Shown piece by piece: positions 1-64,000 of a stretch of DNA of 64,000 nucleotides; positions within the stretch are counted from its first letter, which is position 1, and each line of letters opens with the position of its first letter. Under the pieces are notes generated by a model that saw only the letters and a list, made by a program, of their open reading frames with translations, had not been told where the DNA came from and did not search any database. The stretch comes from Haloarcula pelagica (GTDB taxonomy: Archaea; Halobacteriota; Halobacteria; Halobacteriales; Haloarculaceae). The DNA is taken from assembly GCF_030127105.1 (NCBI RefSeq), contig NZ_CP126161.1, positions 1,302,001-1,366,000 on the forward strand. The letters run 5' to 3'. The translations under genes were made by a program, and so were the position numbers.

Positions 1-368
1 TTGGTCTGGTAGAACTCCCGGAACCGGCCCTGCTGGACCTGCTCGTAGCGCCAGAACGGCCGCGTCGAGACCCACTTGATCGGCTTCGAGAGTGCCTGCT
101 GTTTGGCGACGACCATCCGGGCGACCGATGGGGTCAGCTCCGGGGTCAGCGCCACGTCGCGCCCGCCCTTGTCCTCGAAGCTGTACAGCTCCTCGACGAT
201 CTCCTCGCCGCTCTTGTCGACGTACATCTCGGTCGCTTCGAGCGCCGGCGTCCCGATCTCACGGAACCCGTAGCGGGCGGCCACGTCCTCGATGGTGTCC
301 ATCGCCCAGCGGCGTGCCTGCATCTCCTCGGGGTAGAAGTCACGAAAGCCCTTGACCCGGTCGTACAT
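1..368 (-). CDS. hisS: Histidyl-tRNA synthetase, N-terminal part (cut by window edge)
   Basis: Charges tRNA-His with histidine in the cytoplasm. Only about the first 122 residues are present; the gene runs off the left edge. The protein opens MYDRVKGFRDFYPEEM, the usual HisRS start, and at about residues 107-119 has RYEQVQQGRFREF, the motif 2 strand-loop of class II synthetases with its ATP-binding arginine. The ATG at 368 is the only sensible start for this opening. It lies 71 bases downstream of the PP-loop ATPase gene on the same strand and may share its transcript. Confidence 0.95.
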   Translation of the reverse strand, partial: MYDRVKGFRDFYPEEMQARRWAMDTIEDVAARYGFREIGTPALEATEMYVDKSGEEIVEELYSFEDKGGRDVALTPELTPSVARMVVAKQQALSKPIKWVSTRPFWRYEQVQQGRFREFYQT

Positions 369-439
369 ACCGGCGCGTACAGCGAGGGCGCGCTTGAACC
401 TGTCCGTTCACGCCGGCGACGAGGCCGGGTACTGTCCTG

Positions 440-1042
440 CTACTCCGCCAACCCACGCACCCGCGACTGCGTGTGCTCGGGAAACACCTCGTCGACGGCC
501 GCCTGGCCGTACTCGTCGGCCAGCAGCGCCCGGAGTTCGACCTCGTAGTCGGCCTTCGGAATCCGCTCGCTGGGGCCAGTCTCGACCACGAGTTCCCGTT
601 CGGCCATCGCGTCGATGGCGCCCCGGCCGATCCCCGCGAGCGGTGCGAGGTAGTCGACGCCGAAGCGGTCCTCTACGCTCTGGGCGAGCGGTCGGTCGAT
701 CGTCGGCACCCGGTCGTCACGGCGGGTACCGTCGGCGACGGCGTCGATATCGAGAGCGTCGGCCCGCTCGGCGACCGTCTCGACGGCGTGTTCGTGGACC
801 TGCTGGATCGCGTTCCGCGGGAAGCCGTCGGCGGACATCCGTTCGACGGCCGCCTCGGCGACCGCCCTGTCGAGGTCGACGGTCCGGTGAGCGAAGCCGA
901 CGGCGTCGGCCGCCTCGCGGGCCGGGTCGGGGTCGACGACGCCGAAGGTGCCACTGACCAGCGTCACGTCGTAGAAGGGGTCGAGCACCAGCGCCGCGAG
1001 CGTCGAGTCCTTCCCCGCGCTGTAACACAGTCCACAGCGCAT
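440..1042 (-). CDS. PP-loop superfamily ATPase (DUF7411-type, haloarchaeal)
   Basis: A 200-residue protein starting MRCGLCYSAGKDSTLAALVL. SAGKDS at residues 8-13 is a PP-loop pyrophosphate-binding motif, and the protein is close to the minimal length of a PP-loop domain. Such enzymes adenylate a substrate such as tRNA, an amide or a thiolated group. No partner domain is fused, so the substrate cannot be told. The CGLC pair next to the loop could bind metal or sulfur, but that is speculation. The start codon directly abuts the stop of the upstream PDCD5-like gene with no gap, so the two are almost certainly co-transcribed, probably with rps19e. Family assignment is from memory; the PP-loop is seen directly. 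Confidence 0.8.
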   Translation of the reverse strand: MRCGLCYSAGKDSTLAALVLDPFYDVTLVSGTFGVVDPDPAREAADAVGFAHRTVDLDRAVAEAAVERMSADGFPRNAIQQVHEHAVETVAERADALDIDAVADGTRRDDRVPTIDRPLAQSVEDRFGVDYLAPLAGIGRGAIDAMAERELVVETGPSERIPKADYEVELRALLADEYGQAAVDEVFPEHTQSRVRGLAE

Positions 1043-1390
1043 CTACCGGCGCTTGATGTCGAAGCTCTTGGAGTCGGGGGTCAGCTCCTGGAGGAGCTGT
1101 TTCATCTTCTCCTCGTCGATCTGGCCCTGGATGCGGCCGCTCTGGGCCAGCGCGACGACCTGCTGTTCGATCTGCTCGCCCACGTCGGGTTTGGACATCT
1201 TGACGGTGTTGAGCCGCTTGCGGGCGCCGTCCGAGAGGTGCTGTCGGAGGATGGCCTTCTTCTGGGCGTCGGCCTGTTGCTGAGCGGCCTGCTGGGCCTC
1301 TGCGTCCTCGCCCTCCTGCTGTTCTTTGAGCTGTTCCATCTTCTTCTTGCGGAGTTCGTCGAGTTCCTCCTCGTTCGGGTCGCCACTCAT
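1043..1390 (-). CDS. PDCD5-family DNA-binding protein
   Basis: A 115-residue, highly charged protein of the archaeal/eukaryotic PDCD5 family, a small three-helix-core protein that binds DNA. Visible hallmarks are the acidic, glutamine-rich helical N-terminus (residues 1-45), the core around [28 protein letters not shown], and the C-terminal [10 protein letters not shown]. Length matches the family. It sits between rps19e (106 bases upstream) and the PP-loop ATPase (zero-base gap downstream). The rps19e-PDCD5 pairing is common in archaea and suggests a role linked to translation or growth, but the cellular role in archaea is not settled. Confidence 0.92.
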
Positions 1391-1496
1391 GAGTACACGG
1401 AACTACTGGCGTCGGGCGGAAAATCATTTCGGAGCGAACACTGGCGATCCGTCGGCGACAGCCGAACCGGCGCGAAAGCCAGAGAGAAGAGCCGTC

Positions 1497-1958
1497 CTAG
1501 GCGTACCGTTCCAGTTCCGGGCGGTCGAGGTCTTCGAGGACCTCGCCGGCGGTGTCGTCGAGGAGGCTGCGGCCTTCGCCGGTGATCCGGCGGCCGTCGG
1601 CCTCGCTGGTCTCGACGTAGCCGGCGTCTTCGAGCTGCTGGAGGGCGGTCCGGATGACGTTGCCCGAGCCCTTGGACTTCTGCTTGGGGCGGACCCGGTA
1701 GCGGGTGGTGCCCTGTTTCGAACTGCCGTACTCGCTGCGGAGGCTGTTGACGCCGACCGGCCCGTCGACGGCGACCTTCCGGAGCAGGCTGGCCGCGCGT
1801 CGCTGCCAGAAGTCGTCCTGCTCGGGCGGGAGTTCGCGGTCGACGCCGGTCTTGGCGACGACGGCCCAGTCGGGCTGTTCGATGTCGTCCTCGTCGGCGA
1901 GTTTCTCAGTGAGCGCCTCGATGAGTTCCTCGGGCGGAGCGTCGTAGAGTGTCGTCAT
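1497..1958 (-). CDS. rps19e: 30S ribosomal protein S19e
   Basis: A 153-residue archaeal/eukaryotic-type small-subunit protein. It opens MTTLYDAPPEELIEALTEKL and contains the family signature WQRRAASLLRKVAVDGPVGV followed by a glycine-rich basic stretch and VIRTALQQLEDAGYVE, a winged-helix-like core. An open frame continues upstream, but the ATG at 1958 gives the standard N-terminus and length. It heads a probable operon with the PDCD5-like and PP-loop genes. Confidence 0.97.
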   Translation of the reverse strand: MTTLYDAPPEELIEALTEKLADEDDIEQPDWAVVAKTGVDRELPPEQDDFWQRRAASLLRKVAVDGPVGVNSLRSEYGSSKQGTTRYRVRPKQKSKGSGNVIRTALQQLEDAGYVETSEADGRRITGEGRSLLDDTAGEVLEDLDRPELERYA

Positions 1959-2023
1959 TGGGCCATGATTCCCGTTGCCGTCATTTAAGCGCATCGTTCG
2001 CGCCGCCGGGACGTGAACCGCTC

Positions 2024-3055
2024 TCACCCGCGTGCCGTCGCGCGGTCGGCGCCCAGCGCCGTCGCCACGCCGGCCCCGACTAGCGTGGGGAGCCAGTACG
2101 TAGCACCCCGGTGGATCAACACCGCCGAAGTCGCAAGCACCAGCGTCGCCGGCGTCGTCGAGACCAGCAGCGTCACTAAAACGGTCTCTATCGCGCCCGA
2201 CCCGCCGGGCAGCGGCGCGATGCTGGCGATCGAACCGACCGGGACGACCAGCAGCACCGACGCCACCGGAACGGTGACACCGACGGCGTACAGCGAGGTC
2301 CACAGCGAGGCGACCAGGCAGGCCCACCCCAGCGCCGAGAACCCGAGCGTCCGGACGAGCGTCCAGCGGTCGGCCGCGACCCGGTCGATCGCCGCGAAGA
2401 AGCTCTCGATACGGCGCTCGATGCCGGCGGTAGTGGGCACGGACCGACCCGGCACCACTCGGCCGAGAAACCGCAACAGCGGTGTGAACAGGCGGACGAC
2501 CGTCGCTTCGAGCTCGTACCGGTAGCGCCACCCGAGGTACGCGGCGACGGGGAGTCCGATCGTCAACACGGCGACCGCGATGGCGGCGAACATGAGGTTC
2601 CGCCCGAGCCGGACCGCGCCGGCCGCGACGAACGTGAACCCGACGACGGCGTAGAAGAGCGACGGGACGAAGTGGATCGTGTCGACACTGGCGATGGCGG
2701 CCAGCCCGGTCTCGTACTCGCTATCGGCGGCCGTCGAGATCAATAAAGCACTCAGCGGCTCCCCGCCGGCCTGCCCGAACGGCGTGACGTTGTTCGAGAA
2801 GATGGCGCCGGCGAACACGAGGACGGCCGTGTGGGCCGGGATCGGGACCGCGAGCGCGTGCAGGACGGTCCACAGCGCCAGTCCCCAGGCCGTGAGCCAG
2901 AGGACGGCGATCCCGAGCACGAGGGCCAGTCCGGCCGGATCAGCGCGGGTGAGCGCGTCGACCGTCTCGTCGATGCCGACGAGCCAGACCAGCGCCCCGA
3001 GGACGGCCAGCGCGCCGGCAAACCCCAGCACCGTCGCCCACCGGCTGTCGTCCAT
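2024..3055 (-). CDS. Flippase-like integral membrane protein (UPF0104 / LPG synthase TM region family)
   Basis: A 343-residue protein with about eight hydrophobic segments spread over its length. Two signatures of the lysylphosphatidylglycerol synthase transmembrane/flippase-like family are visible: NNVTPFGQAGGEP at about residues 85-97 and PLPGGSGAIE near residue 300. Family members include AglD-associated regions and bacterial lipid flippases, so a role in moving lipid-linked substrates across the membrane is likely, but the substrate is unknown. No soluble glycosyltransferase or synthetase domain is attached. The start at 3055 was chosen because the first helix begins about ten residues later; it is divergent from thiL across 81 bases. 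Confidence 0.85.
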   Translation of the reverse strand: MDDSRWATVLGFAGALAVLGALVWLVGIDETVDALTRADPAGLALVLGIAVLWLTAWGLALWTVLHALAVPIPAHTAVLVFAGAIFSNNVTPFGQAGGEPLSALLISTAADSEYETGLAAIASVDTIHFVPSLFYAVVGFTFVAAGAVRLGRNLMFAAIAVAVLTIGLPVAAYLGWRYRYELEATVVRLFTPLLRFLGRVVPGRSVPTTAGIERRIESFFAAIDRVAADRWTLVRTLGFSALGWACLVASLWTSLYAVGVTVPVASVLLVVPVGSIASIAPLPGGSGAIETVLVTLLVSTTPATLVLATSAVLIHRGATYWLPTLVGAGVATALGADRATARG

Positions 3056-3136
3056 ATCGGTGCCGTTGGGCGTCCGAGGCTTGAACCCACCGACAGTGAC
3101 CGGGACCGTTTTCCACCCCCGCGCCGACATCGGGGT

Positions 3137-4003
3137 ATGGACGAGCGGGCTGCACTCGGACTGCTCGGCGAGCGCCTGCCGGCCGCCGGCGACGACTGTG
3201 CGGTCGTCGACGGCCAGGTGCTGACGACCGACATGCTCCACGAGACCACGGACTTCCCCGACGGAACGACCCGCTACACGGCGGGGTGGCGAGCAGTCGG
3301 CGCCTCGCTGTCGGACGTGGCGGCGATGGGCGCCGACGCGACCGCTGCGGTGGCCGTCTACGGCGCGCCCGCCTTCGAGGAGTCGGCCCTGCTCGCGTTC
3401 GTCGACGGTGCAAGCGATGTCTGTGACGCCGTCGGCGCCGAGTACGTCGGCGGGGACCTGGACGGCCACGCGGAGTTCACGACGGCGACGACGGCACTGG
3501 GCCGGACGGACGACCCGGTCAGACGGTCGGGCGCCAGTCCCGGCGAGGCCGTCTGTGTCACGGGGACACTCGGTCGCTCGGGGGCCGCGCTCGAACTGTT
3601 CGAGGCGGGCGAAACCGAGCGGGCCAACGAGCTGTTCAGATTCGAACCGCGGGTGCGTGCGGGGACGGCGCTCGCACCGTACGCGACCGCGATGATGGAC
3701 TCCAGCGACGGGCTGGCCCGGTCGCTCCACCAGCTCTGTGAAGCCAGCGGCTGTGGCGTCACGGTCGAGTCGCCGCTCCCGATCGACGGGGCCGTCGATT
3801 CAGTCGCGGCCGACGACCAGGAGCGGCTGGAACTGGGCGTGTTCTTCGGCGAGGACTTCGAGTTGGTCTGTACGGTCCCGGAGGCGAAACTGTCGGCCGC
3901 ACGCGAGGCCGTCCCGTGTCCGCTGGCGCGGATCGGGACGACGACGGCCGGCGGGGTGACTCTCGACGGGGAGTCACTCCCCGATCGGGGCTACTCGCAC
4001 TGA
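3137..4003 (+). CDS. thiL: Thiamine-monophosphate kinase
   Basis: Phosphorylates thiamine monophosphate to the active cofactor thiamine pyrophosphate using ATP. The 288-residue protein shows the ThiL landmarks in order: GDDCAVVDG (residues 19-27, metal/ATP binding), TTDMLHETTDFP, the AVGASLSDVAAMGADATAAV helix, GGDLDG, MMDSSDGLARSLHQL and FFGEDFELVCTVP. Length is slightly short of bacterial ThiL but normal for haloarchaea. The ATG at 3137 lies just downstream of GGGGT and gives the usual MDERAALGLL start. It is divergent from the flippase-like gene. Confidence 0.95.
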   Translation: MDERAALGLLGERLPAAGDDCAVVDGQVLTTDMLHETTDFPDGTTRYTAGWRAVGASLSDVAAMGADATAAVAVYGAPAFEESALLAFVDGASDVCDAVGAEYVGGDLDGHAEFTTATTALGRTDDPVRRSGASPGEAVCVTGTLGRSGAALELFEAGETERANELFRFEPRVRAGTALAPYATAMMDSSDGLARSLHQLCEASGCGVTVESPLPIDGAVDSVAADDQERLELGVFFGEDFELVCTVPEAKLSAAREAVPCPLARIGTTTAGGVTLDGESLPDRGYSH

Positions 4004-4128
4004 TCGTGGAGCGCGGCGAGCGTCGTCGAGACCTGCCGGACCGCTTCGGCGGCGGCGTCGGCGCGCTCGTCGTAGCTCAGGTCGCCGTCCGCTTCGGGAG
4101 GAGTCGTGTGTGATGGGCGGGGGCGCAT
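3991..4128 (-). CDS. Possible 45-residue small protein overlapping the thiL 3' end
   Basis: On the minus strand an ATG at 4126-4128 opens a 45-codon frame ending in TAG at 3991-3993. The product is acidic with an amphipathic helix-like C-terminal half (YDERADAAAEAVRQVSTTLA), a composition usual for short haloarchaeal proteins. It overlaps the end of thiL by 13 bases, convergently. No family was recognised and there is no clear TATA box close to the ATG. It may be a chance frame. Confidence 0.3.
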   Translation of the reverse strand: MRPRPSHTTPPEADGDLSYDERADAAAEAVRQVSTTLAALHDQCE

Positions 4129-4304
4129 CTGTACACGGCCGTTTCTGCGCTCGGGGTATATAACCGATCGACCCTTCCAGTCGCTTCGCGTGACTTCACT
4201 CGTTTCACGGAGAAAGGCCGGATTTTACGATCGCGACCAGTCAGAAAGAACGGGTTTCGTGGCCGGAAATCGTTTACCGACGGCGCTCGTTCGGTTTCAC
4301 TGGT

Positions 4305-5492
4305 TCAGGCGGCCGCCGCGATCTCGAACGGAACGGGCGTGAAACACGCCAGCCCGAGGACGAACGTCCCCACGCCTAGCGCGGTCCGACGCCAGTCCAG
4401 GGGGTCGTCGACGGTCGGGCGCGCCGGCCCGGCGTAGGCAAAGCCAAGCGACAGGAGCCCCCAGAACACCCACAGCGCCCACACGCCAAAGCCGATCGGC
4501 GGCGGATCGCGGGTGAGATACAGGAACCCCGCCAACGCGAACAGCCCGCCCGGGACGGCCGCGGCGACGGTCTCCTGGCGCTGGCCGACGATGGCCCGGA
4601 CGATGTGGCCCCCGTCGAGCTGTCCCACCGGCAGGAGGTTCAGGAAGGTGAAGAACATCCCCGCCCAGCCGGCGAAGACGATGGGGTGGAGCGACTCGCC
4701 GGGACCGACGGTCGTCCGCAGGCCGGCGGCAGCGACGAGCGCGTCGAGCCCCTGTAACAGCAGCGGGTCGTGGAAGTCGATCGTGTAGCCGGCGTCGCTT
4801 TCGAGCACCGCCTGCGGGACCGTGATCGGGTCCAGTGTCAGGCCGACGACGGTGACGACAGTCGTCGCCACCAGCCCGGCGAGCGGCCCCGCGACGCCGA
4901 TGTCGAACAGCGCGCGGCGGCTCGGGATCCGTCCGCGGATGTTGATGACCGCGCCCATCGTGCCCAGCAGCGAGGGAAACGGGATGAAATACGGGAGTGT
5001 CACGTCGACACCGTGGTACCGCGCGGCGGCGTAGTGGCCGAGTTCGTGGATCCCCAGGACGCCCAGCATCGCGACGACGAAGGGCCAGGCCTCGAACAGC
5101 CGCAACGGCTCGTCGGCCACCGGAATGTAGTACCACTGTGTCGCGCCGACGTACAGCGTCGACGCGACGGTCGCGAGCAGGAGGACGACGTTCAGCCAGG
5201 GGATCGACCGCGTGTCGGTCGCCGGTTCGGCGACGAGGACGTAAGCCTGTCCGCCCGTGGTCGGGACACGCGTCGCCTCGGTGCGGGGCGTCTCGGCAGT
5301 CGATCGTCGTTCGAGCCGCAGATCGTAGCCCCGCTGGCCGAACGCCGTCCGTAGCTCGTCGACGACGCTATCCGGCGGGACGAGCGGGTCACCGACGTAT
5401 CGGACCGTCTCACCGTCGCGCTCGACCGACCAGATCTGGAAGACGCCAGCCAGTGCTTCGGGCGGTGGCGGGCGCTCGTCGGACCGACTCAT
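4305..5492 (-). CDS. Site-2 protease family membrane metalloprotease (M50)
   Basis: A 395-residue intramembrane zinc metalloprotease. The zinc motif HELGH is at residues 149-153 inside a hydrophobic helix, and the second metal-ligand motif, NLLPVGQLDGGH, follows in a later helix, as in the S2P/EcfE/sporulation factor IV group. About 95 N-terminal residues form a soluble domain seen in haloarchaeal and some bacterial S2P-like proteins. There is no PDZ domain, unlike the second M50 protease at 10295. Such enzymes cut membrane-anchored regulators; the substrate is unknown. Transcription converges on thiL; the 3' side is separated by about 175 bases in which no convincing gene is seen. Confidence 0.92.
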   Translation of the reverse strand: MSRSDERPPPPEALAGVFQIWSVERDGETVRYVGDPLVPPDSVVDELRTAFGQRGYDLRLERRSTAETPRTEATRVPTTGGQAYVLVAEPATDTRSIPWLNVVLLLATVASTLYVGATQWYYIPVADEPLRLFEAWPFVVAMLGVLGIHELGHYAAARYHGVDVTLPYFIPFPSLLGTMGAVINIRGRIPSRRALFDIGVAGPLAGLVATTVVTVVGLTLDPITVPQAVLESDAGYTIDFHDPLLLQGLDALVAAAGLRTTVGPGESLHPIVFAGWAGMFFTFLNLLPVGQLDGGHIVRAIVGQRQETVAAAVPGGLFALAGFLYLTRDPPPIGFGVWALWVFWGLLSLGFAYAGPARPTVDDPLDWRRTALGVGTFVLGLACFTPVPFEIAAAA

Positions 5493-5634
5493 CGGTCCGG
5501 AGTAGCGCGGCCGGACACTAATACTCCGCGTTCACGGTCCGGCGGGATCGTTCGGTTGTCCGCCCCGGAGGGGGCAGGAAAGAATCTGTTCAGAGCGGGT
5601 GCGATCGGTTAGCGGGCCTGGGCGACGGACGTGC

Positions 5635-5883
5635 TCACGCTGGCTCGACGCGCCACGTCGTCGCGCTCGTGTACGACCACTTCTCGACTTGCAGTTCGGA
5701 TGCGCTGTCTTTGAGCTTCACCATCAGTGCGCCGATCTCCTTGGGTGAGAGACCGACCTCCTCTGCGATGAATTTGCTCTTGAAGTACATCTCACCGTCT
5801 GCTGCCTTCTCGGCGAGGAAGGATTTGAGGCGCTCTTCTTTGGAGGGCTCTTCCTCGTTGGAGGGCGATAGGGTAGCGCTCAT
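5635..5883 (-). CDS. Small haloarchaeal DUF7123-type protein, winged-helix-like
   Basis: An 82-residue protein opening MSATLSPSNEEEPSKEERL. The middle (FKSKFIAEEVGLSPKEIGAL) reads like the recognition half of a small winged helix, and the end (VEKWSYTSATTWRVEP) like the wing. This fits a conserved haloarchaeal family of small putative DNA-binding proteins. The longer frame starting upstream is rejected because a strong TATA box at 5919-5928 lies inside it; transcription from there would start just ahead of the ATG at 5883. The protein has no biochemically defined role known to me. Confidence 0.8.
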   Translation of the reverse strand: MSATLSPSNEEEPSKEERLKSFLAEKAADGEMYFKSKFIAEEVGLSPKEIGALMVKLKDSASELQVEKWSYTSATTWRVEPA

Positions 5884-5918
5884 GTGTGTGACCTCGCTCA
5901 ACGCTTGTGCTGCCGGGA

Positions 5919-5928
5919 GTATATAAAG
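5919..5928 (-). promoter_or_regulatory. TATA box of the small DUF7123-type gene
   Basis: The minus strand reads TTTATATACT here, an almost ideal archaeal TATA element in otherwise GC-rich sequence. It is about 40 bases ahead of the ATG at 5883, so the transcript would carry a short leader of roughly 10-15 bases. Confidence 0.7.
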
Positions 5929-6203
5929 GAAGGAAGCTTCGCGTCGATTCGGTTCCATTTAGCAAAAAACGTGTGAAAGGCACATTTTACGATTGTTTTA
6001 CAGGGCGTTAGATATTTTATAACCAGATCTGAGATCGTCTTACCGAAATCAGAAGACCGTGTAATCACCGGGAGATATCACCCGGAGTTCGCTCCGTTGG
6101 ACGGGTAAAAAGGTGCGATCCTTGCCGGTTATCAGCTGACGGCGGGGAATGACTGTCGGGCATCACCACCGTTCCAGCGGGCGGTCGACGCGGCTTGACA
6201 ACC
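5929..6203. other. Non-coding gap between the small protein gene and pyrH
   Basis: The gene-free interval 5884-6234 holds two divergent promoters at its ends. Its middle is AT-rich (for example TATTTTATAACC near 6012-6025), with no open frame of believable composition on either strand. No tRNA-like cloverleaf was seen. Confidence 0.5.
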
Positions 6204-6210
6204 CTTAATA
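6204..6210 (+). promoter_or_regulatory. TATA box of the pyrH-lysS operon
   Basis: CTTAATA in a GC-rich setting, centred about 28 bases before the pyrH ATG at 6235. That spacing predicts a leaderless or nearly leaderless transcript, as is common in haloarchaea. Confidence 0.6.
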
Positions 6211-6234
6211 GCGCCTCGTGGCTACGCCGGGGCA

Positions 6235-6921
6235 ATGAACGTCGTCGTCTCCGTCGGCGGGAGCGTCCTGGCCCCGGATCTCGACTCCGGCCGGGTCGCT
6301 GCGTACGCCGAGGCGCTCCAGTCGCTCGACGAACAGGGACACACACTCGGAGCCGTCGTGGGCGGCGGCCCGACCGCCAGGCGGTACATCGGCGCCGCAC
6401 GCGATCTCGGCGCCAACGAGATCGAGCTCGACCAACTCGGCATCGCCGTCACGCGGTTGAACGGTCGGTTGCTCATCGCCGCGCTGGACGACCGGGCCGC
6501 ATCGACCCCCGCCGAAAGTTACGAAGCCGGCCGCGAGGCGATCCGGCGTGGAGACATCCCAGTCCTGGGTGGGATCGTCGCGGCACAGACCACCGACGCC
6601 GTCGCCGCGGCCTTCGCCGAGTACGTCGACGCCGACCTGTTGGTGTATGCGACCTCCGTGCCCGGCGTCTACGACGCCGACCCGAACGAGGACCCCGAGG
6701 CGACCCGCTTCGACGAGATCACCGCGGACGAGTTGGTCGGTGTCATCGCGGAGATGGAGATGGACGCCGGGAGCAACGCCCCGGTCGACCTGCTGGCCGC
6801 GAAGGTGATCCAGCGGTCGGGCATCCCGGCAGTCGTGCTCGACGGCACCGATCCGGAGCGCGTCGTGCGTGCGGTGCGTGACGACGACTTCGACGGCACC
6901 GAAGTACTCCCGGAGGGCTGA
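6235..6921 (+). CDS. pyrH: Uridylate kinase (UMP kinase)
   Basis: Phosphorylates UMP to UDP in pyrimidine nucleotide synthesis. The 228-residue amino-acid-kinase-fold protein begins MNVVVSVGGSVLAPDL, with the nucleotide-binding glycines at residues 8-9, and has VVGGGPTARRYI near residue 40. Later come the substrate region LDQLGIAVTRLNGRLL and the DADLLVYATSVPGVYDADPN segment typical of the archaeal form. The ATG fits the leaderless promoter. The gene ends one base before the lysS start, so the two form an operon. Confidence 0.95.
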   Translation: MNVVVSVGGSVLAPDLDSGRVAAYAEALQSLDEQGHTLGAVVGGGPTARRYIGAARDLGANEIELDQLGIAVTRLNGRLLIAALDDRAASTPAESYEAGREAIRRGDIPVLGGIVAAQTTDAVAAAFAEYVDADLLVYATSVPGVYDADPNEDPEATRFDEITADELVGVIAEMEMDAGSNAPVDLLAAKVIQRSGIPAVVLDGTDPERVVRAVRDDDFDGTEVLPEG

Positions 6922-6922
6922 G

Positions 6923-8563
6923 ATGGCCGAAGACCCATACGCAGTCGGCAGCGGCGGCGAGCGAGCGTTCTGGGCCGACGCGGTCGCGGACGCGATCGAG
7001 GCCCGGGACCCCGAGGACCCGATCGTCATCAAGGGCGGCGTCTCTCCCTCCGGCGTCCCTCACATCGGTCACTTCAACGAGATCATGCGGGGCTACTTCG
7101 TCGCCGAGGCACTCCGGGACCGCGGCCACGAGGTCCGGCAGGTGTTCACCGCCGACGACAAGGATCGCCTGCGGAAGGTGCCCCGCCAGCTCGCCGACCT
7201 GGAGTGGAACGTCGTCGGCCTGGGCGAGGTCGACGCGGGCGCACTCGGGCGGAACCTCGGGAAACCCTACACCGACATCCCCGATCCGTTCGGCTGCTGT
7301 GACTCCTACGGCGCCCACTTCACGAACCTCCTGAAGAAGAGCGCCGAACTGGTCGGCGTCGATGTCGAGTTCGTCTCGAACACCGAACTGTACGAAGACG
7401 GCGAGTTCGAGGCCGTCACCCGTCGCGTGCTCGAACGCGCCGACCGCGCCCGCGAGGTGCTCGCGGAGTACCAGAACAAGGTCGACGACGACTACGTCCC
7501 CTTTCTCCCGCAGTGTTCCGACTGTGGGAGACTCACCGAGGGGGTCACGGACGTGGACCTCGACGCCGGCGAGGTCAGCTACGTCTGTACGGATGTCGAG
7601 GCCGGCGACCAGACCATCGAGGGCTGCGGGCACGAAGGAACGACGACGCTCCGGGAGGGGAAACTCCCCTGGCGCTTCGAGTGGCCCGCCCAGTGGGAGA
7701 TCCTGGGCGTGGACTTCGAGCCGTTCGGCAAGGACCACGCGGAGGGGTCCTGGCCCTCCGGCGAGGACATCGCCGAGAACGTGCTGGACATCCAGCCCCC
7801 GGTGCCGATGGTGTACGAGTGGTTCACGCTCGACGGCGAACCGCTCTCCTCGTCGTCGGGCAACGTCATCACCGTCGACGAGGTGCTGGAGATTCTGGAG
7901 CCCGAGGTGTTCAAGTACTTCTTCGTCAAGACCCCGCGCAAGCAGCGGGACTTCTCCGTCGAGCACGTCGACCAGCTCGTCGACGACTTCGACCGGTTCG
8001 AAGCGCTGTACTTCGGCGAGCGCGACGCCCGCGACGAGGACGAACAGGCGGTCGCCGACCGCGCGTACCCGATGGTCGTTCCCGACCCCGACCCCGAGCG
8101 GGTCCGTATCCCCTACACCTTCGCCGCGGTGCTGGGGATGACCGACGATGTCGACCTTCGCGAGGAGATCGCCCGACGGGAGGGCCACATCCCCGAGGAC
8201 GCCCCCGACTGGGCCGTCGAGGGCGCCCTGGCCCGCGTCGAACGGGCACGCAACTGGGCGCGTCGGACAGGCAACGCCTTCGACTACGAACTCAAACGGA
8301 CCGAGATCCCGGACCACGACTTCGACGCGGCCACCGAGGCGGCGCTTGACGACTTGGCCGACTTCGTCGCCGAAGGCCACGACGGCGAGACGATCCAGGG
8401 CGAGATCTACGAGACGGCCAAACGCCACGACGTGCCCGTCGGCGACTTCTTCGCCGCCGGCTACCGCCTGCTGTTCGACGACACCGAAGGTCCGCAACTG
8501 GGCACGTTCATCGCCAAACTCGACCAGGAGTTCGTCGTCGAGCGGTTGCGCCGCGAGGCGTAA
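6923..8563 (+). CDS. lysS: Lysyl-tRNA synthetase, class I
   Basis: Charges tRNA-Lys. The 546-residue protein is the class I (archaeal/spirochaetal) type, shown by the Rossmann signature HIGH at residues 47-50 within SPSGVPHIGHFNE and the KMSKS-equivalent LSSSSGNVI further on. A zinc-ribbon-like insert with CSDCG and CTD..GCG cysteines lies between about residues 198 and 236. The ATG at 6923 follows the pyrH stop by one base and has GGAGG at 6912-6916 as a ribosome-binding site inside the pyrH end. The stop at 8561-8563 is immediately followed, in the same frame, by a truncated transposase. Confidence 0.95.
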   Translation: MAEDPYAVGSGGERAFWADAVADAIEARDPEDPIVIKGGVSPSGVPHIGHFNEIMRGYFVAEALRDRGHEVRQVFTADDKDRLRKVPRQLADLEWNVVGLGEVDAGALGRNLGKPYTDIPDPFGCCDSYGAHFTNLLKKSAELVGVDVEFVSNTELYEDGEFEAVTRRVLERADRAREVLAEYQNKVDDDYVPFLPQCSDCGRLTEGVTDVDLDAGEVSYVCTDVEAGDQTIEGCGHEGTTTLREGKLPWRFEWPAQWEILGVDFEPFGKDHAEGSWPSGEDIAENVLDIQPPVPMVYEWFTLDGEPLSSSSGNVITVDEVLEILEPEVFKYFFVKTPRKQRDFSVEHVDQLVDDFDRFEALYFGERDARDEDEQAVADRAYPMVVPDPDPERVRIPYTFAAVLGMTDDVDLREEIARREGHIPEDAPDWAVEGALARVERARNWARRTGNAFDYELKRTEIPDHDFDAATEAALDDLADFVAEGHDGETIQGEIYETAKRHDVPVGDFFAAGYRLLFDDTEGPQLGTFIAKLDQEFVVERLRREA

Positions 8564-8566
8564 ACG

Positions 8567-9040
8567 TCCTACACGAAACGGCCAAACCTCACTATCCAGC
8601 AGTTGAAGACACCGCTATCGGTCGATACGGCGACCGACGCCGTTCTCGATATTCACGTGACGACAACGCGGAAGCACGATACCCAGATTGCGCCACAGGT
8701 AGTGAAACGGAACGGACAGTCCATCGCGGTGTCGACCGGTGACAAGGGATACGACGACCAGAAACTCCGGTGGCTCGCCCGTGCCCATGATGTTCGACCA
8801 CTCATCAAGCATCGTGAGTTCACACCGCTCCACAAAGCGTGGAATGCACGGTTGGACAGTGATCTCTACCACAGGCGGAAGATGAACGAGACAGTCAACG
8901 CGGCGATCAAACAGAGATTCGGTACATTCGTCCGGTCACGCCTCTGGTGGAAGCAGTTCCGCGAACTCGTTATCAAGTGCATCGTTCACAACGTGGAGCG
9001 AAACCCCGCTATTTCACACGAGGAGTGCGACTGTCCGTGA
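8567..9040 (+). pseudogene. IS5-type transposase, 5'-truncated
   Basis: The open frame runs directly after the lysS stop without a proper start; TTG at 8603 is the first possible one. The readable product is about 157 residues, half of a full IS4/IS5-group transposase. It keeps the catalytic core: the first Asp in SVDTATDAV, the second in STGDKGYDD, and the C-terminal Y-x2-R-x3-E-x6-K signature in YHRRKMNETVNAAIK. The N-terminal DNA-binding region is missing. The remainder ends in a normal stop at 9040. It is unlikely to be active on its own. Confidence 0.85.
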
Positions 9041-9069
9041 TTCCGAGCGGAAGAGGCTGCTGAATACAG
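8567..9069 (+). mobile_element. Remnant of an IS5-family haloarchaeal insertion sequence
   Basis: The transposase fragment at 8567-9040 is followed 16 bases later by CTGCTGAATACA (9057-9068), placed where the 3' terminal inverted repeat of such an element should lie. The 5' end, including the start of the transposase and the left terminal repeat, is gone, and the breakpoint is at the lysS stop codon. An inverted near-copy of the putative terminal repeat is found at 10108-10119. Confidence 0.65.
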
Positions 9070-9085
9070 AGTGGACATAACAAAC

Positions 9086-9096
9086 GATTTAAATTA
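9086..9096 (+). promoter_or_regulatory. TATA-like element ahead of the amber-interrupted gene
   Basis: GATTTAAATTA is strongly AT-rich and lies about 30 bases before the ATG at 9123, so the promoter of the interrupted gene looks intact even though its reading frame is not. Confidence 0.5.
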
Positions 9097-9122
9097 TTGG
9101 GGCCAAATTTTGGTGATTAATC

Positions 9123-10034
9123 ATGAACTGGAAAGCGTTTTACAGAGTAGTCGCGGTCGCATGGGTGGCACTCGTATTCGGGGCGTGGTTCTCCATTCTC
9201 CTGGGCTACACCGAGCTCTAGCTGACCATCTCGGACTTCCCGGGTGAATCGACTGGGGCACTCATCGCCGCTATCGGAGTCGCTATTGCCGGGTTGCTCG
9301 TTCTCCGCTTCCTCCAGCGACGACACGAGGCCAATCAGTGGGAAGCGGCGGGCCGGCAGGCGGGGCTCAACCCAGTAGGAGACGGCTCGTCCGATGGCGC
9401 ACTGGAACTGACGGGGAGTGTCAACGGCCGGCCCGTCACTGCCCGATACGAGACGCGCCGTGAGATACAAGGCAACGAGGGGAGGCACAAGTCACTCAGC
9501 AATAAGGGCAGTCGCCATCGAGTCACGTACACGATCGTAGAGGTGGAACTGTCCGGTGCCGCAGACGGAGGCGTAATCGTCTCCCCCGCCAGCGGAGGGG
9601 GCGGCAGCGCCGGGGGGTCCGGAATGCTCGGAATCGGCGACACGACCGAGAACGCCTCCGACGCGGAGGGGGTCTTCACCGTCGCCGAGGACGGTCTCAT
9701 GCTGATGGGGACCCCACAGGCGGCCGTGGAAGCCGTCTCCGAGGGACTGGCGGGGAGGGCATTACGCGCGATTCGAGACCTCCAGATTGTTACCGTCGGG
9801 GACGCGTCCGGCGTGGCCGCCAGGTTGACCGAGGGGGTAGACGGGCGTTCCATGTTCGGGGTTGGAGTAGGGGACGTTATCCTAAAGGACATCCCGAAAG
9901 ACGAGACGACCGTGTACGTCGAGACGATGGCGTTCATACGGGACGGTGACGAACTCAGACAATTCGCCGAAGGAGCCGTCGCCGTCGCAGACGCCTTCGA
10001 GGAGGCAACTGCTCGTACTTCGGCCCCTGAATAG
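9123..10034 (+). pseudogene. Haloarchaeal membrane protein gene split by an in-frame amber codon
   Basis: ATG at 9123 opens MNWKAFYRVVAVAWVALVFG, one transmembrane helix, and stops at TAG 9219-9221 after 32 codons. The same frame then continues uninterrupted to 10034. Right after the stop it gives a second transmembrane helix (GALIAAIGVAIAGLLVLRFL) and a soluble domain. Two N-terminal helices plus this soluble domain match a conserved haloarchaeal family of unknown function, so the two pieces look like one gene broken by a single nonsense change. The TATA box at 9086-9096 fits the ATG. A sequencing error or readthrough cannot be excluded from sequence alone. Confidence 0.7.
9294..10034 (+). 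CDS. Possible downstream product of the split gene (hypothetical protein)
   Basis: If translation restarts, the first usable codon after the amber stop is TTG at 9294, inside the second transmembrane helix. This would give a 246-residue product. It contains a glycine/serine-rich loop (SGGGGSAGGSGMLGI, about residues 100-114) and a C-terminal half ending in FAEGAVAVADAFEEATART. The C-terminal pattern of alternating acidic helices is typical of the family. There is no ribosome-binding site before the TTG, so independent expression is doubtful. Function unknown. Confidence 0.45.
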   Translation: MLVLRFLQRRHEANQWEAAGRQAGLNPVGDGSSDGALELTGSVNGRPVTARYETRREIQGNEGRHKSLSNKGSRHRVTYTIVEVELSGAADGGVIVSPASGGGGSAGGSGMLGIGDTTENASDAEGVFTVAEDGLMLMGTPQAAVEAVSEGLAGRALRAIRDLQIVTVGDASGVAARLTEGVDGRSMFGVGVGDVILKDIPKDETTVYVETMAFIRDGDELRQFAEGAVAVADAFEEATARTSAPE

Positions 10035-10107
10035 AGGACGAACTCGTCCCACTCGATGTAATCCTCCGCGCGCGCTCACTCCTCACCATCTGCTGACTGT
10101 GCGCGTT

Positions 10108-10129
10108 GTGTTCAGCAGGACTGCTGAAA
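10108..10129. repeat. Perfect palindrome and inverted copy of the IS end
   Basis: TTCAGCAGGACTGCTGAA at 10112-10129 is a perfect inverted repeat with 8-base arms and a 2-base centre. Its left arm belongs to TGTGTTCAGCAG (10108-10119), whose reverse complement differs by one base from CTGCTGAATACA at 9057-9068, the putative IS end. Confidence 0.5.
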
Positions 10130-10186
10130 CCTATCACCGGTTGAGGGTTTCAACAAACCCAAATTGACGGTTTCTGAGGACGTTTT

Positions 10187-10240
10187 TGCGAGGGGTTCCA
10201 CAGCGGTGCGAAGCGCCGCAAGGAAACCCGACGAAGTAAA
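10187..10240. repeat. Degenerate copy of a dispersed hairpin repeat
   Basis: The stretch has T5, then GGGGTTCC, a GC-rich core with CAGCG and GCGCCGC, then GGAAACCC and finally GTGGG. The same order of blocks occurs at 27611-27680, where the arms pair perfectly. Here the arms are eroded. It lies between the amber-split gene and the PDZ/M50 protease. Confidence 0.55.
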
Positions 10241-10294
10241 GAGTGGGTGCCAAAGGGCAACCCTCTTGCGTCGCTGGACCCAGGTCTGTGGTAC

Positions 10295-12052
10295 ATGGTA
10301 AGCACGCTGACGTGGGTGCTCGCCGGCGTCGTCGTCTACACCCTGCTGGCGATGGCGCTGCGGGCTCGCGGGGTGATCCCCGAGTACATCCGATTCAGCG
10401 GGCCGATCACGACGATCCACACCCAGAAAGGGAAAGCGGTCCTGGACTGGCTGGCACGCCCGAAACGGTTCTGGCGGGCCTGGGGGAACCTCGGCGTCGG
10501 GATGGCGCTGGTCGTGATGGTCGGCTCGTTCGCGATGGTCGTCTTCGGGGCCTACCAGGCGATCGTGAACCCACAGCCCTCCGCGCTCAACGAGCCACGG
10601 AACGCGCTGGCGATCCCCGGCGTCAACGACTTCCTCCCGCTGTCGGTCGCACCCGAGATCGTCCTCGGCCTCGTGCTGGGACTGATCGTCCACGAGGGCG
10701 GCCACGGCCTGTTCTGTCGCGTCGAGAACATCGGCATCGAGTCGATGGGGCTGGCACTGTTCACGCTCGTCCCGGTCGGCGCGTTCGTCCAGCCCGACGA
10801 GGACGAACTGGTCCACGCGGACAGAGGGGTCCAGACGCGGATGTTCGCCGCCGGCGTCACGAACAACTTCGCGCTGGCACTGGTCGCGTTGCTCCTGTTG
10901 TTCGGGCCGATCTCCGGAGCCATCGCCGTCGTCGACGGCGTCCCGGTCGGTGGCACGCTGGAGGAGACACCTGCCGCGGAGGCGGGGATCGGCTCGGGCG
11001 ACGTGATCACCGCCGTCGAAGGACAGCCGGTCGCGAACGGTGCGGAACTCGACGCGGTGCTGACGGAGGTCGAGGCCAGTTCCGTCGCGGTCGGGCTTAA
11101 GAGCGGCGAGTCGGTGACAGTCGATCGGGCGGTCGTCGTCGACAGCGCCGTCCAGTCGGCACCGGTCTCGACGGGCGAGACGATCACCGCGGTCAACGGG
11201 ACGAACGTCTCGACGAGCGTGGCCTTCGAGCGGGCGGTCCGCAACACGACGGTCGCGACGCTGTCGACCGCCGAGGGTCGGTCGGTGACGATGCCGATCG
11301 GTGCCTACGTGCTGGTCCAACCTGACGGCCCGCTGGACAACGCAAGCGGCCCGGCGCGTGACGCCGTGATCGTCACGTCGGTCGACGGTCAACGGACACA
11401 CGACGCGAGCACGCTGGGAGCCGCCCTGAACGATGCGTCACCGGGCCAGACGGTCGAAGTCGTCGGCTACGTCGACGGCCAGCGCCAGACGTATCTGGTC
11501 ACGCTCGGCGAGGACGGTGACCCCCGCCTCGGCGTCACCCCCCTGTCGGGCATCAGCGGCGTGACGACGAACGACTTCGGGATCGACGAGTACCCCGCCG
11601 CGACGTTCCTGGAGTTCCTCGGTGGCTCGCCCGAGAACCCCGACGCCGTCCGGGACTTCTCGTTCACCCAGCGGGTCTTCGGCGCGATCATCCTGCCGTT
11701 TATCGGGGTCGCCGGCGGCTTCGGTTACAACTTCGCCGGCTTCACCGGCATCGCGACGAACTTCTACACCGTCGAGGGGCCACTGGGCGCGCTGGGGGCC
11801 ACGCCGGTGTTCCTGCTGGCCAACGCCCTGTTCTGGACCGGCTGGATCAACGTCGTCATCGGCCAGTTCAACTGCGTCCCGACGTTCCCGCTGGACGGCG
11901 GCCACATCCTCCGGACGACTACGGAGTCGTTCGTCTCCCGGCTCCCGGTTCCCGACCGGCGACAGCTCACGACGGCCGTCACCGTCACGATCACGCTGTC
12001 GATGATCGGCGGCCTCCTGTTGATGATCTTCGGGCCGCGGCTGTTCGCCTGA
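10295..12052 (+). CDS. PDZ-containing site-2 protease (M50 family)
   Basis: A 585-residue intramembrane zinc protease. The HEGGH zinc motif lies in [15 protein letters not shown] at about residues 136-150, and the second metal motif [12 protein letters not shown] is near residue 538, both within hydrophobic helices. Between them, roughly residues 210-440, lie PDZ-like segments (for example [19 protein letters not shown]) in an extracellular loop. Family members cut membrane-bound regulators such as anti-sigma factors in bacteria; archaeal substrates are unknown. The ATG at 10295 opens with the first helix [14 protein letters not shown]; a GTG 48 bases earlier would add 16 polar residues and is less likely. 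It is the second M50 protease in the window but has a different architecture from the one at 4305-5492. Confidence 0.92.
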
Positions 12053-12099
12053 CGACGCCTTTCGTTACCCATTTACTCCCCGCCGCGAAAGCCGGGCGT

Positions 12100-13836
12100 A
12101 TGTTCCTGCAGCTACGCGCGGAAGCCGCCGACGCGCTGGCGGCCGCGCTCACCGATCTTGACCTCCCGACCGACGACCTCGGGATCGAGGAGCCACCGGC
12201 GGATGTCGACGCCGTGGTGGCGTCGAGCGTGGCCTTCCGCCTGGCCGGGGAGGTCGGCGCACCGCCGCCGGCAGTCGCCGCCGACATCGCGGCGGCGATC
12301 GACGCCTCGGAACTGACCTACGTCAGCGAGGTGACGACACAGGGACCGTACGTCAACTTCCGCCCCAGCGAGGCGTACTTCGCCGAGACGCTCTCGGCCG
12401 CCGTCGAGGACGGCTACGGACGGCTCCCCGACCGGGAGACGAGCGTCGTCGTCGAACACACCTCGGCGAACCCGACCGGCCCGGTCCACGTCGGCCGCGC
12501 CCGGAACCCGATCATCGGCGACGCGGTCGCTCGCGTGCTCGACTACGCCGGCTACGACGTTGATCGACACTACTACGTCAACGACGCTGGCCGCCAGATC
12601 GCCGTGTTCACCTGGGCCTACGAGACCTTCGACGAGAGCGACCTGCCCGAACCGGAACGGGACTCCCCGGAGTACGAGATGGTCCGCTACTACCGGAAGG
12701 GCAACAGCTACCTCGAAGACGAGGAGCCCGACGCCGTCGAGGAAGCCGAGACCGAGATCCAGGCGATCCTCCAGGGTCTGGAGGAAGGCGACGAAGCGAC
12801 ATACGAGCGAGTCGCCGAAGTCGTCGACACCGTCCTCGGGGGGATGCAGGCGACCCTCGAACGGCTCCCCGCGGAGTTCGACGAGTTCGTCAAGGAGACG
12901 CGGTTCATGCGGGACGGCTCGACGGACGAACTGGTCGACCGCCTCCAGGACCTCGACTGTGCGGTCTACGAGGACGACGCCTGGCAGCTCGATCTGCACG
13001 ACTTCGAGAAGAACCTCGTCTTCCTCCGCTCGGACGGCACCTCGCTGTACACGACACGCGATCTGGCTCACCACGAGTGGAAGTTCGACACCTACGACCG
13101 CGCGGTGACGGTGCTTGGCGAGGACCACAAGCTCCAGGCCGACCAGCTCTCGGCCGCCCTGGAACTGCTGGGCAACGACACCGACCAGCTCCGGCAGGTG
13201 TTTTACTCCTGGGTGAACCTCCCCGAAGGCGGGATGAGCACCCGCGAGGGGACCGGGATCGATCTGGACGACCTGCTGGACGAGGCGATCGACCGCGCCC
13301 GCCAGGAGGTCGAGGACCGCCTCGACGATCGGAGTCGTGGCGACCTCGACGCGGACGACATCGAGCGCATCGCCCATCAGGTCGGGATCGGTGCGGTCCG
13401 GTACGACATCGTCTCGAAACAGCCCACGAAAGGCATCACCTTCGAGTGGGACCGCGCGCTGGACTTCGAGGCCCAGTCGGCTCCGTACGTCCAGTACGTC
13501 CACGCGCGCTGCTGTGGCATCCTCGACGAGGCCGAGACGGTCCCTTCGGACCCCGACTTCGACGCCCTGACCGAACCAGAGGAACGGGACCTGTTGCGGG
13601 TCATCGCCCGGTTCCCGGCGGTCATCGAAGAAGCGGCCGACGACCTCCAGCCCCACACCGTCGCCACCTACACCCGGGACATCGCGGAGACGTTCAACGC
13701 CTTCTACCGGGAGTGTCCCGTCCTGGACGCCGATCCGGAGACACGCGCCGCTCGGCTCGCACTCGTCGCCGCCGCGCGGACGACCGTCTCGAACGCGCTC
13801 GACGCGGTCGGTGTCGAGGCGCCGACCTCGATGTGA
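12100..13836 (+). CDS. argS: Arginyl-tRNA synthetase
   Basis: Charges tRNA-Arg. The 578-residue class I enzyme has the N-terminal additional domain (residues 1-110), then [18 protein letters not shown] with the HIGH-equivalent HVGR at 130-133. The KMSKS-equivalent GMSTREG lies in [15 protein letters not shown], and a C-terminal helical anticodon domain includes [14 protein letters not shown]. Length is normal. It follows the M50 protease by 47 bases on the same strand. Confidence 0.96.
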
Positions 13837-13860
13837 GCGGGCGAAAACGATCCGCCGCGA

Positions 13861-14676
13861 TCAGTTGAACAGCCCGAACACGCCGCCGCCGGAGTCGTCG
13901 TCTTCGGCGTCCGCGCTCTCCTCGCCGTCGGCGAACCAGTCGTCGTCGACGATCGTGTCGACATCCTCTTGGACGGTCTGGTCGTGGAACCACAGCCCCT
14001 CCAGGGCGGTCGTCAGTCGCTGGAACGCGTCGGCGGCCGGGCTGTCCGGGGCGTTGAGCGTGAGCGGCTCCTCCGTCGTCGCCTGCGGGTCGTCGGGGAT
14101 CACCGCGAGCAGCGGGAAGTCGAACTGCTCGGTGATCGCCGCCACGTCGGTGTGGCGGGTCACGCGGTTGATGATCGCCCCGATGACCTTCCCGTCGATG
14201 CGGTCGGCCAGTTCGGCGGTCTTGACGGTGTCGCCGACGGCCACGTTGTCCGGCGTCGTCACCAGCACGATCCCGTCGGCGAGGCCCAGCGGTACGGCCA
14301 CCTCGTGGCTCAGCCCCGCGCCGGTGTCGATCAGCACCACGTCGTAGGCGTTTCGCAGCGTCTTGATGACCTTCCGGAGTTTCGCCGGGTCGGCGTCGGC
14401 GAACGCCTCCAGTGACTGCTCGCCGGGGATGACCGTCAGTCCGCCGGGGGCGTCGGTCAGTGCCTCGCTCACCGCGCCGTCGCCGGCGAGAATCTCGTGG
14501 AGACTCCGCTCCGGTTCGACAGAAAGCATCGCGCCGAGGTTCGCCATCCCGAGGTCCGCGTCTACGACGGCGACATCGTACCCCATCTCCTGCAGGGACG
14601 AGCCGACGTTGACCGCTGTCGTCGTCTTCCCGACGCCTCCCTTCCCGCCCGCAACCGTACACACGTACCCCGACAT
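13861..14676 (-). CDS. minD: MinD/ParA-family cell-division ATPase
   Basis: A 271-residue P-loop ATPase with the deviant Walker A motif KGGVGKTT at residues 12-19, followed by VVDADLGMANLGAML, VLIDTGAGLSHEV and INRVTRH, all typical of archaeal MinD homologues. It ends with an acidic, serine-rich tail and GGGVFGLFN rather than a clear amphipathic membrane-targeting helix, so membrane recycling as in bacteria is uncertain. Haloarchaea carry several MinD paralogues and the exact role of this one (division, motility positioning or other) is not shown by the context. The ATG at 14676 fits the TATA box at 14707-14718. It converges on argS with 24 bases between stops. Confidence 0.85.
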   Translation of the reverse strand: MSGYVCTVAGGKGGVGKTTTAVNVGSSLQEMGYDVAVVDADLGMANLGAMLSVEPERSLHEILAGDGAVSEALTDAPGGLTVIPGEQSLEAFADADPAKLRKVIKTLRNAYDVVLIDTGAGLSHEVAVPLGLADGIVLVTTPDNVAVGDTVKTAELADRIDGKVIGAIINRVTRHTDVAAITEQFDFPLLAVIPDDPQATTEEPLTLNAPDSPAADAFQRLTTALEGLWFHDQTVQEDVDTIVDDDWFADGEESADAEDDDSGGGVFGLFN

Positions 14677-14706
14677 AATCTGGTTGCTTGTCCACAAGAA
14701 TGACAG

Positions 14707-14718
14707 TCATATAAAACC
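14707..14718 (-). promoter_or_regulatory. TATA box of the MinD-like gene
   Basis: The minus strand reads GGTTTTATATGA, a good TATA element, about 35 bases ahead of the ATG at 14676. This predicts a leader of only a few bases. Confidence 0.65.
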
Positions 14719-14924
14719 GGCTGTCGTGTGGCCGAGTACCAGGGCACCGTCTGCCGGGGGGCACTCCACGTATCCGTCGGCCCGAAATCGCCCGGCAGAG
14801 TGCCGCGGGCCGCCCTGCGCCCTGTGTCACTTCGAGGGTCGCCGTTCGGCGTACCGAGCCCCCTCCCTTCGGTCGGCCTCTCGCTGTCAACAGGTTCTTA
14901 CACCACCTCGGCCAACACGTAGTA

Positions 14925-16175
14925 ATGAGCGAGCAGGAACAGGAGCAGTCGGACAAACAGAAATACGAGTTCCGGAAGGTGATCGAGGAGCTCAAGGACT
15001 ACCGGGGATCAGGCACACAACTCGTCTCTATCTACGTCCCCGAAGACAAGCTCCTCAGCGATGTCGTCGCCCACGTCACCCAGGAACACTCCGAGGCGTC
15101 GAACATCAAGTCCAAGGACACCCGGACGGCTGTCCAGGACGCGCTGACCTCGATCAAAGACCGCCTCCGCTACTACGACACCGCGCCCGACAACGGGATG
15201 GTGCTGTTCTCGGGCGCCATCGATCAGGGCGGCGGCCGGACCGACATGGTGACGAAGGTCCTCGAATCGCCGCCGGACCCGATCCAGTCGTTCCGCTATC
15301 ACTGTGACTCGGAGTTTCTCACCGAACCGCTGGAGGAGATGCTGGCCGACAAGGGTCTGTTCGGCCTCATCGTGCTCGACCGGCGCGAAGCAAACGTCGG
15401 TTGGCTCAAGGGCAAGCGGGTCGAACCCGTCAAGTCCGCCTCCTCGCTGGTCCCGGGCAAACAGCGGAAAGGTGGCCAGTCCGCACAGCGGTTCGCCCGC
15501 CTCCGGCTGGAAGCGATCGACAACTTCTACCAGGAGGTCGCGGGCATGGCCAACGACCTGATGGTCGACGACCGTCACGAGATGGACGGCGTGCTCGTCG
15601 GCGGCCCCTCACCGACGAAAGACGAGTTCCTCGACGGCGACTACCTCCACCACGAACTGCAGGACATGGTCCTGGGCAAGTTCGACGTGGCCTACACCGA
15701 CGAGTCCGGGCTGTACGACCTCGTCGACGCCGCCGACGAGGTGCTCGCCCAACACGAGATCCTCCAGGACAAGCAGGTCATGGAGGAGTTTTTCAAGCAA
15801 CTCCACGACGGCGACAAGGCGACCTACGGCTTCGACCAGACCCGCCAGAACCTCAACATGGGCGCCGTCGATCAGTTGCTCATCTCCGAGGACCTCCGGA
15901 AGGATGTGGTCACCTACACCTGCGAGAACGGCCACGACGAGTACGAACTCGTCAACAGCAACGCCGACACCGAGGCCCACGACTGCACTCGCTGTTCGGC
16001 CACGGTCGACGCCGCGGACGCAGAGCGCGAGGACGCCATCGACCACCTGATGGAACTGGCCGACCAGCGCGGGAGCGAGACGGTGTTCGTCTCGACGGAC
16101 TTCGAGAAGGGCGAACAGCTGTTGACCGCCTTCGGCGGCGTCGCCGGCCTCCTGCGGTACTCGACGGGCGTCTAA
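14925..16175 (+). CDS. prf1: Peptide chain release factor aRF1
   Basis: Recognises all three stop codons and triggers peptide release. The 416-residue archaeal/eukaryotic eRF1-type protein has NIKS at residues 60-63 (stop-codon recognition), the GGQ catalytic motif at 183-185 within KQRKGGQSAQRF, and a C-terminal domain with CENG and CTRC zinc-ligand-like pairs near residues 330-360. Length is standard for archaea. Divergent from the MinD-like gene across about 250 bases. Confidence 0.97.
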   Translation: MSEQEQEQSDKQKYEFRKVIEELKDYRGSGTQLVSIYVPEDKLLSDVVAHVTQEHSEASNIKSKDTRTAVQDALTSIKDRLRYYDTAPDNGMVLFSGAIDQGGGRTDMVTKVLESPPDPIQSFRYHCDSEFLTEPLEEMLADKGLFGLIVLDRREANVGWLKGKRVEPVKSASSLVPGKQRKGGQSAQRFARLRLEAIDNFYQEVAGMANDLMVDDRHEMDGVLVGGPSPTKDEFLDGDYLHHELQDMVLGKFDVAYTDESGLYDLVDAADEVLAQHEILQDKQVMEEFFKQLHDGDKATYGFDQTRQNLNMGAVDQLLISEDLRKDVVTYTCENGHDEYELVNSNADTEAHDCTRCSATVDAADAEREDAIDHLMELADQRGSETVFVSTDFEKGEQLLTAFGGVAGLLRYSTGV

Positions 16176-16193
16176 GCGGGCGCGGCTTTCCTC

Positions 16194-16586
16194 TCAGAGC
16201 AACTGTTCGAGCTGTCGCCGCCGACTCGCCAGGTCGACGTGTGCGTCGGCCCCGAAGCTGTCGGCCAGCCGATCGACCACCAGCAGCGGGTCGGTACCCG
16301 CCCGCTCGGCGCGTTCGAGCAAGGCCGTGATCTCGGCGCGATTGACCGCGAGCGAGTCCAGCAACCCGACGAGCAAGACGACGGGCAGCGCCGCTTCCGG
16401 GTTCGACGGGATGGCGTCGGAAAGCGTCGTCAGATCGGGTGTCTCGGCGGGCGGGTCGTCGGTCGGGCGCATCGCCAGGCAGGTACGACAGACGGCGACG
16501 CCCGGTGCGTCCCCACGGAGGTACTCCCGGAGCTCCGCGGGGACCGGGATCGAGAGCTGCTCGCCGCCACACTCGGGACAGGACAT
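16194..16586 (-). CDS. DUF6276-type small zinc protein
   Basis: A 130-residue haloarchaeal protein with two cysteine pairs, CPEC at residues 3-6 and CRTC at about 33-36, that together would form one zinc site. The rest is helical and hydrophobic-acidic (ALPVVLLVGLLDSLAVN, then RADRLADSFG-like segments) and ends RRRQLEQLL. It resembles the DUF6276 family, whose function is unknown. Transcription converges with prf1, with only 18 bases between the stops, and its start is 51 bases downstream of the end of atpD on the same strand. Confidence 0.8.
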   Translation of the reverse strand: MSCPECGGEQLSIPVPAELREYLRGDAPGVAVCRTCLAMRPTDDPPAETPDLTTLSDAIPSNPEAALPVVLLVGLLDSLAVNRAEITALLERAERAGTDPLLVVDRLADSFGADAHVDLASRRRQLEQLL

Positions 16587-16637
16587 ACCGGTGCTGTGCG
16601 TGCCCGTGATAAGAAGACTGCGACAGAAACAGGCGTA

Positions 16638-17330
16638 TCAGTCGTCGGCGGTGACCGCTTCGAGTTCCTCGTCTTCTTCCTCTGCCGCTTCGAGTTCGGC
16701 CTCCTCTTCTTCCTTCTTGGCCTTGATCTTCTTCATGCGGAAGATCTCCTCACGCTCCTGTTCTTCGAGTTTCTGCTCGATGTACTCCTTGTTGTCGTGG
16801 AGGTCGGGCAGGAGCTTGAACTCCAGGGCGTTGACGCGGCGCTTCGTGGTCTCGATCTCTTCGAGCATCTTTTTCATCGCCGTCTCGACCTCTGCAGCGA
16901 GGATGATGTTCTCCAGCAGTTCCTCGTAGGCGTCGGCGGCCTCGTCGATCCGGGCAGAGGTGCCCATCACGCCGTAGCCCCGCTCGTCGAGGGACTTCTG
17001 GACCTTGCTGGATTCGATCTGGGGGACGACTACGCCCATGATGTTCTTCGACTGGGTCGTCAGTTCGGGGTGTTCCTTGAGCGCGGCCGCGGCCCCGCGG
17101 ACGGCGACGTCACCCTCCATCGCGCGGGCCATGTCGATCGCGTGCTGTGCGCGGTCGTAGGAGTCGTCCAGATCGTCCCGAACGTCCTGTGCCTGATCCA
17201 GGATGTCCATGAACTCCATGATGAGCCCGTCACGCTTCTTCTCCAGCGTGTCGTGGCCACGCTCCGAGAGCTCGATGCGGTCCTCGATCTGCATCAAGTT
17301 CTTGCGCGTGGGCTTGACGTCCTTAGCCAT
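16638..17330 (-). CDS. atpD: A-type ATP synthase subunit D
   Basis: Central rotor stalk subunit that links the A3B3 head to the c-ring. The 230-residue protein begins [19 protein letters not shown] and is almost entirely helical, with long N- and C-terminal coiled-coil stretches and the family core around [17 protein letters not shown]. The acidic C-terminal tail is typical of halophiles. It is separated from atpB by the rhodopsin gene and has its own TATA-like element, so it is probably transcribed on its own. Confidence 0.96.
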
Positions 17331-17354
17331 TACCGGTCCGTTTCGGGCCGAGGC

Positions 17355-17363
17355 AGTTAATCG
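17355..17363 (-). promoter_or_regulatory. TATA-like element of atpD
   Basis: The minus strand reads GATTAACTG, with AAAACG just upstream, about 29 bases before the atpD ATG at 17330. This is the usual position for a leaderless haloarchaeal transcript and suggests that atpD is not dependent on transcription through the rhodopsin gene. Confidence 0.5.
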
Positions 17364-17398
17364 TTTTCAGTCGTTCCCGGGCTCCTTGACACGCACGC

Positions 17399-17406
17399 AA
17401 AAAAAA
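17399..17406 (-). terminator. Poly-T terminator after the rhodopsin gene
   Basis: Eight T residues in a row on the minus strand, about 41 bases past the rhodopsin stop codon. Poly-T runs are the main intrinsic termination signal in archaea. The run stands between the rhodopsin stop and the atpD TATA-like element. Confidence 0.65.
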
Positions 17407-17447
17407 TCAGACCGCGGTCGTCACGGGGTCGCTCCCCCTGTGCTGGG

Positions 17448-18200
17448 TCAGTCGTCGGCCGGCGTCGCGGCACCGGTCGCCTGTGCAGCGCCGTCGAGGA
17501 CGCTGTGGCTGCGCAGCAGGATGAACCCGAAGCCGACCTTCGCGACCAGGTCGATCACCATGAAGCCGGCCGTCTCCGGGAAGATGCCTACGAGACCGAG
17601 CCCTTCGGTCCCGATGAGCCACCAGACCGGGTAGACGAGCCAGACCACGGTGACGAGGTTCCGCAACGTCTTGAACGTACTCTGTGTGTCACTGGGTAAG
17701 TCGCTGACCCGGCCGGACAGCGAACTGAACAGGAAGTACAGCAGGACCAGCAGGAAGGCCGTGCTGATACCCCACCAGACCAGCCGCTCGGCACCTGGCG
17801 CGAGCACGCCGCTGCCCGCCGACAGCGTCGCGACGACGCCGGTCCCGATCATCAGCACGTCGAGGCTGACCAGCGACGCGATCGTGTTGCGGTCGGCCCC
17901 GGCCAACAGCCCAAGGTCGTACAGCAACAGCGGTGTCGTGAACAGCCAGTCAGTGTACCGCGCCCAGTAGATGGGCGCCTCCGGGTCGTTCGGTAACTCG
18001 ATGATCGTCAACCCGAAGCCAAGCGCCATCGCGAGGTAGTTCACGAAGGCGATCGCCGTTATCAGTATCGTGGCGATGTAGAACTTCTGTCGTCGTTCGT
18101 CTGTCTCTCCCCATCCTCGGGCGATGAAGTACACCATCCCGAGGAACATTCCGGCTGTACCGAGCCAGAGCCATATCGATTCCGAGCCTGGTTGTGGCAT
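17448..18200 (-). CDS. bop: Bacteriorhodopsin-type (cruxrhodopsin-like) light-driven proton pump
   Basis: A 250-residue seven-helix retinal protein. All residues of an outward proton pump are visible: [19 protein letters not shown] holds R81, D84 (proton acceptor), T88 and D95 (proton donor). E199 and E209 form the release pair, and D217 and K221 (retinal Schiff base) lie in [12 protein letters not shown]. Asp at both acceptor and donor positions rules out halorhodopsin and sensory rhodopsins. The sequence is closest in feel to the cruxrhodopsins of Haloarcula relatives. The gene lies between atpB and atpD, on their strand, with its own upstream element, TATA box and poly-T end. No bat, brp or blh gene is nearby, so retinal synthesis and any regulator must be encoded elsewhere. 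The ATG at 18200 is preferred over an upstream in-frame codon because it gives the normal N-terminus. Confidence 0.95.
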
Positions 18201-18232
18201 AGTGCACCTAGGCTTTCGGCTGGACAAGCAAA

Positions 18233-18241
18233 GTTACATAT
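18233..18241 (-). promoter_or_regulatory. bop: TATA box of the rhodopsin gene
   Basis: The minus strand reads TATATGTAAC across 18233-18242. It is centred about 37 bases before the ATG, giving a predicted leader of some 10 bases, in line with the very short leader known for bop genes. Confidence 0.65.
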
Positions 18242-18257
18242 ACCCAAACAGTTTGGT
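18242..18257 (-). promoter_or_regulatory. bop: Palindromic upstream activator-like element of the rhodopsin gene
   Basis: The minus strand reads ACCAAACTGTTTGGGT, an almost perfect palindrome abutting the TATA box. Its ACC...GGGT ends and its position match the general layout of the Bat-bound UAS known upstream of bop in Halobacterium. Assignment to Bat is an inference. Confidence 0.55.
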
Positions 18258-18316
18258 ATGCGCTCTCCCAGCGTGGGTAAGTGAAGGAAAACAGAGAGGA
18301 ATGTCGGGCAGCCGGT

Positions 18317-19735
18317 TCAGGCTTCGGCTTCGACAGCTTCTGCGGACTCGTCCTCGCGGTAGTGCTCCTCGATGAGCTCCTCGTCGATGCGGTTCAAGGC
18401 ATCCTTCGGGAGCATCGAGAGCAGGTCCCAGCCGAGTTCGAGCGTCTCGTCGATGTCGCGGTCGGTGTCGAAGCCCTGGTCGACGAACTCGTCCTCGAAG
18501 CGGTCCGCGAAGTCCAGGTACTTGTTGTCCAGTTCCGACAGCGCCTCGCGGCCGACGATGTTCACGAGGTCGCGCAGGTCCTCACCCTCCGCGTAGGCGG
18601 CGAAGATCTGGTCTTTCACGTCGGCGTGGTCGGCGCGGGTCAGGCCCTCGCCGATCCCGTCGTCCATCAGCCGCGAGAGGCTCGGCAGGACGTTGATCGG
18701 CGGCTGGACGCCCTGGCTGTTGAGGTCCCGATCGATGTAGATCTGGCCCTCGGTGATGTATCCCGTCAGGTCCGGGATCGGGTGGGTGTCGTCGTCGCCG
18801 GGCATCGTCAGGATCGGGATCTGGGTCACCGAGCCGGCACGGCCCTCGATGCGGCCGGCCCGCTCGTAGAGCTGTGCGAGGTCGGTGTACATGTATCCGG
18901 GGTAGCCACGGCGGCCCGGGACCTCCTCACGTGCGGCGCCGATCTCGCGCAGCGCCTCACAGTAGTTGGTCATGTCCGTCAGGATGACCAGGACGTGGTA
19001 GTCCTTCTCGAAGGCCAGATACTCGGCGGTCGTCAGCGCCAGCCGCGGCGTGATCGTCCGCTCGACGGCCGGGTCGTCCGCGAGGTTCATGAAGACGACC
19101 GAGCGTTCCAGCGCGCCGGTGCGCTCGAAGTCGTCCATGAACTCGTTTGCCTCCTCGGCCGTGATCCCCATGGCGCCGAAGATCACTGCGAACTCCGACC
19201 CCTCGTCGTCGTCGCCTTCCTCCTCTTCGGGCACGGTCGCCTGCCGGGCGATCTGGAGTGCCAGATCGTTGTGGGGCAGGCCCGAGGCCGAGAAGATCGG
19301 CAGTTTCTGGCCGCGAACGAGCGTGTTCATCCCGTCGATCGCCGAAACGCCCGTCTGGATGAACTCCTCGGGGTACTCGCGCGAGTAGGGGTTGATCGCC
19401 GCGCCGACGATGTCCTGGCGCTCGTCCGGGACGATCTCGGGGCCGCCGTCGATCGGCTGGCCGGTCCCGTCGAGCACCCGTCCGAGGAGGTCCTCGGTGA
19501 CGGGCATCTTCATCGTCTCGCCGAGGAAGCGGACCGACGCGTCGCGGTCGATCCCCTCGGTGCCTTCGAACACCTGGATGGCGACGTAGTCGCTCGCCGA
19601 TTCGAGCACCTGGCCACGGCGGGTCTCGCCGTCGCCGATCTCGATCTCGACGATCTCGTCGTAGCCGACCGGTTCGTCGGTCTCGACGAACACCAGCGGG
19701 CCACTGATCTCTGTGATAGTCTGGTACTCTTTCAT
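18317..19735 (-). CDS. atpB: A-type ATP synthase subunit B
   Basis: Regulatory, non-catalytic nucleotide-binding subunit of the A3B3 head. The 472-residue protein starts [20 protein letters not shown] and has the family segments [35 protein letters not shown] and [19 protein letters not shown]. The canonical Walker A lysine motif is absent, as expected for subunit B. It follows atpA after two bases, and ends 60 bases before the rhodopsin upstream element. Confidence 0.97.
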
Positions 19736-19737
19736 TG

Positions 19738-21498
19738 TTAGTACAGCTCCCGGAGTTCGGACGTGATGTCGTCTTCCAGGTCGTCGACGTACTCGTTGTA
19801 GTCCTCCTGGACCCCGATGCGGTTGAGCCGGGGCGCGCTCTCGATGTCGGTGATCTCCTCGACGGGGACACCGGCATCGAGCGCCTCGAAGGCCGCGTCG
19901 TTGTACGTCTTGATCGCGTTCATGATTCGGTACGTCTTCTCGGGCTCACAGTAGGTGTCGGTCGGGTGGAACGCGTTCTGCTGGAGCCACGCCTCGCGCA
20001 GGTAGCGGGCGATCTCCAGGGTGAGCTGCTGGTCTTCGGGCAGCGCGTCCTTCCCGACGAGCTGGACGATCTCCTGGAGTTCGGCCTCCTCGTCCAGCGT
20101 GTCGATCGCCCACTGGCGCGTCTCGGGCCAGTCGTCCCGGACGTTCTCGACGAACCACGGGTCGAGCTGGTCCCGGTACAGGGAGTAGGACTCGTTCCAG
20201 TTGATAGAGGGGAAGTGCCGTCGTTCCGCGAGGTCGGCGTCCAGCGCCCAGAACGTCTTGACGATACGCAGCGTGTTCTGGGTCACCGGCTCCGAGAAGT
20301 CACCGCCCGGGGGCGAGACCGCGCCGATGACGGAAACCGAGCCCTCGGTGTCGTTGATGTTCTGGAAGTAGCCCGCACGCTCGTAGAACTCGCTCAGGCG
20401 CGCCGAGAGGTACGCGGGGTACCCCTCTTCGCCGGGCATCTCCTCCAGGCGCGAGGAGATCTCCCGCATGGCCTCGGCCCACCGCGAGGTGGAGTCGGCC
20501 ATCAGTGCCACGTCGTATCCCATGTCGCGGAAGTACTCCGCGATGGTGATTCCCGTGTACACACAGGACTCACGCGCCGCGACGGGCATGTTCGACGTGT
20601 TCGCGATGAGGCAGGTCCGGTCCATCAGGGCGTTGCCCGTGATGGGGTCTTCCAGCTCCGGGAAGTCCTCGATCACTTCGGTCATCTCGTTGCCACGCTC
20701 GCCACAGCCGACGTAGACGACGATGTCAGCGTCGGCCCACTTGGCGAGCTGGTGCTGCGTGACCGTCTTGCCCGAGCCAAAGGGTCCGGGAATGGCAGCC
20801 GTCCCGCCTTTCGCGATCGGGAACAGGCCGTCGAGCACGCGCTGGCCCGAGATGAGCGGTTCCGTCGGGGTCTCTTTCTCCTCGGCCGGGCGCTGACTGC
20901 GGACCGGCCACTCCTGGCGCATCTGGATCTCCTCGCCCGAATCCAGTTCCACCACCGTCTCCTCGACGGTGAAGTTGCCGGACTCGGCCGAGACGACCTC
21001 GCCGCCCTCGGAGTCGGGCGGAACCATCACTTTGTGGTCGATGCTGGGGGTCTCCGGGACGGTCCCGACGATGTCGCCGGACTCGACCTCGTCGCCGGCC
21101 GAGACTTCGGGCTCGAACTCCCAGGTCTTCTCCAGGTCGATCCCCGGCGCGTCGACCCCGCGGTCGAGATACGCCGAGTTCATCTTCTCTTCGAGAACGT
21201 CGAGCGGGCGCTGGACACCGTCGTAGATGGCGTCGAGCATGCCCGGCCCGAGGTCCACCGAGAGGGGCGAGCCCGTCCCTTCGACGGGTTCGCCCGGGGA
21301 GACGCCGGAGGTCTCCTCGTACACCTGGATGGTGGTGATGTTGCCTTCGATCTCGATGACCTCGCCCATCAGCCCTTCCGAACCGACGTAGACGACGTCG
21401 TTCATCCGGGCGTCGAGGTCCCGAGCCGTTACGACCGGTCCGGAGACGCTTTCGATGATGCCGTCCTCGCGGACGTCTGCTTCTGTTGCTTGACTCAT
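19738..21498 (-). CDS. atpA: A-type ATP synthase catalytic subunit A
   Basis: Catalytic subunit. The 586-residue protein has the Walker A motif GPFGSGKT at residues 238-245, the non-homologous region characteristic of V/A-type A subunits at about 120-200, and the catalytic-site segments [11 protein letters not shown] and [15 protein letters not shown]. There is no intein in the P-loop, where some archaeal atpA genes carry one. Two bases separate it from the atpF stop region upstream and from atpB downstream, so the genes are translationally linked. Confidence 0.98.
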
Positions 21499-21500
21499 TG

Positions 21501-21824
21501 TTAGTCCTCGTCCATCAGGTCGATACCGATGGCTCGCTTGATCTGCTCACGCAGCCCGCCACCGCCGGTGCCGCTGCCCAGCGTCACGACGACGGGTTCG
21601 ACGCTCGTCTCGGCGTCCTTCCGGACGCCACGAGAGAGATGGTCCATGTCGTCGTCGTGCATCACGACGATCCCGACATCGTCGTCGGTGAGCATCTCCT
21701 CGACGGCGTCGTCGAGCTTCTCGTCTTTGTCCTCGGTCGGAACGTCCGCGAACTTGCGGACGCCCGCCAGTCGGAAGCCCGTCGTGAACTCCGGGCTGCC
21801 GATGACAGCTATCTCCTGGCTCAT
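21501..21824 (-). CDS. atpF: A-type ATP synthase subunit F
   Basis: Small stalk subunit that binds next to D and modulates catalysis. The 107-residue protein starts [21 protein letters not shown] and has [14 protein letters not shown], both typical of the F subunit Rossmann-like fold. Its ATG overlaps the atpC stop in an ATGA arrangement, indicating coupled translation. A longer upstream frame is atpC read out of frame. Confidence 0.95.
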
Positions 21825-22897
21825 AGGATCACCAGTTCCTGTTCGATCTCGTCGGGGCCGAGGCCGGCCTCCCGGCCGCGTGCGATGGCACGGATGTTGT
21901 CGACCTCGCGCTCCTTGGCGAGGATGTAGGACAACACCGGACACACCGACAGCGGGTAGCGGTTCGAGAGCCGGTCGGCGTACTCCTGGAGCGCCATGTC
22001 GAGCGCGCGCTCGAAGTCGATGAGGTTCTCGGCGTCTTCCAGCGCCGAGAGGGCCTGATCGAGGTCGTCACCGTAGGTGCTCTCACGGACCGTCGCGACC
22101 AGCTGGTCGAAGTTCGTCGACAGCTGGGCGATCGTCCCCTCGTCGAAGAGCTTCCCGCCCTCGATGTAGTACTCGGCGGCCTCGATGTCGGCGCCACTGC
22201 GGGCCAGCCGGAGCGCGTTCCGGAGGTTCCGGAAGTCGACTTCCGTCTGGAGGAACTCGACGTACAGCCCGGTCGGGCTGTCGATCTCGGGGTTCGACGG
22301 CAGCCCCGACAGCAGCGTCTCGTAGAACGCGCGGTCGGCGGCGTTCTCCAGTGGCACCAGCACGTCGGTCTCCTCGTAGACCGTGTACGCCTCGGCCAGT
22401 GGCTCGCCGAAGATGGTGCCGTCGAGCAGTTCGACGACCTCCTCGATGGAAGTGGCGTTGAGCAACTGGTCGACCAGGTCGTCGTCGAACTCGCCGGCGC
22501 GGATGAGGTCGTCCTCGACCTCGGTGCGCTCGGCGTCGGAGTAGAGCCCGCGGACGACCGTCTTGACGTTCCACACGTCGAACTTCCGCAGGTAGCGGGC
22601 GATGTAATCGTACAGCGCTCCCTCGGACCACTCCAACAGGTCGTCGAAGTGCTTCGCGAGGTTGCGGTTGAGCGCGTACTCGATCAGGTCGACGCCGCTG
22701 TACCGGGAGCCGAGCGCGTTCATCTCGGTCTCGTACTCGGTCTCCTCCATGAAGCGGGCGATCTCGCCCGTCCCCATCCGAACGAGTTTCCGGTAGTCGT
22801 CGTCGTCGAACAGCACCGACCGACGGGAGCGAACACGAGCGATGACGTACTCGTAGTTGCTGCTTCGATCGCGCTTTGCCGTCGTTCGACTGCTCAT
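21821..22897 (-). CDS. atpC: A-type ATP synthase subunit C
   Basis: Funnel-shaped subunit (homologue of V-ATPase d) that connects the central stalk to the c-ring. The 358-residue, wholly helical protein opens MSSRTTAKRDRSSNYEYVIA and contains family segments such as IARYLRKFDVWNVKTVVRGL and YILAKEREVDNIRAIARG. It overlaps atpE upstream and atpF downstream by four bases each, a tight translational chain. Confidence 0.96.
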   Translation of the reverse strand: MSSRTTAKRDRSSNYEYVIARVRSRRSVLFDDDDYRKLVRMGTGEIARFMEETEYETEMNALGSRYSGVDLIEYALNRNLAKHFDDLLEWSEGALYDYIARYLRKFDVWNVKTVVRGLYSDAERTEVEDDLIRAGEFDDDLVDQLLNATSIEEVVELLDGTIFGEPLAEAYTVYEETDVLVPLENAADRAFYETLLSGLPSNPEIDSPTGLYVEFLQTEVDFRNLRNALRLARSGADIEAAEYYIEGGKLFDEGTIAQLSTNFDQLVATVRESTYGDDLDQALSALEDAENLIDFERALDMALQEYADRLSNRYPLSVCPVLSYILAKEREVDNIRAIARGREAGLGPDEIEQELVIL

Positions 22898-23475
22898 TGT
22901 GCTTCGAAGAGTCGATCGCTGATTTCCTTGAGGTTGTCCTCCCAGACCGTCTCCAGCAGGGAGTCGAACGTGTTGTTCACACGGACCCGGGAACTGTCGC
23001 TCTCGACTACCACTCCGCCGAGGCAGTCACGCTCCCCGGCGAACGTTGCATCGTAGTCTGTGAGGATATCCTCGAGGAGGTCCTGATCGCTCGCTCGACC
23101 GTACACGAGCAGCGAATCGTCGCCGTCGAACTCCGCGACGGCCGCCTCCAGTAGCTCGGTGGTCAGCTCCTCGCGGCGGTCGCCGCCGAGGTCGGCGAGT
23201 GCGGCCTCGACATCCTCGTGAACGTCTTCGAGCACGTCACGTCGGGCGTTGAGGCGCGCCTGCTTGGCTTCGAGCTTCGCCGAGGAGAGCCGCTGTTCGC
23301 GTTCCTGTGAGATCTCGCGTTCGACCTCGGCCTCGCGTTCCTCGTGGATCCGCTCGGCGTCGGCCTCGGCCTCGGAGACGATCTCCTCGGCACGCTCGTC
23401 GGCCTCTGCGCGAATCTCTTCTGCACGCGCGCGGGCCTCGTCTCGGATGTCCTCTACGACTGTATCAAGGCTCAT
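22894..23475 (-). CDS. atpE: A-type ATP synthase subunit E
   Basis: Peripheral stalk subunit. The 193-residue protein has a long N-terminal charged coiled coil (residues 1-100, repeating RAEEIRAEADERAEE) and a C-terminal globular domain with DCLGGVVVESDSSRVRVNN, the usual E-subunit end. It pairs with subunit H to form the stator stalks. It starts 23 bases after the atpK stop. Confidence 0.96.
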   Translation of the reverse strand: MSLDTVVEDIRDEARARAEEIRAEADERAEEIVSEAEADAERIHEEREAEVEREISQEREQRLSSAKLEAKQARLNARRDVLEDVHEDVEAALADLGGDRREELTTELLEAAVAEFDGDDSLLVYGRASDQDLLEDILTDYDATFAGERDCLGGVVVESDSSRVRVNNTFDSLLETVWEDNLKEISDRLFEAQ

Positions 23476-23498
23476 TGTTGGAAAAGGGGGTGGTGTGA

Positions 23499-23762
23499 TT
23501 AACCGAGGATGAAGACGACGACCAGCGCGAGGATGACCAGTGTCTCGGGCAGGACCGTCAGGATCAGGCCACGACCGAACATGCTGTCGTCCTCAGCGAT
23601 TGCGCCGACCGCCGCTGCACCGATACCACGTTCCGCGTATCCCGAACCGAGTGCGGCGAGCCCGACGGCGAGGGCTGCGGCAGCGCCCGGTGGGATTGCG
23701 TATGCGGCCTCAGAACTTTGCTGCAGTACAGCGGTGACAAGGGGTGCGATGGTTTCGATCAT
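23499..23762 (-). CDS. atpK: A-type ATP synthase proteolipid subunit K (c-ring)
   Basis: Forms the proton-translocating rotor ring. The 87-residue protein has one helical hairpin with the ion-binding glutamate E73 in VLPETLVILAL and the glycine-rich first helix AAALAVGLAALGSGYAERG. About 22 N-terminal residues precede the first helix and may be processed. Upstream in-frame codons exist, but the ATG at 23762 matches the family length and lies downstream of a TATA-like element. The single hairpin with one carboxylate implies a ring of small c-subunits. Confidence 0.95.
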   Translation of the reverse strand: MIETIAPLVTAVLQQSSEAAYAIPPGAAAALAVGLAALGSGYAERGIGAAAVGAIAEDDSMFGRGLILTVLPETLVILALVVVFILG

Positions 23763-23820
23763 GTTGTTGAAGTCCTCTCTGGGGTTTCGTGTCCGAACAG
23801 GCGTATGTGACCGTACCGAG

Positions 23821-23829
23821 TTCATAAAG
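23821..23829 (-). promoter_or_regulatory. Possible internal promoter ahead of atpK
   Basis: The minus strand reads CTTTATGAA about 60 bases before the atpK ATG. An internal start here would raise expression of K, which is needed in many copies per enzyme. Confidence 0.4.
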
Positions 23830-23958
23830 CTTCCCAAAACGGTTCGCCAAGACGCTGTTCTGACGGTTTAGCCCCTCTCGCCGGGGAGAATGTGAGCTGG
23901 TACCAGCCGACTATCTCGACAGTGCCCAAGACTAGTGACCTTTGAAGGCAATTCATAG

Positions 23959-23971
23959 CCCGCAAAGCGGG
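23959..23971 (-). terminator. Small hairpin in the atpI-atpK gap
   Basis: CCCGC-AAA-GCGGG is a perfect 5-base-pair hairpin with a three-base loop, 80 bases past the atpI stop. A second GC-rich hairpin (CCCCTC..GGGGAG) lies at about 23874-23889. They could weaken readthrough or protect transcript ends; function is inferred. Confidence 0.35.
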
Positions 23972-24052
23972 TAAAGATATCGAATCGGTCTCCGAGAAGT
24001 GCGCGAAGAGTGGCGCCCCGATGCCAGGGCGTTCGGACCGGTTCCGGTCGTC

Positions 24053-26344
24053 TCAGTCGTCGGTCGTGTACTGGCGGTCGTAGCCGAAGGGAGTGTACTT
24101 CTTGCCGCCGCCCTCGAAGAACTTGCCGAAGAACTCGACGTATTCGAGACGGACACCCTGTAGTCCGGCGCTCGTGACGCCAAGCACCAGCACGAGGATG
24201 TGCCCGAGGACGAGGACGAGGAGGCCACCGACGACGCCGGCGATGCCCGAGTGCATCAGGCCGCCGAACATGATCTCGGTTACCTCGTACCCGTGGTACA
24301 TCACGGATTCAGAGCCTTCGGGGATCGTCGGCATCCCGCCGATACCGAAGTGCCAGCCGCCCTTACTGTCGACGTACACGCCGAAGAACAGGAGGTTGAC
24401 CACGAAGGCCATTCCTGCCTTGGCCAGCAGCACCGCAGCCAGCCGGGTGTACGACAACACGTTCACGAAGACGTTCAGGAATTCGACGACCTCAATCGGA
24501 TCGGCCAGCGCCAACAGGACGAGCCCTGCGAAGAACACGACCAGCCACGCCGAGATGGGGAAGCCCGCGACACTGAACAGGTTGATCGCCGGGAGTCCGG
24601 CGAATCCGAGTGCGAACGGGTGGCCCGCGAAGATACCCTCCTCTGCGGTGTAGAGGAAATTCGGTGCCGCACCCATCGCGCCGGAGAACACCCAGGCCCA
24701 CAGGCCAAAGAGCATCAGCAGCCAGGAGCCGCTCTCCGTGATCGCGTCCCAGAGGCCGTGGCTCAGGTTCTCGACGAAGTCGAACGTCCAGCCGACAGCG
24801 AGGTGGACCATCCCGGCCAACAGGCTGATCGTCAGCCACGCGATGGCGTAGTCGCTGTATACAGGCTGGAGACCCTTTCGGATCGGCGGATTACCGCCCC
24901 AGACGATCTCACCGAGTTGGTGCAGGCCGAAGAACTCGCCGTACAGCACGCCAAAGAGCGCGGTGAACCCACCGGCCCACATCGCGACGCCGCCGAGGCT
25001 CTTGAGCACGTCACTGTCGACCTGCGTGTACAGGGCGTAGCCGGCCAGCGTGTACAGAATCCCGTAGCCCAGGTCCCCGATCATGAACCCGTAGAACGCC
25101 GGGAAGGTGAGGAAGAACACGACCGTCGGGTCGAACTCGCCGTATTTCGGGCGGTTGACGACCTCGACGAGCGACTCGAAGGGCTTGACCGCGCCCGGGT
25201 TGTCCTGGATGACCGGCGGGTCCTCGTCGCCCATCGTGACGACGCCGCCGTCGGAGCGCGCTGCAGCCGCACTGACCATCCCGCCGTCGGCGACGGCCTC
25301 GCTGGGTTCGCGCTGGTCTTCCTCGCTCTCTGCGGTGACGCCGGTGTCGACATCGGAGCCGACTTCGCCGCCACCGCCGCCCTCTTCGACCTCCTCGTGG
25401 GAGTGGGCGTGTCCGTCGCTGTCGTACTCGGCGACTTCGAGTTTCTCGATGGCGATGGCCTCGCCGACGGTCGACATGACCTGGGTCTCGAAGGCCTCGT
25501 ACTCGTCGTCGGGGATCCAGCCCTCGGCGACGAAGGCGTTCTCCGTCGTCGCGAAGGTCAGGGGCGCTTCGGCCTTCTGGACCTCGATCGAGAGCTTCTC
25601 TTCTGCGGCCAGCAGGAAACCGGCGTAGTCGAGTCGAAGGTCGTCGAGTTCGTCCTCGACCGTCGAGAGCTTCGATTCGAGTTGCTGCTCCTCGTGGCGT
25701 AGCTCTTCGAGGTACGACGAGGGGTCGCCGTCCCCGTCCGGGACAGCGAGCCCCGAGAACGTCGCGCCGACCAGGGCGTCCTGGAGTTCGCCCTCGTCAC
25801 AGCGCGCGAACACTGCGACGACATCCTCCTCGTCGAACACTTTGAACGTATCGACATCGTCGCTGTCGGCGAGCGCGACCTTGACCTCGTCGGCGTCGCC
25901 GGTGCCGACCGCGACCGACAGCGAGTCGTAGCCCCGAAGCAGGTCCAGATCGATGCCCAGCGTGACGAACGGTTCCATCGTGTCGATGCGCTCGCGAACG
26001 TCGCGCAGGTCGTCCTCGATGTCGCCGCGCCGGTCGTCGAGGTCGTTGACCTGTGTCCGGATCTCTTCGAGGTCCTCTTCGAGCGCCTCGTCGGTGACCA
26101 GTTGGGTCGGGCCGGCGTCCTCGGCGTCAACATCGAGGATCGACTCCAGCGACCGGACGGTGACGAGTTTGTCCGACGCCTCGTCGGCTCCATCGACCGG
26201 GTCGCCGGGTTCGAACCCGTCCCAGGCGCCGTCGTACTCGGTGACGTGGAGGATGTCGAGCCCGTGGACGGCCTCGATGGTGTCCTCCATGACGCGTTTC
26301 GATCCTGTCACCGAGACGCGGCACATCCGCTCAGGTCTGAGCAT
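24053..26344 (-). CDS. atpI: A-type ATP synthase subunit I (a-type stator)
   Basis: Membrane stator subunit with the proton half-channels. The 763-residue protein has a soluble N-terminal half with two coiled-coil stretches (about residues 85-125 and 212-240) and a C-terminal half (from about residue 405) with seven to eight transmembrane segments. Around residues 307-377 there is a low-complexity acidic, His- and Gly-rich insert (DGHAHSHEEVEEGGGGG), which is not part of the conserved fold. The start overlaps the atpH end by 14 bases. About 290 bases separate it from atpK. Confidence 0.96.
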   Translation of the reverse strand: MLRPERMCRVSVTGSKRVMEDTIEAVHGLDILHVTEYDGAWDGFEPGDPVDGADEASDKLVTVRSLESILDVDAEDAGPTQLVTDEALEEDLEEIRTQVNDLDDRRGDIEDDLRDVRERIDTMEPFVTLGIDLDLLRGYDSLSVAVGTGDADEVKVALADSDDVDTFKVFDEEDVVAVFARCDEGELQDALVGATFSGLAVPDGDGDPSSYLEELRHEEQQLESKLSTVEDELDDLRLDYAGFLLAAEEKLSIEVQKAEAPLTFATTENAFVAEGWIPDDEYEAFETQVMSTVGEAIAIEKLEVAEYDSDGHAHSHEEVEEGGGGGEVGSDVDTGVTAESEEDQREPSEAVADGGMVSAAAARSDGGVVTMGDEDPPVIQDNPGAVKPFESLVEVVNRPKYGEFDPTVVFFLTFPAFYGFMIGDLGYGILYTLAGYALYTQVDSDVLKSLGGVAMWAGGFTALFGVLYGEFFGLHQLGEIVWGGNPPIRKGLQPVYSDYAIAWLTISLLAGMVHLAVGWTFDFVENLSHGLWDAITESGSWLLMLFGLWAWVFSGAMGAAPNFLYTAEEGIFAGHPFALGFAGLPAINLFSVAGFPISAWLVVFFAGLVLLALADPIEVVEFLNVFVNVLSYTRLAAVLLAKAGMAFVVNLLFFGVYVDSKGGWHFGIGGMPTIPEGSESVMYHGYEVTEIMFGGLMHSGIAGVVGGLLVLVLGHILVLVLGVTSAGLQGVRLEYVEFFGKFFEGGGKKYTPFGYDRQYTTDD

Positions 26345-26663
26345 GTACCGCCTCCTCGAACAGGTCGATCACGTGGTCGACCACCTCGTCTGTCTGTGCC
26401 TGGGCCGCCTGTTCGAGGTTCTCGCGAGCGCTCTCTCCCTCCTCGATGAGTTGCTCGCGCTCGGCCTCGATCTCCTCCCGGGCCTCTTCGAGGCGTTCCT
26501 CGGCCGCCGCGTCGGCCTCCTCGTGGGCCTGTTCGCGGATCTCCTCGGCCTCGGCGCGCGCCGCCTCGATGCGCTGTTCACGGTCCGCTTCGGCCTCGGC
26601 GACGATGTCGTCGGCCTCCTGCTCGGCCTCCTTTATCCTGTCGAGAACTTCTGGCCGTGGCAT
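26331..26663 (-). CDS. atpH: A-type ATP synthase subunit H
   Basis: Peripheral stalk subunit that forms a right-handed coiled coil with subunit E. The 110-residue protein is a single charged heptad-like helix dominated by Glu, Ala, Arg and Gln (for example EAEEIREQAHEEADAAAEER). It is the first gene of the cluster and its ATG lies about 35 bases past a TATA-like element. Confidence 0.93.
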   Translation of the reverse strand: MPRPEVLDRIKEAEQEADDIVAEAEADREQRIEAARAEAEEIREQAHEEADAAAEERLEEAREEIEAEREQLIEEGESARENLEQAAQAQTDEVVDHVIDLFEEAVHAQT

Positions 26664-26692
26664 TCTCTAATCGTCCGACTGTTGCTTGAGCG

Positions 26693-26700
26693 CCTATTTG
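26693..26700 (-). promoter_or_regulatory. TATA-like element of the atp cluster
   Basis: The minus strand reads CAAATAGG inside a short AT-rich patch (ACCAAATAGGCG), about 33 bases before the atpH ATG. It is the only AT-rich patch in this position and probably drives the HIKECFAB transcript. Confidence 0.5.
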
Positions 26701-26776
26701 GTAGTTGCGAAGTTCGTACGGTGATCCGGACGGAGAATCCGGGGAATTATGCCTGCCAAACGCCAAGGTAGGACCA

Positions 26777-27397
26777 ATGGGAGTCCTCGAGAACAAAGCC
26801 CGTGCGCGGACGTTCTACAAGTACCTCTCGAAGGTGTACGACCAGATCAACCCCTTCATCTGGGACGAGCGCATGCGCGACGAGGCCATCGAGATGCTGG
26901 ACATCCAGCCCGACGACCGGGTGCTCGACATCGGCTGTGGCACCGGCTTCGCCACGGAGGGGCTGCTCCAGAAAGTCGACACCATCTACGGCCTCGACCA
27001 GAGCCCCCACCAGCTCTCGAAAGCCTACCAGAAGTTCGGCAAGCACGGCAACGTCCGCTTTCACCTGGGCGACGCCGAACGACTCCCCTTCAAAACCGAT
27101 AGCTTCGACGTGGTCTGGTCCTCGGGCTCGATCGAGTACTGGCCCAACCCCGTCGACGCCTTAGAGGAGTGTCGCCGCATCGCCAAACCCGGCGGCACGG
27201 TCCTGATCGTCGGCCCGGACTACCCCAACTCGACGGTGTTCCAGAAGATGGCCGACGCGATCATGCTGTTCTACGACGAGGACGAAGCCGACCGGATGTT
27301 CGAGGAAGCCGGCTTCGAGGCGTTCGAACACCACATCCAACAGTCGCGGCCGGGCAGTCCGCGCGCGATCACGACCATCGCGCAGGTTCCCGAGTAA
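26777..27397 (+). CDS. SAM-dependent methyltransferase, quinone-methyltransferase-like
   Basis: A 206-residue class I methyltransferase. The SAM-binding motif VLDIGCGTGFATE is at about residues 47-59, followed by GDAERLPFKTDSFDVVWSSG and KPGGTVLIVGPDYP. The opening RARTFYKYLSKVYDQINPFIW is reminiscent of menaquinone/phytylbenzoquinone methyltransferases (UbiE-type), so a role in quinone synthesis is the best guess, not proven. The ATG at 26777 lies about 29 bases past AATTATG. The gene is divergent from the ATP synthase cluster, and it is followed by a hairpin-T5 terminator. Confidence 0.85.
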   Translation: MGVLENKARARTFYKYLSKVYDQINPFIWDERMRDEAIEMLDIQPDDRVLDIGCGTGFATEGLLQKVDTIYGLDQSPHQLSKAYQKFGKHGNVRFHLGDAERLPFKTDSFDVVWSSGSIEYWPNPVDALEECRRIAKPGGTVLIVGPDYPNSTVFQKMADAIMLFYDEDEADRMFEEAGFEAFEHHIQQSRPGSPRAITTIAQVPE

Positions 27398-27570
27398 CGC
27401 TGCGGGCGGTGGGCGGTCGGGGTTTTCTGCATTCTCTCACGCTGAATCGAACAGCCGCCGGGCCGGGAGCGAGTGGCGCGACGGCAGTCGCGCCCGAGCG
27501 AGGACGGGGAGGGCAGGCCGGACTAAGTTCGGCTGCGGTGAGCATCCGCCGAGCGAAGCGAGGCGGTTCA

Positions 27571-27605
27571 CCGGACGCGAACGCAGTGAGCGTCCGGCCG
27601 TTTTT
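27571..27605 (+). terminator. Hairpin plus T5 terminator after the methyltransferase
   Basis: CCGGACGC (27571-27578) pairs perfectly with GCGTCCGG (27590-27597), an 8-base-pair stem with an 11-base loop, followed three bases later by five T residues. The layout is that of a classical intrinsic terminator on the plus strand. Confidence 0.6.
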
Positions 27606-27610
27606 CCCCA

Positions 27611-27680
27611 AGTTTTTGCAGTACGGGGTTCCCGCAGCGCCGCTCCGCGGCGCGAGGAAACCCCGTGCTGGAAAAAGTGG
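27611..27680. repeat. Dispersed hairpin repeat, intact copy, between convergent genes
   Basis: ACGGGGTT (27623-27630) pairs with AACCCCGT (27659-27666), and inside it GCGCCGC (27637-27643) pairs with GCGGCGC (27647-27653). The structure is flanked by T5 on one side and A5 on the other, so it offers a T run to both strands. A degenerate relative sits at 10187-10240. Placed between the methyltransferase and eif6, it may serve as a bidirectional terminator. Confidence 0.6.
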
Positions 27681-27683
27681 GTT

Positions 27684-28346
27684 CTAGAGATAGCCGAGCG
27701 CCGCGTCGATACGGCCCAGTTCCGGCCCGGAGGTGTCGGTGCCACAGACGTAGCCGTGGTCGTTGGCGACCAGGCCCGACCCGACCAGCGGACCGCCGTA
27801 GTTGACGGTCCCGATGTCGGCCGGTACGTCCAGGATCTCCTCCAGGGCGTCGAGTTCGCCGTCGGTGGCCTTCGGGTGACAGAGCACGCCCCGATTGGTG
27901 GCGACGGCGGCGGTCCCGACGGTGTTGACCCCGGCGATGACACCCCGCTCGACCGGAACGTCGAGGCCGTCCTGGATCGCCTGGACGGCCTCTCGCGAGA
28001 GGTCCGGGTGGACGTACGCGCCGGAGTCGTTACAGCAGACGACGTTGCCGGCGGCGTTGATCCGGCCGGGAAGTTTCGTCACCGGGCGGTCGACGGTCTC
28101 GCGGATGCGCTCGATCTCGGTCTCGCGAGCGCGGGCGGAGACCAGCAGGCCGTTGGAGTTGCCCGTCGCCAGGGCACCGACGGTGCCCGAGCCACCGACC
28201 GTCGTCGGGACGACGGGGGCGTCCAGTTCCTCGCCGAGGTCCTCGGCCAGCGACTCCTCTACGTCCGGGCGGACCAGCACACAGTCGTCGGTCGCACGGG
28301 CGAAGACACCGACGTACGACGACCCGGAGAACGCCGCGCGGAGCAA
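27684..28346 (-). CDS. eif6: Translation initiation factor 6
   Basis: Binds the large ribosomal subunit and prevents premature subunit joining. The 220-residue protein shows the pentein-type repeats of aIF6: [34 protein letters not shown] and [13 protein letters not shown]. The start is TTG at 28346, two bases after the rpl31e stop; no ATG gives the right N-terminus. It is the third gene of the conserved rpl39e-rpl31e-eif6 operon. Confidence 0.96.
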
Positions 28347-28348
28347 CG

Positions 28349-28627
28349 TTATTCGGCCGTTTCGGCTTCGACGACCGCCTCGCCGTCCTCCTCGAAGCGG
28401 GCGGCGCGGACGCGGATCTTGCTCGGCGGCTTGCGCCGGCCGCGCGCCCAGGTCGTCTCGTTGATCGAGGGGTCGATACGCACGGCGCTCTCGTCGACCG
28501 AGAAGTGTCGGGCGAGGTGAGCCCGGATGAGCTTCATCGCCTTGTCGGCGCGCTCGTGTTTCGGGTCTTGCTTCGCGTCGCGGAGCGGGATCGTGACGAC
28601 ACGCTCCTCGAAGTCACTGGCGCTCAT
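28349..28627 (-). CDS. rpl31e: 50S ribosomal protein L31e
   Basis: A 92-residue large-subunit protein. It opens [19 protein letters not shown] and contains [17 protein letters not shown] and [19 protein letters not shown], the L31e core. Its ATG shares one base with the rpl39e stop (TAATG), so the two are translationally coupled. Confidence 0.97.
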
Positions 28628-28779
28628 TATTCGTCCGTGTCGTTACGCCGCCAGTGGCGTCGCTTGGGGTTTCGCTGGACCTCGCGGTCGGTCTTGAGCA
28701 TGACCCACGCGGGGACGCGGCTGTTCTGGTTGTCGAGTTTGGCCAGGCGCTTCTTCTTGGCCTTCGACTTCTTGCTCAT
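28627..28779 (-). CDS. rpl39e: 50S ribosomal protein L39e
   Basis: A 50-residue, very basic protein that lines the peptide exit tunnel. It starts [20 protein letters not shown], continues through [20 protein letters not shown] and ends [11 protein letters not shown], the standard L39e sequence and length. It is the first gene of the operon with rpl31e and eif6. At this size it is easily missed in automated calls. Confidence 0.97.
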
Positions 28780-28903
28780 GGTGTCCTGTCCCTTCCAGAC
28801 GGGTGCTTAAATTCCTTCCTTTTCCCGGGCGGCGTCGCCGGGAGTTATCAGCGGCTATAATCGCGCGGATGCAACTAAGTACCAGAGTTTCACAGTACCG
28901 AAC

Positions 28904-29410
28904 ATGAAGCGACGGCGGGTGTTACAAACGGTGGGGGCGGGGATCACAGCGCTGGGGAGTGGCTGTCTCGGCAGCGGCGAAGTCGTCCTGAGCATCCAAC
29001 AGGACATCTCGGTCGATCCGAAAGACGCGTGGACGAAGCAGCTTCCGGATGTCTCCGACACCGGCGGCGCGATAGAGTACACCGTCAGGGCCGACAGGCC
29101 GTTCGATATCTACTTCTTCGCCGACGAGGAGCAGTTCGAGATGTACGACAGCTACATCAAGGGCCGCGACCCGCCCGAGACGCCCCGTGGCGACCGGTCG
29201 TTCAGCCAGACGGCGCTGCCGAGACAGGACGGCGAAGTGTACGAGGCGTCGACGGAGGACCGTGCGCGGGAACCCCTGGATGTCGACGGACCCTCGTTTT
29301 TCGCCGTCGACCACTCGAACTACCGGATGGAGACCCGCGTCGAGGAGTTCGGCGAGGAGCTGACGGCGTTCGTCGACCTCCAGGTCATCAAGCAGCGGTC
29401 GATCCTCTAG
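28904..29410 (+). CDS. Putative secreted lipoprotein of unknown function
   Basis: A 168-residue protein. The N-terminus MKRRRVLQTVGAGITALGSG followed by Cys-21 is a twin-arginine-type signal with a lipobox-like end (GSGC), so export by Tat and lipid anchoring are likely. The mature part is acidic and contains EYTVRADRPFDIYFFADEEQ and ends with TAFVDLQVIKQRSIL, suggesting one small beta domain. No family with known function was recognised. The 3' end overlaps the convergent ZIP transporter gene by four bases. Confidence 0.75.
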   Translation: MKRRRVLQTVGAGITALGSGCLGSGEVVLSIQQDISVDPKDAWTKQLPDVSDTGGAIEYTVRADRPFDIYFFADEEQFEMYDSYIKGRDPPETPRGDRSFSQTALPRQDGEVYEASTEDRAREPLDVDGPSFFAVDHSNYRMETRVEEFGEELTAFVDLQVIKQRSIL

Positions 29411-30219
29411 ACGAACGCCAGGGGCACCATCGCCAGGACGCCCGTCGTCGCGCCGGCGAACAGTTCCCGTTTGCCGCCGCCGGGCAGTCCGTCACCCAGT
29501 TCCAGTGCCTCGGGGACGAACTCCGTCGCGACGAGATACACCATCGCGCCGGCGGCAAAGCCGAACCCGAAGGGGAGAAACTCCTTGGCCAGCGTCACGA
29601 AGTAGTAGGCGATGACGGCGCCGACTGGCTGGGGCAGCGACGAGAAGACGGCCCACCAGACCATCTTCCACTCGCTGACTCCCAGCGACCGCAGCGGGAT
29701 GGCGATAGCGGTTCCCTCGGGGACGTTGTGGATGGAGATGGCGACGGTCATGAAGACGGCCAACAGCGGAACGGCGGTGCCGACGATCAACAGCGACTCG
29801 CCAGCGACCGCGCCGTCGAGCCCAAGTTCGGCGAAGGAGACGCCGACGGCGACGCCCTCGGGAAAACTGTGGACCGTCAGGATCCCCAGGATGAGCAGGA
29901 GTTTCTTGAAGTCGGCCTGCTCGAACTTCTTGGGTCCGTGATCGAACCCCTCCAGGACCTCGTGGCTGACGACAACGAGGGCGACGCCGGTCAGCAGCCC
30001 CGGCACCAACAGCACCGGCGACCCGTAGGCCAACCCCTCCCGAACCAGACCGAAGAGCGAGGCCGCGACCATGATCCCCGACGCCAGCCCCCACAGGGTC
30101 ACGTTCCACCGGTCGGAGAAGTCGTCGACCAGGAAGAACGGGATCGCTCCGAGGCCGGTCGCCAGCGCCGTCAGCAGGCCCGCGACGAAGACGAACGCGA
30201 CGTTCTCCAGTGCGACCAT
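29407..30219 (-). CDS. ZIP-family divalent metal transporter
   Basis: A 270-residue membrane protein with about eight transmembrane segments. The metal-path motifs are plain: HSFPEGVAVGVSF in the fourth and IHNVPEGTAIAIPL in the fifth helix, each with His and Glu ligands. ZIP proteins move zinc, iron or manganese into the cytoplasm; the exact metal is not shown. The His-rich loop seen in many ZIPs is short here (DHGPKKFEQ). Confidence 0.92.
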   Translation of the reverse strand: MVALENVAFVFVAGLLTALATGLGAIPFFLVDDFSDRWNVTLWGLASGIMVAASLFGLVREGLAYGSPVLLVPGLLTGVALVVVSHEVLEGFDHGPKKFEQADFKKLLLILGILTVHSFPEGVAVGVSFAELGLDGAVAGESLLIVGTAVPLLAVFMTVAISIHNVPEGTAIAIPLRSLGVSEWKMVWWAVFSSLPQPVGAVIAYYFVTLAKEFLPFGFGFAAGAMVYLVATEFVPEALELGDGLPGGGKRELFAGATTGVLAMVPLAFV

Positions 30220-30297
30220 GCCGTCGCTAGGCGGGTCGGCGGTATAACACTTATCACGAATCTGATCTTTTCGGCCCGCCTAGAGCCGACGGTATGG

Positions 30298-30861
30298 TCA
30301 CGGAAGTGATATCGACTCGATATTTCTGTACGTCGGTCCGTCCGGGCCGAGCACGCTCTCGGTCAGCCTGATCTCGTCGACGGCGAGGCTTCCGACATCG
30401 GGGTCAGTCGAGCGGACGACCTCCTGGACGAGGGCTTTCCCGCCGGCGTGGTCCATCCGGGCGAGCGTGACGTGGGGGGTGAACTCGTGGTCCTCGGGCT
30501 CGAACCCCATGGCGACGGTCCGGCCCTCGATCGCCTCGTGTAGCGCCGTCAACTCGGCGGCGCCGGCGCCCTCGCGGACCCCGAACCAGACGACGCTGAC
30601 GTACTCCATCGAGGGGAACACGCCCAGGCCGCCAAAGCGGGCCTCGAACGGGGCGACGCCGGCGTCGTCGACCGCCGCTTCCAGTTCCGCGAGCAGCTCG
30701 TCGATCCGGTCCGACTCCGTGTCTCCGAGGAACTTCAGCGTCACGTGGGCCTGCTCGGGGTCGGTAAACCGGAGACCGCTGGCGCCCTCGAAACGGTCCT
30801 GTACCGCCCGGACCGCGTCCGCGAGCCCGTCGAGGTCGACGCTGACGAACAGCCGTTTCAT
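30298..30861 (-). CDS. thpR: RNA 2',3'-cyclic phosphodiesterase
   Basis: A 187-residue 2H-phosphoesterase (LigT/ThpR family) that opens 2',3'-cyclic phosphate ends of RNA. The two catalytic HxT motifs are HVTLKFLG at residues 39-46 and HVTLAR at 130-135, about 90 residues apart as usual. It begins MKRLFVSVDLDGL. No tRNA-splicing gene is nearby. Confidence 0.95.
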   Translation of the reverse strand: MKRLFVSVDLDGLADAVRAVQDRFEGASGLRFTDPEQAHVTLKFLGDTESDRIDELLAELEAAVDDAGVAPFEARFGGLGVFPSMEYVSVVWFGVREGAGAAELTALHEAIEGRTVAMGFEPEDHEFTPHVTLARMDHAGGKALVQEVVRSTDPDVGSLAVDEIRLTESVLGPDGPTYRNIESISLP

Positions 30862-30971
30862 GCGCCCGGATACGCACGTGTCCTACTTGGCTCTCCTGGC
30901 GGTCGAACCCGGCGCGGACAGCCCACGAGCGACCACCAGGCTGAACTGTCCCGTCGGTGTACGCCGGTCGT

Positions 30972-31190
30972 ATGGACGATCTCACCGCGCTCCGGCGGAC
31001 GATCCGGCGCTGTACCGCCGTCCTCGTGGTCGCCGTCGGCGTCGCGATCGCTGCACTGGCCGGGTCGACGGCCGCCCCGGTCGGACTCGGCCTCGCGATC
31101 ACCGCGCTCCTGTATCTCGCCGGCAGTCTCGTCTCCGTCCCGGACTCCGCGTCCACGGCGACGCCGGACGACGGAGACTCGGAGCGGTGA
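30972..31190 (+). CDS. Small two-helix membrane protein
   Basis: A 72-residue protein that starts MDDLTALRRTIRRCTAVLVV. It has two hydrophobic segments (about residues 16-32 and 36-54) joined by STAAP and an acidic tail. The architecture is typical of many short haloarchaeal membrane proteins; no function is known. The ATG at 30972 was chosen over a codon 15 bases upstream because it lies just after GGTCGT and gives a charged N-terminus. Confidence 0.65.
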   Translation: MDDLTALRRTIRRCTAVLVVAVGVAIAALAGSTAAPVGLGLAITALLYLAGSLVSVPDSASTATPDDGDSER

Positions 31191-31235
31191 CCGCGTGACG
31201 CAGGCCTTAACCAGCCTGACCGCCAATTCCGGTGT

Positions 31236-31967
31236 ATGACAGACCGCGAGCGCGACGACCACCAGTTCTCCGAGGGCCAGGGGTTCGACGACCCCTACGA
31301 GGCCTTCGACCTCGAACCGCCCGAGTTCGAGGTGGACCCGGACAAGGTCGACCCCGTCGACTCCCGGGTCGTCACGGACATGCTCGACCGGCGCAACATC
31401 CCGGCCGACCAGATCGACACCGAGCAGCTGCTGGACGTAGGCCTGGAGTACATGCAGATCAACCGCCACGAACAGGCCGCCGAGACGTTCGAGCGGGTCG
31501 CCCAGTACGCCGACGAGGACCGCATCGAACAGGAGGCCTGGACGAACAAGGGCGCCGCTCACGCCGAACTGGAGGAGTGGGACGCCGCCATCGGCGCGTA
31601 CAAGGAGGCGCTCAACATCGACGGGGAGTCCGACCACGCCGCCACCGCCGAGACGAACCTCGCGTACGCGCTGTGGGAGTCGGGCCGCTCCGAGCAGGCC
31701 TTGGAACACGCCGAGCGCGCCGTCGAGATCGACACCCGCTTCGCCGAAGGGTGGTACAACCGCGGGTTCTTCCTGCTGGAGCGTGGCCTGGCCGAAGACG
31801 CCGTCGAGGCCTTCGACAACGCGATCCGACTGGGCTTTCGGAACGCCGACATCCTCGAAGAGAAAGCCCGCGCGCTGGAGGAACTCGGCGAGTACGAGGA
31901 AGCCGAAGAACTCGCAGACGAGGTCGAAGAGATGCGCGAGGACGCCGAACAGCAGTTGCTCGAATAG
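31236..31967 (+). CDS. Tetratricopeptide repeat protein
   Basis: A 243-residue acidic protein. After a disordered acidic N-terminus (residues 1-60), TPR-type helices run from about residue 65 to the end, seen in EYMQINRHEQAAETFERV, AHAELEEWDAAIGAYKEAL, AYALWESGRSEQALEHAERA and GFFLLERGLAEDAVEAFDNA. Such repeats bind partner proteins. Its stop is followed without gap by the DUF424 gene, so the two are co-transcribed. Confidence 0.9.
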   Translation: MTDRERDDHQFSEGQGFDDPYEAFDLEPPEFEVDPDKVDPVDSRVVTDMLDRRNIPADQIDTEQLLDVGLEYMQINRHEQAAETFERVAQYADEDRIEQEAWTNKGAAHAELEEWDAAIGAYKEALNIDGESDHAATAETNLAYALWESGRSEQALEHAERAVEIDTRFAEGWYNRGFFLLERGLAEDAVEAFDNAIRLGFRNADILEEKARALEELGEYEEAEELADEVEEMREDAEQQLLE

Positions 31968-32258
31968 ATGCTCCTCAACGAACGCGACACCGACGAGGGG
32001 GTGCTCGTCTCGGTCTGTGATCCAGACATCATGGGCGAGACGTTCGAGGACGGCCCCGTCTCGCTGACGGTCGACGAGGAGTTCTACGACGGCGAACCGG
32101 CGAGCGAGGAGGAAGTCGTCCAGAGCCTCGCACGGTGTAGCGTCGCCAACATCGTCGGCGAGACGGCCGTCGACGTAGCGATCGAACACGGCTTCGTCGA
32201 CGAGGAGAACGTCCTCGATCTGGACGGGACGCTGCACGCGCAACTGCTCTGGATGTAG
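31968..32258 (+). CDS. DUF424 domain protein
   Basis: A 96-residue archaeal protein of the DUF424 family, with LLNERDTDEGVLVSVCDPDI, VVQSLARCSVANIVGETAVD and the C-terminal GTLHAQLLWM. The family is widespread in archaea and is sometimes found near translation genes; its function is unsettled. The ATG directly abuts the TAG of the TPR gene. Confidence 0.88.
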   Translation: MLLNERDTDEGVLVSVCDPDIMGETFEDGPVSLTVDEEFYDGEPASEEEVVQSLARCSVANIVGETAVDVAIEHGFVDEENVLDLDGTLHAQLLWM

Positions 32259-32339
32259 GCGAGTCCCGGCATCGCGAGCGCGGTCCGTTCTTTTAGGTGA
32301 ACCGAAGGAAAGTTGCCCGTCGAGCCCCACGTACTGGTA

Positions 32340-33587
32340 ATGGGACACTCCGAATCCGAACTGCTCGACGTGGCGAGCATCCGTGAGGACTTCCCCATCC
32401 TCCAGCGGGAGTTCGGCGGGCAGCAGGTCGTCTATCTCGACAACGCGGCGACGACACAGACCCCCGAACCGATCGTCGAGACGATCGCGGACTACTACCG
32501 GACGACGAACGCCAACGTCCACCGCGGGCTCCACCAGTTGAGCCAGGAAGCCAGCATCGCCTACGAGGACGCTCACGACCGCGTCGCCGAGTTCATCGGC
32601 GCCTCCGGCGAGCGCGAGGAGATCGTCTTCACGAAGAACACCACCGAGAGCATGAACGTGGTGGCCTACGCCTGGGGCCTGAACGAACTCGGTCCCGAGG
32701 ACGAGATCGTCCTCACGGAGATGGAACACCACGCCTCCCTTGTCACGTGGCAACAGATCGCCAAGAAGACCGGGGCGACGTGTCGATACATCCGCACCGC
32801 CGAGGACGGCACGCTCGATATGGACCACGCCCGGGAACTCATCACCGACGACACGGCGATGGTCAGCGTCGTCCACGTCTCGAACACGCTGGGGACCGTC
32901 AACCCCGTCTCGCAGCTCGCGGACATCGCTCACGACCACGGCGCGTACATCTTCGTCGACGGCGCCCAGTCGGTCCCCAACCGCCCGGTCGATGTCGAGG
33001 CTATCGACGCCGACTTCTTCGCGTTCTCGGGCCACAAGATGTGTGGGCCGACCGGGATCGGCGTCCTCTACGGCAAGAAACACCTCCTGGAGGAGATGGA
33101 GCCGTACCTCTACGGCGGCATGATGATCAAGAAGGTCACCTTCGAGGACTCGAAGTGGAACGACCTCCCCTGGAAGTTCGAGGCCGGCACGCCGGTCATC
33201 TGTCAGGGCATCGCGCTGGCGGCGGCCTGTGACTACCTCGACGACATCGGGATGGAGCGGATCGAGCGCCACGAGCAGCGCCTGGCCGACTACGCCATGG
33301 AACGGCTGACCGAACAGGAGGACGTGGAGGTGTACGGTCCGCCGGCGGGCCACGAACGGGGCGGGCTGGTCTCGTTCAACCTCGACACCGTCCACGCCCA
33401 CGACCTCTCGTCGATCCTCAACGACTCGGCGGTCGCGATCCGGGCCGGCGACCACTGTACGCAACCGCTCCACGACACACTCGGCGTGGCTGCGTCCGCG
33501 CGTGCCTCGTTCTACATCTACAACACCCGCGAGGAGATCGACAAACTGGTCGAAGCCGTCGACGACGCGCGGCAGTTGTTCGCGTAG
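32340..33587 (+). CDS. sufS: Cysteine desulfurase SufS
   Basis: Removes sulfur from cysteine for iron-sulfur cluster assembly, using pyridoxal phosphate. The 415-residue protein has the PLP lysine K233 in FFAFSGHKMCGPTG and the catalytic cysteine C373 in IRAGDHCTQPLHD; the short loop around the cysteine makes it the SufS (group II) type. It opens with VYLDNAATTQTPEPI and has NVHRGLHQLS. Its scaffold partner SufU is 1.4 kb downstream, separated by an aldo/keto reductase. The last 25 bases of the gene are repeated immediately downstream. Confidence 0.95.
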   Translation: MGHSESELLDVASIREDFPILQREFGGQQVVYLDNAATTQTPEPIVETIADYYRTTNANVHRGLHQLSQEASIAYEDAHDRVAEFIGASGEREEIVFTKNTTESMNVVAYAWGLNELGPEDEIVLTEMEHHASLVTWQQIAKKTGATCRYIRTAEDGTLDMDHARELITDDTAMVSVVHVSNTLGTVNPVSQLADIAHDHGAYIFVDGAQSVPNRPVDVEAIDADFFAFSGHKMCGPTGIGVLYGKKHLLEEMEPYLYGGMMIKKVTFEDSKWNDLPWKFEAGTPVICQGIALAAACDYLDDIGMERIERHEQRLADYAMERLTEQEDVEVYGPPAGHERGGLVSFNLDTVHAHDLSSILNDSAVAIRAGDHCTQPLHDTLGVAASARASFYIYNTREEIDKLVEAVDDARQLFA

Positions 33588-33627
33588 CGGGCGTCTCGCC
33601 AGGCGCAGCAGTTGTTCGCATAGGGCG
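33577..33627 (+). repeat. Imperfect tandem duplication of the sufS 3' end
   Basis: GCGCGGCAGTTGTTCGCGTA at 33577-33596, covering the last codons of sufS, is repeated as GCGCAGCAGTTGTTCGCATA at 33603-33622. The period is 26 bases, so the second copy is out of frame and past the stop. Confidence 0.6.
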
Positions 33628-33807
33628 GGTCGAGGCATCGAGACTCGCGCAGCCTATTCGGGCCAGGAGCCATGCTGTCGTGGCCGGCGGGCCGACTGCC
33701 GACGCGAGCGGGATCGGCGGTGGTCGCGGCCGAGCGGAACCCGTAGCCGAGGCCACGGCGGAGTCGCCATGGAGAGCATTCATGTCCCGGTCGGTCCAAC
33801 CGCGGGT

Positions 33808-34797
33808 ATGGACCTCGAATACGTCCGACTCGGCGAGACTGGCCTGTCGGTCAGCGAACTGTCCCTCGGGACGTGGCGGTTCGGTCGCGAGACCGAGGAC
33901 GGGACAGTCGAGATCGACGAGCAGCGGGCCCACGAACTGCTGGACGCCTACGAGGCCGCCGGGGGCCGCTTCATCGACACCGCCGACGTGTACGGCGGCG
34001 GCGACAGCGAACGCTGGATCGGCGACTGGTTGGCCGAACGCGACCGCGAGGAGTACGTCCTGGCCTCGAAGATCTACTGGCCGACACGCGAGGACGACCC
34101 CAACGGCCGCGGCCTCGGTCGGAAGCACATCCGGCGCAACATCGACCTGATGCTCGATCGTCTGGGGACGGAGTACCTCGACGTGCTGTACATCCACCGC
34201 TGGGACGAGGACACGCCCGCCCGGGAGCTGATGCACACCCTGACGGGCCTGGTCGACGACGGGAAGGTCAACTATCTGGGCGCCTCGACGTTCCAGCCCA
34301 ACGCCTGGCGGGTCGCCCAGGCCAACGAACTCGCCGAACGCGAGGGCTTAGAGCCGTTTACGATCTCTCAGCCCCGCTACAACCTCGTCAACCGCGAGGT
34401 CGAGGGCGACTACCTCGACATGTGCGACCACTACGGCCTGGGCGTCTGTCCCTGGAGTCCACTGGGGCAGGGCGTGCTGACCGGCAAGTACGACCGCGAG
34501 GACCGCGCCGCCGACGCCTCCGCGGGCCGCAGCGAGGAGTGGAAAGACGCCTACCTCACGGAGGAGAACTTCGCCGTCGTCGACGCGGTCCAGGCCGTCG
34601 CAGAGGAGGTCGACGCCACGCCCGCACAGGTCTCGATCGCCTGGCTCATGCACCACGACAGCGTTGCCGTCCCGCTGCTGGGCGCCCGGACCGTCGACCA
34701 ACTGGAGGAGAACCTCGGCGCCGCGACCGTCGACCTCTCGGCCGAGCAGTTCGAGCGTCTCGCCGAGGCCAAGCGCGGCCCGTACGACGACATCTGA
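33808..34797 (+). CDS. Aldo/keto reductase family oxidoreductase
   Basis: A 329-residue NADPH-dependent TIM-barrel reductase. Catalytic residues are visible: Asp and Tyr in DTADVYGGGDSE, Lys in LASKIYWPT and His in LYIHRWDED. Later comes VNREVEGDYLDMCDHYGLGV, and GASTFQPNAW and GQGVLTGKY are typical of the AKR11/voltage-gated potassium channel beta-like branch. The natural carbonyl substrate is unknown. The upstream open frame has unlikely composition; ATG at 33808 gives the family start MDLEYVRLGETGL. Confidence 0.92.
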   Translation: MDLEYVRLGETGLSVSELSLGTWRFGRETEDGTVEIDEQRAHELLDAYEAAGGRFIDTADVYGGGDSERWIGDWLAERDREEYVLASKIYWPTREDDPNGRGLGRKHIRRNIDLMLDRLGTEYLDVLYIHRWDEDTPARELMHTLTGLVDDGKVNYLGASTFQPNAWRVAQANELAEREGLEPFTISQPRYNLVNREVEGDYLDMCDHYGLGVCPWSPLGQGVLTGKYDREDRAADASAGRSEEWKDAYLTEENFAVVDAVQAVAEEVDATPAQVSIAWLMHHDSVAVPLLGARTVDQLEENLGAATVDLSAEQFERLAEAKRGPYDDI

Positions 34798-35023
34798 GCG
34801 TTGCGGAGCGGTCGCGGCGGTGCGAAAGGAGTGCGGTGCGAAAGGAGTGCGGTGCGGAGCAGTCGCGGAGCGGCGCGGGGCGGTGGGCCGAGAGCGGCCT
34901 CCGTGCCGCGACCCGGGGAAGGGCAGGGTCTGCCTGAGAGCAGCCGGCGAGCGGAGCGCACCCGAGCGAGAAGAAGGCAGGTGGGAAGGCTTTTCTGCGG
35001 GACAACCCTACTGTGGAGCAATT
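34798..35023. repeat. Repeat-rich spacer with an exact tandem 16-mer
   Basis: GTGCGAAAGGAGTGCG occurs twice in direct contact (34820-34835 and 34836-34851), followed by partial copies (GTGCGGAGCAGTCGCGG). CGGAGCGGTCGCGG near 34804 recurs as CGGAGCAGTCGCGG near 34854. No convincing gene is present in the spacer. A purine-rich region then leads to the sufU promoter area. Confidence 0.6.
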
Positions 35024-35452
35024 ATGGGTATCGGCGGCTCCGACATGTACCGACAGCAGATTCTGGACCACTACAAGAGTCCGCGCAACTACGGGGAGAT
35101 CGACGACCCGACGTTCACACACGTCGGCGAGAACCCGATGTGTGGCGACGAGATTCGGATGGACGTGGTCCTGAGCGAGGACGAACAGACCATCGAACAC
35201 GTCGCGTTCCGGGGTGACGGCTGTGCCATCTCCCAGGCGTCGGCGTCGATGCTCACCGAGCAACTCCAGGGGATGGCCGTCGAGGAGTTACAGGCGATGG
35301 ACCGGGACGACATCGTCGACATGCTGGGCGTCGACATCTCGCCCATGCGGATCAAGTGTGCGGTGCTCGCCGAGAAGGTCGCACAGGACGGCGCCGAGAT
35401 CTACTTCGGCGAGAAGGACATCGACCGGACGACGACGGAAGACGACGAGTAG
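35024..35452 (+). CDS. sufU: Iron-sulfur cluster scaffold protein SufU
   Basis: A 142-residue NifU-N-type protein that takes sulfur from SufS and helps build Fe-S clusters. The three conserved cysteines are C40 (NPMCGDE), C67 (GDGCAIS) and C112 (RIKCAVL), with Asp-42 next to the first, all as in SufU/IscU. It starts MGIGGSDMYRQQILDHYKSP; a second ATG at 35045 would also work. Confidence 0.94.
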   Translation: MGIGGSDMYRQQILDHYKSPRNYGEIDDPTFTHVGENPMCGDEIRMDVVLSEDEQTIEHVAFRGDGCAISQASASMLTEQLQGMAVEELQAMDRDDIVDMLGVDISPMRIKCAVLAEKVAQDGAEIYFGEKDIDRTTTEDDE

Positions 35453-35469
35453 CGGTCCGCTGGCCGCGA

Positions 35470-35640
35470 TCAGAGGATACTGGGTCGCGGGAGGAGCGTC
35501 TCCTGACAGCCCGTGCAGGTGAACAGCCCGAACCGCGACGTACACTGTTTCGTCTCGCCACAGAGTTCGCACTCGCCGCGCTCACACTGTGGCCCGAAGG
35601 GATTTCCGGGTGCGTCGTCTCGTTCGACAGACCCTCTCAT
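35470..35640 (-). CDS. Small zinc-finger-like protein
   Basis: A 56-residue product from the ATG at 35640 (a GTG at 35652 would add four residues). It contains CERGECELCGETKQC and then FTCTGCQE, that is two CxxC knuckles spaced by about 17 residues, a zinc-ribbon arrangement found in many short haloarchaeal proteins. It converges on sufU with 17 bases between the stops. Function unknown. Confidence 0.6.
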   Translation of the reverse strand: MRGSVERDDAPGNPFGPQCERGECELCGETKQCTSRFGLFTCTGCQETLLPRPSIL

Positions 35641-35811
35641 CGATTGTTCCACTGTTCCGTCTACAGCGGTATGAGTCTTCTACATCTTTACTACACGTGG
35701 AATTAATCGAGTAAATATAACAAACGTTCAGTCACGAACGGCCGGCGAAAGTGTGTCACGACGTGTCGCACTGGCAGTGCAGTTTTCCGGCCCGACGCTG
35801 TGGTACGATTC

Positions 35812-36609
35812 ATGACAGATGGGAACGACTGGGACGCCACGGAGTACGACCGGGACCACGCCTTCGTCGCCCAGTACGGCCGGGACCTGCTGGAGCTGCT
35901 CGCCCCAGAACCCGGCGAGCGGATCCTCGATATCGGCTGTGGCACCGGCCACCTGACGGCGGCGATCGCCGACCGCGGGGCCGAGGTGGTCGGGATCGAC
36001 GCCGCGCCGGAGATGGTCGAACAGGCCCGGGCGGCCCACCCCGACTGCACGTTCCGGCAGGCCGACATCCGCGAGTACGACCCCGACCGCCCCTTCGACG
36101 CCGTGTTCTCCAACGCCGCGCTCCACTGGATTCCCGGCCCGGATCACGACGCCGTGCTGTCGACCGTCGCCGACGCGCTGTCCCCCGACGGTCGGTTCGT
36201 CGCCGAGTTCGGCGGCCACGGGAACGTCGCCGCGATCACCGACGCGCTCGAATCGGCGTTGGCCGACCGCGGCTACGAACGCTCCCATCCCTGGTACTTC
36301 CCCAGCGTCGGCGCGTACGCGCCACGCGTCGAGTCCCACGGGCTGGAACTGCGCCTCGTCCGGTTGTTCGACCGGCCGACGGAGCTGGACGACGGCGAGG
36401 CGGGGCTGCGTAACTGGATCGGGATGTTCGGCGACGAGTTTTTCGCCGGTGTCGACCCGACGGAACGCGAGACGGTGCTGGATACCGTCGAGGACCGGCT
36501 GCGACCGCGGCTGTTCGACGGCGAGTCCTGGACCGCCGACTACCGTCGGCTTCGGTTGCTGGCACGGCCGTACGCGGACGATACTCGACCGGGCCGGCCC
36601 GTCGAGTGA
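35812..36609 (+). CDS. SAM-dependent methyltransferase, trans-aconitate-methyltransferase-like
   Basis: A 265-residue class I methyltransferase. ILDIGCGTGHLTAAI at about residues 40-54 binds SAM, then VVGIDAAPEMVEQAR and FDAVFSNAALHWIPGPD follow. The SNAALHW segment and the C-terminal length match trans-aconitate 2-methyltransferase-like enzymes, but the substrate is not certain. ATG at 35812 is preferred over a GTG 12 bases upstream. Confidence 0.85.
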   Translation: MTDGNDWDATEYDRDHAFVAQYGRDLLELLAPEPGERILDIGCGTGHLTAAIADRGAEVVGIDAAPEMVEQARAAHPDCTFRQADIREYDPDRPFDAVFSNAALHWIPGPDHDAVLSTVADALSPDGRFVAEFGGHGNVAAITDALESALADRGYERSHPWYFPSVGAYAPRVESHGLELRLVRLFDRPTELDDGEAGLRNWIGMFGDEFFAGVDPTERETVLDTVEDRLRPRLFDGESWTADYRRLRLLARPYADDTRPGRPVE

Positions 36610-36675
36610 GCCGACCGTCGGCGGCACGGCCCTGCCCCGGTCAGCAGTTATCCCCCTGCCGCGCCTACGTCGACT

Positions 36676-37167
36676 ATGTCACTCTCCGAGGAGGTCGAGT
36701 CACTGATCGCCGACGCACCGCTGAGCGCACACCTCGCGACCAGCGTCGACGACCGGCCCCACGTCGCGCCGGTGTGGTACGTCTACGAGAACAGCGAGAC
36801 CTACCGTGCGGTCAGCGACCGAGCGGTCACGGAGTCCCCGCAGGTGTGGCTTCTCACCGGCGGGAAGAAACTCCGGAACGTCAGACAGAACCCCCGCGTG
36901 GCGCTCTCGATCGAGCGGGCCGACGAGTCCGGCGTCGACTGGGCCGCACAGCTGCTTGGGACGGCCCGAATCGTCGACGACGAGCGACAGGTAGCGACGA
37001 TCGAAGCGGCGCTCGATCGGAAGTACCGTGGCGGCGAGGGGACGACCGACGGTGGAACAGACGCCGGTGAGGACGGGACCGACGGTGGCGAGGAGTGGGC
37101 GCTCCTGGCCGTCCGGGTCGGGAGCGGGACGGCACAGCGTTACGGTTCCGAGAGCGGCGAGGGGTAG
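36676..37167 (+). CDS. Pyridoxamine 5'-phosphate oxidase-like (PPOX) protein
   Basis: A 163-residue split-barrel flavin-binding protein. The core is LSAHLATSVDDRPHVAPVWYV and KKLRNVRQNPRVALSIE, followed by LLGTARIVDDERQV. A Gly/Asp/Thr-rich low-complexity loop occupies about residues 116-137. Members bind FMN, F420 or heme; which one is unclear. Its 3' end overlaps the convergent histidine kinase gene by 28 bases. Confidence 0.85.
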   Translation: MSLSEEVESLIADAPLSAHLATSVDDRPHVAPVWYVYENSETYRAVSDRAVTESPQVWLLTGGKKLRNVRQNPRVALSIERADESGVDWAAQLLGTARIVDDERQVATIEAALDRKYRGGEGTTDGGTDAGEDGTDGGEEWALLAVRVGSGTAQRYGSESGEG

Positions 37168-38858
37168 AGCTCCGTCACCTCGAACCGGGCGCCGCCGCCC
37201 TCGCTGTCGGCGTACTCGATCGACCAGCCGTGGGCCTGGACGATCCGCTCGACGATCGCCAGCCCGAAGCCGGTGCCGTCGCTCTCGGTCGTCACTCCCA
37301 ACTCGAACACGTCGCCGCGCTCGGTGTCGGAGATGCCCGGACCGTCGTCGGCCACGTAGAACCCGCCGTCGAAGGCCCCGACGGTCACTGCTACGTCCGC
37401 ACCGCCGTGCTCGATGGCGTTGCGAAAGAGGTTCTCGAACACCTGTCGCAGTCGGGTCTCGTCGGCGACCACCGTCTCGTCGGTCTCGATGGTCAACGTC
37501 GCCGTCTCGGTTCCCACCGCCGCCCAGGCCGCCCGGCAGACCGTCGCGAGGTCGACCGACTCCTTCTCGTCGATGGTCTGGCCCTCCCGCGCGAGGTGTA
37601 ACAGCTCTTCGAGCATCGTCTCCATGCGCGTGATCGCGTCACTGGCGTCGTCGAGGTGCGAGAGCTCGCCCGTCCGGCGGGCCAGTTCCACCTTGCCGTC
37701 GATCACCTGCAGCGGGTTCCGCAGGTCGTGGCTCACGATGCCGGTGAACTCCTCAAGCCGCTCGTTTTGCGTTTCGAGCGCCTGTTGACGGGCCTCCCGC
37801 TCGGTCACGTCCCGCATGGCGATGACGTGTCCCCGGGCGATGTCGTACCGGTCGGTGATCGGGGTGGCGCGAACGTCGTAGGTCACCGAGACCAGCCGTC
37901 CGTCGTCCCGCCGTTGGGTCGTCACTTCCGTGGTGATCGGTGCCGCTCCGTCGCCGGCGTCCACTCCCCCGTCGGGCGACGCAACGACCTGTTGCAGGCC
38001 GTCGATGTCGACATCGGCGAGCGACGGGCGACGAGGGTCCGGCGGCAGATACGCCCCCGCGGCCTCGTTCCAGTCGACGAGCCGGCCCCGATGGTCGACG
38101 ACGTACACCGGGTCGACCAGTTCCTCGAACAGCGTGTCGGCCGCCATCGGCGTCACGTCGAGGAAGTCGTAGCGGTACAGCGCGATACCGATTCCGACGG
38201 CCTGGACGACGAAAAACAGTGGCGTCAGGTCGATCCCGGGCCGAATAGCGATCCCGGCGTAGAAGCCGGCGTTGGCGACCGTGATCGCCAGCGTGACGGT
38301 AAAGACGATAGCAGTCTGTTTGCGGTAGAGGTTCCGTGCGGTAAAGAGCAGGCGGCCGAGTAACAGGAAGGAGACGCCGAGGAGTGCGTAGACGATCACC
38401 AGTTCGGCGCGCGCGACGACACCGAGTTCCTCGACGACCACCCGAAACACACCGTAGGTAGCCTCCCGCCGCTCGGGGACGACGATCCCGCCCGGATTGA
38501 GCAGGTACAGAACGGTGTAGATCGGACCCTGAGCCACGATCAGTTGCCTGAGGCGGGTCGGTACTCGATCGCTGTCGCCCGTGTACTCGACGACGAACAG
38601 GAAGAAGAAACTGGCCGACAGCGCGGCCGACAACGTGACGAGCGCGCCCCACACGGCCGCCGGGAGCCCGAACAGATCGAGTCCTTCGGCGAGCGTGAAC
38701 AGCGCCCAGCACCCGTCCGTGAACAACAGCCGTGCGAAGGGGTCCGACACCGGGTGGTCAGAGCGCCGCCCGGAGTACCATGCGAACCCGAAACTGGCGA
38801 CTGCGGCGATCCCCAGGAGCGCCAGGATGAGCGTGCTCGCCGCAACGACACCAGCCAT
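37140..38858 (-). CDS. Membrane sensor histidine kinase (7TM-PAS-HisKA-HATPase)
   Basis: A 572-residue two-component sensor. Residues 1-230 hold about seven transmembrane segments of the histidine-kinase N-terminal 7TM type. A PAS domain runs from about 240 to 355 (DPVYVVDHRGRLVDWNEAA, then VIAMRDVTEREA). HisKA follows with phospho-acceptor H377 in IVSHDLRNPLQ, and the ATPase has NLFRNAIEHGG, DDGPGIS and GTGFGL. No response regulator is adjacent, which is common for haloarchaeal kinases. The signal is unknown. Confidence 0.92.
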   Translation of the reverse strand: MAGVVAASTLILALLGIAAVASFGFAWYSGRRSDHPVSDPFARLLFTDGCWALFTLAEGLDLFGLPAAVWGALVTLSAALSASFFFLFVVEYTGDSDRVPTRLRQLIVAQGPIYTVLYLLNPGGIVVPERREATYGVFRVVVEELGVVARAELVIVYALLGVSFLLLGRLLFTARNLYRKQTAIVFTVTLAITVANAGFYAGIAIRPGIDLTPLFFVVQAVGIGIALYRYDFLDVTPMAADTLFEELVDPVYVVDHRGRLVDWNEAAGAYLPPDPRRPSLADVDIDGLQQVVASPDGGVDAGDGAAPITTEVTTQRRDDGRLVSVTYDVRATPITDRYDIARGHVIAMRDVTEREARQQALETQNERLEEFTGIVSHDLRNPLQVIDGKVELARRTGELSHLDDASDAITRMETMLEELLHLAREGQTIDEKESVDLATVCRAAWAAVGTETATLTIETDETVVADETRLRQVFENLFRNAIEHGGADVAVTVGAFDGGFYVADDGPGISDTERGDVFELGVTTESDGTGFGLAIVERIVQAHGWSIEYADSEGGGARFEVTELYPSPLSEP

Positions 38859-38937
38859 CGTTTCCTCCTCCGTCGCTGGCCGCTATACGCTTGTGGACCC
38901 ATTATCACCACCGATAACGGACGTGACAGCTCGGTGA

Positions 38938-40944
38938 CTACGCCAGGAACACGTGTCGCGGTCGATCCGCCAGCACGTCCCGTCCCCAGTCGACGGTCTC
39001 GGAGAACTCCTCGGAGCGGAAGAACGTCATCGCGTCCTCCTTGCTGTCCCACTGGCTCGCGATGAACATGTCGTTCTCGTCGTCGTAGTTCGCCAGCAGC
39101 GCCGTCTCCCGGTGGCCCTCCATCTCCGCGAGCAGGCCGCCGACGGTGTCGAACTTCTCGACGAACTCCTCGCGGTACTCTGGCTTGACCGTGTAGAACA
39201 TCCCCATCGTCCCGAAGCCGTCGCTCTCGCCCTGCCGGCGGACGACATCGGGGAGGTCGGTCAGGTAGCCGCTCGCGGTCTGGGCGGCGTCCTCGGTGTC
39301 CCACAGCGAGGCGACGGCGGTGGTTCCCGAGTCGGTGTCCCGGTAGATCGAGGTCCGGACGTGGGTGTCGTAGCGGTCGAAGGCGCCCCGCAGGTCCGCG
39401 ACCTCGGCCGCCAGGTCCTCGGGGTCGGCCGCCGAGTAGACGACCAGGGCGTACACGTCTTCGCCGTGTGGCTGGCCGGCGTAGACGCCCGCCTCGTCGA
39501 GTTGCTCCCGGATGGATTCCGAGGACGCCGCGGCCTGGTCGTCGGTGTCGTCGACGCCCTCGCCGAGCTGGCCGCCGAACTGCTGTTCGATGCCGTCGAG
39601 GTCGCTGAGGAATCCCGCGGCGGTCTCGGCGGCTTCCTCGGCGGTCCAGATGCTCACGACGAACGTCTGGCCGCTCTGGGCCCGCACCGTCGTGGTGACG
39701 TGGCGGTCGTAGTGGTCGAAACTCTCCGCGAGGTCCTCGACATCGTCGACGATGTCCTCGGCGTCCGCGCTCGAATGGAAGAGCAGCGCGAAGTCCCCGG
39801 CGTCGTAGGTCTCGCCCTCGTGGAGTCCGAGTCGGCCGACGCGCTGGACGGCGTCGTCGACGACCTCGTAGTCGCCCGAGACATCCGGTCGGCCGCCGCC
39901 GGAATCGTCGCCGTCGTCTCCGTCGTCAGTCGGGTGCTCCCCGTGCTCGCTCGCCGGGCGGTCGGCGTCGTCGCCCGTCTCGCCGTGGGGATGGTCGCCC
40001 TCGCCGGCGCTCCCGGGGTGTGCGCCGCTGTGGCCTTCGGTGTCGCCGGCCGTCCCGCCGTCGTCCGCGTGGGCACCCGCACCGTGGTCGGCGTGGGCGT
40101 CGGTCTCCGTCTGTCCGGCGTGGGCCTCAGGGACACCACCCGTGGTGTCCGTATCAGTCGGGACGCGCTGGCCGGCAAGCACCGCGGGCAGGTCCCCGGG
40201 GGCGAACTTCCGGCCGACGTAGAAGGGGCCAAACTCCGCGAACTGGGAGGTCGAGGGGTCGAACCGCATCTCGGTCAGGAGTTCCTTGATGCTTGTCATT
40301 TCCTCGCTCCAGAGGGTGATCCCCCACTCCCAGTCGTCGAAGCCGATCGAGCCACAGATCATCTGGTTCACGTCGCCGCCGTACCCGCGACCGATGTCGC
40401 CGTGGCGCTTGATGTGGGCGGCCCGCTCCTCGAAGCTGGTGTCGTACCAGTTCTGGTCTGGCTGGCGGCGTTTGCTCATCGGGTAGAAACAGACGAACTC
40501 CTCGTCGGGCACGTCGGGGTGGAGGCGAGCCTGGATGTACTGTGCCAGCCCGGAGTCGTCGTCGACTTCCCCCTCGAAGTACTCGCGGGACTTCTCGGTG
40601 TAGCCCGACGCCTCCGTGACCGAGACGTAGGAGAACTCCTGTTCGGTGAAGGCGGCGAACTCCGTCTGTTCGAAGTGCCGCTCCGCGGCGTCGAGATCGC
40701 CCATCGTCGGCCGCAGGTGGAGGATCATGATGTCTGCCTTGTGGCCAAGCACCGTGTAGACGGCCGTCTGGCCCGCTTCGCTGTCCTCGACGGCCTCGTA
40801 GGCCGACAGGAAGTCGATCCCCTCCGAGAGCGCCCGGTCACGGACCCGCTGGGGGGCCTCGCGCCAGGCGTCCCAGTCGATACTGCGACAGTCGTGCAGG
40901 ACGTACCAGCCCTCCTCTGTCGCCGGCGGCTTGCGTTGCTCCAT
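38938..40944 (-). CDS. HemQ/chlorite dismutase-family heme protein with three extra C-terminal domains (PitA-like)
   Basis: A 668-residue fusion. Residues 1-250 form a chlorite-dismutase/HemQ domain with the heme-proximal His-181 in RHGDIGRGYGG. Tyr-154 in CFYPMSKRR is the residue used for coproheme decarboxylation in HemQ. A disordered, His/Asp/Gly-rich linker spans about 265-355. Then come two similar domains of about 90 residues (360-455 and 480-572), recognisable by matching segments DAEDIVDDVEDLAESFDHYD and DPEDLAAEVADLRGAFDRYD, and finally an antibiotic-biosynthesis-monooxygenase-like domain (about 576-668, GMFYTVKPEYREEFVEKFD). Haloarchaeal PitA proteins join a Cld-type and an ABM domain; the doubled middle domain goes beyond the simple layout I know. 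ATG at 40944 is preferred; ATG at 40983 would add 13 residues. Confidence 0.85.
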   Translation of the reverse strand: MEQRKPPATEEGWYVLHDCRSIDWDAWREAPQRVRDRALSEGIDFLSAYEAVEDSEAGQTAVYTVLGHKADIMILHLRPTMGDLDAAERHFEQTEFAAFTEQEFSYVSVTEASGYTEKSREYFEGEVDDDSGLAQYIQARLHPDVPDEEFVCFYPMSKRRQPDQNWYDTSFEERAAHIKRHGDIGRGYGGDVNQMICGSIGFDDWEWGITLWSEEMTSIKELLTEMRFDPSTSQFAEFGPFYVGRKFAPGDLPAVLAGQRVPTDTDTTGGVPEAHAGQTETDAHADHGAGAHADDGGTAGDTEGHSGAHPGSAGEGDHPHGETGDDADRPASEHGEHPTDDGDDGDDSGGGRPDVSGDYEVVDDAVQRVGRLGLHEGETYDAGDFALLFHSSADAEDIVDDVEDLAESFDHYDRHVTTTVRAQSGQTFVVSIWTAEEAAETAAGFLSDLDGIEQQFGGQLGEGVDDTDDQAAASSESIREQLDEAGVYAGQPHGEDVYALVVYSAADPEDLAAEVADLRGAFDRYDTHVRTSIYRDTDSGTTAVASLWDTEDAAQTASGYLTDLPDVVRRQGESDGFGTMGMFYTVKPEYREEFVEKFDTVGGLLAEMEGHRETALLANYDDENDMFIASQWDSKEDAMTFFRSEEFSETVDWGRDVLADRPRHVFLA

Positions 40945-41075
40945 GGCCGGCGGTTCGGCGTGGACGCTAACGAACCTTCCCATCTCCCAGCGACCGCCCG
41001 AATCGGAGGCGATCGACCGCGCGACGATCCTGTGGTCCACAAGACACTTTCCGTCCGAAAGACGACCCGACGGCC

Positions 41076-41969
41076 GTGAACCGACGTAGCTATCTCGCCC
41101 TGTTCGGGACGACCCTCGGTTCCCTCGGTGGCTGTGTGCAGTCACCGGGTCGCGGGCCCTCCACCCCGCCGACCGACGAGACGACCCCCGCATCGACCGA
41201 CGACGGGTCGACACCCACGCCGACGACGACCGCCGACCGAGAGCGTGTCGGGATCGGCGAACATGTCACGATCGACGGCACCAGCGTCACCGTCGCGAAC
41301 CCGCGTGTCAGGCTCGCGATACCGTTTTCGGGGATGCACGTCCTTCCGCTGACGACCGACGTGGGCCAGTTCGTCGTCGTCGACGTGACCGTCGACGGGA
41401 GCCCAGCGGCCGAACTCGACGGGGAACTCGCCGCCGTCGTCGACGGGGAGCGGGTCCAAGAGAGTTCCGGGCAGGCGACCACGACCCAGGGGTCGTTCGG
41501 CGTTCCGTTCCCCGTGGGCGCCCACGAGACGGCCGCAGTCCGTCGGACGGCCGGATCGACCGTCGTCGAGTGGGGACTTCCCGGGGCGGTCCGGACCGCG
41601 CTCGCCGAGACGCCCGCGTTCCGCGTCACGTCGTTCGAGAGTCGCCTGCACGAGGGCCAGCGGGTCGTCGAACTGACGGTCCGCAACGACGGCGGCCGGG
41701 ACGGGCAGTTCCTCGGTCGTCTCTCGTTCGAGGGGTTCAGCGGCGGCGACATCGTCTCGTTCGGGGTCCCGGCCGGCGAGTCCGAGCGTTACAGCGGCCG
41801 GCCCGGAAAGGTCCTGCTGTACTTCGAGAACGACGGCGGCGGGACGCTCACGCTGCAGTACCCCGGTCCTGACGGGATGGAGTCGGTCGAACACACCGTC
41901 TCCGTCGACACCGAGACGGGGTCGCCAGCGTCGACGGCGACCGAGACGCCGACCGTGGTCGATCAGTGA
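41076..41969 (+). CDS. Putative secreted lipoprotein, beta-sandwich type
   Basis: A 297-residue protein starting with GTG. Signal: MNRRSYLALFGTTLGSLGG then Cys-20, a twin-arginine-type signal with lipobox. A Thr/Pro-rich linker (residues 25-55) follows and then about 230 residues of beta-rich sequence with FVVVDVTVDGSPAAELDGEL and VVELTVRNDGGRDGQFLGRL, similar to DUF4352-like extracellular domains. A Thr-rich tail ends the protein. Function unknown; it converges on the CDP-archaeol synthase gene with four bases between stops. Confidence 0.75.
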   Translation: MNRRSYLALFGTTLGSLGGCVQSPGRGPSTPPTDETTPASTDDGSTPTPTTTADRERVGIGEHVTIDGTSVTVANPRVRLAIPFSGMHVLPLTTDVGQFVVVDVTVDGSPAAELDGELAAVVDGERVQESSGQATTTQGSFGVPFPVGAHETAAVRRTAGSTVVEWGLPGAVRTALAETPAFRVTSFESRLHEGQRVVELTVRNDGGRDGQFLGRLSFEGFSGGDIVSFGVPAGESERYSGRPGKVLLYFENDGGGTLTLQYPGPDGMESVEHTVSVDTETGSPASTATETPTVVDQ

Positions 41970-41973
41970 TCGC

Positions 41974-42519
41974 TCACCACGGCTCGTTTTTCACGCCGAG
42001 CAGATACGCGATCCCGTTGGTCACGACGTGCAAGAGTGGCGTGACCACGACGATCGCCACCAGCACCGGCCGCGTGAACGTCGCCAGGAACCACCCCGGC
42101 GCGACGACGAGTGCGACCAGCAGGGCGCCGACGACGAAGTCCAGTTGGTCCAGGCCCGGGAAGGCAGCGCCGCGTTCGCGCCCGCTGCGGCGTTTGACGA
42201 ACGAGGCGCCGATGTCGCCGAGCATCGCGCCCAGCGCCAGGCCGAAGCCGGCCACGAGGGGGAAGGTCGGGAGCGAGTACCCCAGCGCGGCCCCCACGGT
42301 GGTCGCGAGCGCGTTCAGCACCAGCGCCAGGCCCGTCCCGGCCAGGGTCCCGACGGCGGTGCCTCGCCAGGTCTTGCCGTCGCCCAGTAGTCGGCTCCCG
42401 CCAAGCGTCCGGCCGCCGTCGATCGGACGGCCGCCGCCGGCCAGGACGGCCGCGTTGTTCGGGATGTACGCCGGCCCCATCACCCACAGCGCCGTCACGA
42501 CGACTCCCACGAGGTCCAT
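41974..42519 (-). CDS. carS: CDP-archaeol synthase
   Basis: Activates unsaturated archaeol phosphate with CTP, a central step of archaeal membrane lipid synthesis. The 181-residue protein has four to five transmembrane segments and the family motifs [34 protein letters not shown], and [18 protein letters not shown] with its metal-binding Asp. Upstream in-frame codons give a polar extension; ATG at 42519 starts directly with the first helix. Confidence 0.94.
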
Positions 42520-42633
42520 GTCGGGCCGCTCTCGCGCCCCGTTCTTAACTGCTGTGAGGGCGGCTCGGCCGCCCGACGGCGAGTATGTCGGCCAGGGAAA
42601 ACGTTCATGCCGAGTGGGCGGCAATATTTACCC

Positions 42634-43470
42634 ATGCTTCCGCCAGTCGCGAACCGCTTTATCGCCGGGGAGACCGACGCCGAGGTGCTGGAACACGCCC
42701 GGCAGCTCAACCAGGGCCAGGTCGGCGCCATCTGTAACAGGCTCGGCGAGCACTACCACACCAGAGGGCGAGCCACGGCCGACGCCGAGGCCTACGAACG
42801 GCTCGTCGCCGACATCGGGGACAGCGACCTGCGAGCGTGTGTCTCCGTGAAGCCGTCACAGCTGGGCCTGTTCGTCGACGAGGGCGTCTTCCGGGCGAAC
42901 CTCGCGCGGGTCGTCACGGCGGCCGAGGCGGCTGGCGTCTTCGTCTGGATCGACATGGAGGACCACACGACGACCGACGCCACGCTGGACGCCTTCGAAC
43001 ACCACGCCACCGAACTGGGCGGTGGCGTCGGGGTCTGTGTCCAGGCGAACCTCCGGCGGACCCGCGAGGACCTCGAACGGCTGGCGGACGTACCCGGGAA
43101 GGTCAGACTCGTCAAGGGGGCCTACGACCCACCGAAAGACATCGCCCACCAGGGCCGCACCGCCGTCAACGAGGCCTACGAGGCGTGTCTGCGGTACATG
43201 TTCGAGCACTTCGACGACGGTATCGCCGTCGGGAGCCACGACCCGCGGATGTTGACCCTGGCCGCGGACCTGCATACGAGACACGGAACGCCCTACGAGA
43301 TTCAGATGCTGATGGGCGTCCGGACCGACGACCAGTTCGAACTGGCCGACTCGGTCGATGTCTGGCAGTACGTCCCCTACGGCTCCCGGTGGCCGTCGTA
43401 TTTCTGGCGGCGGGTGCTGGAACGAAAGGAGAACGCGCTGTTCGCGTTGCGGGCCGTCGCCGGAAGCTGA
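42634..43470 (+). CDS. putA: Proline dehydrogenase
   Basis: FAD-dependent oxidation of proline, first step of proline use as carbon and nitrogen source. The 278-residue TIM-barrel protein has VSVKPSQLGLFVDEGVFRAN, FVWIDMEDHTTTD, QANLRRTREDL, VRLVKGAYDPP and a C-terminal QYVPYGSRWPSYFWRRVLER, the active-site motif with paired arginines. It is the monofunctional form; no P5C dehydrogenase domain is attached. An ATG at 42607 could add nine residues; the choice is uncertain. Confidence 0.94.
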   Translation: MLPPVANRFIAGETDAEVLEHARQLNQGQVGAICNRLGEHYHTRGRATADAEAYERLVADIGDSDLRACVSVKPSQLGLFVDEGVFRANLARVVTAAEAAGVFVWIDMEDHTTTDATLDAFEHHATELGGGVGVCVQANLRRTREDLERLADVPGKVRLVKGAYDPPKDIAHQGRTAVNEAYEACLRYMFEHFDDGIAVGSHDPRMLTLAADLHTRHGTPYEIQMLMGVRTDDQFELADSVDVWQYVPYGSRWPSYFWRRVLERKENALFALRAVAGS

Positions 43471-43557
43471 GCCCCGCTGCGGGCTGGTTCTCAACGGCCT
43501 CCCAGCGGATGGAACAAAAAGGGAAGGGCTGATATTCCGGGGACCACTGGTAGACGT

Positions 43558-44217
43558 ATGGTCTCGTCCTCGTCGTGGAAGCGTGACTTCGCGAGCGGAC
43601 TCATCGTCCTCTTGCCCTTCCTGGTGACGACGTACGTCATCCTCTATCTCTACGGGATCCTCGCGTCCGCGGCGGTCATCCCGGCCATCGACTCGGAGCT
43701 CCTGCTGTCGCTCGGGATGGGGCCGGGGATCGCGAACGACGCACGCGCCGTCGAACTGGCCCGGGTGATGACCGCGCTCGTCATCTTCATCCTCATCGTC
43801 TTCTCGACGGGGTACCTGATGCGAACCGCAGTCGGGGACATCCTGGAAGCCGCACTCGACGACGTGATGAATCAGGTGCCGGGGCTGCGGGTGGTGTACA
43901 ACGCCTCGAAGATGGCTATCGAGACGGCAGTCGGCGGCACGGAGGAACTCCAGAAACCGGTGAAGCTCGAAGTGTGGGACGGGATGCGGATGACGGCGTT
44001 CAAGACCGGGAAGACGACCGAAGACGGCCGTGAAGTGCTGTTCTTGCCGACCGCACCCAACATCACGACCGGGTTCGTCATCGAGGTCGATCCCGCCGAC
44101 TACGAGGCGACCGACGAGCGCGTCGAGGACGCCCTGACTCGCATCCTCAGCGCCGGCTTCGGCGACACACACGAGCAGGAGGAGACCGCGATCACGATGC
44201 TCACCGAGGACGACTGA
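43558..44217 (+). CDS. DUF502 family membrane protein
   Basis: A 219-residue protein with two N-terminal transmembrane helices (about residues 12-32 and 65-87) and a soluble C-terminal domain with VPGLRVVYNASKMAIETAVG, KPVKLEVWDGMRMTAFKTG and VLFLPTAPNITTGFVIEVDP, the DUF502 signature. The family is found in bacteria, plants and haloarchaea; its role is not established. Confidence 0.9.
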   Translation: MVSSSSWKRDFASGLIVLLPFLVTTYVILYLYGILASAAVIPAIDSELLLSLGMGPGIANDARAVELARVMTALVIFILIVFSTGYLMRTAVGDILEAALDDVMNQVPGLRVVYNASKMAIETAVGGTEELQKPVKLEVWDGMRMTAFKTGKTTEDGREVLFLPTAPNITTGFVIEVDPADYEATDERVEDALTRILSAGFGDTHEQEETAITMLTEDD

Positions 44218-44229
44218 CGGCGGGTCGGC

Positions 44230-44655
44230 TCACTCGACCGGTCGGTCGACGGTCCCGAGTTGTCGGAGCATCCCGAGCCTGTCGTAGTTCAGCCAGACCG
44301 CCGCGAGCACCCCGTCCTCGACCCGGACCAGCCCCTGTCCCGTGATATCGACCGGGCGGCCGGTCGCCTCGATTCCCTGGAAGGGGCCCTCGTGGGTCCC
44401 GGTAGCCGTGAACCGGTAGGCGACGGTGTCGCCCTCCGCGACGAGGTCGGTCAGTGTGTGGTGGAGATCCGGGAACGCCGCCCAGATGGCCCGTTCTCGC
44501 TGGAGCGCCGCCTCGACCCCGTGGATCACGTCACCGCCGTCGTGGAGGACCAGCTCAGCCGCGTGGTGCTCACGGAAGGCCTCCGGATCCTGGGCATTGA
44601 GCCCGTCGTTCGCGCGCCGTACGAGTTCCTTGTTCGCCTGGAGTGCTGTCGACAT
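44230..44655 (-). CDS. SnoaL-like ester cyclase family protein
   Basis: A 141-residue NTF2-fold protein. It opens MSTALQANKELVRRANDGLN and has FREHHAAELVLHD, FPDLHHTLTDLVAEGDTVAYRF, THEGPFQGIEATGRPVD and an end VWLNYDRLGMLRQLG, typical of polyketide-cyclase/SnoaL-like proteins. In archaea these are stand-alone proteins of unknown substrate. It converges on the DUF502 gene. Confidence 0.85.
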   Translation of the reverse strand: MSTALQANKELVRRANDGLNAQDPEAFREHHAAELVLHDGGDVIHGVEAALQRERAIWAAFPDLHHTLTDLVAEGDTVAYRFTATGTHEGPFQGIEATGRPVDITGQGLVRVEDGVLAAVWLNYDRLGMLRQLGTVDRPVE

Positions 44656-44790
44656 AGCCGTACTCCCGTGCCCGAGAACGGGCACTATTTGCCACTTTCG
44701 CGGGTGTTGTCATAACTGTTGCCACACGGTGGCGCGTAGCTGGTGTGTACTCGGCGTGTACGACGCGAACACCGCAGATCGAAGCCGTCG

Positions 44791-45723
44791 CTACACGTAC
44801 CGGAACCACTCTTCGCGGTCGCCCGACTCCACCAGATCGAAGAAGGCCGTCTGGATCTCGTCGGTGACCGGGCCTTTCGTCCCCTCGCCGATGACGTTGT
44901 CGTCGACGCTGCGGATCGGCGTGACCTCCGCGGCCGTGCCGGTGAAGAACAGTTCGTCGGCGGTGTACAGTTCGCCCCGCGAAATGGTGGCCTCGTCGTG
45001 GACGGTGTAGCCCATCTCCTCGGCGAGCGTGATCGCCGTCTGGCGGGTGATGCCGTCGAGGATCGACTCGGCCAGCCCGGTCGTGTAGATCTCGCCGTCC
45101 CGCACGAGGAAGATGTTCTCGCCCGGTCCCTCGGCGACGTTGCCCTCCTTGTTCAGGACGATGGCCTCGGTGTAGCCGTTGCGCTTTGCCTCCTGGGAGG
45201 CCAGGACGCTGTTGACGTAGGTGCCGGTGGTCTTGGCGTTGGTCGGGATCTGGCTGGAGGCGTACTTGCGCCACGAGGAGATGGCCACGTCGACGCCCTC
45301 TTCGAGGGCTTCCTCGCCGAGGTACGCCCCCCACGGCCAGACGCCGATGGCGGTCTTGACCGGCGACTTCTCGGGGTTGAGTCCCAGCGGGCCGTAGCCG
45401 TAGAAGGCGACCGGCCGGATGTAACACGAGTCCAGGTCCTCCCGGCGGATGAGCTCCTCGGTGGCTTCGGTCAGTTCCTCGCGGTCGAACGGGATGTCGA
45501 TGTCGTACACCCGTCCGGAGTCGTAGAGCCGGTCGAGGTGTTCCTCCCAGCGGAAGATCGCCGGGCCGTGGTCGGTGTCGTAACACCGCACGCCCTCGAA
45601 GACGCCCGTCCCGTAGTGGAGGGCGTGGGTGAGCACGTGGACCTGTGCGTCCTCGAAGTCCACGAACTCGCCGTCCATCCAGATGGTGTCGACCCCCTCG
45701 AACATCTCGGGTCGATCGCTCAT
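44791..45723 (-). CDS. ilvE: Branched-chain amino acid aminotransferase
   Basis: Transfers amino groups between glutamate and the keto acids of Leu, Ile and Val. The 310-residue class IV aminotransferase has HVLTHALHYGTGVFEGVRCY, the PLP lysine in PTNAKTTGTYVNS, NVAEGPGENIFLVRDGEIYT and ELFFTGTAAEVTPIRSVD. ATG at 45723 gives the standard MSDRPEMFEGVDTIWMDGEF start. It is separated from the riboflavin genes by about 155 bases. Confidence 0.95.
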   Translation of the reverse strand: MSDRPEMFEGVDTIWMDGEFVDFEDAQVHVLTHALHYGTGVFEGVRCYDTDHGPAIFRWEEHLDRLYDSGRVYDIDIPFDREELTEATEELIRREDLDSCYIRPVAFYGYGPLGLNPEKSPVKTAIGVWPWGAYLGEEALEEGVDVAISSWRKYASSQIPTNAKTTGTYVNSVLASQEAKRNGYTEAIVLNKEGNVAEGPGENIFLVRDGEIYTTGLAESILDGITRQTAITLAEEMGYTVHDEATISRGELYTADELFFTGTAAEVTPIRSVDDNVIGEGTKGPVTDEIQTAFFDLVESGDREEWFRYV

Positions 45724-45878
45724 CGGTCCCACTCCGTCGCCGGGTCCCGTCGGTCGCCACAAGCGCTGTTCACAAGTGTCTCGTCGCGCGTCATATCCAG
45801 TGCAAAGGCGGCCCCGGTTAAGAGTGTTGCCGGTTCACGTGTCGGTGTCACACGCCCCGTGCTCGGCCGCGGTGTGGC

Positions 45879-46553
45879 TCACCCCAGGTGGTCGACCAGA
45901 CTCGCGCCCTCGACGTAGGTCAGGCCCTCGCGGTCGGCGTAGGCCCGCGCGGCCGCCGGCGGGAGCGCCGCGCCGGTTTCGTCGTCGAGCATCTCACAGA
46001 CGACGACCGCCGGGGGCTGGTCGGCAGCCGCCGCCAGCGCGATGCCCAGTTCCGTGTGTCCCAGCCGGTCGGCCAGCAGTCCCGGTGCGGCCCGCAGGAG
46101 GTGGACGTGGCCCGGCGCACGGAACCGCTCGGCGAACGCCCCCGGGTCGGGCTCGGCGGCCACGGCGGCCAGTTCCCGGATCGTCAGCGAGCGGTCCTCG
46201 TCGGTGATCCCCGTGAAGGTGTCGCGATGATTGACCGTCAGCGAGAACGACGACCGTTCGTCGTAGGCCAGGTCGTGGTCGGCCGAGGTCGGGTGGTCGA
46301 GGGCCTCCTGCATGAACGGTAGCTCGAGGCGGTCGGCCACGGCGTCCGAGAGGGCCACACAGACCAGCCCGCCGGCGTCGTTGCGCATGCGGGCGACCGC
46401 TTCGGGGGTGACGGCGCCGGCCGGGTAGACGAGGTCGGTCTCGCCCTCGCGGTCGGCGGCGTCGTGGATCAACACCGGTTCGCCCCGACCGAAGGCGGCG
46501 ACCGCGTCGGTCACGTTGTCCGTGTCGGCGGTGTCGGTCTCACTCCGAGACAT
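45879..46553 (-). CDS. ribB: 3,4-dihydroxy-2-butanone 4-phosphate synthase
   Basis: Makes the four-carbon unit of riboflavin from ribulose 5-phosphate. The 224-residue protein has [20 protein letters not shown] with the metal-binding glutamates, [43 protein letters not shown] and [10 protein letters not shown]. The ATG lies inside the upstream rbkR end (14-base overlap), coupling the two. Confidence 0.95.
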
Positions 46554-47238
46554 GCGCGATCACCTCGTCGCCGTCTGCCAGCCCGAGCACGTCACGCAGT
46601 TTCTCCGGGGCGATGACCTCCAGTTGCTCCTCGCCGTGGTGGGTCCGTTCGGGCGCGATGATGTGGGCGGGTTCGTACTCGCCGTCGCCGCTCTCGATGG
46701 ACGCCGGATAGCAGTAGGCCGGCCCGTAGGTCCGCTCGTCGTCCTCCCAGCCCTCGATCGTGACGGGTTCGACGCCGCTCAGTCGGGCCCGCTTGCGGAC
46801 GCTGTCCTCGACGAGTTCGACGTTGAGTGTCCCCGCGAACGGTTCGTACCCCAGGCGATCGATGAACTGCTCCATGTAGCCCGGCAAGGTGATGTAGTGG
46901 CGCCCCTCGCCCATCCCGGAGGTGACCCTCCCGGTGAGGTCGACGCTGGCATCGTTCTCGAATATCTGACGGTAGTCGGCGTACTCGGACTGGAGCCGGC
47001 GGGCGCCGGCGTCGGTGATCCGAACGTCCTGGCCGTCGCTGGCGATAGTTCGCTCGACGAGCCCGGCGTCCTCCAGTCCCTGTAACCGACGGGACGCCGT
47101 CTGGTTCGAGGCGTCCAGGCGCTCGGCCAGCGCCGCACAGGAGACCTTCGTCGGCCCCTCCAGTGCCCCGTCCAGCGCCAGCACCTTCAGCGTCGCCAGA
47201 GCGTCCTGCCCGACGGTCTGTCCCGTAGATTCAGCCAT
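46540..47238 (-). CDS. rbkR: CTP-dependent riboflavin kinase with N-terminal winged helix (RbkR)
   Basis: Bifunctional regulator-enzyme. Residues 1-90 form a winged-helix DNA-binding domain ([20 protein letters not shown], then [20 protein letters not shown]). Residues 97-232 are the archaeal CTP-dependent riboflavin kinase, with [27 protein letters not shown], and [20 protein letters not shown]. RbkR proteins convert riboflavin to FMN and control riboflavin genes; here it overlaps ribB, consistent with autoregulation. ATG at 47238 lies about 26 bases past TGCTTATCC (47262-47270). Confidence 0.93.
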
Positions 47239-47261
47239 ACGCCGACGTTCGGCCCGCCGGC

Positions 47262-47270
47262 GGATAAGCA
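47262..47270 (-). promoter_or_regulatory. TATA box of the rbkR-ribB operon
   Basis: The minus strand reads TGCTTATCC here, about 26-28 bases ahead of the rbkR ATG. A leaderless transcript is expected. Any RbkR operator should be close, but I could not identify one with confidence. Confidence 0.5.
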
Positions 47271-47748
47271 TACCGAACGTGAGATACGTCACACATGTGG
47301 AACGGTGAAGAACCGGCAGAGAGTTTGTCGGCTCGACCGACGCAGTCGTCCGTTCGTGGTGCTCAACCGTGAATGTTCTCCCGAAGGTGTGCGGGGTTTG
47401 AATAGGTCGGGTTCTCGTAGGCGTGTCGACCACGGGCAGTGCCGTCCTCTGGGAGACGTATGCCTGTGAAGCAGGGCCTACATTATTTTTCACAGTCGTT
47501 TTTGCCCATCCGGAAGCTAGATCGGAACTCGTCCGATGGACTCCCCCCGTAACTTCCAGCAGTCGACAGCGTTCATGCCCGCCATCGGTTCTGGGACACC
47601 GGTGTCCTGGCCCGAATCCGACCGGAGGACGCTGGAGTTGCCGTACGTCAGCCCAGACACGGTGACCGGCCCTAAGTGCTTTCCGGAGAATTAAACACAG
47701 AATCGAGTAATCACAGTTGCTTCCGTACTCCCAAGACCAGACAGGGGT
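47271..47748. other. Non-coding gap between rbkR and the Agl23-like gene
   Basis: About 0.48 kb between divergent genes. The composition is less GC-rich than neighbouring genes, with ACATTATTTTTCACAG near 47478-47494. One 52-codon frame at 47536-47694 is listed separately. No hairpin of note, tRNA or conserved domain was seen. Confidence 0.4.
47536..47694 (+). CDS. Doubtful 52-residue open frame
   Basis: ATG at 47536 opens 52 codons that end in TAA at 47692-47694. The product ([20 protein letters not shown] at its start) has no recognised motif and is less acidic than real genes here. It may be chance or a decayed gene. Confidence 0.2.
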
Positions 47749-49716
47749 ATGTCCTCCACCAGCCACGCCCTGACGGTCCTCAGTGCCTGGCGTGAAACCG
47801 CCACCGAGTGGCTCGGTACGGCCGAGCGGTCGGTACACAGCGTCGTCGCCAGTATTTCCCTCCTCGCACTGGGACTGCGACTCGTCGGCCTGGGGTCACG
47901 AGCCGCACATTTCGACGAAGCCCGCGTCGCCTACTGGGCCTATCATCTCGCCGAGAACGGCGGGTTCTTCCACCGACGGATTGTCCACGGTCCCCTGATA
48001 CAGCACGTCGACAGCTGGCTCTTCGCAGTCTTCGGCGCGACCGACACGACGATGCGCGTGTTCGTCGCGCTCGTCGGCGGATTCCTCCCGTTGACGGCGT
48101 TGTTGTTCCGGGCACATCTCCGACGGCTCGAGGTACTGGTGCTCGCTACCCTGCTAGCGATCAATCCCGTGTTGCTGTACTACTCGCGGTTCATGCGATC
48201 GGACGTCCTCGTCGCGGCGTTCATGTTCACGACGTTCGGGTCGCTTGTCCGCTTCGTCGACACGCGACAGGTTCGCTACCTCTATCTGAGCGGGTTCTTC
48301 GGTGCGCTCGGGTTCGCCTCGAAGGAGAACGCGCTGGTGTACCTCCTGACCTGGCTGGGCGCTACCGGTCTCATGATCGGGAAGCGGTTGCTCGTCCCGA
48401 AAGGGTACCGCTCGGCCATTCGGTTCTTGCTCTCCAGGCCATCCCCGACAGTCGTCGGCGGACGAGTCCGGACCCGGATCCACGACCTCTCGACCGGCGC
48501 CGTGCGTACACTCAGATCGGCCTGGCAGCGTCGCCCCCGGCCGCTCCGCACAATCGGTTCCTACACCAGCCACGGTCTCGGAGCCGCACTCGTCTTCTGT
48601 GCCGTCCTCGTGTTCATGTACGCCCCGCGTGGCGACGCCCTAGGACTGCACTACTCGGCAGCAGCGATCTCCCGCCAGCCGATCCCGTTCTGGCGTGGCG
48701 TGACGTCACCGGACGCGCTCTGGCCGATGATCCACGATACGACAGTCCACACTGTCGGGGAGTACACTGCATGGTTCGACCCTGCAAGCACGAAGTCATC
48801 GACCGAGCACGGCGGGCCCCTCGCTGCGCTTGCAGCTGCAGTCGAGGCCTCCCGGGGAGATTACGCGGTCCTGCTGAAGGCGCTCGGTCTGACGGCACCT
48901 GCGGTGCTCGGGTTCGCTGTCCTGGGATACGGCCGCGATCGACTCGGAACCGGCCAGGCACGCCATCTCGTCCCGTTCACCTTCTATTGCGGTGCTGTGT
49001 CGATCGTGGGCTATCCGATCGGGACCGATATCGCGGCACCGTGGCTGGCAGTTCACGTCGTGGTCCCGCTGGCAGTACCCGCAGCAGTCGGTGCTGTAAC
49101 TATCTGTCACTGGGGCGCCCAGGCTCTGGAAAGCGGTGACGGGATCAATGTCGCTTTGTCGATAATGACGGTCCTCCTCGTCGCCGTACTCGTCGGAAGC
49201 ATCGCCGTCTCGAACGTCTACGTGAACGAGACAGCCGACGAGAACCCGCTGGTACAGTATGCTCAGCCCGATAACGGCCTTACCGAACACGTCGAGACGA
49301 TCAACAGGATCGCCCAGTTCCACGAATCCGGCCCGGACGTGCTCTTCTACTACGGTGAAACGGAGTACGACGATCGGCGCGCCTTCGTGGAGGCAGACCA
49401 ATCGACGTGGGACAGTTCGGCGTTCCCGCACAGATATCACTGCATCAGGTGGTACAACAGTCTCCCGCTGGGCTGGTATTTCCGAACGGACGACGTCGCC
49501 ATCTCGTGTGAACGCGACCGGAGTGAGCTTTCGGACCGGGCCTCGGCCGGCACCGTCCCCGTGATCGTCACCCAGTACGCCGATCGAACAGTGCCTGCAC
49601 AGCAGCTCAGACAGGCCGGTTACGACCGGCGTGGATACTACCACAGGGCAGGTGGTCGCTGGGTGTACACCTCGGTCTGGGTCCATCCGACGTATGCGCA
49701 AAACAGTACCTCCTGA
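47749..49716 (+). CDS. Agl23-like (TIGR03663) polytopic membrane glycosyltransferase-like protein
   Basis: A 655-residue membrane protein with about eleven to thirteen hydrophobic segments and a soluble C-terminal domain of some 170 residues. In the first extracellular loop [14 protein letters not shown] carries the acidic pair typical of GT-C enzymes, and [14 protein letters not shown] and [17 protein letters not shown] are hallmarks of the TIGR03663 family. Members are associated with protein N-glycosylation (Agl) loci in haloarchaea; no other agl gene is adjacent here. Confidence 0.85.
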
Positions 49717-49846
49717 CCGCTACCCTGGTACCGAATCCACTGTGGAGCACAGAGAGCGTCTGCCGCCCGACCTGTAGACTCTCGCCCACCTCCTGGCGCT
49801 CCCCACGAGGAGCGGCATCGACGGGCGCTGGACCGAACCCTCGCCC

Positions 49847-49978
49847 TCAATAGCTAAACGTCCGCTCGACCAAGACGGTCGCCTCGCCAGTATCGGGCTG
49901 TGTCCAGACGACACGGACGACCTGTCCGTCCCGGAACACCGGTTCCGTGGCGCCGGCATCCGCGTCGTCTTCGCCCAC
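49847..49978 (-). CDS. Small orphan 43-residue frame, resembling a pilin-type C-terminus
   Basis: GTG at 49978 opens 43 codons ending TGA at 49847-49849. The product ends VFRDGQVVRVVWTQPDTGEA and then TVLVERTFSY. This GQ-VRVVWT segment is a motif seen at the C-terminus of haloarchaeal type IV pilin-like proteins, so it may be a remnant of a longer gene. The start lies at the border of the repeat-rich spacer. Expression uncertain. Confidence 0.4.
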   Translation of the reverse strand: MGEDDADAGATEPVFRDGQVVRVVWTQPDTGEATVLVERTFSY

Positions 49979-50126
49979 CTTTTTTTGCCTCGGGTGACCT
50001 CACTCCGTTCGGTCACCGCTCGTTGAAAAACGTGGTTCTCGTGAGCGTAGCGAACGAGTGCTCGAAAGACGAGCACAGCGAGTCTTTCGGTGGCGAAAAA
50101 GCGGCTGCTCACTCCGTTCGCTGTCC
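49979..50126. repeat. Repeat-rich spacer with mutually exclusive hairpins
   Basis: After a T7 run, GGTGACC (49993-49999) pairs with GGTCACC (50011-50017). Further on GTGCTCG (50058-50064) pairs with CGAGCAC (50070-50076), while the overlapping CGAAAGAC (50063-50070) pairs with GTCTTTCG (50082-50089); only one of these two can form at a time. Motifs of the type GAGCGTAGCGAACGA and CACTCCGTTCGC are interspersed. It ends at the TYW1 stop codon. Confidence 0.6.
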
Positions 50127-51104
50127 TCAGTACTCCACTAGCGCGTCCTGCTCCCAGAACTCGCTCCCCTTCTCCAGTTTCGGGACCCAGGTCTCCTGTT
50201 CGCGAGCGAGCATCGCGACGCGGGACTCCCCGACCTCCTTGATCACGTCGTGGGGGAGGTACTCGCCGACCTGTTCGGTAAAGTCGAGCACCTCACCGTG
50301 TTCGGGCATCGAGTCCCGGTCCAGGCGGCCGCGCGAGTGGCCGACGTGCATGTAGGCTTTCAGTTCGACGAAGTCGGCGTCGGCCCGGTCACACATCGCC
50401 GCGTACCACTCGGGGTGGTGCATGTTGTGGCCCTTGACGAGCGTCGTCCGGATGACCGTCCGTGTGTCGTCTTTCTCGGCCAGTACGTCGAGCGTCTCGA
50501 TCAGCGAGTCCCAGGCGTCGTCTTCGACGGCTTTGACCGTCGAGTCGAAGGTCTGGCGGTCCGGTGCGTCGACGGAGACGTACAGCTGGGTGGGATCACA
50601 GCGGGCCAGCATCTCCGGGTTGGTCCCGTTCGAAACGAGGAACGTGGTGATGTCCCGCGCGTGGAACTCCTCGATGAGTTCGTCCAGATACGGGTACAGT
50701 GTCGGCTCGCCGTCCAGCGAGATGGCGACGTGGCGCGGCTCCATCGCCTGCTCGAACACCTCACGGGGCACCTCGTCGTTGCCGCCAAAGCCCGAGAGCA
50801 GTTTCCGCTGGAGGTCGATCGAGGCCTCGGCGACCGCCGCCGGGTCGTCCCACTCCACGTCGCCCAGTTCGTACGCGTGGCCGGCGTGGTCCCGCCAGCA
50901 GAACACACAGCGCTCGTTGCACTTCACCACGGGCGTCATCTGGATACAGCGGTGGGACTCGATGCCGTAGAAGATGTACTTGTAACACTTCCCCTCGCCC
51001 CGCATGGCGTTTTTCGTCCAGCCGCAGGTCTGTGCCGCCGTGTGGTTCTCGCTGTGGTAGGCGGGGTCCGAGACCTGTTTCGGACCGCCGTCTGCGTCGC
51101 TCAT
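50127..51104 (-). CDS. taw1: 4-demethylwyosine synthase (TYW1), radical SAM
   Basis: Builds the tricyclic base 4-demethylwyosine at position 37 of tRNA-Phe. The 325-residue radical SAM enzyme has C62, C66 and C69 in VKCNERCVFCWRD for the SAM-binding 4Fe-4S cluster, and C27, C40 and C53 for the second cluster that distinguishes TYW1. AISLDGEPTLYPYLDELI and ELKAYMHVGHSR follow. It ends with GSEFWEQDALVEY at the repeat-rich spacer. Confidence 0.95.
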   Translation of the reverse strand: MSDADGGPKQVSDPAYHSENHTAAQTCGWTKNAMRGEGKCYKYIFYGIESHRCIQMTPVVKCNERCVFCWRDHAGHAYELGDVEWDDPAAVAEASIDLQRKLLSGFGGNDEVPREVFEQAMEPRHVAISLDGEPTLYPYLDELIEEFHARDITTFLVSNGTNPEMLARCDPTQLYVSVDAPDRQTFDSTVKAVEDDAWDSLIETLDVLAEKDDTRTVIRTTLVKGHNMHHPEWYAAMCDRADADFVELKAYMHVGHSRGRLDRDSMPEHGEVLDFTEQVGEYLPHDVIKEVGESRVAMLAREQETWVPKLEKGSEFWEQDALVEY

Positions 51105-51175
51105 TGGCGGGAGAACGTGTCCGAAGGGTAAAGTATCCGTTCCTCCGGGCGGCCGGAGAAAACCCAGTCAGGGGG

Positions 51176-51358
51176 TCAGACGCCGGGCTGGTCGACCACG
51201 ACAGTGCCACAGCGGGGGCAGAGCAACCGTTCGCCGGCGGCGGAGTCGTCAGCGATCCAGTCGCCGTCGAGCGGGCTCTCGTGGGGACAGGCCGGACAGA
51301 ACAGTCCGGTCTTCTCGCGGCGGTGCGTGGATTCGTGGGCGGGGGGACAGAGGCTCAT
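51176..51358 (-). CDS. Small zinc-finger protein
   Basis: A 60-residue protein with FCPACPHESPLDGDWI and LLCPRCGTVVVDQPGV, i.e. two CxxC pairs about 26 residues apart, as in haloarchaeal zinc-ribbon proteins. His-8 and His-12 lie further upstream. The ATG overlaps the stop of the upstream membrane protein gene by four bases (ATGA), so the pair is co-translated. Function unknown. Confidence 0.75.
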   Translation of the reverse strand: MSLCPPAHESTHRREKTGLFCPACPHESPLDGDWIADDSAAGERLLCPRCGTVVVDQPGV

Positions 51359-51612
51359 GCGTTCGGGGAGTAGTTGTGGCCCAGGGCGGCACACAGGACG
51401 TTCAGGACGACGAGGCCACCGACCAGGAAGGGCTCGGTCGCGACCACGTTGGTCGCGAGCGTGCCCGCGATGACCAACGGCAGTGGGATCGTCGCCCAGA
51501 AGGCGACGCCGCGGAAGACGGAGACGACGGCCCCGACGATCGTCGTCAGGAGTGCTTGCAGGCTCGATGCGACAGCGGGCGGGCGTGGGATGGAGGGGTC
51601 AGCAGTGGACAT
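51355..51612 (-). CDS. Small membrane protein of unknown function
   Basis: An 85-residue protein with two to three hydrophobic segments (LLTTIVGAVVSVFRGVAFWA, TIPLPLVIAGTLATNV and FLVGGLVVLNVLCAALG). It overlaps the downstream zinc-finger gene by four bases; together they form a small two-gene operon. ATG at 51612 gives a polar start; the upstream sequence is AT-richer and holds CATATAAAGG near 51651-51660, a TATA-like element on the right strand when read as CCTTTATATG. Confidence 0.65.
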   Translation of the reverse strand: MSTADPSIPRPPAVASSLQALLTTIVGAVVSVFRGVAFWATIPLPLVIAGTLATNVVATEPFLVGGLVVLNVLCAALGHNYSPNA

Positions 51613-51650
51613 GACTGGGTCACGTATCTCCACCATGTACTGGCAACCCC

Positions 51651-51660
51651 ATATAAAGGG
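51651..51660 (-). promoter_or_regulatory. TATA box of the small membrane/zinc-finger operon
   Basis: The minus strand reads CCTTTATATG, about 40 bases before the ATG at 51612, predicting a leader of 10-15 bases. Confidence 0.55.
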
Positions 51661-52311
51661 CAGACCGTGGGCTTCGATTCAGTTTCGTTCACCGGTTTCC
51701 GGTTCGTTTCACCACGTTTTTCGGCCGATTACAGACCGTTCGAAACCGCTCGAAATCGCCCGAGAAATTTTATAATCGATTTTGAAACCGTGGTCCGACA
51801 TCTATTGAGACCAATATAGGAGTCGTGACTTCCCGAGCGTGGGGGCCGACTCCCGCCCGCTCGGTCGGGGTAACCGAGCGGGGTCCGGACTCGGCCGCGC
51901 AGGAACAGGGCGATGTCGCTATCTCCTCCTTCGCTGATCGTATCGGCGCCATTTTAATATCGAATGTCTGATTTTGCACTCATATCTAGTCAGTCTGCAG
52001 CGAAACGCTGCTGTACTGGGGGTATATTCGAACAGTTTTGGTCATTATGCGGACGTTTCTCAGCTTCGTCCGCAGTATCGGTATAGAAGCGGACCTATAC
52101 TATAGCATATAGGGACATTTTCTACCACTATCGACGCTATAGAGAGTATAATTCTTGTTTTAGCGTTCTACAACCACCATTTCTGTTTACTTGGTAGTCC
52201 ATTGATTATAAAACACGCTATTCAAAGACTATATCCGGGATTGTTGTTCGGAGCGAGCGAACGTCGGATCGGTCGACGGTGTCGCCACTGGCCGGCGGCG
52301 AAGCGAGCCTG
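51661..52311. other. Long AT-rich, structured non-coding region
   Basis: About 0.65 kb in which no believable gene is found. It is clearly AT-richer than the rest of the window and holds many possible hairpins: a long stem at about 51842-51898 with CCCGCTCGGT pairing with ACCGAGCGGG, GCAGCG-AAA-CGCTGC at 51997-52011, GCGGACG (52049-52055) with CGTCCGC (52067-52073), and ATTTTATAATCG near 51769. It lies downstream of the saccharopine-like gene and upstream of the small membrane gene, so it could hold a 3' structure, a non-coding RNA, or decayed DNA. Confidence 0.5.
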
Positions 52312-53562
52312 TCAGTCCTGCGTGGGTGGGGTCGAGGGCTGGGGAGTCTGTTCCTCGCGGAGTTCGAAGCCACGGGACTCCATCTCCTCGAAGTATCGGT
52401 CGGCGTCGAGACCGCTCGTCTCCGTGATGAAGATGCCGTCCTCGTCGACGCTCCCCTCGGCCATCAACTGCAGCGTGACCGACAGCGGGACACCGACATA
52501 ACAGCCGTACTCGCGCATCAGCGTGATGTCGTTCCCGTCGAAGAACGGGAACGGCTGAGTGAAATGCAGGACGGTCCGCTCGTCGCTGCCGTCGACGCTG
52601 CCGGTCACCTCGGCCGAGAGGATAGTCTGGGGCGTCCAGTCGGTCTCCGGCGAGAGGTCCGCCGGCGCTTGCCACTCGGACTCGCGGGCCTGCCCGTCGG
52701 CTTTGACCTGTGTCTGCATGACCTCGACCGGGTCGACCGTGGTGTCTTCGGCCTCGACACCGTCGGAGTCGAAGGCACCGGCGGCGTGCAGCGTCCGCTC
52801 GTAGCGCTTCCACTCGTCGTGCCAGGCACCGCGCGTGATGATCGTGTCGACATCCTTCTCCTGTGCGATGGGTGCCTTCGGGAACGTGATCGGTTCGGGG
52901 TGGGAGATCACGTAGGTCGACTCCTCGCCGATCGGTTCGGGGAACTCGAACTCGCGTTGCTGGCTGAACGCCGGGAGGTCGTCGACGACTTCGCCGTCGA
53001 CCCACTTGGCCCGCTCGTCGACGTTCGGATCGTGTTCGTACGTGACGGTGTCGGTCAGCCCGGGCGTCGTCTGTGTGAGCAACCGCCACATGCCCCAGTA
53101 GAAGTTGACATCGCCGACATCGTCGAGCGTCTGACAGGCGGCCATCCCGAGCGCGATCGTGCTGACGAGGCCGCCGTTGGCGAACCACAGCGAGTTGCCC
53201 GCCTCGGCGAACGACTCCGACCGCGAGAGCACGTCGTCGAAGTCGAAGGCGTTCAGGTCGACCCCGGTGAGGTCGCCGACTTCCTCCATCGCGTCGAGGA
53301 CGTTCTCCTCGAACTGATAGGGGAGGCCGTTGACGACGTAGTCCGCGCCGTCAAGGACGCGGGCGATGTCGTCCGCGTCCGTCGCGTCGACCGGTTCGAA
53401 CCGGAAGCGGTCGTCGTCCAGTAGTTCGATCAGCCGGCGCGCGTTCTCCTCGTCTGCGTCGGCGACGACGATCTCGTCGAAGTCGCTCGTCTTGTGGAGG
53501 TCGTAGACACAACCCGATGTCATCGCTCCGGAACCGCCGAGTACCACGGTCTGTTGACTCAT
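52312..53562 (-). CDS. Saccharopine dehydrogenase family protein
   Basis: A 416-residue NAD(P)-dependent oxidoreductase. The Rossmann start is VVLGGSGAMTSGCVYDL, then IVVADADEENARRL and DGADYVVNGLPYQFEENVLD, as in the saccharopine dehydrogenase/LYS9 group. The C-terminal domain contains TVTYEHDPNVDERAKWVDGE. Haloarchaeal members often act in lysine- or carboxynorspermidine-like metabolism, but the substrate here is not shown. The nearby BCCT transporter is on the same strand upstream. Confidence 0.85.
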   Translation of the reverse strand: MSQQTVVLGGSGAMTSGCVYDLHKTSDFDEIVVADADEENARRLIELLDDDRFRFEPVDATDADDIARVLDGADYVVNGLPYQFEENVLDAMEEVGDLTGVDLNAFDFDDVLSRSESFAEAGNSLWFANGGLVSTIALGMAACQTLDDVGDVNFYWGMWRLLTQTTPGLTDTVTYEHDPNVDERAKWVDGEVVDDLPAFSQQREFEFPEPIGEESTYVISHPEPITFPKAPIAQEKDVDTIITRGAWHDEWKRYERTLHAAGAFDSDGVEAEDTTVDPVEVMQTQVKADGQARESEWQAPADLSPETDWTPQTILSAEVTGSVDGSDERTVLHFTQPFPFFDGNDITLMREYGCYVGVPLSVTLQLMAEGSVDEDGIFITETSGLDADRYFEEMESRGFELREEQTPQPSTPPTQD

Positions 53563-53643
53563 GACTCGTCTCTAACCAATCCGATGCATCAACTTAAAAT
53601 TGGTGGGTGTCGCGTGTGCGTGCGCGACCCCGAAGCCCCTGCG

Positions 53644-55266
53644 TCAGTCGTCGCCCCGGCGGGCGAACGGACTGCGGTCGGCGACGGCGTCCGCGACGGT
53701 CCGGGAGTCGTCGTCGCCCCGTTCGGTCAGCAGGACCGGCCGTGTCTGCTCCAGTTCACAGACCAGGCCGACGAGACACAGGACGAGGACGAGCGCGACG
53801 GGCAGTCCCAGCAGGACAACCAGGTCCTGTAGCGCGGCGATCCCGCCGGTACTCAGCAACAGCGACGTGAGCAGGCCCACGAGGGTCCCCCAGACGACGC
53901 GGTTGGCCGTCGACGGGTGGGGGTCGCCGCCGGTCGTGAACATCGCGAGGCTCAGCGTCGTCGAGTCGACGGTGGTCACGAGGAAGGTCATGACCAACAG
54001 GAGATAGACGGCAGAGAACACCCCACCCAGCGGGACCAGCGCCTCGAACAGCGGGAACCCGACCACGGCGATCCCGCGCTCGGCGACGACCCCGAGGAGG
54101 TCGAGACGACCGGTCTCCTGGGCCCACAGCGACGAGCCACCGGTGACCACGAACCAGGGGAACGACGCCGCCGATGTCCCCACGAGGCCGGCGAACGCGA
54201 TCTGTCGGACCGTCCGACCCCGGCAGATCCGGGCGATGAAGATCCCGATCATGGGGGCGAAAGAGAACCACCAGGCCCAGTAGAAGACGGTCCAGCGACC
54301 GACCCAGGCGCCGTCGCCGCCGGCGTTGGTGAACAGGCTCATCGAGACGAACTCGCCGGCGTAGCCGCCAAACGCCTCGGTTCCCACCGAGAGCAGATAG
54401 GCCGTCGGCCCGAAGGCGAACAGCACGGCGAGCAAGGTCCCGAACAGGTACATGTTGAGCGTCGAGAGCCGCCGGATACCGCGTTTCACGCCCAGCGCGG
54501 CCGAAAACGTGAACCCGACCGTCAGGCCAACTGTGACGAGCAGCGTCCCCAGGTCGCCGACGGTCACGCCGTAGTTGTACGACAGTCCCGCGAGAAACTG
54601 CGTGACGACGAACCCCAGCGAGACGGCGACCCCGCCGACGGAGACGACGACCATGAGGATGTCGACCGGCTTCATCCACCAGCGATCGAGGTTCTCGACG
54701 CCGACGAAGGGCGCGAACACCGTCGAAGGCTTGATCGGCGCGTCCGCCCGGTGGACGTAGTAACCGATGGTGATGCCGAAGACGAGATACGCCGACCACG
54801 GCGAGATCCCCCAGTGGAGCAGCGTATACTGGATCGCGTCGGGAACCGTCGCCGCACTCCGGGCACCGGACTCGAAGAACGGGATGCCCGACCGGTAGTG
54901 AAACAGTGCCTCCGCGGGGCCGTAGAACACCAGCCCGGTCGAGAGCCCGGCCGAGAACAGCATCGCCAGGACCGACGGGTACGAGAAGTCGGGGTCGTCG
55001 TCGGGGCCGCCGAACCTGATGTCGCCCCAGGGCCCGATCAGGAGCCACACGCAGAACACGACCGCCAGGAACATCGCCCAGAGATAGAGCCAGCTCAGTT
55101 TGCCCCAGAGCCACGTGTTCCAGGCCGTCAACTGCTCGGCGGCCGCCGCCGGCCACGCCGCCACGAGCCCGATTGCGACGACAGTCAGCACGGCGCCGCC
55201 GAGGAACACCGACGGTTCGACCTCCTCGCGGGCCGCCGCCAGCGGTCCCGGCCAGCGGCTACTCAT
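53644..55266 (-). CDS. BCCT family transporter (betaine/choline/carnitine type)
   Basis: A 540-residue secondary transporter with twelve predicted helices. Family features are the WAWWFSFAPMIGIFIARICR signature with its tryptophans, FYGPAEALFHY in the early loop, and WGISPWSAYLVFGITIGYY. BCCT carriers import trimethylammonium osmolytes with sodium or protons; this one is likely part of the osmoprotectant uptake of a halophile, together with the OpuC-type ABC system at 57.8-61.1 kb. The exact substrate is unknown. Confidence 0.92.
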   Translation of the reverse strand: MSSRWPGPLAAAREEVEPSVFLGGAVLTVVAIGLVAAWPAAAAEQLTAWNTWLWGKLSWLYLWAMFLAVVFCVWLLIGPWGDIRFGGPDDDPDFSYPSVLAMLFSAGLSTGLVFYGPAEALFHYRSGIPFFESGARSAATVPDAIQYTLLHWGISPWSAYLVFGITIGYYVHRADAPIKPSTVFAPFVGVENLDRWWMKPVDILMVVVSVGGVAVSLGFVVTQFLAGLSYNYGVTVGDLGTLLVTVGLTVGFTFSAALGVKRGIRRLSTLNMYLFGTLLAVLFAFGPTAYLLSVGTEAFGGYAGEFVSMSLFTNAGGDGAWVGRWTVFYWAWWFSFAPMIGIFIARICRGRTVRQIAFAGLVGTSAASFPWFVVTGGSSLWAQETGRLDLLGVVAERGIAVVGFPLFEALVPLGGVFSAVYLLLVMTFLVTTVDSTTLSLAMFTTGGDPHPSTANRVVWGTLVGLLTSLLLSTGGIAALQDLVVLLGLPVALVLVLCLVGLVCELEQTRPVLLTERGDDDSRTVADAVADRSPFARRGDD

Positions 55267-55556
55267 GGTCGCTCCCGGCCCACAGCCCGTCGGTTCCGTG
55301 CGTGATCGCCCCGGAACCCGAAGCGGCCACTACCCTCCCCCCTCGAACGCGGCCCGGGACCGCTCTGTCGTTTTCTCCCATGGATCTTGCCCGAACGTAC
55401 ATGTACAATCCCACATAAGGCTTCGTTTCGAGCCGGCACACGGCTGTCCGGCATAGATTTAACAGTCGGGACGGCGATCACGGAGTATGAACCGGAGGCG
55501 AGTCACGAGCACCGCCAGCCAGCCGATCGACCGTCCACAGCACCGGGAGGCCCGCC
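55267..55556. other. Gap between the BCCT and EamA genes with a perfect palindrome
   Basis: This 290-base gap between divergent genes holds GTACATGTAC, a perfect 10-base palindrome, at about 55397-55406, and a TATA-like ATTTAAC near 55457-55463. The palindrome could be an operator for either gene. Confidence 0.4.
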
Positions 55557-55973
55557 GTGGTCACTGACCAGTCGCTGCTGTTCGCTGTCGCGGCGATGTT
55601 CCTCTACGCGGGCTGGGCGCTGCTGGCGAAGTTCGCGACCCAGCGGATCCCCGTCGGCCAGGCCGTCGCGATCACGTACGTCGCCGGGCTGGTCGCGGTC
55701 GGCGGCTACTTACTGCTGACGGACGCCTCGCTCGTCGGGTCCGCCGGCGGCGCCGGCTACGCCGTGCTGAGCGGGCTGTTCCTGGGGTGTGGGACGCTTG
55801 CCTACTACGCGGCACTCGACACCGGGTCGGCGGCCATCGCCACCAGCGTCAGCGGGATGTACCTGCTCGTGACGACGGTGCTCGCGATCCTCTTCCTCGA
55901 CGAGACGCTGACCGGCGTCGAGTTGACCGGCCTCGGACTGGCGGTCGTCGCCGTCGTCCTGCTCTCGCAGTAG
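55557..55973 (+). CDS. Half-size EamA/DMT-type transporter
   Basis: A 138-residue membrane protein with four to five helices and a single EamA-like repeat (VAITYVAGLVAVGGYLLL, YYAALDTGSAAIATSVSGMY, AILFLDETLTGVELTGLGLA). Most EamA proteins have two repeats in one chain, so this one must dimerise or is SMR/DMT-like. GTG start at 55557 with GGGAGG at 55545-55550 as ribosome-binding site. Confidence 0.8.
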   Translation: MVTDQSLLFAVAAMFLYAGWALLAKFATQRIPVGQAVAITYVAGLVAVGGYLLLTDASLVGSAGGAGYAVLSGLFLGCGTLAYYAALDTGSAAIATSVSGMYLLVTTVLAILFLDETLTGVELTGLGLAVVAVVLLSQ

Positions 55974-56010
55974 GCCAACGTTCATTGTGCTGGCCGCTCG
56001 ACGTGGCGAT

Positions 56011-56343
56011 ATGGGAGACGACAGCGAACAGACACCGGACGACGTGCCGCCCTGGTGGGACGAGAACGTCGAGATCCGCGGGGAACTGGAGCTTCCGGGG
56101 TACGACGCGCCCCGCTTCGACGACGGGACCTACGTCCACGAGACAGTCTCGGAACTCGAATCCCGGTACGACTGCCAGATCCGGTTCATCGACCCCTCGC
56201 CCTCGAAGGTGAGCCGCTGGGAGATCAGAGTCGACGGCGAGCCGGTCGAGACGGTCCACCGACGACGGGATGTCGACGCCAACACCGTCTTCGACATCAC
56301 CGCCGCGGCGTTCGAGCGCCTCGTGACCGCGGCCGCCGAGTGA
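56011..56343 (+). CDS. Conserved haloarchaeal hypothetical protein
   Basis: A 110-residue acidic protein. Opening MGDDSEQTPDDVPPWWDENV is strongly acidic; the core has YVHETVSELESRYDCQIRFI and RWEIRVDGEPVETVHRRRD, one small alpha/beta domain. It ends FDITAAAFERLVTAAAE. The family is unrecognised. An upstream GTG frame of 8 codons was not used because the ATG at 56011 gives a compact start. Confidence 0.75.
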   Translation: MGDDSEQTPDDVPPWWDENVEIRGELELPGYDAPRFDDGTYVHETVSELESRYDCQIRFIDPSPSKVSRWEIRVDGEPVETVHRRRDVDANTVFDITAAAFERLVTAAAE

Positions 56344-56353
56344 CCCCCCGGCA

Positions 56354-56361
56354 GTTTTATC
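56354..56361 (+). promoter_or_regulatory. TATA box of the 33-residue zinc protein gene
   Basis: GTTTTATC lies 26-28 bases before the GTG at 56386, predicting a leaderless transcript. Confidence 0.5.
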
Positions 56362-56385
56362 AGCCGTCCCCGACGACGCTTTCGT

Positions 56386-56487
56386 GTGTACCGACACGCC
56401 TGTCGCGAGTGTGACAGCCAGGTCGAGCCGTCCCGGTGTGGCGCCTGTCCCGAGTGTGGACACGTCCCCCGGTACGCCTCGGACTGA
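56386..56487 (+). CDS. Very small zinc-ribbon (rubrerythrin-like) protein
   Basis: A 33-residue protein from GTG at 56386. MYRHACRECDSQVEPSRCG and then CPECGHVPRY hold CxxC knuckles at residues 6-9 and 21-24, with an extra Cys at 18, the pattern of rubrerythrin-like zinc-ribbon mini-proteins common in haloarchaea. It has its own TATA box at the leaderless distance and ends 68 bases before the MFS gene. Confidence 0.65.
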   Translation: MYRHACRECDSQVEPSRCGACPECGHVPRYASD

Positions 56488-56555
56488 GCCGGTCACCGAC
56501 GGCACGCGTTCTCCGGCGGCCCACCAGCCGTCGGCAGGTCGACCCAGTTCCACCC

Positions 56556-57719
56556 ATGATAGAGACGTTCCGCGACCACAGTGGCAGACAGTTGAACGTG
56601 CACGCGATCGGTATCGTGATCTCCCTCTCGGGGCTGCTCGTCGTCGCGCCGATGCTCCCGGAGATCATCGACTACTTCCAGATCACCTCGGCCGAGGCGG
56701 GCGTGTCCGTCTCGTTCATGTGGGGGTGCAACGCCGTCGCGCAGTACCCCGGCGGGCGGTACGCGGACCGGCTCTCGGCCGGAATCGTCCTGTTGGTCAG
56801 CCAGGCAGTGATGATCGCCGGCTTCGTCCTGCTGTCGGCGGCGACGCTGTTCCCCCTGTTCGTCGCCGGCCTCGGCCTCGTCGGCGCCGGCTACGGGCTG
56901 TTCGAGCCCGCGGGGTTCGTCCTCCTGCGTGACCTCTTCGAGGACCACCGCGGCCGTGCACTGGGCATCCGGGACGCCGCCGTCAACCTCGGGAGTGCGC
57001 TCTCGGCGGTGCTGGCGGCCGTCGTCGTCGGCTCGGTGACATGGCGCGACGCCTTCCTGCCGGTCGGTGTGTTGCTGGCGGTCGTCGCCGTCGGAACCCA
57101 CCGCCTGAACCGCCACGACTACACCGTATCGACAGTCGGGCTCGACCTCCGAGCGGTCTGTGGGCGGCTGTTCCAGTCGCGCCGAACGTACGCGGTCGTG
57201 CTCGTGCTGTCGGTCTCGATGTTTCTGTGGCAGGGGAGCGCGAGTTTCCTCCCGGCGTACCTCCAAGCGGACAAGTCGTTCACCGCTCTGGAAGCGACGG
57301 CCGCCTTCGCCGCGGTGTTCGTCGTCGGGATGGTGACGACGCCGGTCGCGGGCGCCCTCAGCGACCGGGCCTCGCCCCTCTGGATCGGTGTCGGTGCGGC
57401 CGGATGCGGGGCCGTCGGACTGACGACCCTCGTCGTGGCCGACTCGCTCGTCGGCGTCGGCGTCGGGCTGTTCGCCTTCGCCATCGGGCTGACGACGATC
57501 TGGCCGGCCATGTACGTCTACCTGGCTGCGGTCCTCGCCGAGGAGACGATGGGCGGGGATCTGGGAGCGATCCGGGCCGTCTACTTCGCCGTCGGCAGCC
57601 TCGGTCCGGCGTACGTCGGGACGGCGGCGGCACGAGTCGGGTATCCGGCGGCGTTCGCGAGCCTCCTCGCGTGTTTCGCGCTCACTGCCGGCCCGCTCTG
57701 GTGGCTGGGACGACAGTAG
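56556..57719 (+). CDS. Major facilitator superfamily transporter
   Basis: A 387-residue carrier with about twelve helices. The loop 2-3 motif A is seen as GGRYADRLSAGIV and the mid-chain repeat as AGALSDRASPLW. MFS proteins of this general type export drugs or import small metabolites; substrate unknown. ATG at 56556 gives a short cytoplasmic start, METFRDHSGRQLN-like; the upstream frame overlaps the 33-residue protein gene. Confidence 0.88.
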   Translation: MIETFRDHSGRQLNVHAIGIVISLSGLLVVAPMLPEIIDYFQITSAEAGVSVSFMWGCNAVAQYPGGRYADRLSAGIVLLVSQAVMIAGFVLLSAATLFPLFVAGLGLVGAGYGLFEPAGFVLLRDLFEDHRGRALGIRDAAVNLGSALSAVLAAVVVGSVTWRDAFLPVGVLLAVVAVGTHRLNRHDYTVSTVGLDLRAVCGRLFQSRRTYAVVLVLSVSMFLWQGSASFLPAYLQADKSFTALEATAAFAAVFVVGMVTTPVAGALSDRASPLWIGVGAAGCGAVGLTTLVVADSLVGVGVGLFAFAIGLTTIWPAMYVYLAAVLAEETMGGDLGAIRAVYFAVGSLGPAYVGTAAARVGYPAAFASLLACFALTAGPLWWLGRQ

Positions 57720-57770
57720 CGGCGGCGAGAACGAGCGTCTGCGTCGGCAAGTGACGAGAACGAGCAGCGA

Positions 57771-58430
57771 TCAGGCCTCGGCGGCCGTCGCGGTCTGCGT
57801 GTCGAGCGTCCGTTCGACGGCGCCCAGGACCGTATCCAGCGAGATCGCCAGTATCGCGCCGGGGATCGCGCCGGCGAGGATCTGCGGGTTGTTGAACAGT
57901 TGGATGCCGGTGACGACCCAGTCGCCCAGGCCGCCCGCGCCGATGAAGATGGCCAGGTAGGCCGTCCCGACGTTCATCACAGTGCTGGTCCGGATGCCGG
58001 CGAAGATGACGGGCACCGCCAGCGGAAGCTGGATGTCCCAGAGGATCTCCCGCTCGGTCATCCCCATCCCCTCGGCCGAGCGGATAGTGCTCTCCTCGAC
58101 TTCCTCGATCCCGGCGATGGTGTTGGTGATGATCGGCAGCAACGCGTACACCCACATGGCGACCAGCGCGGAGTTGAACCCGATCCCGACGAAGGGGAAG
58201 ACGAGCGCGATGACCGCCAGCGGCGGGATGGTCTGTGAGACGTTCCCGCCCGAGAGGACCCACGTCTTGATCCGGTCGTTCCGGGTCGCGAGGACGCCGG
58301 CGGTGACCGCGACGATAATGGCCGCCACCTGTGCGACGAGCACGAGGACGACGTGTTCGCGCAACAGCGTCAGGAAGCCGTCGAAGTTGTTCACGAGGTA
58401 CTCGAAGGCGGCCACGAGCAGATTACTCAT
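57771..58430 (-). CDS. Osmoprotectant ABC transporter permease (second)
   Basis: A 219-residue permease of the OpuC/ProW-type ABC importer, with five to six helices and the EAA-like loop ESTIRSAEGMGMTEREILWD. It carries GTAYLAIFIGAGGLGDWVVTG, typical of osmoprotectant permeases. The start overlaps the end of the ATPase gene by eight bases. It is the last gene of the four-gene operon. Confidence 0.92.
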   Translation of the reverse strand: MSNLLVAAFEYLVNNFDGFLTLLREHVVLVLVAQVAAIIVAVTAGVLATRNDRIKTWVLSGGNVSQTIPPLAVIALVFPFVGIGFNSALVAMWVYALLPIITNTIAGIEEVEESTIRSAEGMGMTEREILWDIQLPLAVPVIFAGIRTSTVMNVGTAYLAIFIGAGGLGDWVVTGIQLFNNPQILAGAIPGAILAISLDTVLGAVERTLDTQTATAAEA

Positions 58431-59457
58431 ACAGGACCTCCTTCGACGGCGATGTCTCGGCGTTGATCTGGTCGAGGTCGAGGGTCCCGACGACGGTGCC
58501 GTCCTCGACGACCGGCAGCCAGTCGCCGTCGGACTCGACGAGCAGCGACAGCGCCGTGTCCGTGCTCTGGTCCGGCTCCACGGTCACCGGCTGGCCGGTC
58601 TCGTTCGTCGCGATCCCGTCGGGCGTACTCCCGGTCCCGTCGAGGTCGGCGGCCGCGGTCCCGGTCACGGAGTGCGTCGTGTCCATGACCCACCCGACAT
58701 CGAGGACCTGGAGCTTCTTCAGCCCGCGGTTCTGGCCGATGAAGTCCCGGACGAACTCGTTTGCGGGGTCCTCGAGGATGTTCTCGGGAGTGTCGTACTG
58801 GACGACCTCGCCGACATCGTAGATGGCGATCTTGTCGCCCATCTTCAGCGCCTCGTCGATGTCGTGGGTGACAAAGAGGATCGTCGTGTTGATCTCGTCC
58901 TGGATCTCCAGGAACTCGTTCTGGAGGTTCTCCCGCGTGATGGGGTCGAGCGCGCCGAAGGGTTCGTCCATCAACATCACGTCGGGATCGGCCGCCAGCG
59001 CCCGGGCCACACCCACGCGCTGGCGCTGGCCGCCCGAGAGCTCCCGGGGGTAGTCGCCGCGGTACTGGTCGGGCGGGAGGTCCATCAGCGAAAGCAGTTC
59101 GTCGACGCGCTCCGCGATGCGGTCCTCGTCCCAGTCGAGCAGCCGCGGAACGGTCCCGACGTTCTCGCCGACGGTCATGTGGTCGAACAGCCCGATGTCC
59201 TGGATGACGTAGCCGATGTTGCGCCGGAGATCGATCTTGTCGACGGTCTGTACGTCGTCGCCCTCGAACCGGACGGTCCCGCTGGTCGCGTCTTCGAGGC
59301 GGTTGACGAGTTTCATCGTCGTCGTCTTGCCACAGCCGGACGGACCGACGAGGACCGTCGTGGTGCCTTCCTCGACGGTGAAGCTCACCCCGTCGAGGGC
59401 CACCGTGTCGCCGTACGTCTTCGCCGCGTTCTCGAACTCGATGACTGGGTCGTTCAT
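58423..59457 (-). CDS. Osmoprotectant ABC transporter ATP-binding protein with C-terminal regulatory domain
   Basis: A 344-residue ATPase. Walker A is GPSGCGKTT at residues 38-46, the ABC signature LSGGQRQRV at 140-148 and Walker B VMLMDEP at 160-166. From about 255 to the end there is a CBS-like region (TALSLLVESDGDWLPVVEDG, TVVGTLDLDQINAET), as in OpuCA/OpuAA, where it senses ionic strength. Overlaps both neighbouring permease genes (ATGA and 8 bases). Confidence 0.94.
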   Translation of the reverse strand: MNDPVIEFENAAKTYGDTVALDGVSFTVEEGTTTVLVGPSGCGKTTTMKLVNRLEDATSGTVRFEGDDVQTVDKIDLRRNIGYVIQDIGLFDHMTVGENVGTVPRLLDWDEDRIAERVDELLSLMDLPPDQYRGDYPRELSGGQRQRVGVARALAADPDVMLMDEPFGALDPITRENLQNEFLEIQDEINTTILFVTHDIDEALKMGDKIAIYDVGEVVQYDTPENILEDPANEFVRDFIGQNRGLKKLQVLDVGWVMDTTHSVTGTAAADLDGTGSTPDGIATNETGQPVTVEPDQSTDTALSLLVESDGDWLPVVEDGTVVGTLDLDQINAETSPSKEVLYE

Positions 59458-60200
59458 GAGAGTACCTTCCAGAGTGCTTGCGTGGGTCGTGCTTGGTCGA
59501 TCTGTTCGCCGTTGCGCAGCCGGAACAGCTGCTCGCTGATCGCAAAGAGATAGTCGAACGCCAGCGTTAACACCACGAGCACGAGCGTCGTGACGACGAT
59601 CATCGGGACGTTGCGCTCGCGGATCCCCTGGAAGATGAAGTCGCCCAGGCCGCCCGCGCCGACGAAGGCGCCGATGGCCGCCACGCCGATGATGATGACG
59701 ATGGCGTTGCGCAGGCCCGTCATGATGACCGGCAGTGCCATCGGGACCTGGACCTGTCGCAGCCGTTCGAGCCGGGTCATCCCGAGTCCGCGCCCGGACT
59801 GGAGCGCCGCCTCGTCGACGCCGTTGAGTCCCACGTAGGTGTTCCGGACCAGCGGCAACTGGGAGTAGACGACGAGGGAGACGATCACCGGCGGTTCCCC
59901 GATGCCGAACACGGGGATGAGCAGGCCAAACAGCGCGATACTGGGGACCGTCATCGAGACGCCGGCCAGCCAGAGGACCACCGTCGCCGCGGTGTCGTTG
60001 AACGTGATCAACACGCCCAGCGAGACACCGATGGGGATGGCGAGCAGGATCGAGAGCGCGACGATGTCGACGTGCTCGAACACGAGGACGAGCAGTTCCC
60101 CGGCGTACCGCGAGAGAAACGTCTGGTACTCCGCCAGCGGGCCGGCGAACACCGCCGGCAGGACGGCGTCGAGAACGAGTCCGGGTGAGTCGGCTGTCAT
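59454..60200 (-). CDS. Osmoprotectant ABC transporter permease (first)
   Basis: A 248-residue permease with about six helices and an EAA-like loop DEAALQSGRGLGMTRLERLR followed by QVPMALPVIMTGLRNAIVII. GVAAIGAFVGAGGLGDFIFQ is shared with the second permease, so the two form a heterodimer. Starts just after the substrate-binding protein gene and overlaps the ATPase gene by four bases. Confidence 0.92.
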   Translation of the reverse strand: MTADSPGLVLDAVLPAVFAGPLAEYQTFLSRYAGELLVLVFEHVDIVALSILLAIPIGVSLGVLITFNDTAATVVLWLAGVSMTVPSIALFGLLIPVFGIGEPPVIVSLVVYSQLPLVRNTYVGLNGVDEAALQSGRGLGMTRLERLRQVQVPMALPVIMTGLRNAIVIIIGVAAIGAFVGAGGLGDFIFQGIRERNVPMIVVTTLVLVVLTLAFDYLFAISEQLFRLRNGEQIDQARPTQALWKVLS

Positions 60201-60204
60201 CGTC

Positions 60205-61149
60205 CTAGATCAGGCCTTCCGAGGACAGGTGTTCCCTGGCGACGTTCGCGGGTTCCCTGTCCTCGACGCTGACTTTCAGGTTCATCTCCTGCATCTTCTG
60301 GGTGGTGACCGTCGGCGCGATCTCGTCGAACGTCTCCTCGATCGCCGGGTTGGCGTCGAGTTGCTCCTGGGAGATGATCGGAACGATGTCGTAGTTCGAG
60401 AAGTGGTTCCGGTCGTCGTCCAGGATTCGCAGGTCGTACTCGAAGATCTGTGGCTGTGTCTGCCACCCGGAGGTCGCGACGGCCTGTTCGTCGTTGAGGA
60501 TCTGGTAGTTCAGCCCGCCGTAGCCGACCTTCTTCAGGTCGACGGCGTCCCAGGCCGACTGCTCGATGTCGTAGTCGTCGAGCAGCGCCGGCAGGCCGTC
60601 CTCCCGCTCGGCGTACTCGGTGTATGAGACGAACGTGATGTCGGTGTTGCCCTCGTTGACGAACGACGCGAAGTCGCTGATCGCCTCGATCCCGTGCTCG
60701 TTCGCCCAGTCGGGGCGGGCGATGATCGTCCAGGTGGCGTTTGCCTCCGAGGGTTCGGTCAGTGTGAGCCCCCACTGTTCCTCCGCGCCCGCCTCCGCCT
60801 GCTCGTAGATCTGCTGGGGGTCCGCGATGATCTCCTCCTCGCCCAGGATCTGGTGCCAGAGGGTCCCGGTGTAGGTCCAGTAGCTGTCGATCTCGTCGTT
60901 CTTGAGCGCGTTGACGTTCTGTGAGGTGCCGCCCAGCCCCGTCTCGTCGTTTACCGTCAGGTCGGTGTTTTCCTCCAGGGCCGCGATAGACATGTGCCCC
61001 AGAATCTCCTGTTCTGCGAACCGTTTCGAGCCGATCGTGATCGAGCCGCCGCCGCCACCGCTCCCACCGACGAGTCCGGAACAGCCCGCCGTGCCTGCGA
61101 TACCCAGTGCGCCTGCTGCTCGAAGGAATGACCGCCTGCTTTTGTGCAT
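60205..61149 (-). CDS. Osmoprotectant ABC transporter substrate-binding lipoprotein
   Basis: A 314-residue secreted binding protein and first gene of the operon. MHKSRRSFLRAAGALGIAGT followed by AGC is a twin-arginine signal with lipobox; the protein would be lipid-anchored outside the membrane. The mature part has SITIGSKRFAEQEILGHMSI, the start of OpuCC/glycine betaine-type binding proteins, and VNDETGLGGTSQNVNALKND. Ligand is likely a quaternary ammonium osmolyte. Confidence 0.94.
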   Translation of the reverse strand: MHKSRRSFLRAAGALGIAGTAGCSGLVGGSGGGGGSITIGSKRFAEQEILGHMSIAALEENTDLTVNDETGLGGTSQNVNALKNDEIDSYWTYTGTLWHQILGEEEIIADPQQIYEQAEAGAEEQWGLTLTEPSEANATWTIIARPDWANEHGIEAISDFASFVNEGNTDITFVSYTEYAEREDGLPALLDDYDIEQSAWDAVDLKKVGYGGLNYQILNDEQAVATSGWQTQPQIFEYDLRILDDDRNHFSNYDIVPIISQEQLDANPAIEETFDEIAPTVTTQKMQEMNLKVSVEDREPANVAREHLSSEGLI

Positions 61150-61176
61150 GATTCATTCTGTACGATTGCAGTGATA

Positions 61177-61187
61177 GTATAAATAAC
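61177..61187 (-). promoter_or_regulatory. TATA box of the osmoprotectant ABC operon
   Basis: The minus strand reads TTATTTATACT, a strong TATA element in an AT-rich patch, about 32 bases before the ATG at 61149, so the transcript has almost no leader. Confidence 0.7.
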
Positions 61188-61270
61188 TTTCCCCAATATG
61201 CAGGGTTCGGCCGAGACTGCCGCGGGGGAGCCCAAACCATTAACACGGTGGATTCCGAGGTTCGCCGTGC

Positions 61271-62722
61271 ATGCCGACCGAGCACAACAACTACTGTAAC
61301 GGCGAGTGGGTCGCATCGGAGTCCGGCGAGACGTTCGCCGTCACGAACCCGGCCGCGGAGACGGAAGTCGTGGGACAGCTCCAGTACTCGACGGAGAACG
61401 ACGCGAAGTGGGCGGTCGAGGCCGCAGCGGACGCACAACAGGCGTGGGCGGACACACCCGGCCCCGAGCGGGGACAGATCCTCCGGAAGGCCGGATCGAT
61501 CGCCAGCGAGCGCAAGGCGGAACTGGTCGAGACGCTCGTCGCCGAGGAGGGCAAGACCCACAGCGAGGCCAGCGGCGAAGTCCAGCGGTCGATCGACATC
61601 CTGTTCTACTACGCCGAGAAGGCCCGCGACCACGGCGGGTCGATCAAACCCGCGAGTTCGGCCGGGGCGGAGATCCGCGCAAAGACCGAACCGGTCGGCG
61701 TCGCCGGGCTCATCACCCCCTGGAACTACCCCAGCGCCATCCCGGCCTGGAAGCTCGCGCCGGCGCTGGCGACCGGCAACACCGCGGTGCTCAAACCGGC
61801 CTCACAGGCGCCCCTCAGCGCGAAGAAACTCGTCGAGTGTCTCGACGAAGCCGGCCTCCCGGACGGGGTCGTCAACTTCGTGACCGGTTCGGGAAGCACC
61901 ATCGGGGGCGTCCTGGCGGCCCACGAGGACATCGACGCGATCTCCTTTACCGGGAGCGCGTCGACCGGCGACGTAGTCTATCAGGACGCCGCCGCCGACC
62001 AGAAGCGCGTCCAACTGGAGATGGGCGGGAAGAACCCGACCGTCGTGATGCCCAGTGCCGACCTCGACGAGGCGGTCGACATCGTCGGCGTCGGCGCCTT
62101 CGGCACGACCGGCCAGTCCTGTACGGCCACCTCGCGGGCCATCGTCCACGAGGCTGTCCACGACGAGTTCCTCGATCGGATGGTCGAGTACGCGGAGACC
62201 CTCGACATCGGTCCCGGCCGGGCGGACCCGGACATGGGGCCACACGTCAGCGAGTCGGAACTGGAAGTCACCCAGGAGTACGTCGACGTGGCACGGGCCG
62301 AAGGCGCGACCCTGGAAACCGGCGGGGAGACCCTCGACGGGGGCGTCCACGAGAGCGGGCACTTCGTCGAGCCGACCGTCTTCTCGGACGTGGTCTCGGA
62401 GATGCGGATCGCCCAGGAGGAGGTGTTCGGGCCGGTGTTGAGCGTCATCGAAGTCGGTGACTTCGAGGAAGCGGTCGCGGTCGCCAACGACACCGACTAC
62501 GGCCTCTCGGCCAGCATCGTCAGCGAGGACGCCGAGGAGATCAACACCTTCGTCGACCAGGTCGAGTCCGGTGTCGTGAAGATCAACGAGAAGACGACCG
62601 GGCTGGAGCTACACGTCCCCTTCGGCGGGATGAAAGGCTCCTCGAACGAACTGTACAGAGAACAGGGCGACGCCGGCCTGGAGTTCTACACGACGACGAA
62701 GACGGTCTACGCGAACCGCTGA
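61271..62722 (+). CDS. Aldehyde dehydrogenase, probably 2,5-dioxovalerate (alpha-ketoglutarate semialdehyde) type
   Basis: A 483-residue NAD(P)-dependent enzyme. WNYPSAIPAWKLAPALATGN, FTGSASTGDVVYQDAA, LEMGGKNPTVV with the general-base Glu, and the catalytic Cys in GTTGQSCTATSR are all present. The overall sequence is close to the haloarchaeal enzymes that finish the oxidative pentose pathway by converting alpha-ketoglutarate semialdehyde to alpha-ketoglutarate; other semialdehydes are possible. It is divergent from the ABC operon. Confidence 0.88.
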   Translation: MPTEHNNYCNGEWVASESGETFAVTNPAAETEVVGQLQYSTENDAKWAVEAAADAQQAWADTPGPERGQILRKAGSIASERKAELVETLVAEEGKTHSEASGEVQRSIDILFYYAEKARDHGGSIKPASSAGAEIRAKTEPVGVAGLITPWNYPSAIPAWKLAPALATGNTAVLKPASQAPLSAKKLVECLDEAGLPDGVVNFVTGSGSTIGGVLAAHEDIDAISFTGSASTGDVVYQDAAADQKRVQLEMGGKNPTVVMPSADLDEAVDIVGVGAFGTTGQSCTATSRAIVHEAVHDEFLDRMVEYAETLDIGPGRADPDMGPHVSESELEVTQEYVDVARAEGATLETGGETLDGGVHESGHFVEPTVFSDVVSEMRIAQEEVFGPVLSVIEVGDFEEAVAVANDTDYGLSASIVSEDAEEINTFVDQVESGVVKINEKTTGLELHVPFGGMKGSSNELYREQGDAGLEFYTTTKTVYANR

Positions 62723-62767
62723 CCGCGGTCGAACACACGTTTTCCGTTCGTCTGTCTCCTGGGGAGT

Positions 62768-63421
62768 TCAGAACGTCCCGTGTTGCTCGTAGGCCTCGGT
62801 AGCCTCGACGCCGTCTTCGAGCGCGGAACGGACCGCGTCCTCCGAGGACGCCATCTCGTGGGCGTCGGCGGCGACATCGGCCGCGACTTCCTCGGGGACG
62901 ACGACGACGCCGTCCCCGTCGCCGACGACCACGTCGCCCGGACTCACGCGGACGCCGCCGACGACGGCCTCGGTGTTCCAGTCGAGGAGCTCCCAGCGGA
63001 AGATACAGTCGACCGGCGACGTGTACCGGTTGAACACCGGGAACCCGCGCTCGCGGATGACGCTGGTGTCACGGACGCCGCCGTCGATGACGGCCCCGGC
63101 GACGCCTTCGGGCTGGAGCGAGGTGACCTCCAGTTCGCCCAGGTGGGCCGATGTCGTGTCGTTGGTGTCGTAGATCATCACGCCGCCCTCGGGGACATCC
63201 TCGTGCATTTCGAGGAAGCGTTCGAGCACCTCGTCGGCGTCGACGCTCCGGTTGGGCCGCCCGACGATGGGGAAGGCCGTCCCGAGGATGCTCATGCCGT
63301 CTTCGAGCGGGGTGATCTGTGGGTCGATCGTCTGTTCCTCGTAGCCGTACTCGTGGAGCACGTCGGCGATCGCCGGCGTGTACAGGTCTTCGAACTCCGA
63401 AACGATGTCTGAGTCTGTCAT
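62768..63421 (-). CDS. RraA family protein (HMG/CHA aldolase-like)
   Basis: A 217-residue protein of the RraA/HMG aldolase fold. The signature GVAGAVIDGGVRDTSVIRER holds the GG-R-D motif, and SPGDVVVGDGDGVVVVPEEV is the metal/substrate region. Members include 4-hydroxy-4-methyl-2-oxoglutarate aldolases and oxaloacetate decarboxylases; the lack of an RNase E-type partner in archaea speaks for a metabolic role. It follows the Rieske protein gene in the same operon. Confidence 0.85.
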   Translation of the reverse strand: MTDSDIVSEFEDLYTPAIADVLHEYGYEEQTIDPQITPLEDGMSILGTAFPIVGRPNRSVDADEVLERFLEMHEDVPEGGVMIYDTNDTTSAHLGELEVTSLQPEGVAGAVIDGGVRDTSVIRERGFPVFNRYTSPVDCIFRWELLDWNTEAVVGGVRVSPGDVVVGDGDGVVVVPEEVAADVAADAHEMASSEDAVRSALEDGVEATEAYEQHGTF

Positions 63422-63459
63422 GGTGGTGTCTTGGATCGGTCGGTTGTCGAACGATACGC

Positions 63460-63858
63460 CTACAGCGTGACGACGACGTGGCCGGCCTCGGCACGGACGG
63501 GGATCGACCGAAGCCGACAGCCGTCGTCGACGAGACACTCGCCGGTGGTCGCGTCGAACTCCCAGCCGTGCCAGGGACAGCTCAGGACTTCGCCCTCGCG
63601 GGACCACTCCAGTTCCGTCTCCAGTTCGTCGCGGTCGAACTCGCCTTCGACGGTACCGCTGAGCATCCCCTCACAGAGCGGGCCCCCCTGGTGGGCACAC
63701 CAGTTCGGGTAGGCGTGGAGTTCGCCACCGATGTTGAACACGCCGATCTCCTTGCCGTCGAGGAGGGCGATGAGGCGTTCCCCCTCGGTGAGTTCGTCGG
63801 TGCGCGCGACGACGTGTTCGTCGTCGTCGAGCCCCAGGTCGGTGGTCTCGGTGCTCAT
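63460..63858 (-). CDS. Rieske [2Fe-2S] ferredoxin-type protein
   Basis: A 132-residue Rieske domain protein. The cluster ligands are C54 and H56 in WCAHQGGPLCEG and C94 and H97 in CPWHGWEFD. It lacks a signal peptide and is likely a soluble electron carrier for a ring-hydroxylating or related oxygenase. Its ATG overlaps the amidohydrolase stop by the ATGA arrangement. Confidence 0.92.
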   Translation of the reverse strand: MSTETTDLGLDDDEHVVARTDELTEGERLIALLDGKEIGVFNIGGELHAYPNWCAHQGGPLCEGMLSGTVEGEFDRDELETELEWSREGEVLSCPWHGWEFDATTGECLVDDGCRLRSIPVRAEAGHVVVTL

Positions 63859-64000
63859 GCTTCCACGTCGATGTCGAACACGTCCGCGGAGTTCTTGTAC
63901 AACACCTTGTTCCGTTCCTCCTCGGTGAAGTCACCCAGATACTTCAGCAGGGCCTCGGTGTTGTCGATGTCGAAGTGGGGGTGGTCCGTCGCGAACATGA
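63855..64000 (-). CDS. Amidohydrolase family protein, C-terminal end (cut by window edge)
   Basis: Only the last 47-48 residues are present. MFATDHPHFDIDNTEALLKY, with its metal-ligand-like Asp-His pair, followed by GDFTEEERNKVLYKNSADVF and then DIDVEA, is the typical end of a TIM-barrel amidohydrolase (amidohydrolase_2, decarboxylase-like). It overlaps the Rieske gene by four bases. Confidence 0.8.
   Translation of the reverse strand, partial: MFATDHPHFDIDNTEALLKYLGDFTEEERNKVLYKNSADVFDIDVEA

Follow-up and report, generated by a model that had tools for sequence, protein, structure and literature searches.

The closest described system is the bop regulon of Halobacterium. In the passages of the literature compared here, upstream activator sequences (UASs) are reported for this regulon, including those of brp and crtB1, and Bat is named as the activator (PMC1447603, PMC1885257). 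A further excerpt describes the bop gene of H. salinarum as light-responsive and ties the function of Bat to a flavin-binding PAS domain (PMC3184054). The insertion of bop and accessory genes between the ATP synthase genes atpB and atpD has also been published, and the same passages give the atpB-bop-atpD arrangement for bacteriorhodopsin I of H. marismortui (HmBRI) (PMC7755889, PMC6465532). One of them states that the HmBRI gene has no separate promoter and that its expression is constitutive (PMC7755889). Light has also been reported to have no effect on the expression of this gene (Fu et al. 2010, cited in the passages of PMC7755889 and PMC6465532).

The window, by which is meant the whole stretch of 64,000 nucleotides of Haloarcula pelagica DNA that was analysed, contains a gene for a proton pump of the bacteriorhodopsin type in the atpB-bop-atpD arrangement (Table 1). 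The encoded protein shares 51% identity with H. salinarum BR, and the columns of R82, D85, D96, E194, E204, D212 and K216 are kept. Unlike in H. salinarum, the gene is flanked by atpB and atpD and lies about 1 Mb away from the bat-like gene, crtB and brp. At 8603-9040 in the window there is an ORF which, judged by eye from its translation, resembles a truncated insertion-sequence transposase.

Table 1. Features of the rhodopsin locus (window coordinates) and of the carotenoid gene cluster (coordinates of contig C1).
Feature	Position	Strand	Evidence or remarks
atpB, A-type ATP synthase subunit B	18317..19735	minus	PF00006, PF22919, PF02874
UAS-like 16-mer ACCAAACTGTTTGGGT	18242..18257	minus	-57 to -42 from rhodopsin ATG (ATG at 18200)
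Perfect inverted repeat CCAAAC-T-GTTTGG	18244..18256	minus	6-bp arms, 1-nt centre
Probable TATA element TTTG (TTTA in most relatives)	18229..18232	minus	-32 to -29; column conservation, 24 distinct congeneric sequences
TGCACT directly 5' of ATG, probable transcription start and very short leader	18201..18206	minus	Conserved columns
Bacteriorhodopsin-type proton pump gene (bop / cruxrhodopsin)	17448..18200	minus	PF01036, E 1.1e-70
T8 run 3' of rhodopsin gene, probable terminator	17399..17406	minus	T-runs in congeneric loci
Conserved block GACTGAAAACGATTAACTGCC before atpD, probable atpD promoter	17352..17372	minus	25 of 25 congeneric loci
atpD, A-type ATP synthase subunit D	16638..17330	minus	PF01813
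Cluster, in order: Bat-like protein gene, phytoene synthase gene crtB, gene of lycopene cyclase-domain protein (crtY), brp	C1:2369465-2374034		

The initial annotation had pointed to a palindrome upstream of the rhodopsin gene, laid out like the UAS bound by Bat in Halobacterium, where bop responds to oxygen and light. The 16-mer ACCAAACTGTTTGGGT is indeed present exactly on the minus strand, and its core is a perfect inverted repeat. Symmetry of this kind is not unusual by itself, as the window holds 40 13-mers of the same symmetry. The 16-mer occurs once in the whole genome. Its matches with up to three mismatches number 16 genome-wide, compared with 15 for a reversed control pattern, and being no commoner than the control they indicate that the rhodopsin site is not a repeated element. 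Eleven of the 15 other matches fall in coding sequence, as judged from ORF overlap, and four (L008, L009, L010 and L014) lie outside it.

At the level of sequence, two things lift the site above chance: it resembles the Halobacterium bop UAS, and it holds a fixed position upstream of bacteriorhodopsin genes. In both Halobacterium sp. TGN-42-S1 (L050) and H. salinarum DSM 3754 (L226), the bop UAS reads ACCATACTGATTGGGT and starts 54 nt before the ATG. The rhodopsin site starts 57 nt before its ATG and shares 14 of the 16 bases, the two mismatches leaving it a ACCNNACTRGTTNGG-like sequence of the bop type. It is also the only match in the window with three mismatches or fewer to the Halobacterium site, where 0.08 would be expected from shuffles. 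The resemblance extends to a TTAC-type element about 10 bp downstream and to a related site before the carotenoid gene (crtB1 in H. salinarum). As to place, the site lies 5' of the probable TATA element and of the putative short-leader start of a bacteriorhodopsin gene. No near match was found upstream of the two other rhodopsin genes of the genome (L002 and L003, with 8 and 7 mismatches at best), which were taken by eye for sensory rhodopsin and halorhodopsin.

Rhodopsin genes were found in 129 of 146 genomes of the family that were searched, and the 30 best loci were taken, 25 of which belong to the genus of the window (Haloarcula in the broad sense, in which 29 of 32 genomes gave rhodopsin matches). 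In all 25 congeneric loci atpB lies upstream of the rhodopsin gene and atpD downstream, and in all of them the core CCNNANNNNTTNGG starts at -56 (24 distinct sequences, closely related). The same alignment bears on the TATA box, which had been placed at TATATGTAAC (18242..18233, minus strand), directly abutting the palindrome so that the last T of ACCAAACTGTTTGGGT is common to both. This placement is probably wrong by about 10 bp: the TATATG columns vary among the congeners, TTT(A/G) at -32 to -29 is better kept, and the element is thus more likely to be found at 18232-18229. At sequence level, the rhodopsin gene has a promoter-like block of its own, made up of the UAS, a spacer of about 10 bp, TTT(A/G) and TGCACT joined to the ATG. 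The palindrome itself, by sequence and position, is very probably a bop-type UAS, and to this extent the Bat-type layout that had been suggested holds.

Promoters of other genera were scored with a bop consensus as the seed. The set comprised 70 loci, that is, the best 80 of 196 named loci less 8 from Haloarcula and 2 that were truncated. A score of at least 14 was reached at 36 of the 70, where 2.6 would be expected from shuffles. At 34 of the 70 the site scoring at least 14 lay 50-63 nt before an in-frame ATG, compared with 0-1 of 69 in six other distance bins. The score is unspecific alone, with 20 matches of at least 14 in the window, two of which are the rhodopsin site read on either strand; combined with position, it separates well. 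At the lower threshold of 12, a site was present at the expected place in 51 of the 70 loci (the distance control applies to the score of 14 only), and the remaining 19 without such a site count against the UAS reading. When the Halobacterium site was used as the reference, with up to five mismatches, a match fell in the 50-63 nt bin at 17 of 68 loci of other genera and at 0-2 in eight other bins; in Haloarcula it did so at 18 of 25 loci (24 distinct, closely related), against 0 in other bins.

Five bop promoters of Halorubrum and an uncultured relative (L058, L059, L060, L062 and L063) retain only the left half-site ACCTNACTATG, at an unchanged distance from the ATG; their right half, TTNGG, has been lost. 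At L047, from another genus, no UAS-like site was seen upstream by eye. In the assembly of H. salinarum DSM 3754 (L049, L226), the sequence of the bop promoter stretch becomes unrelated beyond GTTGGAGTTATTG, and the body of bop is found at the start of a second contig, behind another piece of unrelated DNA; the first codons of bop look as if they were interrupted by an insertion element.

Clusters of the order atpB-bat-bop-atpD, which occur in Halobellus, Halorubrum and relatives, share with Haloarcula the position of bop between atpB and atpD. Both bat and bop lie between these two genes in 14 named loci, and 12 of the 14 have a site scoring at least 12 at 54-60 nt before the ATG. They differ from the Haloarcula locus in that bat lies directly upstream of bop and encodes a LOV-like motif with Cys, and in that 6 of the 14 also hold brp.

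It had further been proposed that rhodopsin is controlled separately from the ATP synthase genes that surround it. The sequences support this, in that the promoter-like block of the rhodopsin gene is matched by a separate conserved block before atpD. The latter, ACTG[AG]AAAC[CG][AG]TTAACTG, is present in 25 of 25 congeneric loci and also in three congeners that gave no match to rhodopsin (G008, G016 and G019), and so belongs to atpD. A T-run of at least five lies between rhodopsin and atpD in 23 of the 25 loci. In Haloquadratum, atpD is likewise treated as a separate unit in the passage of a transcriptome study that was compared (PMC5496347).

Alternatively, the rhodopsin gene might merely be co-transcribed with the ATP synthase operon, lacking a promoter of its own, in which case the palindrome would be incidental. 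This is what the published statement on HmBRI implies (PMC7755889, in the passage compared), gene order and strand fit an operon, and the absence of any T-run of at least four between atpB and the UAS in 12 of the 25 congeneric loci makes readthrough from atpB possible. It would leave unexplained, however, why core and spacing are kept in 25 of 25 loci along with the TATA-like and start blocks, why the same element and spacing recur before bop genes outside atp clusters, and why the block before atpD persists where rhodopsin is absent, and we regard it as very improbable. That the palindrome arose by chance is scarcely credible. The frequency of such symmetry in the window and the lack of genome-wide enrichment of the 16-mer would allow it, but the likeness to the Halobacterium bop UAS and the positional conservation across genera speak strongly against it. 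The conserved promoter-like block found in congeneric Haloarcula sequences argues against the statement in PMC7755889 that the HmBRI gene has no separate promoter.

If the palindrome is a Bat-type site, a second occurrence would be expected at retinal or carotenoid genes, and one was found. The genome has two brp-type genes, one of them in the crtB-crtY-brp cluster (Table 1). The second site, TCCAAAGTAGTTGGGT, lies 232 nt before crtB of this cluster, with TTAAA about 10 bp downstream; no good UAS match precedes the other brp. The two sites differ at 4 of 16 bases and in their distance from the gene (232 versus 57 nt), which counts against a shared activator. The four differing bases also render the genome-wide count of the 16-mer uninformative as a test of the regulon. 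A composite pattern of UAS and TATA element has two matches in 4.46 Mb, which are these two promoters, to both of which the pattern was fitted; the reversed control gives 6.

The crtB site too can be followed in the genus, in which crtB loci were matched in 32 genomes and 30 loci were examined. The Bat-like gene lies directly upstream of crtB in 28 of the 30. A crtB site scoring at least 8 of 10 is present at about -197 to -232 in 21, and 8 more have a weaker one in roughly this position (score 7, a value that other parts of these stretches reach as well); a single locus (L143) has none. Both the Bat-like gene and a UAS-like site before crtB are kept in the three rhodopsin-less congeners G008, G016 and G019, which means that the system does not serve rhodopsin alone. 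Halobacterium (L050) has TCCAAACTGGTGGGGTA upstream of crtB1 and a similar palindrome between brp and brz, in agreement with the UAS sites reported in the passages of PMC1447603 and PMC1885257. At the crtB locus of the Haloarcula pelagica genome itself (L137 ~8122-8299; G000:C1 ~2371121-2371298), reading by eye would place the start of a crtB transcript close to an ATG some 40 nt downstream of the site; the leader would be about 180 nt long and might hold a short ORF.

A homologue of Bat had been a further expectation, and the protein encoded beside crtB qualifies as one. It has PAS, GAF, BAT and HTH_10 domains, and its gene clusters with brp and crtB, as bat does in Halobacterium. The C-terminal parts of 46 proteins were placed in a tree, namely 27 of 35 bop-linked Bats, 8 crtB-linked proteins of Haloarcula and 11 own paralogs. 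One branch (100/98) comprises the 27 bop-linked Bats, the 8 crtB-linked proteins and the own paralog L198, the order inside the branch being without resolution. Compared with the Bat of H. salinarum, the crtB-linked protein is shorter and has no LOV-like motif. A search of the genome for Brz by sequence and by PF23454, run without a positive control, found no match.

A true activator site in the rhodopsin promoter could instead be bound by some other HTH_10 protein, such as L131 or L198. There are 42 HTH_10 matches in the genome, several of them end-duplicates, and L198 falls within the Bat clade. Moreover, in a tblastn search of the genome with Halobacterium Bat, the paralog L131 came out best (33%, 4.6e-67), slightly above the crtB-linked protein in second place (32%, 3.5e-62). 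Nevertheless L131 (as L195 in the tree) lies outside the 100/98 branch and has STFTQHL, not STFHQHL, in the region of the recognition helix, whereas, of the proteins considered, the crtB-linked one has a gene that adjoins the second copy of the site together with crtB, crtY and brp, neighbours typical of Halobacterium bat. Binding by another member of the family is on balance unlikely, and the crtB-linked protein is preferred as the candidate activator. As regards the duplicate matches, similar matches recur at constant offsets near the ends of contigs C1-C4 of the genome (147018 in C4, ~433915 in C2), and the contigs look end-redundant.

The crtB-linked protein is set apart from other Bats by a motif of the PAS domain, GxN(C/H/P)R(F/L)LQ, the Cys form of which we take to be the LOV photoreceptor motif. 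All 35 bop-linked Bats from other genera that were compared (those of more than 450 aa from the fetched flanks of bop loci) carry the motif, with C in 18, H in 4 and P in 13. The residue is His in Halobacterium-type Bats and Pro in Halorubrum types. None of 12 Haloarcula crtB-linked proteins carries GxN[C/H/P]R[FL]LQ; these were the own protein and 11 from 12 stretches, the twelfth of which held no such gene. For this reason the protein is termed Bat-like and not Bat. Since bop of H. salinarum is described as light-responsive although the motif of its Bat has no Cys, the absence of Cys is no proof of light-blindness; in Haloarcula, the whole motif is missing. Its absence would fit the report of light-independent HmBRI expression, and light control of the rhodopsin promoter is doubtful.

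Taken together, the palindrome would be the UAS of a self-contained bop promoter, that of a gene situated between atpB and atpD, and it is probable that the crtB-linked Bat-type activator is what binds it and that the same protein also acts on the crtB site. This activator, encoded directly upstream of crtB-crtY-brp, would bind the two half-sites as a dimer and help TBP/TFB at the weak TTT(A/G) TATA box. By acting likewise on the similar site before crtB, it would cause opsin and the retinal precursor to be made together from two loci. As for the inducing cue, one other than light, for instance oxygen or redox, seems the likelier.

It is tempting to extend this to the history of the locus, although here the reading is speculative and we would not expect it to hold in full. 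Haloarcula may have split an ancestral bat-bop-crtY-brp cassette, such that the pump gene with its UAS remained in place between atpB and atpD and the motif-less Bat-like protein moved with the carotenoid genes. From there it would act in trans on two promoters that are not linked, having been switched to a cue other than light, and even species that lost rhodopsin would have retained it to control carotenoid genes. The scenario is made slightly less likely by the Bat of Halobacterium, which has no LOV cysteine either, so that the argument from light loses force.

The kind of site is already known, but this Haloarcula site is described in none of the literature passages compared. New relative to those passages are its conservation in Haloarcula, the partner site before crtB and a Bat-like protein from which the LOV-like motif is missing. 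The promoter-like block challenges the printed statement that the bacteriorhodopsin I gene of H. marismortui has no promoter of its own. The two sites name a putative two-promoter regulon, for the pump and for the precursor of its chromophore, together with a candidate activator. Finally, a Bat-like protein that has no LOV-like motif provides a possible reason for the reported light-independent expression.

Follow-up and report, generated by a model that had tools for sequence, protein, structure and literature searches.

A long-form PitA in Haloarcula pelagica and the varying copy number of its middle domain

The pitA locus

The window analysed here is a stretch of 64,000 nucleotides from Haloarcula pelagica (contig NZ_CP126161.1, positions 1,302,001 to 1,366,000). 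Positions 38938-40944 of its reverse strand are occupied by a long-form pitA gene, an open frame that starts with ATG, contains no internal stops and encodes 668 amino acids followed by a stop codon. The NCBIfam model for PitA-type proteins, NF007124 (PRK09565.1), spans residues 1-668 with its positions 1-637 at 1062.7 bits, above the curated cut-off of 446 bits. An open reading frame of 708 amino acids on the opposite strand (38953-41079) looks like a high-GC shadow of pitA.

The Pfam search of the protein returns Chlor_dismutase at residues 50-246 (6.9e-60) and ABM at 582-652 (2.9e-11), with no credible match between the two. Taken together, Pfam, NCBIfam and a purpose-built profile of the middle domain, here called M, give the order of the parts: a coproheme decarboxylase (ChdC/HemQ) domain, a His/Asp-rich linker, the domains M1 and M2, and an ABM domain. 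A ChdC domain is thus tied to an ABM-like part through a His-rich linker, as is characteristic of PitA. The initial annotation, made from the sequence alone, had described a multi-domain HemQ/PitA-type protein with a duplicated middle, and the reading frame, Pfam, self-alignment and an AlphaFold2 model all confirm this description. Its domain parts stand, but its view of the layout as unusual does not, and the question it raised about the ChdC site already has a published genetic answer in Haloferax volcanii (see below). The protein is an ordinary PitA, typical of its lineage.

The genes flanking pitA encode a 7TM histidine kinase, a lipoprotein-like ORF, CarS and proline dehydrogenase. They are mostly not conserved beside pitA, and no link to the heme pathway is seen in this neighbourhood. 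A gene without a Pfam match (35728-36627, reverse strand) is, in several Haloarcula loci, the next gene downstream of pitA and shares its strand; in the window, the gene of the 7TM histidine kinase (37140-38858) is placed between the two.

The ChdC domain and its active site

The ChdC/HemQ domain comprises residues 1-256 (40177-40944, reverse strand). Besides the match to PF06778 (6.9e-60), it is matched by the solved HemQ structure 1t0t at 1.9e-62, and the NCBIfam HemQ model NF008913 spans residues 7-254 at 285.8 bits. Y154, M156, W166, H181, Q194 and R227 are invariant in all 131 aligned sequences, and K158 is present in 129 of the 131. H181 is the proximal His, Y154 the catalytic Tyr and Q194 the distal Gln of the firmicute type, so that the proximal His and catalytic Tyr that the initial annotation took to be intact are found throughout the alignment. 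The firmicute HemQ/ChdC enzymes (1t0t, 4wws; NF008913) have the same catalytic Tyr, proximal His, distal Gln, Met, Lys and Trp. Unlike the PitA of the window, these enzymes are without the linker and the M and ABM domains. They also receive their coproheme from ferrochelatase, whereas the genome of the window has no ferrochelatase by PF00762.

The Pfam family bears the name chlorite dismutase, and the N-terminal domain might accordingly be read as a chlorite dismutase (Cld) or a general peroxidase rather than a coproheme decarboxylase. The catalysis of ChdC is assigned to the Tyr, and firmicute ChdCs carry a distal Gln in place of the Arg of Cld (PMC7611857). In the window protein Gln194 stands against the distal Arg of Cld, and Tyr154 takes the place where Cld has Ile. 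These two residues rule out a chlorite dismutase proper. Heme, moreover, restores aerobic growth of the H. volcanii pitA mutant (PMC5746218), and we regard the chlorite dismutase or peroxidase reading as very improbable.

The linker and the duplicated middle domain

The linker (residues 257-359; 39868-40176, reverse strand) is defined by its composition, with 10 His and 19 Asp in 103 residues, and is the long His/Asp-rich segment that had been recognised at the outset. Its length and His content differ among the PitA relatives.

M1 (residues 366-461; 39562-39849, reverse strand) contains H411 and H415 in the motif HYDxH and matches the M profile at 2e-37. M2 (residues 479-578; 39211-39510, reverse strand) contains H528 and matches the profile at 9e-42. 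About 38% of the residues are identical between the two (35 of 91 aligned pairs). Their alignment score of 181 compares with 30 +/- 6 for 500 shuffles, the highest of which reached 59, and the duplication is therefore far above chance; the two similar domains of about 90 residues proposed initially are real. The AlphaFold2 model of residues 360-668 contains three separate ferredoxin-like units at a mean pLDDT of 83.4, with the middle segments predicted as two domains. Together with the existence of relatives that have one copy, this structure prediction, which had been suggested as a check with the initial annotation, rules out one joint middle domain.

When modelled alone, M1 is likewise ferredoxin-like (pLDDT 92.2, pTM 0.83). 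This model matches a broad range of ferredoxin-like folds (Mesd/Boca, NikR, ACT, ABM), with ABM proteins ranking among the others, and the matches consequently give M1 no definite family. Pfam detects no ABM domain in the part of the window protein that M1 and M2 occupy, and a PDB sequence search with the M1 profile returned no credible match. When the profile of M1 or M2 is compared with that of the PitA ABM domain, the E values are about 1e-3 at a probability of only 20-25%, with reversed controls at 0.03-0.05; this alignment matches H611 of the ABM domain with the His that is invariant in M. The weak Pfam matches in the M region, to TraF_2, DAPDH_C and chimallin, occur in a minority of members, fall below the cut-offs in the window protein and were rejected. 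M is a domain without a Pfam entry.

The ABM domain and the conserved histidines

The ABM domain (residues 577-668; 38941-39216, reverse strand) scores 43.8 bits against PF03992, which has a gathering score of 23.1, and its unit of the model matches ABM proteins at a Z of about 11, in keeping with the ABM-like C-terminus of the initial annotation. PF03992 matches all 68 PitA relatives at an E value of 0.1 or better.

Several histidines of the tail are invariant. Both His of the HYDxH motif are present in all 52 copies of M1, which also has a near-totally conserved Trp. The second His of the motif (H528 in the window) is found in 76 of 76 M2 or single copies, and both H611 and H664 of the ABM domain in 77 of 77. 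In the AlphaFold2 model, each of the three units begins its strand 2 with the shared His (H415, H528, H611); H664, in the motif PRHVFLA, lies on strand 4 of the ABM domain, its last.

The proximal ligand of related heme proteins is a His on helix 2 in the IsdG type, whereas it is provided by helix 1 in Cld/HemQ and by strand 2 in siroheme decarboxylase (PMC4835899). In H. volcanii PitA, His444 was chosen as the proximal ligand through alignment to IsdG-type enzymes (PMC5746218), and this residue corresponds to H611 by distance from the C-terminus. However, helix 2 of the PitA ABM domain (model 276-298, residues 635-657) contains no His, and the domain thus lacks the proximal His on helix 2 that marks the IsdG-type heme oxygenases, a subgroup of ABM; its two invariant His belong to strands 2 and 4. 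His444 as the published ligand therefore merits a direct check, and the conservation of H664 makes it an alternative candidate for the heme ligand.

As a pair, M2 and the ABM domain of the model align with aldoxime dehydratases over 172-174 residues at 4.1-4.3 Å (Z 8.1-8.7) and partly with HmoB and LmHde. In these proteins tandem ferredoxin-like units form a heme barrel within one chain, and the same is predicted for M2 and ABM, although the packing of the two in the AlphaFold2 model is uncertain (pTM 0.57). The C-terminal 22-kDa proteolytic fragment of H. volcanii PitA is monomeric and holds heme. The whole protein contains 0.83 heme per subunit, with heme only in this C-terminal (M2 plus ABM) fragment (PMC5746218). 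An alpha+beta barrel within one chain fits both the pairwise fold match and the monomeric heme-holding fragment, and M2 and ABM probably pack as one such barrel that would hold the product heme.

Comparison with H. volcanii PitA

PitA of H. volcanii has 501 amino acids, and its heme-carrying fragment starts with AGKPH at residue 322 (PMC5746218). The corresponding AGQPH of the window protein starts at residue 489 of 668. Both starts leave exactly 180 residues, the length of M2 plus ABM. The two proteins share the ChdC domain, the His-rich linker and the C-terminal part. Residues 1-321 of the H. volcanii protein correspond to ChdC and linker and leave no room for M1, which the window protein has in addition. 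From the published fragment data we infer that H. volcanii PitA has one middle domain. The known PitA layout had initially been called simpler; this holds for H. volcanii, but the two-domain layout is normal for the lineage of the window and falls within NF007124.

Distribution and copy number of the M domain

NF007124 matches 113 of 116 genomes of the family to which the window belongs, including all 81 of the good ones, and 144 of 145 genomes of the class. M copies were counted with the M profile in 79 named loci: 20 have one copy, 54 two and 3 three, and 2 are fragments. One copy is found in Natrinema, Natronorubrum, Haloterrigena and Halopiger, which places the Natrialbaceae among the one-copy groups, and also in Haladaptatus, Halorussus, Haloarchaeobius, Halorubellus, Halalkalirubrum and others. 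Two copies are found in Haloarcula, Halomicrobium, Halorientalis, Halosimplex, Halovenus, Halorhabdus, Natronomonas, Salinarchaeum and others. Three copies occur in Natronomonas CBA1123, a Haloarculaceae MAG and Halapricum CBA1109, in which the gene is split over two frames. All intact Haloarculaceae PitA proteins examined have two or three copies. The initial annotation had allowed that every PitA might carry both middle segments; the one-copy families show otherwise.

Beyond the 79 loci, two further three-copy proteins, L077 (756 amino acids) and L076 (919 amino acids), come from one genus of the window's family and fall among Natronomonas in the PitA tree. The three-copy loci by their labels are L076 (genome G107), L077 (G104), L134, L136 and L157, the last split over two frames. 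L076 has a long low-complexity stretch of the TDE/ADS type between its second and third M copies. Two genomes of other families, G172 (L059, L060) and G201 (L051, L072), have two one-copy pitA genes each.

The tree of 142 M domains has a branch (SH-aLRT 99) with every one of the 80 last or single copies on one side and 59 of the 60 upstream copies on the other. The single copies group with the last copies, and the single copy of short PitA is therefore orthologous to M2. By this tree M1 traces back for the most part to a single old duplication, while the one upstream copy that does not fit, the first in a Natrialbaceae MAG (L155), suggests a separate duplication. A tree of ChdC plus ABM, with the middle part left out, needs 9 changes of copy number. 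A topology that unites the single-copy proteins in one clade is nevertheless compatible with the data (p-AU 0.213), and the one-copy state may be either ancestral or derived.

The M pair occurs outside PitA too. A protein from a genome of the window's family (G034; L080:809-1975, reverse strand) lacks ChdC but combines a pair of M domains with a copper domain of the plastocyanin/azurin type (PF00127); its start carries a twin-arginine signal and is lipobox-like. A full-length protein of this type is present in 1 of 96 genomes searched.

PitA in heme synthesis

Deletion of pitA in H. volcanii slows aerobic growth, which is rescued by heme, and deletion of ahbD affects only anaerobic growth (PMC5746218). 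Family searches of the window's genome found one full-length AhbC-like gene at 435 bits, below the curated cut-off of 650, one AhbD-like gene at 331 bits, below the cut-off of 500, and no ferrochelatase (PF00762). The H. volcanii phenotypes, combined with the AhbC- and AhbD-like genes and the lack of ferrochelatase, point to PitA and AhbD as the aerobic and anaerobic last steps of heme synthesis, and by analogy it is most likely PitA, in place of AhbD, that completes the pathway aerobically in the organism of the window. The initial annotation had found an intact ChdC site puzzling in an organism with the Ahb route; the site is indeed intact, but the puzzle is largely answered by the pitA and ahbD genetics of H. 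volcanii (PMC5746218).

By combining these data, the likely working of the protein can be outlined. AhbA, AhbB and AhbC would supply Fe-coproporphyrin III from siroheme. The N-terminal domain would then convert it, with an oxidant, to heme b; the radical would form on Tyr154 and His181 would bind the iron, and this step would stand in for AhbD when oxygen is present. The flexible His-rich linker would tether the tail of ferredoxin-like units, in which the barrel of M2 and ABM would hold the product heme. M1 is an extra unit from the old M duplication, perhaps serving in subunit pairing or in further binding of heme or metal. For H. pelagica itself, the aerobic role, the source of the coproheme, the barrel, the binding of heme by the C-terminal part and whatever M1 does are all inferred. 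We nevertheless consider it likely that the protein is, as a whole, a long-form PitA coproheme decarboxylase, an aerobic substitute for AhbD with a linker-tethered, heme-holding tail and an extra M1.

Possible roles of M1

In this superfamily a ferredoxin-like unit usually joins a second one to form a barrel, either through dimerisation or as a tandem (PMC4835899), and M1 is left over once M2 pairs with ABM. It may thus act as a spacer in the structure, or promote oligomerisation by pairing with the M1 of a second subunit, and bind no heme. Its loss or gain in whole families that keep the gene itself agrees with such a role, to which we give a substantial, though somewhat less than even, chance; the almost complete conservation of HYDxH and a Trp, on the other hand, hints at a role beyond that of a spacer. 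Alternatively, M1 might be a further heme- or metal-binding site that enables each subunit of the long PitA to store or hand over more heme than a subunit of H. volcanii PitA does. The invariance of H411 and H415 (52 of 52), the location of H415 at the same place as H528 and H611, and the presence of up to three M copies in some lineages speak for a binding site. However, an invariant His can be structural or metal-binding, and H. volcanii PitA has one heme per subunit despite having, as far as can be judged, both the M2 and the ABM His, so that a His alone does not imply bound heme. A binding role for M1 appears unlikely, if worth considering. It is conceivable, though more doubtful still, that the PitA tail can be extended, with one to three ferredoxin-like, His-bearing units before ABM that can each hold heme or metal, and that it takes product heme from the decarboxylase, the copy number of the units tuning storage or hand-over by lineage.

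Our literature search found no published description of varying M-copy number in PitA. This variation in an unnamed domain is what is new here, and it is real but modest; the main role of PitA had already been established in a relative, and the advance is correspondingly modest. It corrects the view that every haloarchaeal PitA has the H. volcanii layout and points to a domain missing from Pfam. The one-, two- and three-copy PitA proteins form a natural series for probing the role of the tail in holding newly made heme.
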